Shown one piece after another: positions 1-64,000 of a DNA stretch of 64,000 nucleotides. Below the pieces are notes generated by a model. The model searched no databases, was not told where the DNA came from, and saw nothing but the letters and a program-made list of their open reading frames with translations. Each line of letters starts with the position of its first letter. Position 1 is the stretch's first letter. Both the position numbers and the translations under genes were made by a program. This stretch comes from Shewanella oneidensis MR-1 (GTDB taxonomy: Bacteria; Pseudomonadota; Gammaproteobacteria; Enterobacterales; Shewanellaceae): assembly GCF_000146165.2 (NCBI RefSeq), contig NC_004347.2, positions 3,194,778 to 3,258,777 on the forward strand, written 5' to 3'.

Positions 1-80
1 CGCTTGATTGGCCCACACTCAATAAACTCAGCCCGAATCGAATGTGGTTACGCAAACTACTCAAAGGCAAAGCACTTTAG
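1..80 (+). CDS. mnmC: C-terminal end of MnmC (partial, cut by window start)
   Basis: Reading from base 3, an open frame runs to the TAG at 78-80 and ends in NPNR-like and RKLLKGKAL residues, which I remember as the usual C-terminus of the bifunctional tRNA 5-methylaminomethyl-2-thiouridine enzyme MnmC. In E. coli mnmC lies next to yfcL and faces it, exactly the arrangement here (yfcL at 887-1168 on the minus strand), which supports the call. Only about 25 residues are visible, so no catalytic feature can be checked. Confidence 0.55.
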   Translation, partial: LDWPTLNKLSPNRMWLRKLLKGKAL

Positions 81-218
81 TGGAAGTGAGCGTCGTGATT
101 TTAGTGGTTCTTATTGGTGACCGTATTAATGAGCTTAATTGCAGCAAATAAGCGTTATCGCTCAGAGAAAACTAAGCACTCCAATGCGGGGATTTTCTCA
201 AGATAAAAGTGCAAAAAC

Positions 219-252
219 AAAAAAGGATTAAGTCATTGCTTAATCCTTTTTG
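219..252. terminator. Bidirectional rho-independent terminator after the TrmH-family gene
   Basis: A 13-bp stem (220-232 with 239-251) closes a six-base loop, with A and T runs on the two sides. It sits just downstream of the minus-strand methyltransferase gene and would also serve the plus-strand mnmC. Confidence 0.8.
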
Positions 253-274
253 GATAAGACGCTGCTCCTTAAGA

Positions 275-883
275 CTACTTCGAAGACTCACGCTTAGTGG
301 TTTTAACGCGGGTACGATTATTGTTGTCTCGACTTGTGCGGATCAAGGCATCTCCATCAAACTCAGCTTCATTGGTCGCCTGTTTGCGATAGGTTTTCGC
401 TAATCTATCGTACAGCAGTACATTGACCGACGCAGCCAGATTCATGCAACCAACAGTTGGCACATACACAACGGCATCAGCCCTATCGATAATCTCTTGG
501 CCAATAGTGCCATCCTCAGGCCCAAACACATAAAAGGCTCTTTCGGGATGGACAAACTCCGGCAAAGGCGTCGCCCCCAAGACTAAATCCACGCAAACCA
601 GTTGAGTACCAGCAGGAATCGCATCAAGTAACGAGGTGACTCCAGTTAACGGAATGCGCTCAGCGGCGCTCTGCGTATCAGCATTATATTGCTGCGGCCC
701 ACGGGCGGCATATTCATAGCGTTTGCCCGTGTAGAACACGGCATCGACACCATAACAGCCCGAAGCGCGCATAATGCCGCCCACATTGGTGGGCGTTTTG
801 GGATTCACTAAACCGATATAAACCGCTTGCTGAGCTTGTGGTGATGCCACTGCGTCAACCAAAGTCGTCGTGGATGAACTCAT
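275..883 (-). CDS. TrmH/SpoU-family RNA 2'-O-methyltransferase
   Basis: Predicted to transfer a methyl group from S-adenosylmethionine to a ribose 2'-OH of tRNA or rRNA; the target is not determinable from sequence. The three SpoU motifs are present in order: motif 1 NVGGIMRAS near residue 35, motif 2 VFGPEDGTIGQEI near residue 120, and motif 3 VPTVGCMNLAASVN near residue 142, which together form the trefoil-knot SAM site. The C-terminal tail is basic and rich in Arg/Lys/Asn, consistent with RNA binding. ATG at 883 is preferred over TTG at 886. It begins four bases after the yfcL stop, so the two genes are probably co-translated. About 202 residues, near the minimal size for the family. Confidence 0.85.
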   Translation of the reverse strand: MSSSTTTLVDAVASPQAQQAVYIGLVNPKTPTNVGGIMRASGCYGVDAVFYTGKRYEYAARGPQQYNADTQSAAERIPLTGVTSLLDAIPAGTQLVCVDLVLGATPLPEFVHPERAFYVFGPEDGTIGQEIIDRADAVVYVPTVGCMNLAASVNVLLYDRLAKTYRKQATNEAEFDGDALIRTSRDNNNRTRVKTTKRESSK

Positions 884-886
884 CAA

Positions 887-1168
887 TCAGGCCGCTAAAT
901 GACTAACAATCTTGCCATGCAACTCTGGCCACGAAGCTTCTACCAGCGCGTAATCGGCATCATTTAATTCTTGGCGGGCAAGGGCTAAACATTCAGTCAT
1001 TTTTTCAAGTAAGGCTTCTAGCGTGCTCTCGCCTTGGTCTTCAAGTTGCGACAACACCACCGCCACATGGCCCTGCAGATAACCACAGGCAAATAAGGCA
1101 TCGTCATCACCATGGCTCACAACGGACTCAATCCACTGTTCTAGTGCTTCTTCATACTGCTCTAACAT
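887..1168 (-). CDS. yfcL: YfcL family protein
   Basis: A 93-residue acidic, probably helical protein of unknown function. The segment HGDDDALFACGYLQGH near residue 19 resembles E. coli YfcL (DDELFASGYLRGH as I remember it), and the location beside mnmC and upstream of the aroC region matches that of yfcL in enterobacteria. No signal peptide or membrane segment is visible. It is directly followed by the TrmH-family methyltransferase gene with a four-base gap, implying an operon. Function cannot be inferred beyond family membership. Confidence 0.75.
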   Translation of the reverse strand: MLEQYEEALEQWIESVVSHGDDDALFACGYLQGHVAVVLSQLEDQGESTLEALLEKMTECLALARQELNDADYALVEASWPELHGKIVSHLAA

Positions 1169-1252
1169 CGGGTCAAACTCTCCAATAACGTATTTCGCCC
1201 AAATGGCCGCTGGCCCCTCGGTGCTTGCAATCTCCGAGGAGAATAAATCTGA

Positions 1253-2383
1253 TTAGTCGGGGTTGGCCACCTGATACATCACATAATCATGGTAACCCGT
1301 CGTCACTTTGTAATAGCCACAAAGCTCACGATCTAATTGAGGGTCGCCACTATCCACAATTAAGGGGCGTCCTTCAAGTGCTTTTAGCTTAGTTTTTGTG
1401 GCGAGGATAATAATATTGTCCTTACCGAGGCGGCGGATAAGCTCTGGCGACAACTGTTGATTGCCACGACCGAGAATATGCCCCTGCCCGCCAATCAAGG
1501 TAATAATCAGTTTTGTCGGCTTATCTTGGGTAAGTTCGAGTAACTGCTTGGCGGTTAAATCACTTGCCACCAAGGCTTTATCTTGGATAAGGTCAACCCC
1601 CAGCAGGGTATTATCAAGGCCAAGTTCTTCCATCACAAAGGCGACTGTACTGCCCGAGCCCATAATGTACAGCTCATCTTCCATCTGCTGGATAACATCG
1701 GCGGCAATATCGGCGAGCACGAACTCGTCAACCTCTTTGCCCCCCATCTTGACCGCTTGCACATAACGGGGTTCGGCGGGCACTAATAGCTCACCAAAAC
1801 GTTTGGCGCGCACCGTACCTTGGCGAAACGCGACTTCATCAATATCCATCACATCGGCGCTCATTAGGCTAACCAACTCACCCTCGAGCAGCATTTTCAC
1901 CACCATGCCCGCAGCATGGGGTGTGATACCGTAAACGCCGGAATGGATTTTCACCCCAGCCGGTACACCAAGTACGGGTAATTTATCGTCGATAACCGCT
2001 TGTTCAAACACGCTATACACATCGCGAGCCGTGCCATCGCCCCCCGCAAACAGTAATAAATCGAGGGGTTCGTTCAGCAAGGTACGCACAACGGCTTGCG
2101 TATCGATGGCCTGAGTTTTATCTGGGGTTTGATACACCACGCGAGTGTTAAAACCTAAGGCGTTGGCGGCATCTTCCCCCATCACGCCTGAGGCGGTAAT
2201 GATTTCGATATCATTGGCATAGGGTGCAATGACTTCTAAGGCTTGCATCATACGCTTTATCGCCTTGGGCTCGGCGCCTAATGCAAGGGCTTCTTCTGCC
2301 ACACCATCGCTGCCCTTAAGACCCACACTTCCACCTAAACCCGCCAGTGGATTGATGACTAAGCCTAAACGAAACCGGATCAC
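1253..2383 (-). CDS. ATP-NAD kinase family protein
   Basis: A 376-residue protein with the NAD kinase signature GGDGTARD at residues 114-121, preceded by an N-terminal NPLAGLGGSVG loop. It belongs to the longer, poorly characterised ATP-NAD kinase-like branch, not to housekeeping NadK (about 290 residues), so NADP synthesis by it is unproven. A second glycine-rich stretch, IGGQGHILGRGNQQ near residue 295, is typical of this branch. Cytoplasmic, with no signal. It lies upstream of yfcL on the same strand with an 84-base gap, so it may head the yfcL/methyltransferase transcript. Confidence 0.75.
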   Translation of the reverse strand: MIRFRLGLVINPLAGLGGSVGLKGSDGVAEEALALGAEPKAIKRMMQALEVIAPYANDIEIITASGVMGEDAANALGFNTRVVYQTPDKTQAIDTQAVVRTLLNEPLDLLLFAGGDGTARDVYSVFEQAVIDDKLPVLGVPAGVKIHSGVYGITPHAAGMVVKMLLEGELVSLMSADVMDIDEVAFRQGTVRAKRFGELLVPAEPRYVQAVKMGGKEVDEFVLADIAADVIQQMEDELYIMGSGSTVAFVMEELGLDNTLLGVDLIQDKALVASDLTAKQLLELTQDKPTKLIITLIGGQGHILGRGNQQLSPELIRRLGKDNIIILATKTKLKALEGRPLIVDSGDPQLDRELCGYYKVTTGYHDYVMYQVANPD

Positions 2384-2445
2384 CTTAACCTCTCTTGTTG
2401 ATTATTCTTTTTTACAATGAGTTATTGTTCACAATCAATGTCAGC

Positions 2446-3615
2446 TTATGGCGCAACCGCTTGCGCCCTATCCTTTGGGATAAAAAACACTGCTAACATG
2501 GCAGCAAAAGCGCACGTAGCCGCAAATACCCAAGACCACACCGCCCCGCTGCCATCGCCCCAGATATACCCACAAATCCACGTTCCGAGTGCACCACCAA
2601 CGCCAAAGCTTAAGCTGGCATACAGGGCTTGCCCTTGGCTGCGATGACTTGCATCAAAATGTCGGTGCACAAATTGAATCGAAGCCGCATGGGTTAGACC
2701 AAAGGTGAATGCATGCAGCACTTGGCTTAAACCCAGCAATAACATGCTCTCTACGCCAAACGCGACCAATAACCAACGCACGGCGGTCATAGCAATACTG
2801 ACGACAAGCAAGGTATTCACGCCATAACGCCCAAGCAAACGAGGCGCAAACATAAACATCACGATTTCGGCCATCGCCCCTAAGGCGACAAAGATCCCCG
2901 CGGCCGCTTCGGTGTAACCCGCCTGCTTTAGATAAAGCACAAAGAAACCGTAAAAAGGCCCAGCACTCATCTGTAATAACATTGCCGAGATCATGAACCA
3001 GATAATCGGCTTAGTCCATTTAAGAGGCTGGCGCTCTTGTCCTTGTGGGCGCACAGCCCGATTGGCTGGCAGAGGCAAGGCACACACCAGCATCCCCGTA
3101 AACAAAACTAAACCAATATAGGGCAACACCTCGGTGCCCCATTGACCAATGGCAAAACCCGCACCGACGACTAAGCAGATATAGCCGATGCTGCCAAAGC
3201 TGCGGATCTGCCCATAACGACTGGCATTTTCACCTAGGGTTTCGAGGGTAATCACCTCAAGTTGTGCCAAAATCGCGTTCCAGAAAAAGGTATAAAGCGC
3301 AAGGCTCAGCGCCATATACACAAAACCACCGTGATAGAAAAAGCTTAAATACGCGAGCATCGCGGCGCCCGCGCCCATCTTAATTAATTCGGAACGCATG
3401 CCAGTGCGATCGGCCACCTTCGCCCACACATTGGGTGCCACGATACGCGTCGCCATTAAAATCGCGAGTAAAAAACCGATTTCTTGAGGATTAAATCCTC
3501 GGTTTTCAAAGAAGACCCCAAGGTAGGGGATCATAGTACCGAGAATTGAAAAGAAGAAAAAATAACAAGCACATAGCCAGCGTAATTGCTGGCTTGTGCT
3601 AGAGATTGTAAGCAT
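2446..3615 (-). CDS. MFS transporter, HcaT / PF12832-like
   Basis: A 389-residue protein with about 12 hydrophobic segments, in the size range of the major facilitator superfamily. It opens with a long hydrophobic first helix and a YLGVFFENRGFNPQEIGFL segment typical of the 3-phenylpropionate permease (HcaT) / nucleoside-permease-like branch. In Shewanella this gene commonly precedes aroC. The substrate cannot be assigned; nothing next to it points to aromatic acid catabolism. The gene is 77 bases downstream of nothing else on its strand until aroC's 3' neighbour, and probably has its own promoter. Confidence 0.75.
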   Translation of the reverse strand: MLTISSTSQQLRWLCACYFFFFSILGTMIPYLGVFFENRGFNPQEIGFLLAILMATRIVAPNVWAKVADRTGMRSELIKMGAGAAMLAYLSFFYHGGFVYMALSLALYTFFWNAILAQLEVITLETLGENASRYGQIRSFGSIGYICLVVGAGFAIGQWGTEVLPYIGLVLFTGMLVCALPLPANRAVRPQGQERQPLKWTKPIIWFMISAMLLQMSAGPFYGFFVLYLKQAGYTEAAAGIFVALGAMAEIVMFMFAPRLLGRYGVNTLLVVSIAMTAVRWLLVAFGVESMLLLGLSQVLHAFTFGLTHAASIQFVHRHFDASHRSQGQALYASLSFGVGGALGTWICGYIWGDGSGAVWSWVFAATCAFAAMLAVFFIPKDRAQAVAP

Positions 3616-3692
3616 TAACGCATTCCATTTATTGCACAGTTATCACAGCCGCTATGTATTACTGTTGTCTTATGCCGGCTGTTTCATACGGC

Positions 3693-4787
3693 CTATCTCA
3701 TACCAAGAATCGGTGTATGACTACGGACATGCTGATTTTGCGCTCTATGTCTTAACAGATGATCCATCAACACAATCGCCAGCATCGCTTCGGCGATTGG
3801 TACGGCGCGGATCCCGACACAGGGATCGTGACGACCTTTAGTCACCACTTCCGCCATTTCTCCTTGGGCCGTCATGCTTTGGCCCGGCACACTGATACTC
3901 GAGGTCGGTTTTAATGCGATATGAGCAATAATCGGTTGACCCGATGAGATGCCGCCGAGGATGCCGCCCGCATGATTAGATTCAAAACCCTGCGGCGACA
4001 TTAAATCGCGCCCTTCTGAGCCCTTTTGCGTCACAACCCCAAAACCATCACCGATTTCCACGCCTTTTACGGCGTTAATGCCCATTAAAGCATGGGCGAT
4101 GTCGGCATCGAGCCTATCGAACACGGGTTCACCCAGTCCAACTGGCACATTAGTCGCCACCACCGAAATTTTGGCGCCAATGGAATCACCGGATTTTTTC
4201 AGCTCGCGCATATATTCATCCAGCGCCTCGAGCTTACTCGCATCGGGGAAGAAAAAGGCGTTCTGCTCGATTTGACTAAAATCGAGGGTCTCGGCGCAAA
4301 TCGGCCCAAGTTGCGACATATAACCTTGGATACTAATGCCATGCACTTGTTTTAAATATTTTTTCGCCACGGCACCCGCAGCAACGCGCATCGCGGTTTC
4401 ACGGGCGGATGAGCGGCCGCCACCACGGTAATCACGCAAGCCATACTTTTGCTGATAAGTGTAATCTGCGTGGCCTGGGCGGAATAAATCTTTGATATTA
4501 GAATAATCTTGGCTGCGCTGATCGGTATTTTCAATCAACAAACCAATGGAGGTTCCCGTAGTTTTGCCTTCAAACACACCGGATAAGATCCGTACTTCAT
4601 CAGGCTCACGGCGGGCGGTGGTATAACGGGATGTACCAGGACGACGACGGTCTAAATCATGTTGCATATCGGCTTCGGTGAGTTCGAGCCCTGGGGGGCA
4701 ACCATCAATAATACAACCGAGTGCCACACCGTGACTTTCACCAAAGGTAGTCACCACAAAATTTTGACCAATACTGTTTCCAGACAT
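3693..4787 (-). CDS. aroC: Chorismate synthase
   Basis: Catalyses 5-enolpyruvylshikimate-3-phosphate to chorismate, the last step of the shikimate pathway, using reduced FMN. The start [20 protein letters not shown] carries the family signature GESHG, and further in are the conserved [20 protein letters not shown] segment and the C-terminal [18 protein letters not shown] segment. The open frame extends upstream, but ATG at 4787 gives the normal 364-residue protein with a conserved N-terminus. The gene follows prmB on the same strand, as in E. coli; a stem-loop lies in the 128-base gap. Confidence 0.97.
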
Positions 4788-4850
4788 CCGCTTTTTACAC
4801 CTTAAATGATTTGCTTCTCGCTCCGCGCCCAGCAATGGCTGGACAATTCT

Positions 4851-4885
4851 TTTTCCCGCTGCAAGCCTAACTGGCAGCGGGAAAA
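4851..4885. other. Stem-loop between prmB and aroC
   Basis: A 12-bp perfect stem (4851-4862 with 4874-4885) with an 11-base loop lies in the intergenic region. On the minus strand it is not followed by a proper U-run, so it is more likely a processing or attenuation hairpin than a terminator. Function is unknown. Confidence 0.45.
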
Positions 4886-4915
4886 GACTCAACCTAATTT
4901 ATGTGCTTATTGTGA

Positions 4916-5860
4916 TTATTGCGCATCGCGATAAATAGCAAAAAGCGATTGATGTTCGATCAATTGATCACGAGTCAGGACAAACACACCGTCGCCGCCG
5001 TTTTCAAAGTTAACCCAGGTAAATGGCACTTCAGGGAATTGCTCCATCAGATGCACCATAGAGTTACCCACTTCAACCACTAAAATACCCGTTGGTGTCA
5101 GGTATTGAGCCGCATTCGCTAAAATACGTTTGGTTAAGTCAAGGCCATCACGACCCGAGGCTAACCCAATGGCAGGCTCATGGTGGTATTCATCTGGCAT
5201 ATCGCCGATGTCTTCTTCATCCACATAGGGTGGATTAGAAACAATCAAATCGTATTGTGGACCTTCAGGAATGGCTGAAAACAGATCCGATTGCATCGGG
5301 AAAACTCTGTCCATCACCCCTAAGGTTTCGACGTTGACCTGCGCCACATCAAGGGCATCTTCACTGATATCGAGCGCATCGACTTCAGCTTCATCAAATT
5401 CGTAGGCGCAGGCAATCGCGATACAACCACTGCCAGTGCATAAATCTAAAATACGGTTAACGGGTTTGCCGTATAACCAAGGGCCAAAGCGATTGGCGAT
5501 CATCTCCGCAATAGGTGAACGAGGCACAAGTACACGTTCATCGACATAAAACTCAAGCCCTGCAAAGCGCGCTTTATTGGTTAAATAAGGCACAGGCAAA
5601 CGTTCACGAACGCGGCGAATGATAAGCTCGACAATTTTGTGTTTTTCGCTGCTGGTTAAGTTACTTAAAATCACTTGTTGGCCGATTTCTTCGGGCAAGT
5701 GCAGCGCATGGAACACTAAGGCTATCGCCTCATCCCACGCATTATCTGTACCATGGCCATAGTACACATTGGCATCATTAAAGCGGCTCACCGCCCAACG
5801 CAACATGTCACCAATGGTGCGTAACTCTGTCACAGCTTCATCTACAAAGATCTTATCCAA
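4916..5860 (-). CDS. prmB: 50S ribosomal protein L3 glutamine methyltransferase
   Basis: Methylates the GGQ-like glutamine of ribosomal protein L3 using SAM. At 314 residues it has the usual PrmB length. The SAM-binding loop [13 protein letters not shown] lies at residues 138-150 and the catalytic NPPY motif, which recognises glutamine substrates, at 209-212. PrmB is distinguished from the release-factor methylase PrmC by its position between smrB and aroC, as in E. coli, and by its N-terminal domain. smrB diverges from it, with the two starts 80 bases apart. Confidence 0.95.
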
Positions 5861-5940
5861 AACGCTCTCCCGCTTGTATGTTCACAAACATTGTAACTGA
5901 ACTCTATTCAGAAACCATAGGATTCAATAGAATACCCGCC

Positions 5941-6471
5941 ATGAATAAAGACGATGACAAAGAAGGCATGGCGATGTTTTCGGCGCTAATCGAGGGGATA
6001 AAACCTATCACCCAAGATAAGCGGCATTTTCGCACGCCCCTAAAAACCAAACAGGAAATTGAACTAAAAGAGCAGCAATTGCATGCTAACAGTTATTTCT
6101 CAGATACTTATCAACCGCTACTCCCCGTTCAAGGGCCGATGCGTTGGCTCGATGAAGGGGTTGATAGTTTAGAGCTTAAACGCTTAAGACGTGGCGATTA
6201 TCAGCCGGATTTATTGCTGGATTTACACGGTTACCGCCAATCAGAGGCCAAGCTCGAATTAGCTGCGCTCATTCAAGCCTGTGTAAAACAGCAAAGCCAA
6301 TGCTGCTGCGTGATGCACGGTTATGGCACCGGCATACTTAAACAGCAGGTGCCTATGTGGCTGGTGCAACATCCGATGGTTAAGGCCTTTCACCAAGCGC
6401 CTAAAGAATGGGGTGGCGATGCCGCGTTGCTGGTACTGATTGATATTGGCGACCAGCCCCATAGACGTTAA
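5941..6471 (+). CDS. smrB: SmrB, Smr-domain endonuclease of ribosome rescue
   Basis: Smr-domain protein; E. coli SmrB cleaves mRNA at collided ribosomes. The Smr domain occupies roughly residues 90-170, with the LDLHGYRQSEAKLEL motif and the CCCVMHGYGTGILK motif, which carry the conserved DLHG and HGxG residues. The open frame runs upstream to 5878, but homologues start at ATG 5941 (MNKDDDKEG), giving 176 residues, close to the E. coli protein. It is divergent from prmB and convergent with sixA, separated by a strong terminator. Confidence 0.92.
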   Translation: MNKDDDKEGMAMFSALIEGIKPITQDKRHFRTPLKTKQEIELKEQQLHANSYFSDTYQPLLPVQGPMRWLDEGVDSLELKRLRRGDYQPDLLLDLHGYRQSEAKLELAALIQACVKQQSQCCCVMHGYGTGILKQQVPMWLVQHPMVKAFHQAPKEWGGDAALLVLIDIGDQPHRR

Positions 6472-6500
6472 GTTATTCAACTTTATTAAAAAAGCATACT

Positions 6501-6536
6501 AAAACAAAGGGCCCACATTGGTGGGCCCTTTGTTTT
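6501..6536. terminator. Bidirectional terminator between smrB and sixA
   Basis: A 16-bp perfect stem (6501-6516 with 6521-6536) with a four-base ATTG loop, A-rich on the left and T-rich on the right, sits between two convergent genes and serves both. Confidence 0.92.
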
Positions 6537-6548
6537 ATATTGAATTTA

Positions 6549-7019
6549 TTAACTTATACTATGAGGAGCATGCTGCCACATAAGAGAGGCTTGCTCGGCA
6601 TGTTTATCGATTAATGTGATCCCAGAGGTGGCAAACAAGGGCGGTTCAACACCCGCTACCAGCTCACTCACCAAATAACCTAACAGTGGCATATGGGAAA
6701 TCACCAACACTTTATCGGCCTTATACAATTCGGCATAGGCTAAAATCAATGCGGCCACATTAGCAGGATCACCGGAAGGCACGAGATCATCGGCAACCAG
6801 CCATTTGCGCGGCTCAGAAAAATGTTGACTCAATTCTTGCCAAGTTTGCTGAGCACGTAAGTAAGGACTGACCAAAACAAGATCAAAATCGCTGACGCTT
6901 CGGGCTAACCAGTTGCTCATCAAGACAGTATGGAGTCTTCCAACATCGGTTAGTGTTCTATCCCTATCCGACTGAGCGTTAAATCCAGCCTCACCATGTC
7001 GCATCAAAAATAGCTGCAT
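6549..7019 (-). CDS. sixA: Phosphohistidine phosphatase SixA
   Basis: Histidine-phosphatase-family enzyme; E. coli SixA removes phosphate from histidines of phosphotransfer proteins such as the ArcB HPt domain or NPr. The RHG catalytic motif sits at residues 7-9 (MQLFLMRHGEAG), with a second conserved histidine in VISHMPLLGYL near residue 108. ATG at 7019 is preceded by a GAGAG Shine-Dalgarno and yields 156 residues, the usual length; the upstream extension to 7037 is not needed. It is placed after smrB, as in E. coli, where fadJ follows directly; here about 9 kb of extra genes intervene. Confidence 0.93.
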   Translation of the reverse strand: MQLFLMRHGEAGFNAQSDRDRTLTDVGRLHTVLMSNWLARSVSDFDLVLVSPYLRAQQTWQELSQHFSEPRKWLVADDLVPSGDPANVAALILAYAELYKADKVLVISHMPLLGYLVSELVAGVEPPLFATSGITLIDKHAEQASLMWQHAPHSIS

Positions 7020-7188
7020 ACGTCTCTCGCTACCCACACTTGTTTTTGTTTTATCCCAATTGTAGCCCTAAAATGGATTTCGACAAACCTTGCAAGCGTT
7101 AATCTTTAGTCGATAAGCACAAGAGATATTTGCCAAAAACCATTAAGACTATCAATATATAACAAGCCATCGTTACCGGAGTGTCTCT

Positions 7189-9978
7189 TTGCAAGCCTCT
7201 CAGTCTATTTACAAAAGTCCAAACGATCACCGCCAATACCGTTATCTCCAGTTAGATAATGCGCTGCGGGTATTATTGGTGGAAGATTTGGATGCCAGTC
7301 AAGCCGCCGCTTCCATGGCGGTTGCAGTGGGGCATTTTGATGATCCTGCGGATAGACCGGGTATGGCCCATTTTTTAGAGCATATGCTCTTTTTAGGCAC
7401 CGAAAAATTCCCCGATTCAGGCGAGTATCACGCCTTTATCAATCAGCATGGTGGCAGCAATAATGCTTGGACAGGCACTGAGCATACCAACTTCTTTTTT
7501 ACCATCAACGCCGATGTATTTGCCGACTCCTTAGATAGGTTTAGCCAATTCTTTATCGCGCCCAAATTTGACTTAGAACTAGTAGATAGAGAACGCCAAG
7601 CCATTGAATCTGAATTTAGTTTAAAGCTGAAAGACGATATTCGCCGCACCTATCAAGTACTTAAAGAAACTGTCAACCAACAGCATCCATTCTCAAAATT
7701 CTCCGTGGGTAACTTAGTCACTTTAGGTGGTGAGCAGGCACAGGTTAGAAGTGAATTATTGACGTTTTATCAGACTCACTACAGTGCTAATTTAATGACT
7801 CTGTGTTTAGTCGCTCCGATGTCGTTAGATGCTTTGCAAGCACTTGCAATGCAATATTTCAGCGAGATCCGTAATTTAAACATCGTAAAACAGTACCCGC
7901 AGGTGCCGCTGTTTTCTGAAAATGAACTACTAAAGCAAATCAATATAGTCCCTCTAAAGGAACAAAAGCGCTTAAGCATCAGTTTTAATTTTCCTGGCAT
8001 TGACCACTATTACAAACGCAAACCGCTCACCTATATTAGCCATATTCTCGGCAATGAGAGTAAAGGCAGCCTGCTGTCGTACCTTAAAGAACAAGGTTTA
8101 GTGAATAATTTATCGGCAGGTGGTGGAGTCAATGGTTATAACTTCAAAGACTATAGTATTGGCCTGCAGCTCACCGACAAAGGCATGAGCAATATTGACG
8201 ACATTGTTTGTAGCTGTTTTGAGTACATTGAACTGATTAAAACTCAAGGACTTGAAGACTGGCGCTATTTGGAGCGAGCAAATCTGCTGAAAATGGCATT
8301 TCGCTATCAAGAACAAGTCAAATCTCTCGATTTGGCCAGCCACTTAAGCATCAATATGCACCACTATGAAGTGGAAGATCTGTTGTTTGGTGATTATCGC
8401 ATGGATGGCTTAGACGTAGCCGAAACCCTCGAATTATTGGCACTAATGACACCACAAAACATGCGGTTGCAGCTTATCGCCCAATCAGTGGCAACTGAAC
8501 GTAAAGCCAGCTGGTATCACACACCCTACCAAGTTTTGCCGATAAAGCCTGAGTCCCTCGCCCGCTGGCAAGTCACAGATATTCGCCCTGAACTCCAGTT
8601 ACCTGCAGCGAATCCCTTCATTGTGGCTGATTCTATTGCTCGCCCCGATAAAAGCGAAGTTGCCGTCCCAGTCATCGTTGCTGAATCAGCGGGATATCGT
8701 ATTTGGCATAAAAAAGACGATGAATTTAATGTTCCTAAAGGGCATATGTATTTATCACTCGACTCAGAGCAAGCAAGTAAAACACCAAAACATGCCGCCC
8801 TCACCCGCTTGTATGTCGAGATGTTGCTCGATTATCTGACCGAGCCTACTTATCAAGCGGAAGTCGCAGGATTGAGTTATAACATCTATCCACATCAAGG
8901 GGGCATAACACTGCATTTATCCGGTTTTACTGGTAATCAAGAAACGCTATTAGCTTTGCTTATCCATAAAGCAAGAGAACGTAATTTTACCGAAGAACGG
9001 TTTGCCTTAATCAAGTCTCAGTTGCTACGTAGTTGGCAAAATTTGGCTCAAGCTAAGCCAATTTCTCAGCTGTTTACCAGCCTGACGGCAACATTACAAA
9101 AGCGCAGTTACGAACCAGCCAGAATGGCGCAAGTACTCGAAGATATAACCTTAAATGACCTACACAACCATGTAAGGGCATTTTACGAGAAAATTTATCT
9201 TGAAGGGTTAATATACGGGGATTGGTTAGTCTCAGAGGCACAGGCACTTGGCAAACGTCTGGAACATATTTTATCGCTTGTCTCTAGTCCAAGCGCCGAA
9301 TCGACCCGAGAATTAATTAATTTAACCGGACAAGGCACACTTTTAAGAGAACTGGCAATAGATCATCAAGATAGCGCCATTATTGTGTATTACCAATCAG
9401 CAACTGCAACGCCAGAAAAAATGGCGCTTTTTAGCTTACTTAATCACACAATGTCTTCAACCTTCTTCCATGAACTGCGCACGGAAAAACAGTTAGGCTA
9501 TATGGTTGGCACTGGATATTTGCCGCTAAATCGACATCCTGGACTCATTTTTTATATTCAATCTCCCACCACAGGACCACTGTCTTTACTGGAAGCAATA
9601 GATGAGTTTATTGCTGATTTTAACTATGCCGTCATGCAAATCACCAATGAAGAATGGGAAAGTACAAAACAAGGTCTCATCAATCAAGTGATGGAACACG
9701 ATGCCAACCTTAAAACCCGAGGCCAGCGTTATTGGGTTAGTGTAGGTAATCGAGATTACCAGTTCAATCAAAGGGAATTGGTAGTCGCCGAAATCAGCAA
9801 ACTCACTCGCCCTGATTTACTCAAATTTATGATGCAAAAAATGCGTACTAAGCATAGTGATCGCTTAGTGCTTTTTAGTACAGGTTCAGCTCATACAGCT
9901 CAGTCAGCACTCACATCCGATAATATGATTACCGACCTTAAAGTGTTTAAACAAAACACTGAGAAGTTTAATTTTTAA
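7189..9978 (+). CDS. M16 (insulinase/pitrilysin-type) zinc metallopeptidase
   Basis: A 929-residue member of the insulin-degrading-enzyme family. The inverted zinc motif HFLEH is at residues 61-65, and the distal glutamate is in the ERQAIESEF segment near residue 135. Full-length architecture with the catalytic N-half, the inactive C-half and an RTEKQLGYMVGTGY substrate-site motif near residue 763. TTG at 7189 is the best start: GGAG at 7178-7181 lies seven bases upstream, and no better in-frame start is visible. Unlike E. coli pitrilysin it has no signal peptide, so it should be cytoplasmic. It degrades short to medium peptides. It opens the block inserted between sixA and fadJ; a link to the nearby peptide genes is only an inference from position. 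Confidence 0.92.
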   Translation: MQASQSIYKSPNDHRQYRYLQLDNALRVLLVEDLDASQAAASMAVAVGHFDDPADRPGMAHFLEHMLFLGTEKFPDSGEYHAFINQHGGSNNAWTGTEHTNFFFTINADVFADSLDRFSQFFIAPKFDLELVDRERQAIESEFSLKLKDDIRRTYQVLKETVNQQHPFSKFSVGNLVTLGGEQAQVRSELLTFYQTHYSANLMTLCLVAPMSLDALQALAMQYFSEIRNLNIVKQYPQVPLFSENELLKQINIVPLKEQKRLSISFNFPGIDHYYKRKPLTYISHILGNESKGSLLSYLKEQGLVNNLSAGGGVNGYNFKDYSIGLQLTDKGMSNIDDIVCSCFEYIELIKTQGLEDWRYLERANLLKMAFRYQEQVKSLDLASHLSINMHHYEVEDLLFGDYRMDGLDVAETLELLALMTPQNMRLQLIAQSVATERKASWYHTPYQVLPIKPESLARWQVTDIRPELQLPAANPFIVADSIARPDKSEVAVPVIVAESAGYRIWHKKDDEFNVPKGHMYLSLDSEQASKTPKHAALTRLYVEMLLDYLTEPTYQAEVAGLSYNIYPHQGGITLHLSGFTGNQETLLALLIHKARERNFTEERFALIKSQLLRSWQNLAQAKPISQLFTSLTATLQKRSYEPARMAQVLEDITLNDLHNHVRAFYEKIYLEGLIYGDWLVSEAQALGKRLEHILSLVSSPSAESTRELINLTGQGTLLRELAIDHQDSAIIVYYQSATATPEKMALFSLLNHTMSSTFFHELRTEKQLGYMVGTGYLPLNRHPGLIFYIQSPTTGPLSLLEAIDEFIADFNYAVMQITNEEWESTKQGLINQVMEHDANLKTRGQRYWVSVGNRDYQFNQRELVVAEISKLTRPDLLKFMMQKMRTKHSDRLVLFSTGSAHTAQSALTSDNMITDLKVFKQNTEKFNF

Positions 9979-10229
9979 TCAAAATCGTGATGCAAGCTCA
10001 GTAATCCAGCATTTGTTGTAAACAAACATAACCGCTGCTTTAATGCATTTATGTAGTGTTATCTATGGCCTAAGCATGGAAAATTAATGTAAAACACGCC
10101 TACCCCACCTATCTGATGGAAAACCACGCACGATCTGACTCCATCTATCTGCAATTAAAAGGAATTTTTACATTCTCACTTTTGACAAAAGCGGGTATTT
10201 CTGGAAAAGTGATGTAACACAATTGTTTC

Positions 10230-13200
10230 ATGGCATCCTCGGACAATACTAAGAACAACACTATGCCGAAAGTACTCTTAAAAATTTTCATCTACAGTTG
10301 CCTATGCCTAAGCACCTTGTATCCATCAGATTCTATTGCAATATATTCTAAGGAGCTCGACTCATCCATAGTTTTGAATTCAAACCTATTTGGAGTTCCG
10401 CAAGGTCTTTCACAAGGAACAGTAACCTCGATTGTTCAAGATAATGATGGATACCTATGGATAGGTACATTTAATGGTCTTAATCGCTTTGATGGAAGCA
10501 ACTTCAAATATTTTTTCGCTGATGGAACAAATTCAGGACTCCCTAGCTCTTTTATTCGAAGTTTACAAATTGATAAGAATGGCATTCTATATGTAGGAAC
10601 TGACAATGGCCTAGCTGTATATGATAAGAACAACGATTCCTTCATTAAATACGGAGCACCACTAGACAACACTCCAATCTGGAGTATAAATACCACTATT
10701 GAAACCTTAATTGTTGGCACCAACAACGCAATCATTGACATCCATGGAAAAGAGAACCATCTAGACCTATCGTCTAAAGGGATTGGTGAAATAAAAAAAT
10801 CTATCAAAATTGGTGATGATTATTTTTTAAAGGATTACTCCGGAAAATTATTTAAAATAAATCAAGAAAGTTCAATCTTAATAAAAGAAAACATTATCGA
10901 CATTGAACAAAAAAACAATAAATCTCTAATTATATCCACAAAAGATGGACTTTTTGAATATGATGGCGTTTTGATAAATAGAATTGACAACCGTTCTTTT
11001 TCACAGCTTGCAAAGAACAATAACACCATCTATGGCATCTCTGAAAACTACATTATTGACATCAACAATAAAAAAACGATAGGACTAATTTCAGCATTCA
11101 ACCCAGATAAAACCACCGTTTTTTATGCCAACAATAACTTTTTTACACTAGGAAGTGTAGATCAAGGTTTTTTTATCATAAAAAAACAAAATAACTTAGT
11201 CAAAAAAACCTCTCTAACAACTAATAGCACTTGGCATTTAAGTAAAAACTCTCAAGGTTTTCTAGTTTCATCAGAAGCTGAAAAAATAACCTTATTCAAC
11301 AATGAATTCAAAAAAATTAGAGATTACAACACATATACCACAGGATATAAATATGCATTACTCCATAAAAACCAGCTTTTATATGGAACAAGTAATGGAT
11401 TGTTTTTGGATAATAGTAATTCTGTAAAAAAACTTAGCAATGAAACCATATCAGCATTGTCAAGTAATGAAGATGATTCTATTTTATCAGCTGGAACCCC
11501 CGATGGTAAAATCTTAATAATAAAAAACTCAGAAATAATAAAAACTTTTAACACAGAAAGGAAGGAACCTATTTTTGATATTGAAACCATATCAGAAAAC
11601 TTGTTTTATATAGCCAGTCAGGGAGGACTTAGAAAGTATGACAACGGTCAGGAAACACTTATAAGCGAGCAACTGACATATAGTATTCAAAAAGATAGAA
11701 ATTATTTATTATTCGGCACATCAAAAGCCTTAATGCGTTATGATATAACTAATGAAAAAATAGACACCTTATTCTCAAAAAATAAAGAAATCTACTCAAT
11801 TGCAAGTGATACCAACTTTATTACTGTTTCATCATTAGGAGAGGTAATTATTTTTGATAAGAATAGTAAAACTTCTTATGCGCTGGGAACATCAAATGGG
11901 AGTCAATATGAATACAACTCACCTAGCGCAATAAAAATTAATGATTTTATATTGTTGGCAGGAATTAACGGGGTAAGCTTAGTATCTCCACAAGAAATTT
12001 CTGATTATATAAAAAGTCAAAAAGCAAACAAAACAGAAATATCTAAATTTTCCGTTTTCAACATGAGTCAAGAAAAAAATGGAAAGTATTTAAAAAAACC
12101 AATCGATGTAACAAAAGAAATAACACTTAAATATTCAGACTATCCATTTTCTTTTGATTTCATATCTCCTATGTCTGATGAATCATCTACTAACTACTAC
12201 TACAGAATGCTAGGGTTGTCTGATACTTGGATTTACTCTAATGGAACAAACTCCGCAACCTATACCAACCTATCTCCTGGCGAATACGTATTTCAGGTTT
12301 ACACCATAAATAATCTTTCAGGCGAAAAATCATCTGAGAGAGAAGTTAACGTAATAATTACGCCTCCTTGGTGGTCATCTACTCAAGCCAAAATATTTTA
12401 TTTTTTAATAACAATGTTTTTGTCCCTATTTATATTCAAAGCAATTCTTCGTAAAAGAGAAATTCAGCGTCAAATTGCTTTGAGTGAAGAACGACTAAAG
12501 CTATCTCTATGGGGCAGCGGTGATGAAATGTGGGACTGGGATATAGAAACGGGTAATATTTTCCGCTCGAATATTTGGGGTGCATTAGAGTTCCCACGAG
12601 ATGGACATCGCTCGGGTAATCGAGATGAAGAAAGTAATATACATCCCATGGATCAAGAACGCGTTAGAGAAGCACTAAATAAACACTTCTATGGTGAGAC
12701 AGATCATTTCGAAGCGGCATATAGAGTTAAAGGCAAAGATGATAGTTGGATATGGATTTTAGATAGGGCTAAAATTGTAGAACGAGATGATAAAGACAAC
12801 GCTCTACGAATGACTGGCACTATTAAAAATATCAGTCAATTTAAACAAAAAGAAGAACAATTAAGACTCTTCGAAAAAGCGATTGAAAATATTTCTGAAG
12901 GTATGTTTATTCTTGACAGTGAATACCGTTTCGTAGAAGTGAACGAGGCTTGCTGTAGAATATCACAACGAAATAGGTCTGATTTTATTGGCAATTTACT
13001 TACCTTTGAATTATATCCTGAATCCTTCTCAAATCAGATTCGTACTATGCTGAAACAGCAAGGTCGATGGGCAAGTGAAGTCGAAGCAAATCGAGGCGAT
13101 AACAGCCATTTTCATATGGAGCTCACGATTGACGCTATCTACGATGAATTAGGTGAATTGTCGCATTATGTGGGTGTTTTCTCTGATATATCAAGACGTA

Positions 13201-14531
13201 AACAGCAGGAAGAAGAACTTCGTAAACTCACCAACAATGATTTATTGACTGGCCTACCCAACCGGTCAAACCTACAAGTCACATTAGGAAACTTAGTCAA
13301 TAAAGAAATTAATCATGCATTAATGGTACTCGATTTAGATAATTTTAAGCGTATCAATGACTCATTAGGTCACCAAGTTGGTGATAAATTACTAAAACTT
13401 GTATCAGTCAGAATTAAATCTTCTGTACCTAAAAACACCAACATCTATCGTTTAGGAGGAGATGAGTTTGCCATTGTTCTCGATAAAACGTCGGATATTT
13501 TAGCCTCCGCCGCTATTGCGGGACGAATTGTTGATGCTTTTAACACTGTATATGAAATAGACAATGAACAACTTGTCTTAGGTGTGAGTGTTGGAATTGT
13601 ACTGTATCCAGATGATGAGCAGAATGAGCAAGCCTTACTCAGAAAAGCTGATATTGCCATGTACCATGCAAAATCTGCAGGCGGTAACTGTTACCAATTT
13701 TACTCTGAATCACTCAATGAACATGCAATTAAACAGCTTGAGACCGAAAATCTTATCCGTGAAGGCTTAAAAGAAGATTTATTTGAAGTTTATTATCAAC
13801 CCAAAGTCGATCTGAAACATGGTCATGTTGCTGGAATGGAAGCTTTAGTCAGATTAAATCATCCAACCTTAGGACTTATTCCACCGAATGATTTTATCCC
13901 TCTTGCAGAAGAGAATGGTCTGATTGTTGAAATAGGTGAAATTGTACTCAGAAAGGCCTGTTTTGCCGCGCAGAAGTGGCGTGAGCAAGGTCTATTTAAG
14001 GGCCGAGTCGCCGTCAATTTATCGTCACGACAATTTGCCCTACCCGATCTACAACAGCGGATAGAGTCAATTTTACGACTCACCCAATTACCTGCCTCTC
14101 ATTTAGAGCTAGAAATAACTGAAGGTACTGTTATTAAGCAACCAGAAATGGCTATTACTGTTATGCAGCAATTAGCCAAAATGGGTGTGAGCCTTGCTTT
14201 AGATGACTTTGGAACGGGTTATTCATCGCTTTCTTACTTAAAAAGATTCCCGATTCATACGCTGAAAATCGATAAAGCATTTGTTGACGATATTGATAAA
14301 TCCGACCGCGATTTAAAAATGGTCGATTCCATTATTACCATCGCCCACAATATGGGTCTATCCGTCGTTGGTGAGGGAGTTGAGCAAGCTGCACAGCTAA
14401 ATATCCTTCGAGCCCTAAATTGTGAAGAAATACAAGGTTACATCTTCAGTAAGGCCATTAATGAAGCAGAGTTTACCCTTTTACTACAGGAGGACCAGGC
14501 TAAATCCATCGCGATAAACAACACATTGTAA
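10230..14531 (+). CDS. Propeller/Y_Y_Y sensor with PAS, GGDEF and EAL domains
   Basis: A 1,433-residue membrane sensor that could both make and break cyclic-di-GMP. Order: export signal (hydrophobic stretch about residues 15-38), two-component-regulator beta-propeller in the periplasm (about 50-620; repeats such as DNDGYLWIGTFNGLNRFDG), Y_Y_Y domain (about 635-710), one transmembrane helix (about 718-740), two PAS domains (about 750-995), GGDEF (motif RLGGDEF near 1072) and EAL (EALVRLNH near 1202; DDFGTGYSS further on). Both catalytic motifs are intact; no RxxD inhibitory site is seen before GGDEF. ATG at 10263 is an alternative start. The first two-thirds (to about 12,460) is visibly much more AT-rich than the catalytic part. 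A secreted repeat peptide gene follows 106 bases downstream. Confidence 0.92.
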   Translation: MASSDNTKNNTMPKVLLKIFIYSCLCLSTLYPSDSIAIYSKELDSSIVLNSNLFGVPQGLSQGTVTSIVQDNDGYLWIGTFNGLNRFDGSNFKYFFADGTNSGLPSSFIRSLQIDKNGILYVGTDNGLAVYDKNNDSFIKYGAPLDNTPIWSINTTIETLIVGTNNAIIDIHGKENHLDLSSKGIGEIKKSIKIGDDYFLKDYSGKLFKINQESSILIKENIIDIEQKNNKSLIISTKDGLFEYDGVLINRIDNRSFSQLAKNNNTIYGISENYIIDINNKKTIGLISAFNPDKTTVFYANNNFFTLGSVDQGFFIIKKQNNLVKKTSLTTNSTWHLSKNSQGFLVSSEAEKITLFNNEFKKIRDYNTYTTGYKYALLHKNQLLYGTSNGLFLDNSNSVKKLSNETISALSSNEDDSILSAGTPDGKILIIKNSEIIKTFNTERKEPIFDIETISENLFYIASQGGLRKYDNGQETLISEQLTYSIQKDRNYLLFGTSKALMRYDITNEKIDTLFSKNKEIYSIASDTNFITVSSLGEVIIFDKNSKTSYALGTSNGSQYEYNSPSAIKINDFILLAGINGVSLVSPQEISDYIKSQKANKTEISKFSVFNMSQEKNGKYLKKPIDVTKEITLKYSDYPFSFDFISPMSDESSTNYYYRMLGLSDTWIYSNGTNSATYTNLSPGEYVFQVYTINNLSGEKSSEREVNVIITPPWWSSTQAKIFYFLITMFLSLFIFKAILRKREIQRQIALSEERLKLSLWGSGDEMWDWDIETGNIFRSNIWGALEFPRDGHRSGNRDEESNIHPMDQERVREALNKHFYGETDHFEAAYRVKGKDDSWIWILDRAKIVERDDKDNALRMTGTIKNISQFKQKEEQLRLFEKAIENISEGMFILDSEYRFVEVNEACCRISQRNRSDFIGNLLTFELYPESFSNQIRTMLKQQGRWASEVEANRGDNSHFHMELTIDAIYDELGELSHYVGVFSDISRRKQQEEELRKLTNNDLLTGLPNRSNLQVTLGNLVNKEINHALMVLDLDNFKRINDSLGHQVGDKLLKLVSVRIKSSVPKNTNIYRLGGDEFAIVLDKTSDILASAAIAGRIVDAFNTVYEIDNEQLVLGVSVGIVLYPDDEQNEQALLRKADIAMYHAKSAGGNCYQFYSESLNEHAIKQLETENLIREGLKEDLFEVYYQPKVDLKHGHVAGMEALVRLNHPTLGLIPPNDFIPLAEENGLIVEIGEIVLRKACFAAQKWREQGLFKGRVAVNLSSRQFALPDLQQRIESILRLTQLPASHLELEITEGTVIKQPEMAITVMQQLAKMGVSLALDDFGTGYSSLSYLKRFPIHTLKIDKAFVDDIDKSDRDLKMVDSIITIAHNMGLSVVGEGVEQAAQLNILRALNCEEIQGYIFSKAINEAEFTLLLQEDQAKSIAINNTL

Positions 14532-14564
14532 TCATTATATTACTCATCAGGGCAACTTGAAACA

Positions 14565-14581
14565 TTGGCACAACATCTGCA
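14565..14581 (+). promoter_or_regulatory. Candidate sigma-54 promoter for the repeat-peptide gene
   Basis: TTGGCACAACATCTGCA matches the -24/-12 consensus TGGCAC-N5-TTGC with one mismatch in the core (CTGC for TTGC) and the required ten bases between GG and GC. Transcription would start near 14592, leaving a leader of about 45 bases before the ATG at 14638. No enhancer-binding-protein site was identified. Confidence 0.6.
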
Positions 14582-14637
14582 TCAACTGTATCAGTGTCAA
14601 TAATAAATATTATCAACTACCCTGAGAGAGAAACATA

Positions 14638-15216
14638 ATGAAAGGAATCCTAACTGCTGTTGCACTAGTGTCATCAATTGGTTTTGTTGTAAATACTAAT
14701 GCAGTTGAAACAACTCAAAAAATTACAACATCCAATCAAGTTGTGACGTCTGAACAAAACACTGTAAGCGAGCAAGAAATTGCAGGTCACCCATATGTGA
14801 AGTTCAAGCCGTTTGAAGTCGCCGGTCACCCGTATGTGAAGTTCAAGCCTTTTGAAGTAGCTGGTCACCCATATGTGAAGTTCAAGCCATTTGAAGTCGC
14901 GGGTCACCCATATGTGAAGTTCAAGCCATTTGAAGTCGCGGGTCACCCATATGTGAAGTTCAAGCCATTTGAAGTCGCGGGTCACCCATATGTGAAGTTC
15001 AAGCCATTTGAAGTCGCGGGTCACCCATATGTGAAGTTCAAGCCATTTGAAGTCGCGGGTCACCCATATGTGAAGTTCAAGCCTTTTGAAGTAGCTGGTC
15101 ACCCATATGTGAAGTTCAAGCCTTTTGAAGTAGCTGGTCACCCATATGTGAAGTTCAAGCCATTTGAAGTCGCGGGTCACCCATATGTGAAATTTGCTAA
15201 TACAGAAATAGCGTAA
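14638..15216 (+). CDS. Exported tandem-repeat protein, ten 13-residue units
   Basis: I do not recognise this family. It has 192 residues: a signal peptide (about 1-22, basic start, hydrophobic core, likely cut after TNA), a 26-residue Thr/Gln/Ser-rich spacer, then ten perfect copies of AGHPYVKFKPFEV (residues 49-178, bases 14782-15171) and a last partial unit AGHPYVKF ending in ANTEIA. Each unit has His, Tyr, two Lys, three Phe, two Pro and one Glu, so it is aromatic and alternating, compatible with beta-strands or with cleavage into identical peptides. All ten units are identical as protein; every nucleotide difference is synonymous. A GAGAG Shine-Dalgarno (about 14624-14630) sets the start, with a sigma-54-like promoter upstream. 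No modifying enzyme, protease or exporter is adjacent. It could be a peptide precursor, a surface or amyloid-like protein, or a ligand for the upstream sensor; none is proven. Confidence 0.88.
   Translation: MKGILTAVALVSSIGFVVNTNAVETTQKITTSNQVVTSEQNTVSEQEIAGHPYVKFKPFEVAGHPYVKFKPFEVAGHPYVKFKPFEVAGHPYVKFKPFEVAGHPYVKFKPFEVAGHPYVKFKPFEVAGHPYVKFKPFEVAGHPYVKFKPFEVAGHPYVKFKPFEVAGHPYVKFKPFEVAGHPYVKFANTEIA
14782..15213 (+). repeat. 39-bp in-frame tandem repeat, ten full copies plus a partial
   Basis: Ten consecutive 39-bp units (14782-15171) followed by a truncated, diverged eleventh. Copies 4-7 are identical at every base. Copies 2, 8 and 9 share the CCT...GTA variant, while most others have CCA...GTC, so variants travel as linked blocks. 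This pattern indicates recent in-register duplication or gene conversion. All changes are at third codon positions. Confidence 0.97.
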
Positions 15217-15243
15217 TTAAACTTTAAATTGAGGTAATGCATC

Positions 15244-15360
15244 ATGATGAACTCACTCAAAAAAGCACTTGGTTTCGCAAAACCTGTTCGTAAAAAAGTA
15301 AAATTACCAGAAGGCTTAAACCATCTTGAAGTAATCCCTGCCAAGGGGTGGTGGAATTAA
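15244..15360 (+). CDS. 38-residue cationic peptide downstream of the repeat protein
   Basis: A short unrecognised ORF: it begins MMNSLKKALGFAKPVRKKV and ends in HLEVIPAKGWWN. The N-terminal half carries seven Lys/Arg and could form an amphipathic helix; the C-terminal half is more hydrophobic and ends in a Trp pair. A good Shine-Dalgarno, GAGG at 15231-15234, lies nine bases before ATG 15244, only 27 bases after the repeat-protein stop, and a strong terminator follows 68 bases after its own stop. This argues that it is a real gene in a two-gene operon. No signal peptide. It could be a membrane-active peptide, a modified peptide precursor or a small regulator; no evidence separates these. Confidence 0.72.
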   Translation: MMNSLKKALGFAKPVRKKVKLPEGLNHLEVIPAKGWWN

Positions 15361-15428
15361 TTTATAAGCCATTGGTAAAAGCTCGTATCGCCTAAAATAA
15401 TCTTACTAGCGCAGCGATATCGCAGACT

Positions 15429-15462
15429 AAACCAAAGGGAGCTACTGCTCCCTTTGGTTTTT
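15429..15462 (+). terminator. Terminator of the repeat-peptide operon
   Basis: A 13-bp GC-containing stem (AACCAAAGGGAGC paired with GCTCCCTTTGGTT) with a four-base TACT loop is followed by a T-run. It closes the repeat protein / small peptide unit. Confidence 0.92.
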
Positions 15463-15489
15463 TACAGCTCCTATGACTAACAATCAAAA

Positions 15490-15699
15490 TCAAGCTGCAA
15501 TGTAGCAGTCATGGCTATGGAGGCTCCTTCTTAAGGCAATACGTTTGTGGGTGGAAAACAAGGGAAAAGCCATGGGGCCAAGGATAAAACCAAGCACCGT
15601 CCAGTATTTTACTGAAAGCCCTGCCCTAAAAGCCGCATATCCAAAACACCATGCACAGAAAAACGATAGCGCAACCAACATATAAGCAACCAATCCCAC
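15490..15699 (-). CDS. Small membrane protein, unknown function
   Basis: A 69-residue ORF with two hydrophobic segments (about residues 3-23 and 30-48, the second with a FILGPMAFPLF glycine-proline turn) and a basic, His-containing C-terminus. The LGPMAFPLF-like ending of the second helix resembles many small inner-membrane proteins of Shewanella, but I cannot name the family. It lies between the repeat-peptide operon terminator and fadJ, on the opposite strand to the peptides, and seems to be a single-gene unit. Confidence 0.55.
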   Translation of the reverse strand: MGLVAYMLVALSFFCAWCFGYAAFRAGLSVKYWTVLGFILGPMAFPLFSTHKRIALRRSLHSHDCYIAA

Positions 15700-15869
15700 C
15701 GCAAACCTCTTTATTCGCCAAATATAAATACAAAACAGCTAAGCCTATCTGCTTTTTTGTGCAGTCCGAATGCCTCAAGGCGGTAATCTTTCATAAAAGA
15801 GATCGAATAATACAAGATATCTAGACTAGATATGAGTGTTTTTTAGGCAAAAATTAGCCTGAGGGCAAT

Positions 15870-15900
15870 AAAAAAGCGGCATTGAATTGCCGCTTTTTTG
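15870..15900 (-). terminator. Terminator of the fadIJ operon
   Basis: A 12-bp stem (15870-15881 with 15888-15899) has a six-base loop and A/T runs on both sides; it begins 19 bases after the fadJ stop on the minus strand. Confidence 0.88.
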
Positions 15901-15918
15901 ACCAAGGATATCTAAGTG

Positions 15919-18042
15919 TTAGAAGAAGCGAGCTTTTTCTGCCGCCATAGCCTTAAGCCGTTGGCAAGGCTCAAATCGATCGCCATATTGTGTTTGATAA
16001 CGTTCAAGTATTTTGACTAAGTTATCCGCGCCTAAAGTATCGATATAATGGAATGGTCCACCCAAGAATGGTGGGAAGCCGATGCCAAAGATAGCGCCAA
16101 TATCACCATCGCGCGGCGAGGCAATAATGCCTGCATCTAAGCAGCGCACTGCTTCATTCAGCATTTGCACTACACAGCGTTCCGCTACCGCGCTCATTTC
16201 TTTATCGACACCAGGCTTGATACCTAATACGCCATACACGGTTTCATCCACAGCTTTTTTCTTGCTGGCAGCGCCATACTGATAGAAACCTTTGCCATTT
16301 TTACGACCTTTTCTATCGTCGCTTAATAGCTTGTCGAAGGCTGCTGGTGCTTTAAAGCGTTCACCAAGCTCTTTTTCAAGAATTGGAGAGATCTTAGCGC
16401 CCACATCAATACCGACTTCATCGAGTAAGGTAATTGGGCCAACGGGGAAACCAAACTTCACTAACGCTTTATCGAGATGTTCAACACTTTGCCCTTCTAG
16501 CAGCAATTGTGCGGCTTCGTTCATATAAAGCGCGAGGATGCGGTTAACATAAAACCCCGCACCGTCTTGTACCACAATTGGCGTTTTACCCTGTTTACGG
16601 GCAAAGGCGACTGTGGTGGCAATGGTTTCTGGTGAGGTTTTAGCGTGGGCAATCACTTCCACCAGCGGCATTTTTTCTACCGGTGAGAAGTAATGTAAGC
16701 CAATCACATTTTCAGGACGGCTTGCCGCTTGTGCAATTTGACCAATGGGTAACGATGAGGTGTTAGACGCAAAAATCGTGTGCTCACCGCATTCACGCTC
16801 AATATCTTTAACCATTTGATGTTTAAGCGCTAAATCCTCAAATACCGCTTCAACAACAATATCGGCATCCTTAACACCTTTATATTCGGTCGTCGTTGTC
16901 ATCAGCGCCATTAAATTGTCGCGAGCGGCTGGCGTCATATGACGACGTTTCACGCCTTTATCCAATAACTTATAGGCGTAAGAAAGCGCGTTGCTTAAGC
17001 CCTTTTCGTTAATGTCTTTTACTCGCGCAGGAATTTTAGCCTTAGTCGTAGTGACAGAGGCAATACCACCTCCCATCAAACCGCCACCTAAGATCACGGC
17101 TTTTTTGACTTTACGTGGCGTTGCACCTTCGGCGCCGGTTTCTTTCTTCATCTCTGTAGTTGCAAAGAAAATACTGCGCAGCGCTTCAGATTCTTTCGAC
17201 ACCACCAGCTCAGCAAAATGGCTGGCTTCGACTTCCAGTCCCTTCTGCATACCTTTGGCAATACCTTGGCGCACACAATCAATAATCTTTGCTGGCGCTG
17301 GGTAGTTACCTTGGGTTTTCTTAGCAACTTGCTTAGCCGCTTGATCGAAAATAATGTTGCGACCAAAGCCAGTACCTTCAAGCAATTGGTTTACTAGCGA
17401 TTTTTTAACTGGCTTAGCTATTTGTTTACCCGCGAGCGCCATCTCCACTGCGGTTTGCAGCAAAATCGTTTGTGGCACCACATCGTTAACTAAGCCCATC
17501 TTTAACGCTTGTTTCGGGCGAATTTGTTTACCCGTCAACATCATATCCAGCGCAGTGGTAATCCCCACCAAGCGTGGCAAACGCTGGGTACCACCGCCAC
17601 CGGGTAATAAACCGAGCTGCACTTCAGGTACGCCCAGCATGGTCTTGCCATCATCACTGCACACACGTTGATGGCAGGCAAGCGCTAGCTCTAAACCGCC
17701 GCCCAAGCAAGCACCATGAATTGCAGCGACCACAGGGATGTTTAATGCTTCCAACTCGTTAAACACCACATGCCCTTGCTGGGATAACGCTTTGGCATCG
17801 CCCGCCGTTTGGCAAGCATCGAGCATAGAGATATCGGCACCGGCAACAAATGAATCTTTTTTGCCCGAAATCAGCACTAGGCCACGGATACTCGAATCGC
17901 GTTTAATCTCAGACAGGATCTCACTGATCTCAGGGCCAAACTCCGCCTTGAGGGTATTCATGGTTTCGCCAGGTACGTCCATGGTTAAAATGGCGATACC
18001 GTCTTCACGGCGAGTTAAATTAAATGTTTTTCCCACCGCCAT
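15919..18042 (-). CDS. fadJ: Fatty acid oxidation complex alpha subunit FadJ
   Basis: A bifunctional enoyl-CoA hydratase / 3-hydroxyacyl-CoA dehydrogenase of beta-oxidation, partner of FadI. At 707 residues it has the normal length. The N-terminal crotonase domain shows [15 protein letters not shown] and [16 protein letters not shown]; the NAD-binding dehydrogenase domain starts near residue 315 with the [10 protein letters not shown] loop and includes the conserved [15 protein letters not shown] segment. Its ATG overlaps the fadI TAA by one base (TAATG), indicating translational coupling. The fadJ rather than fadB identity rests on pairing with fadI and on the sixA-fadJ-fadI-fadL order shared with E. 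coli. Expected to be repressed by FadR through the site at 19445. Confidence 0.96.
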
Positions 18043-19352
18043 TACTCCACTTCCACAATCATTGCAGCCCCTAAACCACCCGCAGCACAGGCCGTTGCTA
18101 GACCCGTTCCGCCGCCACGACGTTTAAGCTCACGACAAACCTGAGTGATTAAACGCGTACCTGTGGCTGCAAAAGGATGGCCATAGGCTAAAGAGCCGCC
18201 GAGTACGTTGAATTTGCTCATATCGATGTCGCCAATGGCGCGGTTGCGGCCAAGTTTTTCTTCGGCAAATTTTTTGGATGCAAACATCTGCATATTGGCT
18301 AGGGTTTGCGCTGCAAAAGCTTCGTGCATTTCGATTAGGGTTAAATCCTCTAATTCCATGCCAGCACGTTTTAATGCCAATGGCGTCGCATAAGATGGGC
18401 CCATTAGCATATCTTGCCAAACATCAATGGCGGTAAATGCGTAGCTCTTAATGTAACCAATTGGTTGATAACCAAGAGCTTTAGCGCGGCCTTCACTCAT
18501 CAGAATGATCGCCGAGGCGCCATCGGTCAGCGGCGTACTGTTCGCGGCAGTCACGCTACCATGCTTTTTATCGAAAGCCGGACGCAGTTTGGCGTAAGAG
18601 GCTAAATCGGAGTTTTCACGAATATTGTTATCGCGCTCGATAAACTGTTTGTAGGGTGGGACATGGGCCACCATCACTTCATCACGTAGATGGCCCGAAG
18701 CCCAGGTTTCATTCGCTAAGGTATGAGAGCGATGCGCCAGCGCATCTTGGTCGGCGCGGCTGATGTTGTAAGTCTTCGCCATTTGTTCAGCGGTTTGTCC
18801 CATTGACAACCCCGTTGAATACTCGGCCACGGCAGGCGGCACAGGCAATAAATCTTTAATGCCTAAACGGCGAAAAATCTGTAATTTTTGACCAAAAGTA
18901 CGGGCTTTGTTCAGATCGACTAAAGCATGAGCAAGTTTTTTAGACACACCAATAGGTAATACAGAAGAGGAGTCAGCGCCGCCGGCAATACCGATCTCAA
19001 TATTCCCCGTCATGATTGACTCAGCCACATTCACCGCAGATTGAAAACTGGTCGCACAGGCGCGGGTCACGCTATAGGCATCGGTTGATACATCCATACC
19101 CGTTCCTAATACGATTTCACGGGCAATGTTAGGCGCAGCAGGCATTTGCACTACTTGACCATATACCAGTTGCTCAATCAATTTCGGATCCAGTTCGCTA
19201 CGAACAAGCAGTTCGTTAACCACCATTTTGCCCATATCAAGGGCCGAAATACCGTGGAATGCGGTCGCCTGTTTCGCAAATGGCGTTCTTAAGCCTGCCA
19301 CAATGGCGATACGCTCACCCCTTGCGTTAGTTACCTGTTGTCTATCACTCAT
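18042..19352 (-). CDS. fadI: 3-ketoacyl-CoA thiolase FadI
   Basis: Beta subunit of the second fatty acid oxidation complex; cleaves 3-ketoacyl-CoA with CoA to release acetyl-CoA. It has 436 residues, the FadI length, longer than FadA (about 390). The acylated cysteine is Cys99 in VTRACATSF, with the C-terminal thiolase motifs near [18 protein letters not shown] and the second cysteine in [12 protein letters not shown]. It is first gene of the fadIJ operon and overlaps fadJ by one base. A FadR-like operator lies 93 bases upstream of the start. Confidence 0.96.
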
Positions 19353-19444
19353 TTGTCACCCTCTTTATGTGCGCTATCGCTGAGAGATTTCAGGCGGCGC
19401 TATCGATTTCCATGTATCCCTGTTGTGGCCTTAAAATGGCTTAT

Positions 19445-19461
19445 AACAGGTCTGACCATTA
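19445..19461 (-). promoter_or_regulatory. FadR-like operator upstream of fadI
   Basis: On the minus strand the site reads TAATGGTCAGACCTGTT, agreeing with the E. coli FadR consensus ANCTGGTCNGACNTGTT at all fixed positions except two on the left edge. Placement 93 bases before fadI suits a repressor of beta-oxidation genes. Binding is inferred. Confidence 0.75.
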
Positions 19462-19620
19462 AAGTGTGATCTGATTCTAACTTCTTGTCAGCAAGTTTTA
19501 AACACCTGTTTGTTTTTTTAACACTAGCCAAACCCTTAGGGAATTCTTTACCATATTCGTTGTCTTAAGCCCACACACGTATTTTCAATTAATATTTTCA
19601 ACCTAAAAACGAGTAGCATC

Positions 19621-20577
19621 ATGCCTTTGAGTCGCTTCCATGCATTACGCACTTACCTAAATAAGGTTGTTTTAGGGCAGCCAGTACTGACCGAAAATCT
19701 GCTCATTGCCCTCATCGCCAATGGCCATTTATTAGTAGAAGGTCCACCAGGACTTGCCAAAACCCGCGCAGTTAAAGCCCTTTGCGACGGAGTTGAAGGC
19801 GATTTTCACCGGATCCAATTTACCCCCGACCTGTTGCCTGCCGATTTAACGGGCACGGATATCTATCGCTCCCAAACCGGTACCTTTGAATTTGAGGCAG
19901 GTCCTATTTTCCATAACCTGATCCTCGCCGACGAAATCAACCGCGCGCCAGCTAAGGTGCAGTCGGCGTTATTAGAAGCTATGGCTGAAGGTCAAGTGAC
20001 TGTTGGCAAAAACAGTTATAAATTACCGCCGCTATTCCTGGTGATGGCAACACAAAACCCCTTAGAAAACGAAGGCACTTATCCGCTGCCTGAAGCACAG
20101 CTCGACCGTTTTTTAATGCACCTGAATTTGGATTATCCCAGTGGCGACACTGAAATCGAAATTCTGCGTCAATCCCGTAAGGAGGCACTCACTCACGAGT
20201 TGCCAACCACTGAGCCGATTGCTCAGGCGGATATTTTTGCCGCCCGTGATGAAGCAATGGAAATCTATCTGGCTGAGCCGCTAGAGAAATACATAGTCGA
20301 AATCATTATGGCAACCCGCCAGCCAATACGTTACAGCGACGACTTAGCCAAATGGTTAGAGTATGGTGTTAGCCCCCGCGCGACGATTTCGCTTGAACGC
20401 TGCGCCCGTGCCAGAGCCTGGTTACACCAGCGAGATTTTGTGTCACCGGAAGACATTCAAGCCGTTGCGCCCAATGTACTAAGGCACAGACTGCTGCTGA
20501 GTTATCAGGCACAAGCTGAAGGTGTCAGCCGCGACCAAGTGATCAACCATATTTTGACTCAAGTGGCCGTGCCTTAG
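19621..20577 (+). CDS. MoxR-family AAA+ ATPase of the Bat operon
   Basis: A 318-residue AAA+ ATPase, probably a chaperone acting on the VWA proteins encoded next to it. Walker A GPPGLAKT at about residues 41-48, Walker B ILADEINRAPAKVQSALLEAM near residue 100, sensor 1 ATQNPLENEGTYPLPEAQLDRF near 140, and the C-terminal lid with the SPRATISLERCARAR arginine region. First gene of the co-directional set moxR / DUF58 / DUF4381 / VWA / VWA-TPR / BatD, a layout seen across proteobacteria and Bacteroidetes. No MoxR substrate can be inferred here beyond this context. It is divergent from fadI. Confidence 0.93.
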   Translation: MPLSRFHALRTYLNKVVLGQPVLTENLLIALIANGHLLVEGPPGLAKTRAVKALCDGVEGDFHRIQFTPDLLPADLTGTDIYRSQTGTFEFEAGPIFHNLILADEINRAPAKVQSALLEAMAEGQVTVGKNSYKLPPLFLVMATQNPLENEGTYPLPEAQLDRFLMHLNLDYPSGDTEIEILRQSRKEALTHELPTTEPIAQADIFAARDEAMEIYLAEPLEKYIVEIIMATRQPIRYSDDLAKWLEYGVSPRATISLERCARARAWLHQRDFVSPEDIQAVAPNVLRHRLLLSYQAQAEGVSRDQVINHILTQVAVP

Positions 20578-20690
20578 AGTAGAGCCAAAAATCAGTCCCA
20601 TAGTCTATGTGCTTCGGTAGCGAACAAACTAACGTTAAGTTAAATAAATGGCGTTAAGTTAAATAAATGGCTTTAAATGAGTGACTTTGA

Positions 20691-21674
20691 ATGAATGACA
20701 GTGCGCTAAACGCATCCCTAAATAATGATGTTGTACAACATGGCTTACCTCTTAATGGTTTGCCCTTGTTTGCCGATGGGTTGCATTTAACCGAGAAGGA
20801 ACTGCTCGCCTGCCAGACGATTGCGCGGGCCATTCCTGAGCGTCACAGCCGAGCACGCGCCAATCTGGCGGGTCATCGCAGCAGTCTAATCAAGGGCCGT
20901 GGCATGGAGTTTGCCGAAGTGCGCCATTACCAGCAAGGTGACGATGTCCGCACAATTGATTGGCGTGTTACCGCACGCACAGGGCAAACCCACACCAAAC
21001 TCTTTATCGAAGAGCGCGAGCGCCCTATTCTGCTGCTGCTCGATTTAAGCCAGAGTCTGTATTTTGGCTCGAGTTTGCTGTTACAGTCAGTTCAAGCTGG
21101 GCATCTCGCCACCACGCTTGGTTGGAATGCTATCAATCACGGCGATAGGCTCGGGGCCTTAATCGCCTGTGAGTCGGAGCATCTTGAATTAAAGCCCCGC
21201 AGTCGAAGGCAAGGTATTTTGCAGCTGATCTCAGGACTATGCCGAGTGCACGAGCAGCAACTCAATCAACTTGGCAGTCATCCGCGCGATCCAGACCATA
21301 TATTGCGTGCCTGCCAGCGTTTGCAACGTATCGCTAAGCCCGGCTCATTGATTTGGATTATCACCGATGGCAGCCATTTTACACCGCAATGTATCGCGCC
21401 GCTGACAGAGCTCAAGCGCCATTGCGATATTGGCGCGTATTTGATAACTGACCCTTTAAGGCAAGGTAGCCTGAACTTACCTAAACAGTTCAGTTTACCT
21501 GTCCGAGATGCAGAGCAAGACTTAGTGTTGACTCACCACAGCTATCAGGCATGGCTCGCGCTGCAACACCAGCAGCAGAATGACTTTATCGCCATGATGC
21601 AAAAGCTAAGAGTACACACCCAATTTATCGATGCAGGCCGCCCCCTTGCAGAGCAATTAGCATTACTGCAATAG
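20691..21674 (+). CDS. DUF58 domain protein of the Bat operon
   Basis: A 327-residue cytoplasmic protein with the DUF58 signature GRGMEFAEVRHYQQGDDVRTIDWRV-type segment at about residues 70-95 (arginine-rich, ending in DW) and a degenerate VWA fold with a DLSQS MIDAS-like motif near residue 120. Such proteins always accompany MoxR ATPases and are thought to link them to the membrane VWA proteins; molecular activity is unknown. The gap of 113 bases after moxR is filled with a short near-repeat (GTTAAGTTAAATAAATGGC). Confidence 0.9.
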   Translation: MNDSALNASLNNDVVQHGLPLNGLPLFADGLHLTEKELLACQTIARAIPERHSRARANLAGHRSSLIKGRGMEFAEVRHYQQGDDVRTIDWRVTARTGQTHTKLFIEERERPILLLLDLSQSLYFGSSLLLQSVQAGHLATTLGWNAINHGDRLGALIACESEHLELKPRSRRQGILQLISGLCRVHEQQLNQLGSHPRDPDHILRACQRLQRIAKPGSLIWIITDGSHFTPQCIAPLTELKRHCDIGAYLITDPLRQGSLNLPKQFSLPVRDAEQDLVLTHHSYQAWLALQHQQQNDFIAMMQKLRVHTQFIDAGRPLAEQLALLQ

Positions 21675-21749
21675 CCACATGGCTAAAAGACGATTCAATA
21701 AACTATTGAACATAAAAAATGCAACATAAAGAATAAGTGAGTCCAAAGC

Positions 21750-22343
21750 GTGAACCCACAAACTTTACCGCCAGCCTCGGATAAGGCTGTAACGCCAAAT
21801 CCCGCGTTGGCGGATTTACAGGATATTATTCTGCCCGACCCCATTGGCGCTTGGCCATGGGCAGTTGGCTATTGGTTGGTACTTGCTATCCTGCTGGTGC
21901 TTATCATCGGCGCAATTCTTTGGCTTAAAAAACGTGCCGCTTACTTAGCGCCGAAAAAAACCGCCCAAGGTTTATTGGCAACTTTAGACCCAAATTCCAG
22001 CCATTACCCTTCCGAGGTCAATCAGCTATTAAAGCGTACCGCGCTGAGTTACTTGCCAAGGGAGGTGATCGCAAAACTTGATGGTGATGCCTGGGCAAGT
22101 TGGCTGGATACCCATTTACCCAAACAAAATCGTGGCCGCATTGGCCCCTTATTGGATAAACGCCACCAAGCTTCACCGCTTAGCACCGATGAAGCCCGAG
22201 AGTTACACAATCTTGCCCAACGTTGGTTTGCCTCAAAAGCCAAATTTAGCTCACCGCAAGTAAATAGCTCATCGAGCCAAACATCCTTTGCGACAGCGCC
22301 ATTATCCCAAGCGAGCACCAAGACTGCGGAGGAACAATGTTAA
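21750..22343 (+). CDS. DUF4381 membrane protein of the Bat operon
   Basis: A 197-residue protein with an N-terminal LPDPIGAWPWAVGYW segment just before one long transmembrane helix (about residues 38-60), then a basic cytoplasmic domain. This is the characteristic DUF4381 layout, always found between DUF58 and the VWA gene. Its C-terminal 35 residues are Ser/Thr/Gln-rich. The start codon is GTG at 21750, with the GTG-TGA-free context set by homologues starting MNPQTLPP. The stop overlaps the next start by seven bases. Confidence 0.85.
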   Translation: MNPQTLPPASDKAVTPNPALADLQDIILPDPIGAWPWAVGYWLVLAILLVLIIGAILWLKKRAAYLAPKKTAQGLLATLDPNSSHYPSEVNQLLKRTALSYLPREVIAKLDGDAWASWLDTHLPKQNRGRIGPLLDKRHQASPLSTDEARELHNLAQRWFASKAKFSSPQVNSSSSQTSFATAPLSQASTKTAEEQC

Positions 22344-23353
22344 CTGTCGTATGGCCCTTGGCATTGATTTTACTGCCTTTACCTTTAATTTTTTGGCGGC
22401 GTCAAACGCTGCACGCCGAAGGTGGGCGCCTGCAACTGCCCGGTATCAGTCAAACGAGCAAGGCAACCTTAGCCACCCAAACTCGTCAAACCCGTAAACG
22501 CTATTGGTTAATGTGGTGCTTGTTAGTACTTGCTATCGCCCGTCCGCAATGGCTTGGCGATCCAATTGAGCTCCCTAGCCAAGGGCGCGATCTCATGCTG
22601 GCGGTGGATTTATCCGGCAGTATGCAAATTGAAGATATGGTGATCGACGGCAAAGTGGTCGACCGCTTTACCCTCATCCAACACGTGGTCAGTGAGTTTA
22701 TTGAACGCCGTAAAGGCGACCGCATCGGTTTGATTTTATTCGCCGATCATGCCTATTTACAGGCACCACTCACCCAAGATAGACGTTCCGTGGCCCAGTT
22801 TTTAAAGGAGGCCCAAATCGGTCTCGTCGGCAAACAGACGGCTATCGGCGAGTCGATTGCACTGGCGGTAAAACGCTTCGATAAAATGGATGAAAGTAAC
22901 AGGGTTTTAGTTCTATTGACCGATGGTTCAAATAACGCCGGTAATATCGAGCCACAGCAAGCGGCCCAAATCGCAGCAAACCGCAAAGTAACCATTTATA
23001 CCGTAGGTGTCGGCGCCGATGTGATGGAAAGACGCACCCTCTTTGGTCGTGAACGGGTTAATCCGTCAATGGATCTGGATGAAAACCAACTACAGCAGAT
23101 TGCCGATGCCACCCACGGCCGCTATTTCCGCGCCCGTAATAGTGAGGAGCTAGAACAGATTTATCAAGAAATCGATAAACTTGAACCCGTTAGCCGCGAT
23201 CAACTCAGTTATCGCCCTCAAGCGGAACTATTTTACTGGCCGCTCGCGTTGGCACTGCTCACCAGTCTCTGGATTGCACTAAGCCAGTTACCGTTTTTTA
23301 CTCGCGCTAAAAACCTTGTTTTATCAGCCACACCGCGGGGGAATGTCCGTTAA
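22337..23353 (+). CDS. batA: VWA-domain membrane protein BatA
   Basis: A 338-residue inner-membrane protein with two N-terminal hydrophobic segments (about 5-20 and 52-68), a von Willebrand A domain (about 85-285) facing the periplasm or cytoplasm depending on topology, and a C-terminal helix (about 295-315). The metal-binding MIDAS motif is intact: DLSGSMQ near residue 90, with a conserved LTDGSNNAG downstream. In Bacteroides and other genera Bat proteins affect aerotolerance and envelope stress; the role in this organism is unknown. The gene overlaps its upstream neighbour by seven bases and its downstream neighbour by one (TAATG). Confidence 0.88.
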   Translation: MLTVVWPLALILLPLPLIFWRRQTLHAEGGRLQLPGISQTSKATLATQTRQTRKRYWLMWCLLVLAIARPQWLGDPIELPSQGRDLMLAVDLSGSMQIEDMVIDGKVVDRFTLIQHVVSEFIERRKGDRIGLILFADHAYLQAPLTQDRRSVAQFLKEAQIGLVGKQTAIGESIALAVKRFDKMDESNRVLVLLTDGSNNAGNIEPQQAAQIAANRKVTIYTVGVGADVMERRTLFGRERVNPSMDLDENQLQQIADATHGRYFRARNSEELEQIYQEIDKLEPVSRDQLSYRPQAELFYWPLALALLTSLWIALSQLPFFTRAKNLVLSATPRGNVR

Positions 23354-25392
23354 TGAGCCTGCATTTTATTCGTCCAGAATGGTTACTCGCCCTACTGCCA
23401 TTGGTGATTATTTTATGGATGCTTTGGCGCCAGCATGCAACTAACAGTGCTTGGAACCGTTATATTGCGCCACATTTGGCAAAAGTATTAGTCACAGAAG
23501 GTTCGCAAAAGTCCCGCAGGCCGCTGCATATATTGGCCTTTTCTTGGTTTATCGCCACCTTAGCGTTAGCTGGACCGGCCCTCAATAAGCAATCTTTGCC
23601 CGTTTTCGCCGCAGAGCAAGGCCGAGTGCTGGTGATGGATATGTCCGTCTCCATGTTTGCCACCGATTTGGCACCTAACCGTTTAACCCAAGCCAAATTT
23701 AGGGCGACAGATTTACTCCGCAGCTTAAAAGAAGGAGAAACCGGACTTATCGCCTTCGCGGGCGATGCCTTTACGATCAGCCCCTTAACCCGAGATACTG
23801 GCACTTTACTCAATTTATTGCCGACCTTAAGCCCTGAGATTATGCCCGTGCTAGGGTCAAACTTAGCCGCCGCATTAACCCAAGCCAAAAACCTGCTGGC
23901 ACAGGGCGGACATCTTCGCGGCGATATTATCGTAATGACCGATGGCATCACCCCAAGACAATTTGATGAAGCCAATTCGGTATTGACGGGCAGCCAATAT
24001 CGCCTCGCAATAATGGGATTTGGCAGCAATCAAGGCGCACCAATTCGCTTACCCGATGGCCAATTGCAAAGGGATAGCAGCAATGAGGTCGCAGTCGCCA
24101 AAACTGACTTTGGCTTGCTGCAAAAATTAGCCGATAACCATAATGGCATTATGATCCCCAATCGCGCCGATGGTGAGGATCTTGTCCAACTTCAACATTG
24201 GTTAAGCGATAGTGGCGATGCCAAAGCCACGGATCTTGATGGCGAAACCTGGCAAGATCTCGGCCCTTACCTCGCCTTATTCTTACTCATTCCTGCCCTG
24301 CTGAGCTTTAGGCAAGGTATGCTCGCCAGTTGGATGCTGATGGGATTTGCCAGCCTACTACTCGGCGCACTGCCACAAAATGCCCATGCTAATGCTTGGA
24401 ACTCACTCTGGCACACTCAAGAGCAGCAAGCGATGCAGGCTTACCAAGCCGAGGACTATGCAAGTGCCGCCCAAAAGTTTGAAACTCCCCAATGGCAAGG
24501 CGCTGCACAATATAAGGCTGGCAATTTCGAACAAGCGCTAAAAAGCTTTGAGCAAGATAATTCAGCTAACGGGCTTTACAACCAAGGCAACGCGCTGATG
24601 CAAATGGGCAAACCCGATAAAGCTAAAGAACGCTATCAGGCGGCGCTCGATAAGCAGCCCGATTTCCCGCAGGCAAAGGCTAACCTTGAGTTAGCGGAAA
24701 AACTGCTGGAGCAACAACAATCGCAGCAAAATGCTAACAACCAAGACAAGCCGTCTCAGGGCGATCAAAACCAACAGGGACAGGATCAAAACGATCAACA
24801 GCAGGGTCAAAACCAGCAGCAAGGTCAGCAAAAAGAGCAGCAATCCTCGCCAAACGACCCATCTCAAGAGCAACAAGCTGGCGAAAAGCAGACGCAGGAC
24901 AACACCTCTTCCGCTAAAGATAAGCAAGATAACCCTGAGCAGGAAGCGCAGGACCAACAGCAAGCCAGTGATGATGCAGCAAAACAAGATGCCAATGCCG
25001 GAAATCAACAACAGCAGTCTCAACAGCAAGAAGCATCGGAGCAAAACGCACAAAATAACCCGACTGCAGAGTCCTCTGAACCCGCTAGTAATGAGTCCAA
25101 AATGCAGGCAAAGGTCGAAGATGATAAGTCAAAAGCTAAACAAGAACAGCAACAAGCCGTAGCGCAACATGCGGATAAAGAGAAACAGTCACCGACAGAG
25201 AAAGATCCGCAAGCCGCCGTTGAATCTCTCGAACCGCCGCCTAGCAACAGCGACCCGTTACCCGCTGACATGCAACGGGCACTGCGCGGCGTGAGTGAGG
25301 ATCCACAAGTATTGCTGCGTAACAAGATGCAACTCGAATATCAAAAACGCCGTCAAAATGGCCAAATATCAAGGGATAACGAACAGTGGTGA
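23353..25392 (+). CDS. batB: BatB/BatC fusion: VWA domain, TPR and Gln-rich tail
   Basis: A 679-residue protein that joins what are two genes in Bacteroides: a VWA protein (BatB; MIDAS DMSVSMFATD near residue 95) with membrane helices at about 5-22, 55-72 and two near 300-340, followed by TPR repeats (BatC; about 355-455, e.g. GLYNQGNALMQMGKPDKAKE). Residues about 453-632 are low-complexity, rich in Gln, Asn, Asp, Lys and Ser and probably unstructured, after which a short conserved C-terminus (DMQRALRGVSEDPQVLLRNK) returns. It overlaps batA by one base and batD by seven. Confidence 0.9.
   Translation: MSLHFIRPEWLLALLPLVIILWMLWRQHATNSAWNRYIAPHLAKVLVTEGSQKSRRPLHILAFSWFIATLALAGPALNKQSLPVFAAEQGRVLVMDMSVSMFATDLAPNRLTQAKFRATDLLRSLKEGETGLIAFAGDAFTISPLTRDTGTLLNLLPTLSPEIMPVLGSNLAAALTQAKNLLAQGGHLRGDIIVMTDGITPRQFDEANSVLTGSQYRLAIMGFGSNQGAPIRLPDGQLQRDSSNEVAVAKTDFGLLQKLADNHNGIMIPNRADGEDLVQLQHWLSDSGDAKATDLDGETWQDLGPYLALFLLIPALLSFRQGMLASWMLMGFASLLLGALPQNAHANAWNSLWHTQEQQAMQAYQAEDYASAAQKFETPQWQGAAQYKAGNFEQALKSFEQDNSANGLYNQGNALMQMGKPDKAKERYQAALDKQPDFPQAKANLELAEKLLEQQQSQQNANNQDKPSQGDQNQQGQDQNDQQQGQNQQQGQQKEQQSSPNDPSQEQQAGEKQTQDNTSSAKDKQDNPEQEAQDQQQASDDAAKQDANAGNQQQQSQQQEASEQNAQNNPTAESSEPASNESKMQAKVEDDKSKAKQEQQQAVAQHADKEKQSPTEKDPQAAVESLEPPPSNSDPLPADMQRALRGVSEDPQVLLRNKMQLEYQKRRQNGQISRDNEQW
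24712..25250 (+). repeat. CAA/CAG-rich low-complexity coding tract
   Basis: About 540 bases of irregular CAA/CAG/AAC/GAT codons encode the Gln/Asn-rich linker of the BatB/C fusion. There is no exact repeat period, only strong composition bias. The antisense frame is also open for long stretches, an artefact of this bias. Confidence 0.8.
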
Positions 25393-27053
25393 TCAGACAA
25401 TTTTTTATCCTCCTCATTCTTTGCATCGCGGTCATTGAGCCCGCCTTTGCCCTGAGCAAACTCGAGGCCTCGGTCGATCGCAATCCGGTGATGGAGGGAG
25501 AGTACTTTGTACTGAATGTCAGTGCCGACGATGAGGTTGACACCGGCAAACTCGATACCTCAATCCTACTTCAGGATTTTATCGTAGGCCGCACCAGCGT
25601 AAGCCGTAGTACCCAGATCATGAACTTCGATGCGGTCAAAGAAACTCGCTGGCAAGTGCTGCTAGCGCCAAAGCAGAAGGGACAGCTAACCATTCCGTCC
25701 TTTAGTATCGATGGTGTGAGCTCTGCCGAAATCCCACTAAATGTGGTCGAGGCTGGCGCGCAACCTGAGCAAGCGAAAAATCTGTTTATCGATGCAAAGG
25801 TATCGAGCGATGAGGCCTATGTCGGCCAGCTTATTACTTATAAAGTGAAGCTCTACCTCGCCGTAGAATTGCAACGGGGCGTGCTTAACGCGCCAGTCAT
25901 TGAAGGCGCGCAAATTAAACAAGTTGGTGAGGATAAAGACGGCTCAGAGATCATCGATGGCCGCCGTTACCGCGTCATTGAGCGCACCTATGGCATCATT
26001 CCCGATTTACCCGGCCAAGTGAATATTAAGGGTGCCACCTTTTCTGGCGATGTATTAGTGGAATCCCAACGCCGCGGTGGCATGTTTGGTTTTAATGAGA
26101 GCCGCCCAATGCAAGCAGGCGCGCCCTCATTAAGCATTCAAGTTGAACCTGCGCCAAGCAGCTTCCAAGGCCAATGGCTTGTAGCGGATTTAGTGGTCTT
26201 AAAAGAAAGTTTTCCTGAAGATGTAAAAGAATTTACTGTCGGTAGCCCTATTACCCGTACTATCATAGTATTGGCATCCAATGCCGATGAAAATAGTCTG
26301 CCGGATATTTCGCAAAATCTACCCGCTGAGCTTAAATCCTATCCCGAAAAACCTCAGCGCCAGAGCTTTGTGCGCGATGCGCAGATTGTGTCCCAATACA
26401 GCATTACCTCGGCGATTGTGCCCAGTAAAGCCGGGACGTTTACCTTACCCGAGGTAAAACTCCCTTGGTGGAATCCACATCTCAAACGCCAAGAAATCGC
26501 GACCCTACCCGCGCGCACGATTAACGTTAAAGGTGGCGCTGAAGTTGATGCACCAACGCAAGTCGCATCGCAAAGTAGTACAGTGAGCAGCAACCAAGAC
26601 AGTTGGAGCGCTAATCTCTTTGCCCTGCTTTGGCTAGTCACACTGGTTGCATGGGGAGTGACCTTTGTTGCTTGGCGCCGCGCAGTGAATCGCCAAGTAC
26701 AGACTATGGCTCCACTACCGCCTCAACCTCAATTGCTTGGCAATGGATTGAAGGCATTAGAGCAAGCCTGTGCCGAAGGCAATACCAGTAAGATATTAAA
26801 GCAGTTACAACGCTATGTGAGTGAGCAGGACGCTCGTCCAATGACCTTAGATAAAATTGCCGCTAAGTCTGATGAATTAGCTGCAGCTATCAGCCAATTG
26901 CAAACATTGGCTTATGGCGGTAAATCAAATGCCAGCACGGATCCACTGCAAGCTACGGCCGTTAAAGCCCTATTAATCGCAGTCAAGAACCTCAATCTCA
27001 ATGCGATGGCGCATCAACCATCCCCATTACGTCCGCTTAACCCTAGTGAGTAG
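25386..27053 (+). CDS. batD: BatD-family membrane protein
   Basis: A 555-residue protein with a signal peptide (about 1-21, cut near AFA), a long periplasmic oxygen-tolerance (BatD) domain of beta-sandwich type with the PVMEGEYFVLNVSADDEVD start, one transmembrane helix at about 409-430 and a short cytoplasmic tail. Translation begins at GTG 25386 or GTG 25389; both lie inside the end of the preceding gene, so it is coupled to it. It completes the Bat set. BatD is thought to assemble with BatA/B at the inner membrane. Confidence 0.9.
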   Translation: MVIRQFFILLILCIAVIEPAFALSKLEASVDRNPVMEGEYFVLNVSADDEVDTGKLDTSILLQDFIVGRTSVSRSTQIMNFDAVKETRWQVLLAPKQKGQLTIPSFSIDGVSSAEIPLNVVEAGAQPEQAKNLFIDAKVSSDEAYVGQLITYKVKLYLAVELQRGVLNAPVIEGAQIKQVGEDKDGSEIIDGRRYRVIERTYGIIPDLPGQVNIKGATFSGDVLVESQRRGGMFGFNESRPMQAGAPSLSIQVEPAPSSFQGQWLVADLVVLKESFPEDVKEFTVGSPITRTIIVLASNADENSLPDISQNLPAELKSYPEKPQRQSFVRDAQIVSQYSITSAIVPSKAGTFTLPEVKLPWWNPHLKRQEIATLPARTINVKGGAEVDAPTQVASQSSTVSSNQDSWSANLFALLWLVTLVAWGVTFVAWRRAVNRQVQTMAPLPPQPQLLGNGLKALEQACAEGNTSKILKQLQRYVSEQDARPMTLDKIAAKSDELAAAISQLQTLAYGGKSNASTDPLQATAVKALLIAVKNLNLNAMAHQPSPLRPLNPSE

Positions 27054-27119
27054 GTAGTTCAAGCGTGCGAGCAAGGAGTAATGATTTGAATTATAAAATA
27101 AAAAGAAAAAATCAAAAAA

Positions 27120-27683
27120 ATGTTTGCTAACTGGCGAAATAAATCCGTTGAGCCTGCGGTCTCTTCTGACATGCTGAGTAAACAACGACGATACAACAGC
27201 CTCGTCAAGGCGCTGCACGCCGACATTTTCCGCTATGCCTTTTGGTTGTGCGGCGAAAAGCAGGTGGCAGAAGACATCACCCAAGAAACCTTCTTGCGGG
27301 CGTGGCGCGCTTTAGATTCCCTGCAGGATGATAAAGCGGCGAAGGCTTGGCTTATCACGATTTTAAGACGTGAAAATGCCCGTCGATTCGAGCGCAAACA
27401 ATTTGATTACGCCGATGTCGAGCAAGAGAGCTTAGAAGATCACCTTGCCTCCGGCACTGAAGAACAAACTGAGCAGTATTGGCTGAGAAGGCAAATTGCC
27501 AAGCTAGATATCGAATATCGGGAGCCATTACTACTGCAGTTAATTGGTGGATTTAGTGGTGATGAAATCGCCGAGCTGTTGGAGCTGAATCGTAATACCG
27601 TAATGACACGATTATTTCGGGCGAGGAACCAATTGAAAGAACTACTTGAGAAAACAGCGGTAAGAGGTCAATCCAATGGATGA
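27120..27683 (+). CDS. ECF-type RNA polymerase sigma factor
   Basis: A 187-residue sigma-70 family member of extracytoplasmic-function type. Region 2 (about 28-95) includes FRYAFWLCGEKQVAEDITQETFLRAWRAL, and region 4 (about 125-175) the helix-turn-helix GFSGDEIAELLELNRNTVMTRLFRARNQL. Only sigma 2 and 4 are present, as usual for ECF. The first ATG lies in a very A-rich leader with no clear Shine-Dalgarno; ATG at 27171 is a possible alternative. Its stop overlaps the next gene by eight bases. The pair follows the Bat operon by 67 bases and may share its transcript, suggesting that both answer to envelope stress. Confidence 0.9.
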   Translation: MFANWRNKSVEPAVSSDMLSKQRRYNSLVKALHADIFRYAFWLCGEKQVAEDITQETFLRAWRALDSLQDDKAAKAWLITILRRENARRFERKQFDYADVEQESLEDHLASGTEEQTEQYWLRRQIAKLDIEYREPLLLQLIGGFSGDEIAELLELNRNTVMTRLFRARNQLKELLEKTAVRGQSNG

Positions 27684-28380
27684 GCTTAAATTTAGACGTC
27701 AAGCTTATGAAGATCCTCGTAATCAAGACCCAGAATTTCTTGAGCAAATGCAGGCTACACCTGAGCATCAAGCTTTGGTGTCCGAGCTAAAACGCTTAGA
27801 CGCTAAACTCAGCCATGCCTTAAAAGTAGCAGTGCCGGAAGACTTGGCTGATAAACTGATCCTGCGTCAACAACTGCAACAACACCATAAACAGCGCCGT
27901 CAAACAGGCTTTTTAGTAGCAATGGCCGCTTCCGTCGCCTTTATTGTGGGCATCAGTTTTAGTCTGTTACGTTTAGGTCCAGTGGATTTGGCCGAGCATG
28001 CGTTAGCCCATGTTTACCATGAAGGTGTGGCATTACAGGTTGATCAGAATGTTAATTTCAGCCAAGTGAATGCGCAGCTCGCCGCGATGAAAAACCTCGA
28101 ACACGCAAAATTTATCGAGCAGCCCGGCAAGGTTTACTACACCTCTTACTGTGATTTTCAAGGTGTTAAGAGTCTGCATTTAGTTTTACAAGCTGAAAAA
28201 GGCAAAGTCACGCTGTTTATTGTGCCTATCGAAAAACGCATGGTGCTCGATAATACCTTTGCCGATGGCAAGTATAAAGGAATGGGGTTTGAGACCCGCG
28301 ATGCCTATATTTTGCTTATCGGTGAGGATCAAGCGGACCTTCGCTTTGTAAAAGACGAAATCAAGAATACCTTTATTTAA
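27676..28380 (+). CDS. DUF3379 protein, likely anti-sigma factor
   Basis: A 234-residue protein with a cytoplasmic N-terminal helical part (about 1-75, with LRQQLQQHHKQRRQ just before the membrane), one transmembrane helix (about 77-98) and a C-terminal periplasmic domain. DUF3379 proteins are regularly encoded immediately after ECF sigma factors, and the topology fits a membrane anti-sigma factor. The gene starts eight bases inside the sigma gene, indicating coupled synthesis. Anti-sigma function is an inference from topology and position; no zinc-binding ZAS motif is seen. Confidence 0.8.
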   Translation: MDELKFRRQAYEDPRNQDPEFLEQMQATPEHQALVSELKRLDAKLSHALKVAVPEDLADKLILRQQLQQHHKQRRQTGFLVAMAASVAFIVGISFSLLRLGPVDLAEHALAHVYHEGVALQVDQNVNFSQVNAQLAAMKNLEHAKFIEQPGKVYYTSYCDFQGVKSLHLVLQAEKGKVTLFIVPIEKRMVLDNTFADGKYKGMGFETRDAYILLIGEDQADLRFVKDEIKNTFI

Positions 28381-28475
28381 CTCTCTAATATTCCTTTCTT
28401 TCTTAAATATGCCTCCGATATTTTCTCACGCTCGGAGGTCGGATTTCGATTACATATCCATCTACTAACGGGTTC

Positions 28476-29981
28476 TTGCTCAAACATCTAGTAGCATGCT
28501 TGCCACTTTTAATAACAAGATGGGATAAAGACAATATTACGATTGAAACTCCGATTTTAATCACTTTTGTTGGCTATTTAGTATTGATGATGGGCATAGG
28601 GTTTTGGGCTTACCGTGCCACCGATACTGTGGATAATTATATTTGGGGTGGCCGTAAGATGGGCCCCGCTGTCACCGCTCTCAGCGTAGGCGCTTCTGAT
28701 ATGTCAGGCTGGTACTGCTAGGCTTACCCGGCGCCGTGTATTTGGGCGGTTTAGAGGAAGCTTGGATTGGTATTGGCTTAGTGATAGGTGCGTGGCTGAA
28801 TCGGTTATTTGTCGCAAAACGCTTGCGTATTTATACCCAATTAGCAGATAACGCACTCACCCTGCCCGACTTTTTCGAGAAACGGTTTCACGATAAACAG
28901 GGCTATCTCAAGCTGGTTTCAGCGGTCACTATTCTGGTGTTTTTTACCTTTTATGCATCTTCTGGCATGGTGGGTGGTGCCATACTGTTCGAAAAGGTCT
29001 TTGGCTTAGATTACAACGTAGCCTTGGTGATAGGCTCAGCCATTATTGTCGGTTATACCTTTATTGGCGGTTTTTTGCCGTGAGTTGGACCGATTTCTTC
29101 CAAGCCAGTTTGATGTTAATTGCCCTGCTGATCATCCCGTTTGCGGTATTCTCCCGCCCTGAAAGTCATGCTGGAATTGAATCTATTGATCCTGCGATGC
29201 TGGCATTAATCAGCGATAAAACCACAATGATTGGGTTGTTATCACTCTTAGCTTGGGGACTGGGTTATTTTGGTCAACCGCATATTTTGTCGCGCTTTAT
29301 GGCTATCGGCACTGTCGATGCCTTGCCCACATCACGCCGTATTGCAATGAGCTGGATGATTTTATCCCTGCTTGGCGCTTTAGCAACAGGCTTGGCGGGT
29401 TCTGTGTATTTTGCCAATGAACCACTAGCAAATGCAGAAACTGTCTTTTTTCACTTAGCACAGGCGGCATTTAATCCTTGGATTGGAGGCTTACTGATTG
29501 CTGCGATTTTATCGGCCATTATGAGCACCATTGATTCACAGTTATTGGTATGCTCAAGCGTCATTACCGAAGACTTTTACCGCAAATGGTTACGCCCTAC
29601 AGACGACCGTGAACTCATGATGGTTGGCCGTATGGGTGTGCTTGCTATTGCCGTAATAGCTGGGATTATCGCCCTAAATCCAGAAAACAGTGTATTAAAC
29701 CTAGTGAGTTATGCATGGCAGGATTTGGCGCCGCTTTCGGGCCAGTCGTACTTTTATCGCTGTTTTGGAAGCAATATAGCCGCAATGGTGCTATCGCAAG
29801 CATTATTGTTGGTGCCTTAACCGTGGTGTTTTGGAAGCATCTCTCCGGCGGTATTTTTGAGTTGTACGAAATATTACCCGGATTTGTGTTTGCCGTTATC
29901 GCCGGTGTGATTGTGAGTAAAGACTCTCAACCCGACGAAGACATCACTGCTGAATTTGAGCAATTTAAGTTCTCATTGTAA
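28476..29981 (+). pseudogene. putP: Broken Na+/proline symporter gene
   Basis: A remnant of a sodium/proline symporter (SSS family). The reading frame changes three times and each change is explained by one missing base: near 28713 (TGG-TA-CTG for W-L-L), near 29077 (FIGGF before AVSWTD) and near 29718 (TATGCATGGCAGG for YAWAGFG). Joined fragments give a nearly full PutP with signature segments such as [40 protein letters not shown] and YFGQPHILSRFM. The usual start appears lost too (ACG before ATTGAAACTCC). Substitutions at positions normally conserved (for example NRLF for NWLF) also suggest relaxed selection rather than read errors alone. Confidence 0.88.
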
Positions 29982-30001
29982 CAGCCCAAATACCCCTTCC
30001 T

Positions 30002-30037
30002 ATTGTAAAAGGCGTACAGGTGTACGCTTTTTACAAT
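30002..30037. terminator. Terminator downstream of the putP pseudogene
   Basis: A 17-bp stem with one G-U pair (30002-30018 with 30021-30037) includes the GC-rich GGCGTACA / TGTACGC core and a T-run. It separates putP from the fadL regulatory region. Confidence 0.85.
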
Positions 30038-30125
30038 TTGTATAATTTAATTAACCCTCGCGTCATCACAAAGTATTAACCTTAATTAAAACCTTGCCTT
30101 TAAATAAAAGCCAAAGATACCAAGC

Positions 30126-30142
30126 ATCTGGCCAGACCATTC
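30126..30142 (+). promoter_or_regulatory. Second, weaker FadR-like site before fadL
   Basis: ATCTGGCCAGACCATTC matches the left half and centre of the FadR consensus ANCTGGTCNGACNTGTT but departs at the right edge and at one central base. It lies 71 bases upstream of the stronger site. Confidence 0.5.
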
Positions 30143-30196
30143 GTTCATGCTAAAGTACAATAATGTTTTAATTAACTGAATTTTAACAAATTTAAA

Positions 30197-30213
30197 ATCT
30201 GGTCGGACTTGTT
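30197..30213 (+). promoter_or_regulatory. FadR operator before fadL
   Basis: ATCTGGTCGGACTTGTT agrees with the E. coli FadR consensus ANCTGGTCNGACNTGTT at every fixed position. It lies about 110 bases upstream of the fadL ATG, in the right place for repression of long-chain fatty acid uptake. Confidence 0.85.
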
Positions 30214-30321
30214 GAGGTTACACACAATCCCTAACATGCCGCAGACTATAAAAGGATTTGCGCGTTGTTCTGGTAACTAGGACCGAACAAAATCCAATAT
30301 CAAAATAATGAGAGAATAATA

Positions 30322-31644
30322 ATGAAATCATTCAACAAGACGCTGCTTACTGTTGCCATCGCACTGGCTAGCTCACAAACTTTCGCTTCAGGTTTCCAAT
30401 TAAACAGCCAATCCGCCACGGGTATGGGTCGTGCTTTTGCAGGGGATGCGGTTATTGCCGATAACGCCACTGTTTTGTCACGTAACCCTGCTGCAATGGC
30501 ATTATTCGATAAAGATGCGATTTCTTTCGGCTTAACCTATGCCGATATTACCGTTGATGTTAAAGACGTTAACTTTAACTTACCTAATGGTGCCGTTGAC
30601 TTAGGCAGCATCGACGATGCGGGTAGCTCTAAAGTTATCCCTAATATTTTTTATATTCACCCAATCGACGATAAATTCGCCGTCGGTTTTGCAGCCTTCT
30701 CTAACTTTGGAACTGGTACCGATGCCAGCTCACTGTCTAAGAATTTACCAAAAGGCTCACCAGCACCTTATGATCTGCTTGGCGAAACAGAAGTAACCAC
30801 GGTTAACTTTAACGCCAGCGTGTCTTATCGCATCAATGATATATTCAGCATCGGTGCAGGTGTAGATGCCATCTACGGTGAAGGTCGTTTAACCCGTAAC
30901 GCAAGCACTACACCTCTCGTTGATGTGGATGCTGACGGCTGGGCCTTCGGTGGTATCTTGGGTGCCACAGTTGAGTTAGATAAAGATAACCGCTTCGGTA
31001 TCAGCTACCGTTTCAGCCCGACAGTGAATGTTGAAGGGGATATTAACACCATCAGCACTAAAGACTTATCTGCTGCTGGCTTAGGTTCAAAAACAGCCCT
31101 AGCAACAAACTTTGACAGCTTAGATGTACCACTTGCAGATATTTTCCAAGTTGCAGGCTTCCATCAAATCACGCCTAAGTTTGCGCTGCACTATACTGCG
31201 CAATACACCCAGTGGAGCAAATTCGACCAAATCACGGCTAAAGATGGCGTAGCGACGATTATCCCAGGTCAAGCGGGTGCTGGTATCAAGCTTCCAGCAG
31301 GTGATATCGCCCTTAAAGAATACCAATGGAAAGATTCATGGTTATTCAGCCTAGGTGGCACTTACACCATTAACGAACAATTTACTGTTCGTGCAGGTTA
31401 TATGCATGACCAAGGCGTTGTGGACGAAATTAGCTCAATTTCATTCCCTGACTCAGATCGCAACTGGTACACAGCAGGTATGAGCTATCATATCAACCCA
31501 CAAAACACCGTTGACTTTGGTATCGCCTTTATCAAAGGTGAAGAAGTGCACTTGATCGAAAACAGTGCCATTACAGGTCCTGTAAACGCGATAACTGAAT
31601 CAAGCGGTATGTACTACTCTGTACAGTACAGCTACCAGTTCTAA
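30322..31644 (+). CDS. fadL: FadL-family long-chain fatty acid outer-membrane transporter
   Basis: A 440-residue outer-membrane beta-barrel (OmpP1/FadL/TodX family). Signal peptide MKSFNKTLLTVAIALASSQTFA, then the diagnostic SGFQLNSQSATGMGRAFAG hatch segment with the NPA motif (LSRNPAAMALF) that follows in the family. It ends in ...YSVQYSYQF, an aromatic C-terminus recognised by the BAM machinery. RBS GAGAG is present before the ATG. It provides fatty acids to the fadIJ pathway; all three share FadR-like sites. In E. coli fadL follows fadI directly (with yfcZ); here about 11 kb of Bat/ECF/putP sequence intervenes. Confidence 0.95.
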   Translation: MKSFNKTLLTVAIALASSQTFASGFQLNSQSATGMGRAFAGDAVIADNATVLSRNPAAMALFDKDAISFGLTYADITVDVKDVNFNLPNGAVDLGSIDDAGSSKVIPNIFYIHPIDDKFAVGFAAFSNFGTGTDASSLSKNLPKGSPAPYDLLGETEVTTVNFNASVSYRINDIFSIGAGVDAIYGEGRLTRNASTTPLVDVDADGWAFGGILGATVELDKDNRFGISYRFSPTVNVEGDINTISTKDLSAAGLGSKTALATNFDSLDVPLADIFQVAGFHQITPKFALHYTAQYTQWSKFDQITAKDGVATIIPGQAGAGIKLPAGDIALKEYQWKDSWLFSLGGTYTINEQFTVRAGYMHDQGVVDEISSISFPDSDRNWYTAGMSYHINPQNTVDFGIAFIKGEEVHLIENSAITGPVNAITESSGMYYSVQYSYQF

Positions 31645-31657
31645 GCGACACGCTTAA

Positions 31658-31692
31658 CACAAAAAAGCCGCATTTTTTGCGGCTTTTTTGTG
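31658..31692. terminator. Terminator after fadL
   Basis: A 15-bp stem (31658-31672 with 31678-31692, GCCGCA core) with a five-T loop and A/T flanks lies 14 bases after the fadL stop. Confidence 0.92.
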
Positions 31693-31747
31693 TCTTAAGC
31701 ATTTATTGCCTAAAGTTAATCCATCTTTCACTCACACTATAATTCTT

Positions 31748-32134
31748 ATGGCAAAAGTCATTGGACTTGGTGGTATTTTTTTCAAAAGTACTGATCCTGT
31801 AGCCTTAGCAACTTGGTACAAAACTCACCTTGAAATCCCCATCGAAAACTGGGGGGGCGCGGCGTTTTATCACCGCGATAAACCCGTTCCCGGTTACCAT
31901 ATATGGACACCGTTTGACCACAACACCACCTATTTTGCCCCGACGGATAAAAGCTTTATGGTGAACTTTATCGTGGACAACCTTGCGCAGGCCTTGCTTC
32001 AAGTTACGCAGGGTGGCGGTAAGCAAATCGGCGATATTGAAGACTCTGAATTTGGCCGTTTTGGCTGGTTTATCGACCCCGATGGTAATAAAGTCGAATT
32101 ATGGCAACCAAGCACAACTCCGCCCGCAAACTAA
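31748..32134 (+). CDS. Glyoxalase/bleomycin-resistance (VOC) family protein
   Basis: A 128-residue single VOC-fold protein, function unknown. It begins MAKVIGLGGIFFKSTDPVALATWY and ends with the metal-ligand region FGWFIDPDGNKVELWQP, where the glutamate is a typical VOC metal ligand. An upstream open frame to 31688 runs through the fadL terminator and is not expected to be translated; ATG at 31748 gives the typical N-terminus. Substrate cannot be assigned. It stands alone on the strand between two terminator-bounded units. Confidence 0.85.
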   Translation: MAKVIGLGGIFFKSTDPVALATWYKTHLEIPIENWGGAAFYHRDKPVPGYHIWTPFDHNTTYFAPTDKSFMVNFIVDNLAQALLQVTQGGGKQIGDIEDSEFGRFGWFIDPDGNKVELWQPSTTPPAN

Positions 32135-32292
32135 GTGGTTAAATGGTAAGTTGCTTTTGCAACAACACGACGCGGATCCTGAATAGCACCTGAGCATAAA
32201 GTATAAAGTTGAATGTGTTACGCATTCACCTATGCACAAAGCCATCTAATTGAAGTAAGGTAGCTTAAGGAATTCTATCAAGAGAGTCTGTT

Positions 32293-33009
32293 ATGCAACG
32301 CAATTATCTACTTTCCGCCATCGTGCTCGGTGGTTTTTTATGTGCAGGCATGGTTTATGTTGGACAGAGCGCCAACTCAGCGTTATTGGAAATGAAAGCG
32401 CTTGAGCGCACCGTCACAGTGAAAGGCCTTGCGGAAAAAGAAGTCAAAGCCAATATCGCCATCTGGCCGATTAACTTTACCGAAGTCGACAACAACCTAC
32501 CCAAGCTTTATGAAACCGTACAACTAAAAACCGACAAAGTAGTCGCTTTCCTTAAAGAGCGCGGCTTTAGCGACAGTGAAATTACCATTTCGCTACCATC
32601 AATTGAAGACCGGCAGGCTCAAGGTTATGTCGACCCCAATGTAAAATATCGATATTCGGCAAAGGTGAATCTCTCTGTCTATACCTCACAGATTGACTTA
32701 ATGCTAAGTTCACGTAAGCAAATGATTAATTTGGTTAAAGAAGGCATTGCTATCGCCAGCCAAGACTATGAAAACCGCACTGAGTTTTTATTTACTCAGC
32801 TCAATGACGTCAAACCGACTATGGTGCAAGAAGCCACTCAAAATGCGCGTGAAGTGGCGGAAAAGTTCGCCAAAGACTCAGAATCCCGTCTAGGGAAAAT
32901 TAAGAGTGCCAGCCAAGGCCAGTTCACGATTTCAGACCGCGATAGCAGCACGCCATATATCAAACAAATTCGCATTGTGTCGACGCTGACCTATTATTTA
33001 AACGACTAA
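32293..33009 (+). CDS. SIMPL-domain (DUF541) protein
   Basis: A 238-residue protein with an N-terminal signal anchor (about 5-25, LLSAIVLGGFLCAGMVYVG) and the SIMPL domain: RTVTVKGLAEKEVKANIAIWPI near the start and a C-terminal half with the AREVAEKFAKDSESRLGKI helix. Anchored in the inner membrane with the domain in the periplasm. Homologues (E. coli YggE type) have been linked to oxidative stress; the exact role is not known. A GAGAG ribosome site precedes the ATG. Confidence 0.88.
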   Translation: MQRNYLLSAIVLGGFLCAGMVYVGQSANSALLEMKALERTVTVKGLAEKEVKANIAIWPINFTEVDNNLPKLYETVQLKTDKVVAFLKERGFSDSEITISLPSIEDRQAQGYVDPNVKYRYSAKVNLSVYTSQIDLMLSSRKQMINLVKEGIAIASQDYENRTEFLFTQLNDVKPTMVQEATQNAREVAEKFAKDSESRLGKIKSASQGQFTISDRDSSTPYIKQIRIVSTLTYYLND

Positions 33010-33197
33010 AATTTTAACTGATTAAGATTATTACTGAAATTTTATGTTCATTGGCGATTGATGTAAGGGAAGATTCACTCGCCTTTTCCCTAAATTAGTT
33101 AAATCGATTGCATTATATTTTTCTAATAAATATTGATTGCCTATTGAAACCAACTCCATTAGAATTTACTCATGAATTATTTTTGGGATGATTTGGT

Positions 33198-34211
33198 ATG
33201 ACTGCAATCTCACGTACTCTATTCACATTATTAGCATTTTCTACCTTGACTACCCAGGCTGCGTCTTTGGAAACCCTTGAAGTGATGAGCAAACCGCACG
33301 CCAATTGGCTCACCTTGGACGCCAGTATTGAGGCGGTAAAAGCCGCGACTGTGTCGGCGCAAACCTCTGGGCGTATCGTCAAACTCAATTATGATGTTAA
33401 TGATGTCGTGCCCGAGGGGGCGGCATTACTCGAAATCACCAGCAAGGAACAAGGTGCTGAGCTAGCAAGCTATGAAGCGGATCTTGCCAAAGCGACAGCG
33501 CTAAATGTAGAGGCGCAGGCCCAATTTAAACGCTATACCGAACTCTTTCCCCAAGGCGCTATTTCTAAGGGCGCAATGGATGAGGCCACCGCCAATGCCA
33601 AAGCTGCTGAGCAAGCCGTCAGTGCGGCTAAAGCGCGGGTCATTAAAGCCACTGAATCCTTAAAATATACTGTCGTATCAGCCCCTTTTAGCGGCATAGT
33701 CACCGAGCGTTTAGTTGAATTAGGTGAAACCGTCAGTGTCGGTCAACCGCTACTGTCAGGGTTTTCACCGAGCCAAATGCGGGCGATTACTCAAGTACCA
33801 CAGCGCTACATTCCGCAGTTAAAAAACGCCCCCGAATTTATCGTTCGCTTAAATGATGGCCGGGAACTTACCTCACAGGATCTGACCATTTTTAGCTTTG
33901 CCGATCCTGTCACCCATAGTTATCAAGTGCGGATAAATCTGCCAAAGGATGAAGCCAATCTGCAACCCGGAACATGGGTAAAAGCCTTATTTAAGAATGG
34001 CGAGCGGGAAAAAATCCAACTACCGACCTCAGCGCTAATCACCATGAATGAACTCAGCAGTGTGTACCTTAAAAAAGGTGACCAGTTTGTACTCACACAA
34101 GTTCGCGTCACTGAACCTTTAGATGGCGAAGTAGAAGTGCTCGCGGGCCTGAAATCCGGTGATATTGTCGCCATGGACGCTTACCAAGTATTGCTTGAGC
34201 AAAAGCAATAA
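33198..34211 (+). CDS. RND efflux periplasmic adaptor (MFP) subunit
   Basis: A 337-residue membrane-fusion protein. Signal peptide (about 1-21, cut near TQA), a barrel-sandwich lipoyl half-motif (TVSAQTSGRIVKLNYDVNDVVPEGAALLEI) at about 50-80, coiled hairpin (about 85-145), second lipoyl half (KYTVVSAPFSGIVTERLVELGETVSVGQPLL, near 155-185) and beta-barrel. It bridges the inner-membrane pump encoded next to it with an outer-membrane channel not found in this window, probably TolC. The Cys that would make it a lipoprotein is absent. The gap to the pump gene is 36 bases, one operon. Confidence 0.93.
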   Translation: MTAISRTLFTLLAFSTLTTQAASLETLEVMSKPHANWLTLDASIEAVKAATVSAQTSGRIVKLNYDVNDVVPEGAALLEITSKEQGAELASYEADLAKATALNVEAQAQFKRYTELFPQGAISKGAMDEATANAKAAEQAVSAAKARVIKATESLKYTVVSAPFSGIVTERLVELGETVSVGQPLLSGFSPSQMRAITQVPQRYIPQLKNAPEFIVRLNDGRELTSQDLTIFSFADPVTHSYQVRINLPKDEANLQPGTWVKALFKNGEREKIQLPTSALITMNELSSVYLKKGDQFVLTQVRVTEPLDGEVEVLAGLKSGDIVAMDAYQVLLEQKQ

Positions 34212-34247
34212 TTTCCCTCGCGATATCCTGTTTGATGAGGTTGTTGA

Positions 34248-37200
34248 ATGAAACACGCTACTGAATCTCCGATGACACTGGGCATTTCAGGCCGAATTGC
34301 GGCCGCATTTCAAAATAGTGCCATCACACCGCTACTGGCACTTTTGGGGCTCTTGCTTGGCTTGTTTGCTATTTTAGTCACCCCAAAAGAAGAAGAACCC
34401 CAGATTGACGTCACCTTTGCCGACGTTTTTATTCCCTTTCCTGGCGCGACACCGACAGAAGTGGAAAACTTAGTCACCCTACCCGCTGAACAAGTTATAT
34501 CCGAAATCAAAGGGATAGATACGCTTTACTCTTTCTCTCAACCCGATGGCGCGATGATCATCGTGATTTTTGAGGTCGGCGTGAGCCGCAACGATGCCAT
34601 TGTGAGTCTCTACAACCAGATTTATTCCAATATGGATAAACTGCCGCAGGGCGCGGGTGTGGGTGAGCCATTAATTAAACCTCGGGGCATTGATGATGTG
34701 CCCATTGTTAGCCTGACACTCTGGTCTAAAGATCGGGGGTCAAAGGACCAGCAGGTATCTGCTGAGCAGCTCACCCATGTGGCTCTCGGTTTAGAAACAG
34801 AGATAAAACGTATCCCAGGTACGCGCGAAATTTACACCGTTGGCCAACATGAGATGGTAGCTAACGTGCGGATCGATCCCGCTAAAATGAATAGCTTTAA
34901 TCTGACCTATGACAAATTAAGACAAAGCCTGAATGATAATAACCATATCTCGATGCCAGCCTCTTTAGTGCAGGGTAATCAAGAAATTAAGGTTCAAGCT
35001 GGGCAATTTTTACAATCCATTGATGATGTTAAACAGCTGGTAGTGAGTATTTCGCAGGATAAACAGGGTAAACCCATCCCCGTTTATTTGGCTGATATTG
35101 CTGACATCAGTTTAAAGAGTGATATTCCTAGCCAAAGCGTTTGGCATAGCGACAAGACTGATATTTACCCCGCGGTGACCATAGCCATTGGTAAACAACC
35201 GGGGCAAAACGCCGTCGATATTGCCGATGCAGTGCTCGCACGCATCGCTAAAGTGGATAACGTGCTTATCCCCAATAATGTTGAAGTGACAGTGTCGCGC
35301 AACTATGGCGAAACTGCGGCAGATAAATCTAATACACTTATTCTTAAGCTTATTTTTGCTACCACTGCCGTTGTCGTGCTGGTATTTTTGACCATGGGTG
35401 CCCGCGAGTCATTGGTGGTAGGCGTTGCCATTATCATCACCTTGGCGATCACTTTGTTTGCCTCTTGGGCGTGGGGATTTACCCTAAACCGTGTGTCGCT
35501 ATTCGCGCTGATTTTCTCTATCGGGATCTTGGTCGACGATGCCATTGTGGTGGTGGAGAACATCCATCGGCATATGGCGCTGGGTAGAAAATCCTTTAGT
35601 GAGCTCATTCCTGTTGCTGTAGATGAAGTTGGCGGACCGACGATTCTCGCCACCTTTACCGTGATTGCAGCACTATTACCGATGGCCTTTGTGTCAGGAT
35701 TAATGGGGCCTTATATGAGCCCGATCCCCATCAATGCCAGTATGGGCATGCTGATCTCCCTCGTGGTGGCATTCGTAGTCACGCCATGGTTAAGCCGAAA
35801 ACTGCTAAAACACCATGATGCTTCTTCGACAGATAAAAGCCACCATCAAGAAGCTGGGGCAAATGAAACCGAGAACAAAATGATCCGTTTGTTTACCCGC
35901 TTGATCGGCCCATTTTTGCAGGATAAAGGTGGCCGTAAAGCTCGTATTGGACTCGCTGCGGGTATATTTGTGCTTATCGGTATCGCTGTCGCCTTGCCAG
36001 TCGCTCAGCTCGTGGTGTTAAAAATGCTGCCATTCGACAACAAATCAGAGTTTCAAGTGATGGTGGACATGCCAGAAGGCACACCGGTGGAACAAACCCA
36101 ACGCGTGCTTCAGGAACTGAGTCGTTATCTTGCTACTGTGCCAGAAGTTGAGCATTTACAACTCTATGCAGGCACCAATGCACCAATGAACTTCAACGGC
36201 TTAGTCCGTCATTATTTCCTGCGAAATAGCCAAGAGCTAGGCGATATTCAAGTCAATTTAGTCGATAAAAAGCACCGCAAACGCGATAGCCATAGCATTG
36301 CGATCTCCGTGAGAGAAGAGCTACAGCAAATAGGTGCCCCATATCAAGCCAATATTAAAGTGGTTGAAGTGCCACCAGGCCCTCCAGTCTGGTCACCGAT
36401 TGTGGCTGAAGTGTATGGCCCAAGCCCTGCTATCCGCGAGCAGGCCGCCTATGAAATGCAGTCACTATTTCGCGAAACCAAGGATGTCGTCGATATCGAT
36501 ATCTTTTTACCCGCCGCACAGCAAAAGTGGCAAGTGATGATCGACCGCTCGAAAGCTAGCCTCATGGCAGTCCCCTATAGCAATATCGTTGATTTAATTG
36601 CGACTTCGGTTGGTGGCAAAGATGTAAGCTACTTGCATATTGCTCAGCAAAAACAACCCGCGCCTATCCGACTTCAGTTGCAAGAAGGCGCTAAAATCGA
36701 TTTAGAACAAGTGCTAAACATGAAGTTACAAAGCCAAACCGGGCAATCCGTGCCCGTGTCTGAGCTGGTGACCATTAAGCGTGGCAACATTGATGCACCT
36801 ATTATCCATAAAAATATGGTCCCAATGATTATGGTTGTCGCCGATATGGCTGGCCCGCTGGACAGCCCACTCTATGGTATGTTCGATATGGCGAGCAAAA
36901 TCGACGGCGAAGGAGGTTTAGGCTTCGATCAACATTATATCCATCAACCAACGGGGCTGGACTCAGTGGCCGTGCTGTGGGATGGAGAGTGGAAAATCAC
37001 CTATGAAACCTTCAGAGACATGGGCATAGCCTATGGCGTAGGGATGATTGCGATTTACTTATTGGTGGTCGCCCAATTTAGATCCTATCTCGTGCCACTG
37101 ATCATTATGGCGCCGATCCCCTTAACCGTGATTGGTGTTATGCCAGGGCATGCGCTGCTCGGTGCGCAATTTACCGCAACCTCGATGATAGGCATGATTG

Positions 37201-37511
37201 CCTTAGCGGGGATCATCGTGCGTAACTCAATATTATTAGTGGATTTTATCAACCAAGAAACCGCTGCTGGTGTGCCCTTCGAGCGCGCAGTAATCCACTC
37301 AGGTGCAGTGCGTGCTAAACCAATTATGCTTACCGCACTTGCTGCCATGATTGGCGCCCTGTTTATTCTGGATGATCCGATTTTCAATGGGCTTGCGATC
37401 AGTCTAATTTTCGGGATTTTTATCTCGACATTATTAACCTTAATCGTCATCCCAGTGTTTTACTACTCAGCAATGAAAAATCGCATAAACTTAACTCAAA
37501 CAATCGATTAA
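34248..37511 (+). CDS. RND efflux transporter (AcrB family)
   Basis: A 1,087-residue inner-membrane proton-driven pump with about 12 transmembrane helices: one near residue 30, a group at about 370-530 and a second group at about 920-1075, with two large periplasmic loops between. The GILVDDAIVVVENIHRHM motif, with the proton-relay Asp pair near residue 430, is present. A His/Glu-rich loop (KHHDASSTDKSHHQEAGANE) lies at about 523-545, between the two halves. Substrate (drug, fatty acid or lipid) cannot be told; the family branch resembles the unnamed RND pumps common in Shewanella. Downstream lies the split YgaP pair. Confidence 0.92.
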   Translation: MKHATESPMTLGISGRIAAAFQNSAITPLLALLGLLLGLFAILVTPKEEEPQIDVTFADVFIPFPGATPTEVENLVTLPAEQVISEIKGIDTLYSFSQPDGAMIIVIFEVGVSRNDAIVSLYNQIYSNMDKLPQGAGVGEPLIKPRGIDDVPIVSLTLWSKDRGSKDQQVSAEQLTHVALGLETEIKRIPGTREIYTVGQHEMVANVRIDPAKMNSFNLTYDKLRQSLNDNNHISMPASLVQGNQEIKVQAGQFLQSIDDVKQLVVSISQDKQGKPIPVYLADIADISLKSDIPSQSVWHSDKTDIYPAVTIAIGKQPGQNAVDIADAVLARIAKVDNVLIPNNVEVTVSRNYGETAADKSNTLILKLIFATTAVVVLVFLTMGARESLVVGVAIIITLAITLFASWAWGFTLNRVSLFALIFSIGILVDDAIVVVENIHRHMALGRKSFSELIPVAVDEVGGPTILATFTVIAALLPMAFVSGLMGPYMSPIPINASMGMLISLVVAFVVTPWLSRKLLKHHDASSTDKSHHQEAGANETENKMIRLFTRLIGPFLQDKGGRKARIGLAAGIFVLIGIAVALPVAQLVVLKMLPFDNKSEFQVMVDMPEGTPVEQTQRVLQELSRYLATVPEVEHLQLYAGTNAPMNFNGLVRHYFLRNSQELGDIQVNLVDKKHRKRDSHSIAISVREELQQIGAPYQANIKVVEVPPGPPVWSPIVAEVYGPSPAIREQAAYEMQSLFRETKDVVDIDIFLPAAQQKWQVMIDRSKASLMAVPYSNIVDLIATSVGGKDVSYLHIAQQKQPAPIRLQLQEGAKIDLEQVLNMKLQSQTGQSVPVSELVTIKRGNIDAPIIHKNMVPMIMVVADMAGPLDSPLYGMFDMASKIDGEGGLGFDQHYIHQPTGLDSVAVLWDGEWKITYETFRDMGIAYGVGMIAIYLLVVAQFRSYLVPLIIMAPIPLTVIGVMPGHALLGAQFTATSMIGMIALAGIIVRNSILLVDFINQETAAGVPFERAVIHSGAVRAKPIMLTALAAMIGALFILDDPIFNGLAISLIFGIFISTLLTLIVIPVFYYSAMKNRINLTQTID

Positions 37512-37552
37512 CTCACAATAGGCAGCCTTTGTGCTGCCGCTAGGAGCAAGGT

Positions 37553-37765
37553 ATGTCACTCGAACGTAGCATTATGGCTTTTGCTGGATTTATGGTGTTA
37601 GTGTCTTTGGTATTAACTGCTTTTGTACACCACAACTTTATGTGGTTAACCGCCTTCGTTGGCGCTAACCTATTCCAAAGCGCTTTCACTGGTTTTTGCC
37701 CTGCCGCCATGGTATTACGCAAATTAGGCGTCAGATCCGAAGCTGAAATTGCTAAACAAGGTTAA
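37553..37765 (+). CDS. DUF2892 membrane protein, YgaP-like
   Basis: A 70-residue protein with two transmembrane helices (about 8-25 and 30-48) and the segment GANLFQSAFTGFCPAAMVL near the C-terminus, which is shared with the membrane domain of E. coli YgaP. In YgaP this domain is fused behind a cytoplasmic rhodanese; here it is a separate gene, with the rhodanese encoded 25 bases downstream. A single Cys (in FCPAA) lies close to the membrane end. A GGAG ribosome site precedes it. Co-transcribed with the RND genes by spacing (41 bases). Confidence 0.85.
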   Translation: MSLERSIMAFAGFMVLVSLVLTAFVHHNFMWLTAFVGANLFQSAFTGFCPAAMVLRKLGVRSEAEIAKQG

Positions 37766-37790
37766 TCCACATTCGCAAAGGAGAACGTCA

Positions 37791-38189
37791 GTGTTCAACA
37801 AGTTACTGTTTGGCAGTAAAAAATTACTTGGAGTCGCCCTATTGAGTCTATTCTCACTCTCGATAGTACCTCATGAGGCAAATGCAGCCGATCAACAACC
37901 TCAAGTTGCATGGGAAAAAATCGCCTCAGGCGCGATGGTGCTCGATGTCAGAACGCCAGAGGAATTTGCAGCGGGACATTTAGTTAATGCTGTCAATATA
38001 CCCTTTGAACAAGTGGCCGCAGAGTTTGCTAAACGTGGGATAGCCAAGGATACACCCGTAGTCTTGTATTGCCGCAGTGGCAGACGCAGTGGTATTGCCA
38101 CCGACGCCTTAGTTGCAGCAGGTTATACCAAAACCTACAACGGTGGAGGCTATCAAACCTTAGCCGAGACCCAGCCCAAAACAGAATAA
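37791..38189 (+). CDS. Exported rhodanese-domain protein
   Basis: A 132-residue sulfurtransferase-like protein. An N-terminal signal peptide (about 1-31, cut near ANA) directs it to the periplasm. The rhodanese domain follows (LDVRTPEEFAAGHLVNAVNI) with the active-site loop LYCRSGRRSG, Cys94. GTG at 37791 is the likely start: AAAGGAG lies 8-14 bases upstream, and the frame further upstream overlaps the preceding gene. Sulfur acceptor is unknown. Together with the DUF2892 gene it makes a two-gene version of YgaP, but with the rhodanese outside the cytoplasm. Confidence 0.9.
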   Translation: MFNKLLFGSKKLLGVALLSLFSLSIVPHEANAADQQPQVAWEKIASGAMVLDVRTPEEFAAGHLVNAVNIPFEQVAAEFAKRGIAKDTPVVLYCRSGRRSGIATDALVAAGYTKTYNGGGYQTLAETQPKTE

Positions 38190-38212
38190 ACTATTGTTAT
38201 ACTGCTGCCATT

Positions 38213-38240
38213 ATAAAAAGCGCCGTTTGGCGCTTTTTAT
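38213..38240 (+). terminator. Terminator of the RND-rhodanese operon
   Basis: A 12-bp stem (38213-38224 with 38229-38240) with loop GTTT and a run of five T lies 23 bases after the rhodanese stop. Confidence 0.9.
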
Positions 38241-38765
38241 TTATCAGCTTGTTACCCACATTTTTATACTACACACCATTCAGCCAATAATACTGTTCAC
38301 TCATCATGATGAAGCCAAAAAATTGGCAAACGACAAACCTCTGACACCTAAATTCAATAAAACCGCATAATCAATCACTTGAATAAAAGTCTATTTTTTA
38401 ACACTAAACAAAAGACTAATTTAGATATATTTAATTCCAAAAGGGTATAATCTTTATTTTCAACAAGTAAACAATCAAAAACCCATCAGTAGGATACTTT
38501 TGAAAATAAAAATTCTCTTAACCTTATTCATTATTATCACATAAATATCAAAAAACATGCGTTACAACTTGTTACACATGATTATTTATTCCACATTACC
38601 GCATAAACACGCCCTCACCTTACGAGTCACCATACCGTTAACAATTAATTTACAATACCCTTAGTCAAAGATAGATTCACTAAATGAATGGCATCTATGT
38701 TGTAGTTATTCTTTAAAAGCAAAAAATAATAATGATTAACACTAAATCTAACATGGAAGAAAAAT
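38241..38765. other. Long AT-rich intergenic region before the subtilase gene
   Basis: 525 bases with no supported gene. Visible: a TATAAT hexamer at 38446-38451 without a clear -35, and a 14-codon frame from TTG 38500 to TAA 38544 that reads like the start of a signal peptide (MKIKILLTLFIIIT) with AGGA upstream. The latter could be a decayed gene, a leader peptide or chance. Several dyads such as GTTACAACTTGTTAC near 38562 are also seen. The region probably carries the subtilase regulatory sequences. Confidence 0.4.
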
Positions 38766-41189
38766 ATGAGAATCGATAAAACCACAAAGATAGCGCTAAG
38801 TTTATCCAGCTTAGCGATTGCAATCTCGGCTGGTGTGAATGCGGCACCAGAAGCACTTGGTTTTGCCGCTGCAATGCAATCACAGACCTCACCATTGCCT
38901 AAACGCTATATCGTTAAATTTAAAAACGCCGATGCTGCAGTACAAATTTCTGCTGAAAATGTTCAAGCAAGCGATCAACTTCCTACCACCATGAATTACC
39001 AACCTCAGGTGGCAGAAATCAGCGCGCAGCACAGCGTGCTCAATAAAGCCAACGCCAGAGAAATGAAACGAATAGGCCGCAGCAATAGCTACTCGGTCAA
39101 ACTGGATAACACCAGTCTTAAGGCATTAAAAGCACGTACTGATGTGGAGTATGTTGAAGAAGACGCCCCACGCCGCTTTTTAACTGAAACGACACCTTGG
39201 GGACAAACCTATGTTGGGGCGACTCAATTAAGTGATAGCCAAGCGGGTAATCGTACTATCTGTATTATTGACTCAGGCTATGATCGCGCACATCCAGATT
39301 TAAGCGGTAACAATGTCACAGGAACCAATAACTCTGGTACGGGTAACTGGTTTGAACCCGGTAATAATAACGCTCACGGCACTCACGTTGCCGGAACCAT
39401 TGCAGCAATTGCGAACAATGATGGGGTGATAGGCGTGATGCCCAATCAAAATACCAATATCCATGTGATTAAAGTATTTAACGAGGCAGGTTGGGGTTAC
39501 TCGTCTTCGCTAGTATCAGCAGTCGATACCTGCGTAAATAACGGCGCCAATGTGGTCACCATGAGTTTAGGCGGTGCTGGCTCAAGTACAACCGAGCGCA
39601 ATGCTCTAGCAGCCCATTACAATAATGGCGTACTTCTTATTGCCGCTGCTGGTAACGATGGTAACAATACCCATAGCTATCCAGCCTCCTACGATTCTGT
39701 CATGTCAGTGGCGTCTGTCGATAGCAACAAAGACCATTCTGCTTTCTCTCAATACACTAACCAAGTTGAAATATCTGGCCCCGGAGAAGCCATCCTCTCA
39801 ACAGTGACCCGCGGAGAAGGCCGTTTGGCGGATATCACTATCGGTGGTCAGTCTTACTTTAACTCAGGCGTAGTACCGCATAATCGCTTTACGCCATCGG
39901 GCAGCAACTATGCACCAAATCCTTACAATGGCACGGCAACGGCGACCTTAGCCGAGTGTACAGTCAGCGGTTCAACCTTTAACTGCGGCAACATGACCAA
40001 CAAAGTGTGTTTAGTTGAGCGTGTAGGTAACCAAGGTACTGCCTACCCAGAAATTAATGCTGTTAAAGCCTGTAAAACTGCGGGAGCGAGCGCCGTTATT
40101 GTTTACAGTAACAGCGCCTTACCTGGATTACAGAATCCTTTCCTCGTTGATGCCAATAGTGAAATCAATATGGTGTCCGTCTCTGTTGACCGCACAACCG
40201 GTTTAGCACTTCGCAATCAATTAGGTGCGACAGTAACCGTCAGCAACCAAGGCAATAAGGACTATGAGTACTACAACGGCACCTCAATGGCGACTCCACA
40301 CGTGTCAGGTGTAGCGACATTAGTATGGAGCTACCATCCACAATGTAGCGCGGCGCAAATACGTAATGCGCTCAAACAAACCGCGGAAGACTTAGGTACT
40401 GCTGGTCGCGACGATAAAACGGGCTATGGTTTAGTCAATGCCATGGCAGCTAAAGCCTTCTTAGATGCTTCGTGTAATGGCCCTATAGATCCTGTCGATC
40501 CACCTCCTACAGATGGTGTACTGGTCAATGGCGTACCTAAGACAGGGTTAGCTGGCGCTGCCAGTGAAGAACTGCATTTCTCGTTTGAAGTGCCACAGGG
40601 TGCAACCAACTTAGGTTTTGTCATGAACGGTGGAACAGGAGATGCGGATCTGTACGTGCAATACGGTGCTGCACCAACAACCTCAAACTATGATTGCCGT
40701 CCATACAAAGGGGGTAATAGCGAGTCTTGCCCTATCAGCAACGTCCAATCAGGTACTTATTATGTGATGGTTAAAGGTTATACCGCGTTTAGTGGGGTAT
40801 CGTTAACGGCCAGTTATACTGCGGGTGGAACACCGCCAACAGCGCCATCAAACTATAGCAATACCGATAACTACAATATTCCAGACAACAAAACAGCGGG
40901 GATCAGCAGTCCCATTACCGTGACCCGCACGGGTAACTCAGGTACTGTTACAGCCGTAGTCAATATTGTTCATCCCTATATCGGCGATTTAAAAGTGCAG
41001 CTCATTAGCCCAAGCGGCCAAATATCAACATTGCACAATAGAACAGGTGCTGGCACCGACAATATCAATAAGAGCTACACCGTTGATATGACGGGTGTTG
41101 AGTCAAGCGGTGTGTGGAAACTTAAAGCGGTAGATAGCGGCCGTGGTGACGCCGGTTATATCGATAGCTGGGAACTGAAATTCCAATAA
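38766..41189 (+). CDS. Secreted S8 subtilisin-like protease with PA, PPC and P domains
   Basis: An 807-residue secreted serine protease. Signal peptide (about 1-26, cut near VNA), I9-type propeptide inhibitor (about 45-135, PKRYIVKFKNADAA), then the S8 domain with Asp about 168 (IIDSGYD), His about 204 (HGTHVAGT) and Ser about 506 (GTSMATPHVSG). A protease-associated (PA) domain is inserted in the catalytic domain (about 370-480). A PPC domain (about 590-685) and a proprotein-convertase P domain (about 695-807, ending in DSWELKFQ) follow. All catalytic residues are intact. Likely exported by Sec and then across the outer membrane by type II secretion, by analogy with Vibrio and Pseudoalteromonas enzymes of this layout. 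Confidence 0.93.
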   Translation: MRIDKTTKIALSLSSLAIAISAGVNAAPEALGFAAAMQSQTSPLPKRYIVKFKNADAAVQISAENVQASDQLPTTMNYQPQVAEISAQHSVLNKANAREMKRIGRSNSYSVKLDNTSLKALKARTDVEYVEEDAPRRFLTETTPWGQTYVGATQLSDSQAGNRTICIIDSGYDRAHPDLSGNNVTGTNNSGTGNWFEPGNNNAHGTHVAGTIAAIANNDGVIGVMPNQNTNIHVIKVFNEAGWGYSSSLVSAVDTCVNNGANVVTMSLGGAGSSTTERNALAAHYNNGVLLIAAAGNDGNNTHSYPASYDSVMSVASVDSNKDHSAFSQYTNQVEISGPGEAILSTVTRGEGRLADITIGGQSYFNSGVVPHNRFTPSGSNYAPNPYNGTATATLAECTVSGSTFNCGNMTNKVCLVERVGNQGTAYPEINAVKACKTAGASAVIVYSNSALPGLQNPFLVDANSEINMVSVSVDRTTGLALRNQLGATVTVSNQGNKDYEYYNGTSMATPHVSGVATLVWSYHPQCSAAQIRNALKQTAEDLGTAGRDDKTGYGLVNAMAAKAFLDASCNGPIDPVDPPPTDGVLVNGVPKTGLAGAASEELHFSFEVPQGATNLGFVMNGGTGDADLYVQYGAAPTTSNYDCRPYKGGNSESCPISNVQSGTYYVMVKGYTAFSGVSLTASYTAGGTPPTAPSNYSNTDNYNIPDNKTAGISSPITVTRTGNSGTVTAVVNIVHPYIGDLKVQLISPSGQISTLHNRTGAGTDNINKSYTVDMTGVESSGVWKLKAVDSGRGDAGYIDSWELKFQ

Positions 41190-41271
41190 TCACGGCCTAA
41201 ATAACCTGAGCCGCTGAATAGGCATCTTTTCGGGCCTCTTTACGTTGCTCTGTCTAACCATAGCTCGAACA

Positions 41272-41297
41272 CAAGAGCCTGCAATTGCAGGCTCTTT
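41272..41297. terminator. Bidirectional terminator between subtilase and yaeQ
   Basis: A perfect 24-bp palindrome (41273-41284 with 41285-41296, AAGAGCCTGCAA arm) forms a strong hairpin; it separates two convergent genes. Confidence 0.75.
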
Positions 41298-41299
41298 GC

Positions 41300-41845
41300 T
41301 TATTGATAATCTTTAAGTATTTCAGGCTCAATCAACACACTGTGCTCATTGTCAGATAGCCAAACCTGCCCTTCACTGATGGACACTTGCAGCGACATAG
41401 TCCGGCTCACTAACGCCTCCATCGCAGTCACCGACTCTTCGGCAATATTCCATACTTTCAAATTTTTATAGCGCTCTAATGCTGCTTGATTCTGTTTCCA
41501 CCAAATGGGGACACTACGACCACCGTAGGTAAACAGCTGCACCGCTTTCGCGCGACCACTGGCTTTTCGCAGCCATTTTTCATCCGCTTGGCCAAACTCA
41601 ATCCATAGGTCAACTTCTCCAGAGAGGCTCTTGTCCCATAGTTCGGGTTCATCGTCGACGCACAGGCCCTTAGTAAAACTTAAGGTCTCAGAGGCATTGA
41701 GGATAAATGCCAACAGGCGAACCATCATGCGCCCATCCGTTTCCGAGGGATGCTGCGCCAATGTCAGCTGATGATCTTGATAATAACCCCGGTCCATATC
41801 GGCTATCTGAAGGTTGACCTTAAACACCGTCGCTTTAAGCGCCAT
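41300..41845 (-). CDS. yaeQ: YaeQ family protein
   Basis: A 181-residue cytoplasmic protein of the YaeQ family, with a fold related to PD-(D/E)XK nucleases. The start MALKATVFKVNLQIADMDRGYY and the SGEVDLWIEFGQADEKWLRKASGRA segment, which contains the acidic nuclease-like residues, match the family. ATG at 41845 gives the exact length of the E. coli protein; the eight-residue upstream extension is not conserved. Function is unknown; early reports of a transcription-elongation role are not general. Confidence 0.9.
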   Translation of the reverse strand: MALKATVFKVNLQIADMDRGYYQDHQLTLAQHPSETDGRMMVRLLAFILNASETLSFTKGLCVDDEPELWDKSLSGEVDLWIEFGQADEKWLRKASGRAKAVQLFTYGGRSVPIWWKQNQAALERYKNLKVWNIAEESVTAMEALVSRTMSLQVSISEGQVWLSDNEHSVLIEPEILKDYQ

Positions 41846-41930
41846 AGTAAGTCCTAACGTTAACGACAAAAAATTACGGCGAGTCTACCTAAGACTCGCC
41901 GCCAGCTCAAACAAAGTCGATTGAAAATAC

Positions 41931-42842
41931 TTAAATCGCACCAGGGCGCAAATGCTTCGCAACTGGGAAGTGCGCCTTTAGCTGATTAATTTTTTGCGTA
42001 TCTGCAACAATCAGCATCCTTGTGCCCTGCTCATATTCATGGCTAATTTCACTCAGCGTTGGTAATCCGCCTCGGTTAGCATCACGGCGAACAAATTCTG
42101 ACAATTCATTCGTTAGGCTCTCTTGGCTGTAAATCCAATCAAGGCGTTGCAATAAGGGCATGGCCGCCAGCGGCAATAATTCGACTGGAGTAGCCTCATC
42201 CAGTAATAAGATTTCTCCGCGGCTGACGATATGATTAAAGGCATTTTGATAATGTTCTAGCGTGCGCGCGTCAAACCTATCGCCATTAGTATCGAAAAAT
42301 CGTTCCCAAAATAACCGACGGGTGGCAGTTTTGGTCAGTCTTTGTTGCACTTCGATGCGTTTATCCGCCACGAAATCAAATAAGGGTTTTAGGGATTGTG
42401 GCAGGCTGGTTTCTAACCTTGATCTAATGGTTCGGGCAAACACAGGCGCGGCCCCCGCGGTGCTGATCGCCACCACAAGGCGCCCTCTATCCACTATGGA
42501 TGGGGTGATAAAACGACAAAAAGCAGGATTATCAACGGCATTGACCCAAATTCCACGTTCTGTGGCTAAGGTTGCTAATTCACTATTGAGTTTATCGTCA
42601 GCCGTTGCGAGATAAATAAGATCGTAATTTTGAATGTCCGCCTGTACGACGGACCGTTGAGACAATAATATTCGCCCTTTATCAGCATAGGCTTGCACCT
42701 CTGTATTCACCTCTGGCGCAATAACATGGATATTCGCTTCGGTACGCGTCAACAAAGCGAGTTTACGACTCGCGACATCCCCAGCCCCAACAAGTAGGAC
42801 ATTGAGATTAACGGTATCAATAAATAACGGGAAATATTGCAT
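41931..42842 (-). CDS. Precorrin-2 dehydrogenase / sirohydrochlorin ferrochelatase (Met8-like)
   Basis: Converts precorrin-2 to sirohydrochlorin with NAD+ and then inserts iron to make sirohaem, the cofactor of sulfite and nitrite reductases. It is the N-terminal part of CysG as a separate protein (303 residues): dinucleotide-binding VGAGDVASRKLALL at about 17-30, then the STAGAAPVFARTIRSRLE segment near residue 128, both family hallmarks. The C-terminal methylase domain of CysG is missing, so methylation must be provided by a separate CobA. About 100 C-terminal residues after 200 are less typical. Upstream is a 334-base gap with a perfect 38-bp palindrome. Confidence 0.9.
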   Translation of the reverse strand: MQYFPLFIDTVNLNVLLVGAGDVASRKLALLTRTEANIHVIAPEVNTEVQAYADKGRILLSQRSVVQADIQNYDLIYLATADDKLNSELATLATERGIWVNAVDNPAFCRFITPSIVDRGRLVVAISTAGAAPVFARTIRSRLETSLPQSLKPLFDFVADKRIEVQQRLTKTATRRLFWERFFDTNGDRFDARTLEHYQNAFNHIVSRGEILLLDEATPVELLPLAAMPLLQRLDWIYSQESLTNELSEFVRRDANRGGLPTLSEISHEYEQGTRMLIVADTQKINQLKAHFPVAKHLRPGAI

Positions 42843-43040
42843 CGCTTAGGCCTACAAAATATTGCGTAAAAACAAGCTTAAATCATTTAACAGAAGTACC
42901 AGAGTTACTCCCTGTTCTAACTTATCTCAACATTCGGCTCGACTAGCTCGAGTTATGCCGCACAATCAACCCCATAACATGAGTAGAAACATTATCTTAG
43001 GGAAAATGCTTAGGTGTATGTGATAGTGTTGAGAAACTGC

Positions 43041-43078
43041 TATTCATTGTAGATTATCATGATAATCTACAATGAATA
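43041..43078. repeat. Perfect 38-bp palindrome
   Basis: TATTCATTGTAGATTATCA is followed immediately by its exact reverse complement. There is no loop and no T-run, so it is not a typical terminator. It lies about 200 bases upstream of the precorrin-2 dehydrogenase start and 100 bases beyond the DUF2007 gene stop. It could be a dimeric regulator site or a cruciform-prone sequence. Confidence 0.8.
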
Positions 43079-43177
43079 CTCAATAATATGAATATGTTAG
43101 ACAATTTTTATCTAAGCGCTTTGCGCAGTGATGGAGGGAGTTGCTAGCCTAAATGTGCAGGCTAATTGATTCATAAG

Positions 43178-43495
43178 TTAATTATGGCTCTCGCTACGCT
43201 CGGCACTGCAATGCCAACACAATTCAAAACTGCCCTCGTTGATCTCATGGCACTGTAGACATTGCCATTGCGGGCTAATCACATCTAAGGCGCTTAGCTG
43301 TGCTTGCGCTTTAGCCAGTTGCGACTCTCGTACCCAAAGCTCCACATTGTGTAGAGCGGCAGGTAACTCACCCACGCCCCCCAATAAAGCCTCACCACGT
43401 AATTCAACATGAATGCCACAGGCTTCTAATAATCCTTTCCATGTATGGGCCTGTAACAGGTTTCCATCAGCAATTAACGTCTTACGTTCTTCCAT
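43178..43495 (-). CDS. DUF2007 protein with C-terminal zinc ribbon
   Basis: A 105-residue cytoplasmic protein: a DUF2007 (putative signal-transducing, PII-like) domain at about 1-70, starting EERKTLIADGNLLQAHTWKGLL, then a zinc ribbon with CLQC and CWHC cysteine pairs. The frame runs upstream to 43609, but ATG at 43495 has AGGAAG eight bases upstream and matches known starts. Function is unknown. It is the last gene on its strand before the secDF terminator region. Confidence 0.82.
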   Translation of the reverse strand: MEERKTLIADGNLLQAHTWKGLLEACGIHVELRGEALLGGVGELPAALHNVELWVRESQLAKAQAQLSALDVISPQWQCLQCHEINEGSFELCWHCSAERSESHN

Positions 43496-43682
43496 GCGAC
43501 TTCCTACTGCATTTATCTTAAAAAAAATAGAGGCTGCCGACATGCTACTGTGAAATAACTTTGCCTGTCGAGTGCTGTTTTTTGCATCAGATGTTAATCC
43601 ATTTAACATTTACCTTTACAGCATTAGTGACTATAAAGGTGTGAGTTTGCTAGCAGATTATAGAAAGATAAAAATTTAGACG

Positions 43683-43712
43683 AAAAAAATGCCACTCAAA
43701 AAGTGGCATTTT
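43683..43712 (-). terminator. Terminator after secF
   Basis: An 11-bp stem (43686-43696 with 43702-43712, ATGCCACT core) with five-base loop and, on the minus strand, a run of seven T, about 45 bases after the secF stop. Confidence 0.88.
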
Positions 43713-43756
43713 CCTCAACAATATTGGTACCTAAAACTCAGTACCTTTAATAAAAC

Positions 43757-44704
43757 TTACGGCATCATTGATGGTTGATCAGCGCCTTCTTTTTCTATCT
43801 CAGCTGGCATCATCGACTCGCGATTCACCCCAAGTTTAATGGCTAAATAGGTCGCTACATAAACTGAAGAGTAAGTCCCCACACTTATCCCAAGTAATAG
43901 CGCGGCCGCAAAGCCGTGGATCATGGAACCACCGCTTAAGAACAGCGCCACCACTACGACTAAAGTGGTTCCCATAGTAATGATGGTTCGACTCATAGTT
44001 TGGGTAATAGAGACGTTAACCACTTCTTCTGGCTCACTTTTTCTCATTTTCAAGAAGTTTTCACGCACCCTATCAAATACCACAATGGTATCGTTTAGGG
44101 AGTAACCAACCACTGTTAATACCCCTGCTAACACGGTTAAATCAAACTCCATTTGCGTGAGTGAAAATACGCCTAAAGTTACCATCACGTCATGGGCTAA
44201 CGCCGCAACTGCACCGGTGGCAAGGCGCCACTCAAAGCGAAATGCGATATAGATCATGATGCAGATTAATGCAACCAGAACTGCTAAACCGCCTTGTTCG
44301 GCAAGTTCTTTACCCACTTGTGGGCCAACAAACTCAACTCGTTTTTGCACAACATTAGGATCTAGTTGCTGGGCAAATTTAACAATCTCCACCACTTGGA
44401 CATCACTACTGATACCTTCTTTGACCGGGAGGCGCACTAAAACATCACGGCTCGAACCGTAATTTTGCACCACGGCACTACTGGTTTCAGGTGTTGTTAG
44501 TTGTGAACGAAACTGGTTTAAGTCGACAGGGGTCGAAAATGACATTTCCACCACTGTACCACCTGTAAAATCCAGTCCCCAATTCAAGCCTTTAGTCGCC
44601 AATAGCACGATGGAGCCAAGCACAAGAACGGCTGACATAATACTGACCGGCAAGGCATGCTTAAGGAAGTTTACCGTCCGTTTTAAAGATAAAATCTCTA
44701 ACAT
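43757..44704 (-). CDS. secF: Protein translocase subunit SecF
   Basis: Inner-membrane subunit that with SecD uses the proton gradient to complete export through SecYEG. A 315-residue protein with six transmembrane helices, starting MLEILSLKRTVNFLKHALPVS; WGLDFTGGTVVEM near residue 38 is the conserved periplasmic start, and VGYSLNDTIVVFDRVREN, near residue 210, the family motif in the fourth/fifth helix region. ATG at 44704 has a GGGAGC ribosome site; the frame extends upstream into the secD gap without support. It is 13 bases after the secD stop in the order yajC-secD-secF. Confidence 0.97.
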   Translation of the reverse strand: MLEILSLKRTVNFLKHALPVSIMSAVLVLGSIVLLATKGLNWGLDFTGGTVVEMSFSTPVDLNQFRSQLTTPETSSAVVQNYGSSRDVLVRLPVKEGISSDVQVVEIVKFAQQLDPNVVQKRVEFVGPQVGKELAEQGGLAVLVALICIMIYIAFRFEWRLATGAVAALAHDVMVTLGVFSLTQMEFDLTVLAGVLTVVGYSLNDTIVVFDRVRENFLKMRKSEPEEVVNVSITQTMSRTIITMGTTLVVVVALFLSGGSMIHGFAAALLLGISVGTYSSVYVATYLAIKLGVNRESMMPAEIEKEGADQPSMMP

Positions 44705-44717
44705 GATTAAAGCTCCC

Positions 44718-46568
44718 TTATATCGACAGAGTCTGAATGCGCTTACCACCCCAAACCGCGTTCACTATGGCTCGGGTTCCGACGATTGCAGTAAACATCG
44801 AGGTTGCAATACCTATCATCAGGGTCACAGCAAAACCTTTTACTGCGCCAGAACCCACGGCAAAGAGAATCAATGCGGTGATAAAGGTGGTGATGTTCGA
44901 ATCGGCAATGGATGAAAAGGCATTGGCATACCCCTCTTGAATCGCCTGCTGCACACTACGTCCTGCGCGGATCTCATCTCGAATACGCTCATAAATTAGT
45001 ACGTTGCCGTCAACTGCCATACCAATGGTTAATACCATACCGGCAATACCCGGTAAGGTAAGAACAGCACCAGGGATCATTGACATCACGCCTACGATCA
45101 TCACTAGGTTCATGGTCAAGGCGATATTGGCAATCAAGCCAAAGGCACGGTAGTAAATCAGCATAAATAGCACGACCGCCCCCATACTCCAGAGCATGGC
45201 ATTGATACCGCTTGCGATGTTTTCCGCACCGAGGCTTGGACCAATAGTACGTTCTTCTACAATCGATACTGGCGCGATCAAAGCACCCGCACGCAGCAAT
45301 AATGCGAGGTTCTGTGCTTCACCATGGCTTAAACCTGTGATAACAAAGTTACGGCCTAAACGCGCTTGAATGGTCGCTACTGAAATCACCTCTTCGATTT
45401 TCAGCATCTTAACGCTGCCATCAGCGTTACGTTCACCACTGTCTTTATATTCAATGAACAAGGTCGCCATCGGTTTACCGATATTGTCCTTTGTCACGTT
45501 AGAGAAAATGGTACCGCCTTTAGCATCGAGGTTAATGCTCACCTGAGGACGGCTGTATTGGTCAAAACTAGGTTGTGCGCCAGTGATATGATCACCCGTT
45601 AGCATCACTTCCTTCTTGAGCACTACTTGACCACCTTCACGGCGTTGATACACCTCAGAACCAGCAGGAACGCGACCCGCTTGCGCCGCATTAGCGTCAG
45701 CTTTGTCATCGACCATATGGAATTCAATCGATGCTGTTGCACCTAGAATTTCTTTCGCACGAGCAGTATCTTGAACCCCAGGCAGCTCGACGATAATACG
45801 CTCAGCACCTTGACGTTGCACCACAGGCTCAGATACCCCTAACTCGTTAACACGGTTACGGATTGTGGTAATGTTTTGCTGCAACGCTTCCTCTTTCACC
45901 TGCTTAAGATAGGTTTCGCTCATCACGGCTTGCAGGGCGAAATCTTCGCCTTTGCTTACATCGGAGAACACCATATCGTTGCTGCGGGATTTTAAGAAAC
46001 GTTCTGCACTGGCTAAACTTTCTGCATCACGGAATTTGATTTCAATCCCTTGAGCATTAATGCGAATGCCAGCGTAACGGATTTTTTCTTCACGTAATTG
46101 TGAGCGGAAATCGGCCACTTTGGCCTCTTCCATCTTACGAATGGCTTCGCCCATATCCACTTCCATCAGGAAGTGTACTCCACCACGAAGATCGAGGCCG
46201 AGTTTCATTGGGCTACCACCCATAGACTCGAGCCACTTTGGGGTTGCTGGAGCAAGGTTAAGTGCCACGGTAAATTTGTCACCTAACGCTTCGGCAATCA
46301 CTTCTTTTGCAAGTAATTGTTGATCCGCGTTTTGTACACGGACCAACAATTGACCTTTTTCAAGCTCAGAGCGCTTTACCGCAATGCCCTTACTGGCTAA
46401 CAGTTCGTTCACTCTGGCTTGGGTAGATGCTGTGACTTCAGCACCTCGAGTCGCCACTACTTGCACCGCATGATCTTCACCGAACAGGTTAGGTACGGCA
46501 TAGAAACAACCTATGGCGATGATAAGCACCACCATAATGTTCTTCCACATTGGGTATTTATTTAACAC
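44718..46568 (-). CDS. secD: Protein translocase subunit SecD
   Basis: Proton-driven partner of SecF, 616 residues, the usual length. Six transmembrane helices with a large P1 periplasmic domain after the first: [27 protein letters not shown] is cut into cytosolic start and first helix, then [17 protein letters not shown] (about 123-139), and the C-terminal [17 protein letters not shown] motif with the key aspartate near residue 519. It lies 17 bases after yajC, in one operon with tgt upstream, as in many gammaproteobacteria. Confidence 0.97.
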
Positions 46569-46585
46569 GCCTGAGCCCTCTTGGC

Positions 46586-46918
46586 TTACAACGACTGGAT
46601 AGAGCCCTTAGGCAATACAGCTGCAATGTAATCTTTTTTAATTGTAATTTGAGTTGTGTCATTCAAGCTCAGTAACACGTAGTCATTGTCATCGCTGATC
46701 TTTGCAATCTTGCCTAAGATACCGCCGCTGGTCAGGACTTCGTCACCTTTGCCGAGGGATGACATCAGATTTTTGTGCTCTTTAACGCGCTTTGATTGCG
46801 GACGGAAAATCATGAAATAGAAAATCAGGCCGAAAATCACCAGCATGAAAATCAATTCCATTGTGCCACCACCCTGTGGAGTGCCAGCGGCATTTGCATA
46901 TGCATTTGAAATAAACAT
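46586..46918 (-). CDS. yajC: Preprotein translocase subunit YajC
   Basis: A 110-residue accessory subunit of the SecDF-YajC complex: short N-terminal tail, one transmembrane helix (about 20-40, [17 protein letters not shown]) and the conserved [23 protein letters not shown] start of the cytoplasmic domain. Sits between tgt (26 bases upstream) and secD (17 bases downstream). Confidence 0.96.
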
Positions 46919-46944
46919 AGTTTTCTCTTCTTATTAGCAAAAAA

Positions 46945-48072
<1,128 letters not shown>

Positions 48073-48173
48073 TCACCTCGCCAGATAAACAGTCTGACTA
48101 CATTTGTAATGGCAAGCGCCATTTTGATTAACAATAGAGATAGGGACAGATCTAAAAGGTTCAACCTTTGGCT

Positions 48174-48210
48174 GAAAAAAATATCCGCCCACACTCAATG
48201 TGGGCGGCTA
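48174..48210 (-). terminator. Terminator between queA and tgt
   Basis: A 9-bp GC-rich stem (48185-48193 with 48199-48207) is followed on the minus strand by a run of seven T. It lies 24 bases after the queA stop, so tgt-yajC-secDF probably also has its own promoter. Confidence 0.88.
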
Positions 48211-48230
48211 TTTTAAAACAAAATCTTGGT

Positions 48231-49268
48231 CTAGTGAGCTTTTTTCGTCACAAACATGGCATCGCCATAGCTAAAGAAGCGATATTTTTGCTTGATAGCA
48301 TGTTGATACGCCGCCATAACATGTTCATAGCCAGCAAAGGCACTGACCAACATGATTAAGGTAGATTCAGGCAAGTGGAAGTTAGTCACCATGGCATCGA
48401 CCACTTGGAACTGGTAACCGGGGTAGATAAAAATATCCGTATCACCACTAAAAGCGTTGAGTTGACCAGCACTCGCGCGGGCTGCACTTTCTAATGAACG
48501 TACCGATGTTGTGCCAACAGCCACCACGCGATTACCCGCGGCTTTGGTTCTGGCAATTAAATCCACAACATCCTGTGGCACATTTGCCCACTCAGAATGC
48601 ATTTTATGCTCAAGCACATTATCCACGCGCACAGGCTGGAAAGTCCCCGCGCCCACATGCAAAGTCACAAATGCAATATTGACGCCCTTTGCCTTTAAGG
48701 CTTCAAGCATTGCATCGTCAAAATGAAGGCCCGCCGTTGGCGCAGCCACCGCACCGGGGTTTTGGTTATACACGGTTTGATAGCGCTCTTTATCAGCATC
48801 CTCATCGGGACGGTCGATATAAGGTGGCAGAGGCATATGCCCTACCGCCTCAAGCACTTCTAAAATTGAGAGTTCGGATAAGAGTTGAAGTTCAAATAAA
48901 GCATCGTGGCGCGCCATCATCTTCATCTCATAACCGCCATCGAGATGAATAATGCTATCCACCTTGGGGGATTTTGAACTGCGAACATGGGCGAGAATAC
49001 GCTTATCATCGAGCATACGCTCAACCAAAATCTCCAGTTTGCCACCACTGGCCTTTTGGCCGAATAAGCGCGCGGGGATCACGCGGGTATTGTTAAATAC
49101 CATTAAGTCACCGGGATTAATCATTCCGAGTAGATCGGTAAACTGTTTATCCACCAGCGTACCCGTGTTGCCATCTAAGGTTAACAGACGTGACGCATTA
49201 CGCTGCGCCATAGGATAACGAGCGATAAGTTCGTCAGGAAGATCGAAGGAAAAGTCTGTTACGCGCAT
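48231..49268 (-). CDS. queA: S-adenosylmethionine:tRNA ribosyltransferase-isomerase
   Basis: Forms epoxyqueuosine by transferring the ribosyl moiety of SAM to preQ1-modified tRNA, the step after tgt. A 345-residue protein starting [19 protein letters not shown], with the characteristic [12 protein letters not shown] (near residue 58), [17 protein letters not shown] (about 213-229) and [21 protein letters not shown] (about 293-313). Head of the queuosine/Sec group on the minus strand. Confidence 0.97.
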
Positions 49269-49332
49269 GCAATGGCCTCTAGATAGCTTAGAACGGCGGC
49301 TAGTCTATGGTTAGAGGCCCATAAGATCAAGA

Positions 49333-49542
49333 TTACTTGTTCGCTATATCCATCTCTACCACAGTCTCTGGCTCATTGAGTGTATTTGAGGCCAATGCCC
49401 CATCCACATCATATTGGGCTCGAGTGCGGGCAAAATGATCCATGCTGAAGCTGTGTTGTTCGTAGGGAATATCGACAAGGACTTTTTTACGTTTAGGGCG
49501 CTCGTCTTTTCCGAGCATTTTGGTGAACCAGTTCCACATCAT
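49333..49542 (-). CDS. Small conserved hypothetical protein
   Basis: A 69-residue basic-then-acidic protein, starting MMWNWFTKMLGKDERPKRKK and ending in a Glu/Asp-rich tail; no membrane helix or signal beyond a short hydrophobic start. AAGG lies nine bases upstream of the ATG. I cannot assign a family. Codon use and spacing are like its neighbours, so I treat it as a real, Shewanella-type hypothetical gene, located between queA and the divergent acpH. Confidence 0.6.
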   Translation of the reverse strand: MMWNWFTKMLGKDERPKRKKVLVDIPYEQHSFSMDHFARTRAQYDVDGALASNTLNEPETVVEMDIANK

Positions 49543-49726
49543 CCATGATCCTTAACAGGTTAATTGATTAGCACATTTGCAGGCGCTAGCGTCAATATTT
49601 ACCCAGCGATTAAAATACCAACTTAAGCGCTACCTAACAAAAGCCTTCTATTTTTGCCGATTTGCACTTTCCTCAGCGCGCCTGCCCATGATAACGTGAA
49701 CTAACGCGATTAACCAAGCACAAAAA

Positions 49727-50341
49727 ATGAACATTCTTACACACTTACATCTGGCTGAGATCAGTAAAACTCACCTTGGTGCCAATTTGGCAGGCAATTT
49801 TATCACCGCGCCGATAGAAAATGCTCCACGAGCACTACGCCAAGGCCTATGGTTAAACAATGAAATCAATCAGCTATGCGCAACCCATGAGCTGACTCAA
49901 GAACTCATGGCACTCTTTCCAACTCAGTTAACAAGCATAGCAACCGATTTAATGTTCGTCAGTTTCGATCATTATTTAGCCTTCTACTGGGAAGAATATC
50001 ATCACCTTCCACTGCCAGAGTTTAGCCAAAAGGCCTATGCTGAACTGGCTCAATATGCCGCAAAAGCCGATGAATATCACCCTCAGCCATACCTAAATAT
50101 CATCACGGATATGCACCGAGAAGATTGGTTAAACAATTATGCGACGCCTAAAGGCATCCAACAGGCATTAGCGCAAAGGGCAAAAGGTCACCCACAAAGT
50201 GCCTTATTTAGCGGAGCGGATAAGATTTTAGCTAAAATGCAAATTGAAACGGAAACAGCATTTCGCACCTTTTATCCCCAACTGATGGCCTATACCCGTA
50301 TTTGGAGCCGTAAAACTCCAATTGACTACTTACCCGAGTAA
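49727..50341 (+). CDS. acpH: Acyl carrier protein phosphodiesterase
   Basis: Removes the 4'-phosphopantetheine arm of holo-acyl carrier protein (AcpH, HD-like helical family, DUF479). The 204-residue size fits. Conserved features: the N-terminal MNILTHLHLA with the catalytic histidines, LAGNFI near residue 22, RALRQGLWLNNEINQ region, and FVSFDHYLAFYW near residue 83 with the metal-binding DH. Stand-alone gene on the plus strand. Confidence 0.85.
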   Translation: MNILTHLHLAEISKTHLGANLAGNFITAPIENAPRALRQGLWLNNEINQLCATHELTQELMALFPTQLTSIATDLMFVSFDHYLAFYWEEYHHLPLPEFSQKAYAELAQYAAKADEYHPQPYLNIITDMHREDWLNNYATPKGIQQALAQRAKGHPQSALFSGADKILAKMQIETETAFRTFYPQLMAYTRIWSRKTPIDYLPE

Positions 50342-50438
50342 TTTAACCAAAGGATTTAGCTTCACTATACGAACATTAGGCCTGCAAGTTTGAGCGAACC
50401 TCTTTGCGATAATTCATAAAACCTAGGATAAACTCACT

Positions 50439-50993
50439 GTGACACGTGTAAAGCCAACGGCTACGTCATCTCAATCAAAGGGGTGGAGACAAACACTTCA
50501 AAGCCCTAGATTTTGGCTAAAGCAGCTTAGGGATCTGGCCATTATGGCGCTACTACTCTATGGGGTAAGCCTCTATTTGCAACGGGATATGGTCACCGGA
50601 GAAGCCCCAACACTCAACGGCATCGCCATTGATGGCAATCATCTTGCGCTAGATACAGCGCAAACCAAGCCCACCTTAGTGTATTTCTGGGGGACTTGGT
50701 GTCCAGTATGCCGCGTAACTTCGCCTATGGTTGAAACCATCAACCAAGACCATAGAGTGATTTCAGTCGCCGTTGCTTCGGGCAGTGATAGCAACATTCA
50801 AACCTATATGGACGAGCATCAATATCATTTTCCGGTACTGAACGATGACAGTGGCGAGCAAAGTGCTAAGTGGGGAGCGATGGCATTCCCAGCTATTTAT
50901 ATTGTCGATACGCAAGGGGATATTCGGTATGTCACCTCGGGAATCACATCCACTTGGGGGATGAAGTTCAGATTATGGTTAGCGCAGTTTTAA
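50439..50993 (+). CDS. Thioredoxin-like protein, ScsD/TlpA type
   Basis: A 184-residue membrane-anchored disulfide protein. One N-terminal transmembrane helix (about 30-48), then a periplasmic thioredoxin fold with active site WCPVC at 87-91. The layout matches ScsD (suppressor of copper sensitivity) and related TlpA/ResA proteins; partner ScsB is not in this window. Translation starts at GTG 50439, with AGGA about 12 bases upstream. Conserved cis-Pro region is in AMAFPAIYIV. Confidence 0.88.
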   Translation: MTRVKPTATSSQSKGWRQTLQSPRFWLKQLRDLAIMALLLYGVSLYLQRDMVTGEAPTLNGIAIDGNHLALDTAQTKPTLVYFWGTWCPVCRVTSPMVETINQDHRVISVAVASGSDSNIQTYMDEHQYHFPVLNDDSGEQSAKWGAMAFPAIYIVDTQGDIRYVTSGITSTWGMKFRLWLAQF

Positions 50994-51072
50994 TGCCAAT
51001 GACATTGTTTGAGAATATGCTGCTTAGTGACTGATATTTTGCTAGTATGGCCGCGCAAAAGATGAGGATACG

Positions 51073-51744
51073 ATGCAGATATTTGATTACCAGCCCCCTT
51101 CAGTCCCTTGGTTAGATCTTCGCTATCAAGATAGAGATGTGATCATTATTAATAAACCTTCGGGCTTATTGTCTAATCCCGGCAGGGCCGCACATACCTT
51201 CGATTGTGCCCTCACTCGGCTACAAAGCTTGTATCCCGAAACCATTCTGGTGCACAGACTCGACTGCGCCACCTCAGGCATTATGGTTTTTGCGCGCAAT
51301 AAAAAAGCGGAATCCCACTTAAAAACCCAATTCCAAGATAGGCAAAACGAGAAAGTGTACATTGCAGAGGTCATGGGACTGGTCGAGCAGGAGGCAGGTA
51401 TTATTGATTTAGCCATTGCACCCGATCCTGAGCATCCGCCCTATCAAAAGACTCAACCTGCAGGAACAACTAACGCCAAAAGCGCACTCACTCATTACCG
51501 CGTGTTAGCAAGGCGAGCAAACAGCACCTTAGTGGAATTAACCCCAGAAACCGGCCGTACCCACCAGCTTAGGGTGCATATGTTAGCCCTAGGGCATCCC
51601 ATTTTGGGAGATGAATTTTACGGTGATGCCAAAGTGATTAAGGCAAGAGCGAGATTATGCCTGCACGCACAAAGCTTACGTTTTACCCATCCCTATTCGG
51701 GTAAAACTATGCATTTTTACAGTAAGCATCCATTCACTGAATAA
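51073..51744 (+). CDS. rluA: RluA-family RNA pseudouridine synthase
   Basis: Isomerises uridine to pseudouridine; E. coli RluA modifies U746 of 23S rRNA and U32 of some tRNAs. A 223-residue protein with the catalytic-Asp motif HRLDCATSG at residues 61-69 and the RTHQLRVHMLALGHPILGDEFYG motif near residue 165. No S4 domain, consistent with RluA and not RluB/E/C. Assignment to RluA itself (not TruC-like) is by length and motif. Confidence 0.88.
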   Translation: MQIFDYQPPSVPWLDLRYQDRDVIIINKPSGLLSNPGRAAHTFDCALTRLQSLYPETILVHRLDCATSGIMVFARNKKAESHLKTQFQDRQNEKVYIAEVMGLVEQEAGIIDLAIAPDPEHPPYQKTQPAGTTNAKSALTHYRVLARRANSTLVELTPETGRTHQLRVHMLALGHPILGDEFYGDAKVIKARARLCLHAQSLRFTHPYSGKTMHFYSKHPFTE

Positions 51745-51846
51745 TCGGCGCCAAATACAAGAGGCCGCCCTAAGCGACCTCTACTTTAGGCAGACTGAGT
51801 ATCTGTCCGCCTACCAACTGATTAGCTTGATGAACTTACATATTCA

Positions 51847-52158
51847 TTAGGCTACGCGCTGATTAAAATCGATATCTGCAATTAATTTATCAACCTGAAA
51901 ATAACTGCCCTGCTCATTACAGAATTGCAGTTGCATAGAAGGCGTTATCATAAAATACTCACCGAAGAAATTACCGCCTACGTCTTCCACTTTTTGGCCC
52001 TGCGGCGTCTCGGTTAAATTCACTTCATCCAAACTATGGCAGCCATCACTAAACCAAGTTTCTAAATAATACTTATCCGCTTCTTTGTAGAGCGTGATTT
52101 TGTCACCAAGCAGCGGACGTTCGTCTAACCAACGACCAATAATTTCACGATTTTGCAT
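51847..52158 (-). CDS. Conserved hypothetical protein
   Basis: A 103-residue acidic protein, MQNREIIGRWLDERPLLGDK..., with DCHSLDEV-like conserved segments; I do not recognise the family. ATG at 52158 is chosen over the longer frame to 52281 because GGGAG lies eight bases upstream of it. No signal or membrane segment is visible. It is convergent with rluA. Confidence 0.65.
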   Translation of the reverse strand: MQNREIIGRWLDERPLLGDKITLYKEADKYYLETWFSDGCHSLDEVNLTETPQGQKVEDVGGNFFGEYFMITPSMQLQFCNEQGSYFQVDKLIADIDFNQRVA

Positions 52159-52611
52159 ATCTGTCTCCCGCCAATGAAGGCGACGGCGTTTTTCAATCCC
52201 AGACATCCTGATATCCTTATGCAATACCCAATCACCTAAAGTGAACGTCAGTTGTGGTAGTACATTAAGCATAGAACCCATTTAACGCTTTACTCCCCGA
52301 GCACAAATTCCACCCAACCCTAAAAATGTAAATAACTGGTTAAATAAAATTTGCTAAACATTTAAAAAATAAAAGATAATTTCGCTTGATTAATTAATCG
52401 GCAGTGTAGCTTAATTAGAAAATAAAAACGCGATCTTTATCACTATTTACCGATTGCTAAAGTAAAGCGAAATACTCTATTGCATTGCAGTTAAATTCAT
52501 CACCTATGAATGAGATTGTTACATTTTTTATTGTCCACTCTCAGCAAGATTCTGATATAACAAGACGCGTTAGATCGCCCTACAAATAAACAACAATAAT
52601 GCAGGAAGCCT
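52159..52611. other. AT-rich intergenic region before the GH109 gene
   Basis: About 450 bases with no supported gene; the longer frame covering its left end is not expected to be translated. Only AT-rich tracts (e.g. 52345-52400) are seen; no clear promoter or terminator. It must hold the divergent promoters of the hypothetical gene and the GH109 gene. Confidence 0.5.
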
Positions 52612-53991
52612 ATGCACAATATTCATCGCCGCCATTTTCTGAAAGCCGCAGGCGCCGTCACTGCAGGCCTTGTTACGGCCAATATTGCCCTCAACGCTAA
52701 CGCCAGCAGCGTTGCTCCCAAACCCAGTAGTGGAAAGTCCGTCATCGGACTTATCGCCCCCAAAATGGAGGTCGTTCGAGTCGGATTTATCGGTGTGGGA
52801 GAGCGTGGATTTAGCCATGTCGAGCAGTTTTGTCACTTAGAAGGCGTGGAACTAAAAGCCATTTGTGATACACACCAAGCCGTTGTTGATAGAGCTGTGG
52901 AGCATATCGTTAAGCAAAAGCGTCCAAAACCTGCGGTCTATACAGGTAATGATCTTAGCTATCGTGAGCTATTAAACCGTGATGATATTGATATTGTCAT
53001 TATTTCTACTCCGTGGGAATGGCATGCTCCAATGGCAATCGACACCATGGAAAGTGGCAAACACGCCTTTGTTGAAGTGCCACTCGCCCTCACGGTCGAA
53101 GAATGCTGGCAAATTATCGATACCGCCGAGCGTACCCAGAAAAACTGTATGATGATGGAAAACGTCAACTACGGCCGTGAAGAACTCATGGTGCTTAACA
53201 TGGTGCGCCAAGGGTTGTTTGGCGAATTACTCCATGGTGAAGCAGCTTATATCCATGAGCTGCGTTGGCAAATGAAGGAAATTAACCATAAAACCGGTTC
53301 ATGGCGTACTTACTGGCATACCAAGCGCAATGGTAACTTGTACCCCACCCACGGTTTGGGCCCTGTTTCCCAGTATATGAATATCAACCGTGGCGACAGA
53401 TTCGATTATCTGACCTCCATGAGCTCGCCAGCCTTAGGCCGCGCCTTGTACGCTAAGCGAGAATTCCCAGCCGATCATGAACGTAATCAGCTCAAATACA
53501 TTAATGGCGATATGAGTACAAGTCTTATCAAAACTGTTAAGGGTCGAACCATTATGGTTCAGCACGATACCACCACCCCAAGACCTTACAGCCGCCATAA
53601 TCTGATCCAAGGTACCAATGGTGTATTTGCAGGCTTCCCGAATCGTATTGCGGTCGAAAATGACGGTTTTGGAACGAGCTACCACAAATGGGACACGGAC
53701 ATGCAAAAGTGGTATGACAAATACGATCATCCACTCTGGCAACGCATTGGAAAAGAAGCTGAAATCAACGGTGGCCACGGCGGTATGGATTTTGTGATGC
53801 TTTGGCGAATGGTCTATTGCCTACGTAATGGCGAGGCGCTCGATCAGGACGTCTATGATGGCGCATCCTGGTCTGTGGTCAATATTTTAAGTGAGCAATC
53901 ACTGAATAACCGCAGTAACTCAGTAAATTTCCCCGACTTTACCCGCGGTGCATGGGAACATGCTAAACCCCTAGGGATTGTCGGCGCCTAA
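52612..53991 (+). CDS. Glycoside hydrolase family 109 protein (Gfo/Idh/MocA type)
   Basis: A 459-residue enzyme of the family that includes NAD+-dependent alpha-N-acetylgalactosaminidase. Tat signal with RRHFLK at residues 6-11 and a hydrophobic segment to about 32, indicating export of a folded, cofactor-loaded protein. The dinucleotide site GVGERG is at 61-66; typical GH109 segments [12 protein letters not shown] and [13 protein letters not shown] (near residue 388) follow. Hydrolysis by this family proceeds by oxidation at C3, elimination and re-reduction. The substrate here (blood-group-like glycans, chitin-related or other) cannot be told. No sugar-use genes lie nearby. Confidence 0.93.
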
Positions 53992-54055
53992 ATCTCGTGA
54001 GGATGAGAGCTTTGATTAAGGGGACAAGCTTTGGCTTATTCCCCTATTTTTTGAC

Positions 54056-54580
54056 TCAGTAACAACCTATTGATTTGATTTTTAATGCAAAATCACCACT
54101 TTGCTGCGCACCAATCACCAGCCCTATGCTGGTTAATCGCCGAAGGTCAATCGCTGCACCCGCTATCGGTTTACCACGGCACTGGGGATGAAAGTTCGTA
54201 AATGGGATTTCGATTCGTTGCCAATGAATCGCACTCGCGCCACTCAACCCAAAGGTTTGATGGGTTGGCGCTGGCATAATTGCTTGATAGACAGTACTTT
54301 GTGGGGTATCAGCATCTTTTAGATTCACTTTGTATTGCTTGCTCCTGTCACTATCAAGGTCGAGATAAATCCCCGTAAACTCAGCTACATTGACGTGTTC
54401 AAACTCACAACGCACCGACGCAAACCCGCCTCCATTAGCAAGCGATACATGGCCACTAAAAATCCCATAACCTAAAGGGGAAATGGTGAGCTTACTGCGC
54501 GACAAACCGCCCATCACTGTATCATTAACGCCATACCAAGACGTTGCCGCACTTAAGTCTTTAAAATCGAAAAGGATCAT
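54056..54580 (-). CDS. CIA30-family (NADH:ubiquinone intermediate-associated protein 30) protein
   Basis: A 174-residue protein of the CIA30 carbohydrate-binding-like fold, with the start ILFDFKDLSAATSWYGVNDTVMGGLS, the family signature, and a C-terminal SIGLVIGAQQSGDFAL strand. Bacterial members have no known complex-I role. ATG at 54580 has GGAG five bases upstream; the ATG at 54592 lies within the terminator of the upstream sstT gene, so the shorter start is used. Confidence 0.82.
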   Translation of the reverse strand: MILFDFKDLSAATSWYGVNDTVMGGLSRSKLTISPLGYGIFSGHVSLANGGGFASVRCEFEHVNVAEFTGIYLDLDSDRSKQYKVNLKDADTPQSTVYQAIMPAPTHQTFGLSGASAIHWQRIEIPFTNFHPQCRGKPIAGAAIDLRRLTSIGLVIGAQQSGDFALKIKSIGCY

Positions 54581-54592
54581 AACTACTCCCAT

Positions 54593-54620
54593 AAAAAAGC
54601 AGCCACCGGAGTGACTGCTC
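54593..54620 (-). terminator. Terminator after sstT
   Basis: On the minus strand AGCAGTCAC pairs with GTGGCTGCT (one G-U pair) over a four-base loop, followed by six T. It lies 37 bases after the sstT stop and directly before the CIA30 gene start. Confidence 0.85.
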
Positions 54621-54656
54621 TTATGATACTTTCTTCTACACTAACAACAGCGCACT

Positions 54657-55883
54657 TTATCCAAGTTTAGCTTTGTTTTCAGCGGCTTCACAAGCGGCAG
54701 CGGTAAAAATCACGTCTGTAGAGCTATTCAGTGCGGTTTCGGCAGCATCTTGAATCACACCGATAATAAAGCCTACCGCAACGACTTGCATGGCAACATC
54801 GTTAGAAATACCAAACAAACTACAGGCTAGCGGGATCAGCAGTAAAGAACCGCCTGCAACGCCCGATGCACCACAGGCAGAAATTGCTGCCACTACGCTG
54901 AGCAGCAAAGCCGTTAACAAATCGACTTGAATGCCTAAAGTATGAGCCGCGGCTAACGTCAATACGGTAATAGTAATCGCCGCGCCGCCCATGTTGATAG
55001 TCGCCCCTAAAGGGATAGAGACAGCGTAAGTATCTTCATGCAGCTTTAACTTTTCACACAATGCCATGTTGACCGGAATATTGGCCGCACTTGAACGAGT
55101 AAAAAATGCTGTCATACCACTTTCACGCAGACAACGAATCACAAGTGGATAAGGATTACGTTTAATTTTCACATAAACAATCAATGGGTTAATAATTAAA
55201 GCAATGAAAGCCATCGCACCGAGTAATACGGCTAATAACTGCGCGTAGCCCGCAATTGCAGCAAAACCTGTTTCGGCAAAGGTGGCGGCAACGAGGCCAA
55301 AAATACCAATAGGTGCTAAACGAATAATAAAATGTACCATTTGCGAAATACCATGGCTGACATCCGCAAACACTTGTTTGGTTGAGTCGCTCGAATGATG
55401 TAGAGCCAAACCAAGACCCACACCCCAAGCCAAAATACCAATATAGTTACCCGTCATTAGCGCGTTAACTGGGTTATCAACCAGTTTGAACAACAGGGTA
55501 CTGATCACCTCACTAATCCCTTGCGGTGGACTGGTGCCTTCAACACCCGCGGCCAACACGAGAGTCGTCGGGAACATCATACTTAAAATCACCGCAGTTA
55601 ATGCGGCAGCGAAGGTACCCAATAAGTACAGCACCACGATCGGGCGCATATTGGTTTGAGTATTTTTCTTTTGATTGGCGATAGAAGACGCCACGAGAAT
55701 AAAAACTAAAATTGGCGCGATAGCCTTTAATGCACCAACGAATAAACTGCCTAAAAACGCGACTTGCTTGGCCCATTCATGTGAAAAACTGGCTAAAGCA
55801 ACACCAGCGATAATCCCCACGAGAATTTGCAGTACCAAACTGCCATTAGCCAACTTGGCTAAAAAAGATGATTCCTGTTTCAT
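54657..55883 (-). CDS. sstT: Na+/serine-threonine symporter SstT
   Basis: A 408-residue dicarboxylate/amino acid:cation symporter (DAACS) family protein that takes up serine and threonine with sodium. Eight or more hydrophobic segments; the [20 protein letters not shown] re-entrant region and the C-terminal [20 protein letters not shown] motif are those of SstT. AGG upstream of ATG 55883. Terminator follows. Single-gene unit. Confidence 0.95.
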
Positions 55884-56054
55884 TATTTAACCTATCGTTA
55901 TTATATTTCGGCTGAGTTTCCCCATCCCACACCTTCAAAATTGAGGCCAATTAGGTTTTTATAGGATGTGACTTAACTTGTCTAGCTTTGCAGGGAAATA
56001 AGCTGATTAAATTACCCAGCACATGCAAAACCCTTACAAAATTCCAACAAGGAA

Positions 56055-56954
56055 CTAATTTGCTCGCTTAGCCGCTAACTCGGCGCCCCGTAACATGGCT
56101 TCCACCAGCTCATGGGCATCAAACTTAGTCAATGCCTCATTTGCCCCCACTTGATGGGCTTGGCTGACACTGATCTCACTCGACAGCGAGGTATGCAAAA
56201 TAATATAAGCGTTCGCCAGCAGTGGATTATCACGGACTTCAAATGCCAGCTCATAGCCATCGAGCCCCGGCATTTCAATATCGCTGACAAGAATATCAAT
56301 CGGATGATGCTCGGCCGCAGCCTGCTCCATAATAGACAACGCTTCTCTGCCATCCGGCGTCACAAAATAGGGAATATTAATACTATCGAGCGCATCGGAG
56401 AGCTGCTTGCGGGCCACCTTGGAATCATCGACCAACAGAATGCGCCTAGGTTTTAACTTCTCCCTCTGTACATCCGTTAAGATCGCGCGATTCGCCTCGG
56501 GTGCATCGGGGAATACCTTAGACAGCAACAGCTCAACATCAAGTAACTGCACTAACTGATTATCGTAGCGCGTCACCCCGGTTAAAAAGGCATTTTTGCC
56601 TAAATTTGCCGATGGAGCCTCAATGTCGCGCCAATTGCATTCGATAATCTTATCAATGGCGCGCACTAAAAATCCGATAATCATCCGCTGACAATCGGTG
56701 ATGATGATATAGCAATGTTGGCGCTCTTCATCGCTGACAGGACGATAACCAATTGCCGCAGCCATATCCACCACAGGAATGGTATGACCACGAATGGTTG
56801 CCGCACCAAGGATGGTGGGATGGGATTGAGGAATTTTACTCAGCGGCGTATATGGCACTAACTCACGAATTTTAAGTGTGCCTAAGGCAAATATCTGATG
56901 TTGAGATAACCTAAAAAGGAGTAAACCTTGTGACTGATTTGCCTTACTTTTCAT
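56055..56954 (-). CDS. cheV: Chemotaxis protein CheV
   Basis: A 299-residue coupling protein with an N-terminal CheW domain (about 10-150) joined to a receiver domain (about 172-295). The receiver shows the acidic pocket ILLVDDSKVARKQL, the phospho-Asp in DILVSDIEMPGLDGYEL, and the Lys in NEALTKFDAHEL. CheV couples chemoreceptors to CheA and its receiver can act as phosphate sink. No other chemotaxis genes are near, as is common for cheV. Confidence 0.95.
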   Translation of the reverse strand: MKSKANQSQGLLLFRLSQHQIFALGTLKIRELVPYTPLSKIPQSHPTILGAATIRGHTIPVVDMAAAIGYRPVSDEERQHCYIIITDCQRMIIGFLVRAIDKIIECNWRDIEAPSANLGKNAFLTGVTRYDNQLVQLLDVELLLSKVFPDAPEANRAILTDVQREKLKPRRILLVDDSKVARKQLSDALDSINIPYFVTPDGREALSIMEQAAAEHHPIDILVSDIEMPGLDGYELAFEVRDNPLLANAYIILHTSLSSEISVSQAHQVGANEALTKFDAHELVEAMLRGAELAAKRAN

Positions 56955-57091
56955 AATAAAACGCAGAACTCATTCAAATTCAACTGCCAATATCTTAACC
57001 TTAGCATGACTTAAAAGTGATGACTAAGGTCAAATGAGATGAAATCAGTTATTTACTAAACCCTTTTGCAGCAATCATCCAGACAGCGGAA

Positions 57092-57562
57092 CTAATCTTG
57101 CAACGCATAGAGCACGTCGAAGGCAAACTGATCCCACCCCTCAGCGCTAAAAGCAATGTCGCGAATACTGCGAACTTGGCTTACAGCATGCAAAGGCGCA
57201 GCGCCATTGACCATCAGATAGTAGGCCATGATAAGCCCGGTGCGATCTTTGCCAGAACGACAATGAACTAACACGGGTAAATTATCGGCTTCACATTGTT
57301 GAATAAAAGCTAATGCCTTCGGTAATTGGGCGACACAAACGGCGATATCCCCATCCTGAGGCGGCACATTACGGGAAAAGGGAATACATTCATAACGCAA
57401 TCCATGATGCTGAAAGCTGCCAGGTTCACAGCCCTCTCCGCCATTAACAGACAACACAGCGCGGATCCCCGCCGCCTTGAGTTCGGCTAAATCCCAAGGG
57501 TCCTTATTCGGACCACTTCGACCTGCAATTTTACCTTCAACTAACCAAAATAAATGCTGCAT
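57092..57562 (-). CDS. Dual-specificity / tyrosine phosphatase-like protein
   Basis: A 156-residue phosphatase of the cysteine-based family. The signature HCRSGKDRTG at residues 100-109 gives Cys101 as nucleophile and Arg107 as phosphate ligand; the general acid is likely in the N-terminal loop around Asp70. It resembles the small bacterial dual-specificity (KAP/DSP-like) enzymes. Substrate unknown; it may act on phospho-tyrosine, a phosphoinositide or RNA. AGGGG lies upstream of the ATG. Confidence 0.85.
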   Translation of the reverse strand: MQHLFWLVEGKIAGRSGPNKDPWDLAELKAAGIRAVLSVNGGEGCEPGSFQHHGLRYECIPFSRNVPPQDGDIAVCVAQLPKALAFIQQCEADNLPVLVHCRSGKDRTGLIMAYYLMVNGAAPLHAVSQVRSIRDIAFSAEGWDQFAFDVLYALQD

Positions 57563-57628
57563 ACTGCCCCTACAAAACCAATGCGAAGGAACGTGAAGAT
57601 ACGCTAAACATAACTCACGCCTAAAGAA

Positions 57629-58924
57629 TTAAGACTTTTTACCCCAAAATTCAACATTCGCTGCGGGTAACTGCTTACGTTTTTTCTTGCCAGTGCCTTC
57701 AGGCTTGGCCTGAGGTTTTTCCTGCGCTAACACTTCAAGCGGTATTTCGGCATTGGCTTCAAATCCGGGGATTTGTTCACGTACAAGTTTGATTTTGTTT
57801 TTCTTTTCAATCACGCCAAAGTGATGATATTCCTCATGGGAAATTAAGGTCACCGCAAGACCCGCCTCCCCCGCACGGCCACTACGACCAATACGGTGCA
57901 TATAATCTGCCGGGCTTCTTGGCAAATCAAAGTTAATCACGACGGGGAGTTTATCAATATCAATACCACGAGCTGCGATATCGGTCGCAATCAGCACACT
58001 AATTTCACCATTTTTAAAACCATCGAGCACGCGAGTTCGTGCACCTTGGGCTTTATCGCCATGGAATACTTCAGCGCTAATCCCACGTTTTGAGAGCTTT
58101 TGTGCAAGATGATTACAGGTATTTTTAGCACTGACAAAAATCAATGCCTGTGACCATTGATGCTGTTTAATCAAGTGGGCCAACAACGCCGTTTTTTGTT
58201 CACGGTTCACGGTTATCACACGCTGCTCAATGGTACTTTCTTGCTCACTTTGCAGATGATATTCAAGCGGTTGATGGAGTAATTTGGTTGTCAGTGCACG
58301 CACTTCTTCGGGGAAGGTCGCCGAAAACAATAGGGTTTGCTTTTGACGCGGTAACGCTGCAAGCACTTGTTCTAACTCTTCGGTAAAGCCAAGGCTTAAC
58401 ATGCGATCCGCTTCATCGAGGACGAATGCAGACACTTGAGTTAACTTAAGCGCGTTGCTTGCTAATAAATCCAGTAAACGCCCAGGCGTTGCAACCAGAA
58501 CATCCGCGCCAGCGCGTAGGCTTTGCATTTGCAGATTGACAGACACACCACCAAAAGCGGCGACAATCTTAAGTTGGCCATTGAAGTGGGATGCATAGGA
58601 TAAAAAGCTATCGGCAACTTGCTGTGCCAATTCGCGCGTAGGCACGAGCACCAAACAACGTACAACACCGGCCGACTTATCAGCACTTTTTGCTTCACTC
58701 AAACGCTGCAATAAGGGCAGTGCAAAAGCGGCGGTTTTTCCTGAGCCGGTATTTGCCCCCGCTAATACGTCCCGCCCACTCAGCACGGCTGGAATCGTGG
58801 CCGCTTGTACAGGGGTGGGTGAAACATAACCGAGCTCGGTTAGTCGATTACCTAGCGGTGCAATAATGCCAAGTTCGGCAAAGCTGGCGACGGAGGAAGA
58901 AGCTTGGGTCATAAAAAAGTACAT
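57629..58924 (-). CDS. DEAD-box RNA helicase (RhlE/SrmB-type)
   Basis: A 431-residue ATP-dependent RNA helicase. Motifs in order: Q motif region FAELGIIAPLGNRLTELGYVSPTPVQAATIP, Walker A ANTGSGKT, Ia PTRELAQQ, II DEAD (VLDEADRM), III SAT, V ARGID and VI HRIGRSGRAG. The C-terminal tail is short and basic (KKKRKQLP). Probably aids ribosome assembly or mRNA turnover; exact E. coli counterpart is uncertain. ATG at 58912 (MTQASSS) is an alternative start. Confidence 0.9.
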   Translation of the reverse strand: MYFFMTQASSSVASFAELGIIAPLGNRLTELGYVSPTPVQAATIPAVLSGRDVLAGANTGSGKTAAFALPLLQRLSEAKSADKSAGVVRCLVLVPTRELAQQVADSFLSYASHFNGQLKIVAAFGGVSVNLQMQSLRAGADVLVATPGRLLDLLASNALKLTQVSAFVLDEADRMLSLGFTEELEQVLAALPRQKQTLLFSATFPEEVRALTTKLLHQPLEYHLQSEQESTIEQRVITVNREQKTALLAHLIKQHQWSQALIFVSAKNTCNHLAQKLSKRGISAEVFHGDKAQGARTRVLDGFKNGEISVLIATDIAARGIDIDKLPVVINFDLPRSPADYMHRIGRSGRAGEAGLAVTLISHEEYHHFGVIEKKNKIKLVREQIPGFEANAEIPLEVLAQEKPQAKPEGTGKKKRKQLPAANVEFWGKKS

Positions 58925-58949
58925 GGCTCATCAATAACAAATATGACGG

Positions 58950-59516
58950 CTATTCTAACGTAAAATGTGCGCCCTTGCTTGTCGATTCCAGCATTAACAG
59001 TTGCTGTTTCATCCCAAGTCCATAGGCATAACCGGTTAATTGGCCATTTTTACCGATAATACGATGACAAGGCACAATAATCGCGATGGGATTAGCGCCA
59101 TTGGCAGCACCCACCGCACGAACTGCTTTGGGTCTTGCGATGCGCTCGGCAATATCGGCATAGCTGCAACATTGCCCATAGTCTACTGCAATAAGTGCCT
59201 GCCAAACCTGACGCTGAAACTCGGTACCCTTAGGTGCCAAACTCAAGTTGAACTGGGTTAAGTCACCATTAAAGTAACGCGCCAGCTGCGCTTTAGCTTG
59301 CTCAATATGCTCGCTCGCCAGCGCGTATTCCGCTTCGCTCGCATGCCGAAGAAGGATCTCCGTACGACTCGATCCCATCACGGTTAAATGGCTTAATCCG
59401 TAAGCATTGGCATTAAGTTGTAACTCGCCCACTGGCGTTACGAGTGTCGCCATAGCACAGGGTTGGTAATCCATGGCCGTTGGTGCGCTCAACAATTGTG
59501 ATAACATCGGACTCAT
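58950..59516 (-). CDS. ogt: Methylated-DNA-protein-cysteine methyltransferase
   Basis: Repairs O6-methylguanine by suicidal transfer of the methyl to a cysteine. The active-site motif IVPCHRIIG has Cys150 with ATG 59516 as start; the helix-turn-helix RAVGAANGANP precedes it. The frame begins upstream with GTG, but AAGGTGAG lies seven bases before ATG 59516. At 188 residues it is slightly longer than E. coli Ogt. It lies between rhlE-type helicase and the Ada-AlkA gene, making a small alkylation-repair group. Confidence 0.9.
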   Translation of the reverse strand: MSPMLSQLLSAPTAMDYQPCAMATLVTPVGELQLNANAYGLSHLTVMGSSRTEILLRHASEAEYALASEHIEQAKAQLARYFNGDLTQFNLSLAPKGTEFQRQVWQALIAVDYGQCCSYADIAERIARPKAVRAVGAANGANPIAIIVPCHRIIGKNGQLTGYAYGLGMKQQLLMLESTSKGAHFTLE

Positions 59517-59558
59517 CGTAAATCTCACCTTTTAATGATTAAAGTGACTAAATGCATC

Positions 59559-61187
59559 TTACGCATTCGACCAGAGTTGGAAGGTCAAATAACTCCCCCA
59601 AGGAGCAATATCCGCGCTAATACGTTGACAAAGCGTTAGATAATCGAGTTGTTTCAACGCTTGTGCATCCAATCCATTCTGCTCAGCCACACTCACCAGT
59701 AATTGTTTTTTCACAATAAGATCAGTGTGAAGGAAAATATTCGGCTCGCCAAGCCCACGTAATTTTGCATAGGCAATCGTCCAAGGGCCGATACCTTTGA
59801 CCTCAAGCCAATCATCAACACTCGCATTAGGGCGCTCACAGATAAACGCCGCGAGCGCATTGAGCGCCAGCTTGCGCGCGCCGGGCATTTTCAATTCATC
59901 CAAACTAGCACCGCGAATCGCCTGCGGTATGGGAAACAAGCGATATTCTCGCCCATTTAAACTAAAGCGTTCACCATAGGCGTCGACCAATAAATTGAGT
60001 AACTTAGTGGCCTGCACCACAGTCACCTGCTGTCCTAAAATGGCTCGGCAGCCCGCCTCGAACAAAGAGCCGGCGCCAGGGATCCTAAGCCCTGATTTAG
60101 GGATTAGCTTAAGATCGGTCAAACGCTGTAAGTTATGCTCAATCTGCTGCATATCGGCATCGAGATCTAAAATGCGCCGCACTTGGGTAATGAGTTTTTG
60201 TAGGCCCGCTATGGGCGAGTCTGGCGTGAATGTCAGCGTGAGTTTAAAGCGATGTAAATGCGCCTCATGGATGATATGCACCACCGCACGTATATCGTCG
60301 ATCTGCAGGGTGCGGCCATACTCAAGCGCTTGTTTATCCTGTGCTATCTTTTCGAGGCAGTCATTATCTGTATTGCTAAACCATTCCATTCCAGCAACAG
60401 CGCGCAGGCGATAAAAGGCCAGCTGCGCCTGCCAATCGAGCGGCGGACGATAATACTGATACAAACTTAAACTATGGGCCGGCATCGCCTGCGGACAAGC
60501 GGTATCGGAACCCTCCCCTTCGTCTATCTTTGCTGCCGACTTCTGGCTGGATTTTCTTAACTGTGTAGGCGTTAATTGCAGCGCCTGCTGAAAAGCTTCA
60601 TTGAAACGACGAATACTATTGAATCCGGCAGCAAGCGCTATTTGCGTGATCGGTAATTGAGTTTGATGCAATAATTGTTTGGCAAATAACAGTTGTCGAT
60701 AGAGCGCATATTGCTTGGGTGAAGTGCCAAATCCAGAAGTAAACAACTTATTTAAATAGCGGCTACTGATACCTAGTTTGTCCGCCAACGCCTCGACCGT
60801 TAATCCGTGCTCGCCAGATAAGGCGCCCGCTTCAATCAAACCAATAGCCCTATCTAAGGTAGTGCCAGTGCCTTTCCATGGATTAGAGCCCGGCGCACTA
60901 TCTGGCCGGCAACGAAGACAAGGTCGCAGTCCCGCCTGTGCGGCTTTGATAGCTGAATCGAAATAACGCACGTTTTCTTCTTTAGGTGCAACGGCGGGAC
61001 ATACGGTTCGGCAATAAATTCCTGTAGTGAGAACGCCGACAAAAAACTTACCGTCAAAGCGTGGATCACGGCTGGTACGGGCTTCGCGGCAAACGCTCGC
61101 GGATAAATGACAATCCTCTAATGCTGCTGATACTTGCTCGTGTGGCGGTTTAGCGGCTGAATTTAGGCTCACGGATATTTGCTTCAT
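59559..61187 (-). CDS. Ada-like methyl-sensing domain fused to AlkA DNA glycosylase
   Basis: A 542-residue fusion. The N-terminus is an Ada-type zinc-bound methylphosphotriester domain with Cys59, Cys63, Cys90 and Cys93 (CRTVCP...CLRC), then an AraC-type helix-turn-helix (about 120-215), and the AlkA glycosylase part with HhH-GPD (about 330-540; WLEVKGIGPWTIAYAKLRG and the catalytic Asp in FLHTDLI). No O6-methylguanine domain is present; that activity is next door in ogt. By analogy with AdaA-AlkA proteins it could act as both transcription activator and 3-methyladenine repair enzyme. 42 bases before ogt, probably one operon. Confidence 0.92.
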   Translation of the reverse strand: MKQISVSLNSAAKPPHEQVSAALEDCHLSASVCREARTSRDPRFDGKFFVGVLTTGIYCRTVCPAVAPKEENVRYFDSAIKAAQAGLRPCLRCRPDSAPGSNPWKGTGTTLDRAIGLIEAGALSGEHGLTVEALADKLGISSRYLNKLFTSGFGTSPKQYALYRQLLFAKQLLHQTQLPITQIALAAGFNSIRRFNEAFQQALQLTPTQLRKSSQKSAAKIDEGEGSDTACPQAMPAHSLSLYQYYRPPLDWQAQLAFYRLRAVAGMEWFSNTDNDCLEKIAQDKQALEYGRTLQIDDIRAVVHIIHEAHLHRFKLTLTFTPDSPIAGLQKLITQVRRILDLDADMQQIEHNLQRLTDLKLIPKSGLRIPGAGSLFEAGCRAILGQQVTVVQATKLLNLLVDAYGERFSLNGREYRLFPIPQAIRGASLDELKMPGARKLALNALAAFICERPNASVDDWLEVKGIGPWTIAYAKLRGLGEPNIFLHTDLIVKKQLLVSVAEQNGLDAQALKQLDYLTLCQRISADIAPWGSYLTFQLWSNA

Positions 61188-61364
61188 TTGTATGCTCGAC
61201 TCGCTGACTCACCATTTTGTACTTGTCGGTTAGATTAAGTCACCCTATGCTAGCACACTCGCGGAAAACGGAACTGGATCATTGCAAGTGCTTTTAAAGC
61301 TCAAGATCCTGCTAGACTCATCAACGTTTTTCCTCAATTTTTTTAATCTATAAAGAGCCAATTC

Positions 61365-63194
61365 ATGTTTAAACGATTTGAATCTTGGGTGGAAGCCCTA
61401 CCGGATGGCGAACCAACTAAACCTCCTACGGGGGTCTATGCATTTTGCCGACACTACACTAAGGGTTATGAATTACCACTTATCTTGATGTCAGTGTTAA
61501 CGGCTTTCATCGCCATGCTCGAAGTTTCACTCTTTGGCTTTATGGGACAATTAGTCGATTGGTTAGTGAAAAAAAGCCCAGAGACGCTCTATCAAGATGA
61601 AGGTTCAACGCTGATCTTAATGGGCGTTATGGTCTTAGTGGTGATGCCATTGCTAGTGTTATTTCATGCGCTAATCATGCATCAAACCTTACTGGGCAAT
61701 TATCCCATGTCGATCCGCTGGCTTGCGCACCGTTATTTACTCAAGCAAAGCGTGTCCTTCTATCAGAATGATTTTGCGGGCCGTATTGCCACTAAGGTGA
61801 TGCAAACTTCACTTGCGGTGCGTGAAACCGTGATGAAATTACTCGATGTATTGGTGTATATCCTCGTGTACTTCACCTCAATGCTGGTCATGGTGGCCAG
61901 TGCCGATGTGCGTCTAGTGATCCCAATGTTGATTTGGTTGGCGCTCTATATTGGCTTGCAATGGTATTTTGTGCCGCGTCTTAAAACGGTTTCAACCGAG
62001 CAGGCCGATGCCCGCTCGACGATGACAGGGCGGATTGTCGACAGTTACACCAATATCACCACGGTGAAGCTCTTTGCCCATACGGATAAAGAAGCTGATT
62101 ACGCCAAAGCAAGTATGCGCAGTTTCCTCGATACGGTTTATCGCCAAATGCGCCTCGTCACGGGGATCAGCGTCAGTGTACAAATCATTAACTACATGCT
62201 CGCCTTCAGCATTGCCGCCGTGTCAATCGCGCTGTGGAGTGACAATGCCATCTCGGTCGGTGCAATTGCAATTGCCGTGAGTTTAGCGCTGCGCCTTAAT
62301 GGGATGTCGCAGTGGATCATGTGGGAAATCAGTTCATTATTTGAAAATATCGGTACGGTTACCGACGGGATGAACACCCTTTCCAAGACCACACTCATCC
62401 AAGACTCGCCGGATGCAAATACCTTAGTCGTGAAGCAAGGCCAGATCGATTTTAATCAGGTGAGCTTTCATTATGGCGAAGACGCTGGCGTGATCGACGA
62501 ACTCAACCTCAATATCAAAGCGGGTGAGAAGGTCGGCCTTGTCGGCCGCTCGGGCGCGGGTAAATCCACCCTAGTCAATCTGTTAATGCGCTTTTACGAT
62601 GTTGAGAAAGGCCATATTTGTATTGATGGACAAGACATTAAGGCGGTCAAACAGGATTCGCTACGTTCACAGATTGGTATGGTCACCCAGGATACCTCCC
62701 TACTCCATCGCACCATTCGGGAGAATATTCTTTACGGTAACCCTGGGGCAAGTGAAATCCAACTCGAACATGCGATAAAACAGGCACAGGCACATGATTT
62801 TATTAATGAACTGACTGATCCTAATGGCAATCATGGTTTGGATGCTCAAGTTGGGGAACGTGGGGTAAAACTCTCCGGCGGACAGAGACAGCGTGTAGCC
62901 ATTGCCAGGGTGCTATTAAAAAATGCCCCGATTTTACTGCTTGATGAGGCCACCTCAGCATTGGACTCCGAAGTGGAAGCCGCCATTCAAGAAAGCTTGT
63001 ACGAATTAATGCAAGGCAAAACGGTGATTGCTATCGCCCATCGATTATCGACTATTGCTGCAATGGACAGATTAATCGTGCTCGATCAAGGTCGTATCGT
63101 CGAGCAAGGTACGCATCAGGAGTTGATTGCCGCAGGCGGTATTTATGCCCAGCTATGGGCTCACCAAACCGGCGGATTTTTAGGGGTTGAATAG
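61365..63194 (+). CDS. ABC exporter, fused membrane and ATPase domains
   Basis: A 609-residue half-exporter, to work as a dimer. Six transmembrane helices (about 35-335) and an ABC domain (about 360-600): Walker A GRSGAGKST (about 395-403), signature LSGGQRQRVAIAR (about 505-517), Walker B ILLLDEATSALD, and the H-loop in IAIAHRLST. The layout resembles MsbA-like and multidrug exporters; a lipid A role is not assured since MsbA is normally 580 residues and next to lpxK. Substrate unknown. Diverges from the Ada-AlkA gene; terminator follows. Confidence 0.92.
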   Translation: MFKRFESWVEALPDGEPTKPPTGVYAFCRHYTKGYELPLILMSVLTAFIAMLEVSLFGFMGQLVDWLVKKSPETLYQDEGSTLILMGVMVLVVMPLLVLFHALIMHQTLLGNYPMSIRWLAHRYLLKQSVSFYQNDFAGRIATKVMQTSLAVRETVMKLLDVLVYILVYFTSMLVMVASADVRLVIPMLIWLALYIGLQWYFVPRLKTVSTEQADARSTMTGRIVDSYTNITTVKLFAHTDKEADYAKASMRSFLDTVYRQMRLVTGISVSVQIINYMLAFSIAAVSIALWSDNAISVGAIAIAVSLALRLNGMSQWIMWEISSLFENIGTVTDGMNTLSKTTLIQDSPDANTLVVKQGQIDFNQVSFHYGEDAGVIDELNLNIKAGEKVGLVGRSGAGKSTLVNLLMRFYDVEKGHICIDGQDIKAVKQDSLRSQIGMVTQDTSLLHRTIRENILYGNPGASEIQLEHAIKQAQAHDFINELTDPNGNHGLDAQVGERGVKLSGGQRQRVAIARVLLKNAPILLLDEATSALDSEVEAAIQESLYELMQGKTVIAIAHRLSTIAAMDRLIVLDQGRIVEQGTHQELIAAGGIYAQLWAHQTGGFLGVE

Positions 63195-63225
63195 TTCTGA
63201 ATTGTAACTTAGCTCTTTGATTTTG

Positions 63226-63251
63226 AAGGCGACACTAAGTCGCCTTTTTTT
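63226..63251 (+). terminator. Terminator after the ABC exporter gene
   Basis: An 8-bp stem (63226-63233 with 63239-63246, AAGGCGAC arm) with a five-base loop, then a run of seven T, 32 bases after the stop. Confidence 0.92.
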
Positions 63252-63622
63252 AAACAATATCGCACTAAATTACGTTGATACTTTTCAAACACATTTGGAA
63301 GCGTGTAATGGCTTCAATCATTAAATACACAAGACGATTATTCCCTCGCCTCTTAATTGGAGATTACACGCCAAGTGGAAACGGTGGGCGTATCTTATAA
63401 GCAGGCACAAGATAAGGTATCCAAGGTTTGCTGACGCTGTTAGTTTGGCGATGTAAGCGTTGTAAACTCCCCCTTGCATCCAAACAGCGAACCACCATTT
63501 CAAGACTGCTATTCCAATGTGCATTAGGCAAGTCAAATACCCATTACAAACTGAGAAAACCGATAAAAGTTGCCTTGTGGCTTGTGGCTTGTGGCTTGTG
63601 GGACGATAAATATTTTTAGATA
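63252..63622. other. Gene-free region between ABC exporter and tRNA-Glu cluster
   Basis: 370 bases with only short open frames of low plausibility on either strand. The one visible structure is a four-fold tandem CTTGTGG repeat. Otherwise I see no motif; the region may be decayed sequence. Confidence 0.5.
63574..63601 (+). repeat. Four perfect tandem CTTGTGG heptamers
   Basis: The heptamer CTTGTGG is repeated four times without error. The number is likely to vary between strains through replication slippage. It is not inside a credible gene. Confidence 0.9.
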
Positions 63623-63648
63623 CAAAAAAACCACCTTTAGGTGGTTTA
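63623..63648 (-). terminator. Terminator of the tRNA-Glu transcript
   Basis: On the minus strand AAACCACC (63640-63647 complement) pairs with GGTGGTTT over a four-base loop, followed by seven T (A-run at 63624-63630). It lies about 40 bases past the last tRNA gene. Confidence 0.88.
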
Positions 63649-63688
63649 TTGTGTTCAACTAACATTAGCGATTAACATTAGTTGAGGT

Positions 63689-63764
63689 GGTATCCCCTAG
63701 GGGATTCGAACCCCTGTTACCGCCGTGAAAGGGCGGTGTCCTAGGCCTCTAGACGAAGGGGACA
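63689..63764 (-). tRNA. tRNA-Glu (anticodon UUC), copy 1
   Basis: A 76-base gene including CCA. Minus-strand sequence starts GTCCCCTTCGTCTAGAGGCC and ends in GGGGATACCA; the acceptor stem GTCCCC/GGGGAT closes with a terminal G-U. Anticodon arm CCGCC-CTTTCAC-GGCGG gives UUC, glutamate. D-loop and the GTTCGAATC T-loop are typical. Confidence 0.97.
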
Positions 63765-63838
63765 CAAGGACTTATGTTTTTCCTCATAACTGAGGTCTTG
63801 CTATTTATCTCAAACAACTCGTTAGTTATTTGGGATGC

Positions 63839-63862
63839 ACTCTATCTTATTAGGGATAGAGT
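63839..63862. other. Hairpin between the tRNA-Glu copies
   Basis: ACTCTATC (63839-63846) pairs with GATAGAGT (63855-63862), lying directly at the CCA end of the upstream-transcribed copy. It may guide processing of the tandem precursor; it is not followed by a T-run on the minus strand. Confidence 0.55.
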
Positions 63863-63937
63863 GGTATCCCCTAGGGGATTCGAACCCCTGTTACCGCCGT
63901 GAAAGGGCGGTGTCCTAGGCCTCTAGACGAAGGGGAC
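63862..63937 (-). tRNA. tRNA-Glu (anticodon UUC), copy 2
   Basis: Identical in sequence to the copy at 63689-63764, including CCA. The following 63 bases to the window end are also identical to the sequence after copy 1, so the repeat unit is 173 bases and a further copy may lie outside the window. Confidence 0.97.
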
Positions 63938-64000
63938 ACAAGGACTTATGTTTTTCCTCATAACTGAGGTCTTGCTATTTATCTCAAACAACTCGTTAGT

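Follow-up and report, generated by a model that had tools for sequence, protein, structure and literature searches.

A tandem-repeat gene of Shewanella encodes a candidate peptide ligand whose core diversifies together with the periplasmic domain of a neighbouring c-di-GMP receptor

Our finding that, in Shewanella, the similarity of a receptor's periplasmic propeller domain tracks the short core of a peptide repeated in the adjoining gene, rather than the relatedness of the species, leads us to regard this repeat gene as fairly probably a multi-copy precursor, or a multivalent display, of a pheromone-like and self-specific peptide ligand for the c-di-GMP receptor encoded upstream; this is a reading of sequences. 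The gene was noticed in a stretch of 64,000 nucleotides of Shewanella oneidensis MR-1 (NC_004347.2, positions 3,194,778 to 3,258,777), hereafter 'the window', in which it occupies positions 14638..15216 (+). ORF translation, TRF and comparison of the units define a secreted-type precursor of 192 residues, consisting of a hydrophobic N-terminus MKGILTAVALVSSIGFVVNTNA read by eye as a putative signal peptide (14638..14703), a spacer of 26 residues, ten exact copies of AGHPYVKFKPFEV (14782..15171), each made up of the core AGHPYVKF and the linker KPFEV, and a last, incomplete unit AGHPYVKF (15172-15195) which is followed by the tail ANTEIA (unit and tail together 15172..15213). This is the layout that a preliminary description of the DNA had given. 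TRF reports a period of 39, 10.4 copies and a score of 730. Among the ten copies 4 of 39 nucleotides vary, all of them at synonymous third positions, and the DNA pattern of the unit occurs ten times in the genome, every time inside this array. Other repeats of the window are two tandem tRNA-Glu(TTC) genes within a 174-bp repeat (63687-64000), and short tandem repeats of 19 and 14 bp (20633-20699).

The same description had recognised no family for the protein, and we likewise obtained no credible match in Pfam or NCBIfam. A match to EPTP (Pfam PF03736; 36 bits, cut-off 21) was discarded as a repeat artefact: no stretch passes singly, and the best one spans 16 of 42 profile positions, EPTP repeats being about 42 positions long. 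The remaining weak Pfam matches were discarded as artefacts of the same kind, and Rfam gives no family in window positions 9900-16000. A large protein search returned a single match, a protein of 123 residues, and relatives were sought by whole-genome searches instead.

The repeat gene belongs to a cassette, formed by the receptor gene, the repeat gene behind a predicted sigma54-type promoter, and a gene for a peptide of 38 residues ending in WW, which is present in 119 of 129 Shewanella genomes as counted by matches to the 38-residue peptide. The repeat protein itself was found in 33 of 60 genomes searched, all of one genus, and the 38-residue peptide in 34 of the same 60. A class-wide search yielded the window's own genome as sole match among 369, while an order-wide search matched 38 of 394 genomes, spread over 5 of 114 genera; carriers of the cassette include Parashewanella and Paraferrimonas haliotis besides Shewanella. 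Eight of the 38 order-level matches fall outside the genus, and the loci of seven were examined, a match in G173 (E 0.007) being left out of the locus comparison. Peptidase and receptor genes occur in every one of the seven, along with a small secreted peptide and the WW peptide; in six of them fadJ comes next, and L314 breaks off at a contig edge.

Within the genus, the receptor gene lies upstream on the same strand in all 102 loci that hold both it and the 38-residue gene, and the repeat gene stands between the two wherever it was read. An M16 peptidase gene precedes the receptor in 94 of these loci (seven of the remaining eight stop at a contig edge), and fadJ comes afterwards in 92 (among the ten exceptions one stops at a contig edge, and nine lack fadJ in the 3-10 kb fetched). 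For six matches to the 38-residue peptide no locus was retrieved; five (G065, G071, G102, G125, G144) lie near a contig edge, and the sixth (G140) is weak and comes from a genome that is half complete. Both the sensor and the other small peptide, pointed out early on as neighbours, are thus members of a conserved unit, whereas the accompanying proposal of a block inserted in an otherwise conserved gene order fails within the genus, given the constancy of receptor (102/102), peptidase (94) and fadJ (92). In four genomes (G001, G129, G136, G138) the peptidase gene stands beside fadJ, and receptor and repeat gene are absent from the 10-11 kb fetched. Three others without the 38-residue gene (G018, G143, G146) retain the receptor together with another small secreted peptide, and a further three (G126, G131, G142) end at a contig edge. 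An ORF of 69 residues behind fadJ (15490-15699, minus strand), resembling a membrane protein, was weighed as a possible fourth member and rejected, a homologue lying behind fadJ in G129, where the block was not found; it is probably a tail gene of fadIJ. Homologues of this ORF exist in 95 of the 118 loci covered, among them those of families f15 and f20 and of G129.

This gene order also bears on the thought that the repeat protein could be a multi-core RiPP precursor, the units of which are enzymatically modified. A signal or leader followed by many identical cores would suit such a precursor, but among the conserved neighbours at the locus no modifying enzyme was recognised, and no maturase-like gene was seen in the conserved block. 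The nearest enzyme genes are those for the M16 peptidase, which has a PqqF-like C-terminal domain, and for fatty-acid enzymes, and the peptidase gene is also present in genomes devoid of the receptor block. We give this possibility next to no probability.

Each species carries its own unit, homogenised inside the gene around a core (A)GxPx[VI][KR][FVY]. Units could be read from 108 genomes and comprise 13 residues in 100, 9 in four, 15 in three and 14 in one; copy number ranges from 3 to 34 (median 11), low values being minima since some arrays are interrupted by contig edges or N. The mean identity among units inside one gene is 0.95, and the Shewanella set contains 68 different 8-residue cores, with AGAPNVKF and AAAPNVRF occurring in close relatives of S. 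oneidensis. Units generally show the pattern A-G-x-P-x-[VI]-[KR]-[FVLY] and, after it, a linker of 1 to 7 residues, where the counts of P and K/R are partly circular because the pattern used to read the units itself requires P-x-[VIFLY]-[KR]. In 105 of 108 species the reading frame ends in Ala.

The same slot is filled by quite different forms. In family f20, from outside the genus, the units are 12 to 19 residues long, with the core closing the protein; the cores, with copies counted by eye, are HIPIRF (4), RIPVRF (5), RVIIRY (4) and RIQIRI (7), so that proline is absent from two of four units (RVIIRY, RIQIRI). In family f15 the slot is taken by a short secreted peptide, present in one copy and lacking the core. 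Five of 93 full-length receptors were left without a unit by our script (G022, G008b, G080, G084, G130), and the core is present by eye beside all five: G130 has one copy only, AGIPWVKC, and G080 has three identical GFPTIKV cores amid linkers that are decayed and unequal in length. Finally, G018, G143 and G146 have a single-copy secreted peptide of 59 residues with a core-like C-terminus (FPIVVF, IPIVIF or FPIVIF) and no WW peptide found, the receptor of G146 being interrupted. One-copy forms, and identical cores embedded in decayed linkers, imply that conservation applies to the short core rather than to the array; judging by the single-copy forms, repetition seems dispensable.

These variants are also pertinent to the two readings initially offered for the array, namely that one peptide is released in many copies, or that a repetitive beta-structure forms at the cell surface. 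Unit lengths of 9-15 residues, a single core, decayed linkers and single-copy 59-residue forms are accommodated better by a short linear ligand than by a structure that depends on repetition, so that the comparison favours a peptide which would be released in many copies. We therefore consider it quite improbable that the repeats build a beta-rich fibre of structural or adhesive function at the surface, which the adjoining c-di-GMP sensor monitors or regulates. The alternating composition of the array would agree with a fibre, as would the short strands predicted for most units by a single-sequence model, and proteins of c-di-GMP metabolism often control the matrix. However, the confidence of that model is low (pLDDT 49), the array is regular in the window while relatives have one copy or three irregular copies in the same slot, the slot likewise admits units of 9 to 15 residues, and nothing in a structural role would lead one to expect the core to track the propeller.

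Expression of the repeat gene may be under the control of a sigma54-type -24/-12 element, TGGCACAACATCTGCA, located by pattern match 72 bp before the gene (14566..14581, +). The pattern TGGCA[CT]-N6-TGC[AT], which we take to be a form of the sigma54 promoter consensus, occurs 16-109 bp upstream of the assigned start of the repeat gene in 94 of 97 species tested, whereas 0.032 would be expected by chance per 300 nt per strand. Starts that the script placed too far upstream seem to account for two of the three misses, as well as for the shortest distance. A slightly looser form of the pattern also precedes the three 59-residue genes, those of Paraferrimonas and Parashewanella, two of three f15 genes and two of four f20 genes. 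The gene thus appears to belong to a class with a conserved sigma54-type element, a predicted promoter, at a similar upstream place.

Downstream lies the gene for the 38-residue peptide, MMNSLKKALGFAKPVRKKVKLPEGLNHLEVIPAKGWWN (15244..15360, +), in which we see no signal peptide and of which 12 positions are invariant across 18 aligned rows. It probably acts inside the cell and, as a guess, perhaps on the conserved cytosolic half of the receptor. Two adjacent genes for WW peptides, the second more divergent, lie behind the repeat gene in L085, L097, L099, L101 and others. Cationic and rich in Trp, the peptide resembles leaderless bacteriocins in composition, and the rapid allelic diversification at the locus would suit a cassette for antagonism or kin exclusion, in which either this peptide or the repeat harms non-kin and the sensor side provides recognition or immunity. 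We nevertheless rate this as very improbable: a polymorphic toxin would not show the strong conservation that the 38-residue peptide has throughout the genus, and variability on the partner's side resides in a c-di-GMP enzyme, which is not a known immunity protein.

The receptor, of 1433 residues (10230..14531, +), was assigned by Pfam (Reg_prop, Y_Y_Y, PAS, GGDEF, EAL) and gene order. It comprises a signal sequence, a periplasmic domain of two beta-propellers and Y_Y_Y (residues 38-724; 10341..12401, +), which is the putative ligand-binding domain, a transmembrane segment, and a cytosolic PAS-PAS-GGDEF-EAL output (12633..14453, +), in which the GGDEF, EAL and DDFGTG motifs are all present. 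Pfam finds neither a TPR nor a kinase domain in it, unlike in RRNPP, ComP or AgrC receptors. Across species the periplasmic propeller is hypervariable and the cytosolic half conserved. Beside the repeat gene, the receptor ORF falls short of full length on a continuing contig in G009, G063, G108, G118, G120 and G148, which may reflect decay, gaps or errors of sequencing.

Joint diversification of core and propeller was assessed in 88 genomes with both parts (of the 93 with full-length receptors), 83 of them with the peptidase. A partial Mantel test of core against propeller, given cytosolic domain and peptidase, yields r 0.21 (p 0.0005); since the reverse control, core against cytosol given propeller, yields 0.21 as well, this test alone is a weak one. 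In 37 disjoint sister pairs, core similarity correlates with that of the propeller at rho 0.70 and with that of the cytosolic part at 0.34. The nearest genome has an identical core in 38 of 88 cases if chosen by propeller, in 19 of 88 by cytosol and in 19 of 83 by peptidase, and for the 62 genomes whose nearest neighbours differ, the core of the propeller neighbour is the better match in 43, equal in 12 and worse in 7. Triplets were then formed such that a genome with a different core is at least as close by cytosolic domain as one with the same core: in 49 of 53 of these (20 focal genomes) the propeller resembles that of the same-core genome more closely, as it does in 106 of 132 (14 focal genomes) when closeness is judged by the peptidase. 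Permutation of cores inside close clusters (167 pairs) gives rho 0.57 against a null maximum of 0.41 (p 0.0002), with 0.11 for core against cytosol in the same pairs. Propeller identity is at least 0.5 in all 25 close same-core pairs, versus 27 of 142 close different-core pairs, and in close pairs propeller similarity correlates more strongly with the core, after controlling for the linker (r 0.62), than with the linker after controlling for the core (r 0.32). Thus G010 and G104, which have the core AGSPHIKF in common and different linkers, are each other's best propeller match at 0.40, above their identity to the nearest cytosolic relatives (0.28 and 0.25). The apparent exception of G116 and G064, with different consensus cores and a propeller identity of 0.97, is misleading because both genes mix two unit types. 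At the level of residues, comparison of receptor columns with core positions revealed no convincing cluster of covariation after controlling for overall propeller identity.

A paralogous propeller-PAS-GGDEF-EAL protein of the same genome (Reg_prop type, 1515 residues; G000 C1 341460-346007, minus strand; L320 961-5508) served as control sensor. In nine genomes its periplasmic domain is not hypervariable, with identities of 81-93% for the seven close genomes and 72-73% for the two that are more distant, broadly following relatedness. The periplasmic domain of the window's receptor has 36-75% identity to the same relatives: 70% in G141, 66 and 75% in the two pieces of the interrupted G118 receptor, 60% in G069 and 59% in G002, all four with core HPYVKF; 57% in G079 and 54% in G119, with HPAVKF; and 38, 37 and 36% in G077, G015 and G024, with other cores. 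G077 is the nearest species by paralogue, yet among the worst by receptor, and the two genomes most distant by paralogue have the same core and surpass G077 by receptor. For a comparison of dS, 27 pairs were picked by hand. In the 17 with different cores, propeller dS is at least 1.5 and reaches saturation. The cytosolic stretch that separates propeller and repeat gene has a dS of 0.15-0.80, or 0.5-3 times the value of the peptidase, and this low dS implies that the coupling is not due to a single tract of recombination. Matched alleles of propeller and core seem to be selected. In the 10 same-core pairs propeller dS is 0.01 to 3.2, and 1.0-3.2 in four, so that propellers also diverge without change of core.

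Such a mosaic is of importance for the alternative of an autocrine, periplasmic self-ligand, which would report the state of export or envelope to the sensor of the same cell, and in which co-diversification reflects compensatory drift of touching partners. An export signal alone is evident, with no outer-membrane exporter seen in the conserved block, and co-diversification requires contact and not signalling from cell to cell. Drift, however, is expected along the species tree, whereas close species often differ strongly here and more distant ones carry similar alleles, in a mosaic of replacement; mosaic replacement by alleles that cut across relatedness is a feature of polymorphic pheromone loci. 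We thus hold an autocrine role to be unlikely.

Returning to the pheromone-like ligand, the precursor gene adjoins the receptor gene, export is predicted from the signal-like N-terminus, and the putative ligand and the sensor domain diversify together beyond species distance. Less favourable to this reading are the modest partial Mantel effects, the propellers that diverge under an unchanged core, the want of a convincing covariation at residue level, a conserved block in which neither a dedicated protease nor an outer-membrane exporter was seen, the f15 peptides and the two f20 units that depart from the core pattern, and the six receptor ORFs short of full length. It is tempting to outline how the system might work. 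Expressed from the sigma54-type promoter, the precursor would be exported by Sec to the periplasm and perhaps beyond the outer membrane, and the core AGHPYVKF would be freed, probably by proteolysis, with AGHPYVKF itself, GHPYVKFKPFEVA, the 13-mer or the whole array as candidate forms of the ligand. The freed core would bind the periplasmic double propeller and the occupied propeller would set the activity of the cytosolic GGDEF-EAL part, and hence c-di-GMP, in one direction or the other. Copy number of the array would tune dose or avidity. With core and propeller diversifying jointly, each species or group would answer to its own peptide. Whether this constitutes a Gram-negative family of ribosomal, species-specific pheromones that act between cells through double-propeller receptors on c-di-GMP, with alleles replaced together so as to form communication groups, we consider an evenly balanced question.

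Our searches of a library of open-licence papers yielded no description of the locus; a single mention of SO3084 there concerns unexplained transposon insertions, and this number could not be tied to the repeat gene. Comparison with known systems is instructive. BT4663-like sensors have a kinase/AraC-type output. The Shewanella receptor is like the Bacteroides hybrid two-component protein BT4663 (ligand heparin/heparan sulphate according to the title of PDB 4a2l) in its periplasmic domain of double propeller and Y_Y_Y, but it has GGDEF-EAL in place of histidine kinase, receiver and AraC output, and our evidence points to a gene-encoded peptide as its partner. As an analogy only, the repeat gene also recalls precursors known from eukaryotes: those of fungal alpha-factor contain tandem pheromone units with spacers and diversify with their receptor, a GPCR. 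In ComQXPA and agr, close strains or species have different specificities, and precursor and receptor sensor region are polymorphic; the output is a histidine kinase, the peptide is modified, the precursor single-copy and the host Gram-positive. Precursor and sensor region are likewise polymorphic in Shewanella, with close species differing, but the output is GGDEF-EAL, the precursor multi-copy and the host Gram-negative. Published accounts treat ComQXPA and agr as polymorphic receptor-peptide pairs defining pherotypes (PMC4008528, PMC4408185), and describe tandemly duplicated propeptides for the Rap-Phr/RRNPPA pheromones of Bacillota (PMC11343458, PMC5199041). Rap-Phr shares with the Shewanella cassette a secreted precursor with several copies of a short peptide and a cognate receptor, the specificities of which diverge together, but its receptors are intracellular and Gram-positive, whereas that of Shewanella is a membrane-spanning periplasmic double propeller with PAS-GGDEF-EAL in a Gram-negative host; moreover, up to 34 copies were counted in Shewanella, and Pfam gives no domain in common. 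In receptor type, output and host group the Shewanella cassette stands apart from both the Rap-Phr and the ComQXPA systems.

The proposed pairing of peptide and receptor is of a kind best known from Gram-positive bacteria, and a 2016 review assigns small metabolites as quorum signals to Gram-negative and peptides to Gram-positive bacteria (PMC5007282). The tandem-repeat gene, uniform within species and diverging between them, together with about 90 natural ligand-receptor pairs, offers material for deciphering a specificity code of protein-peptide recognition, and poses the testable question of whether each Shewanella recognises its own peptide. If our reading is true, Shewanella would possess a gene-encoded Gram-negative peptide signal with a self-specific receptor that acts directly on c-di-GMP, the second messenger of biofilm formation and motility, and neighbouring species or strains would fall into different communication groups.
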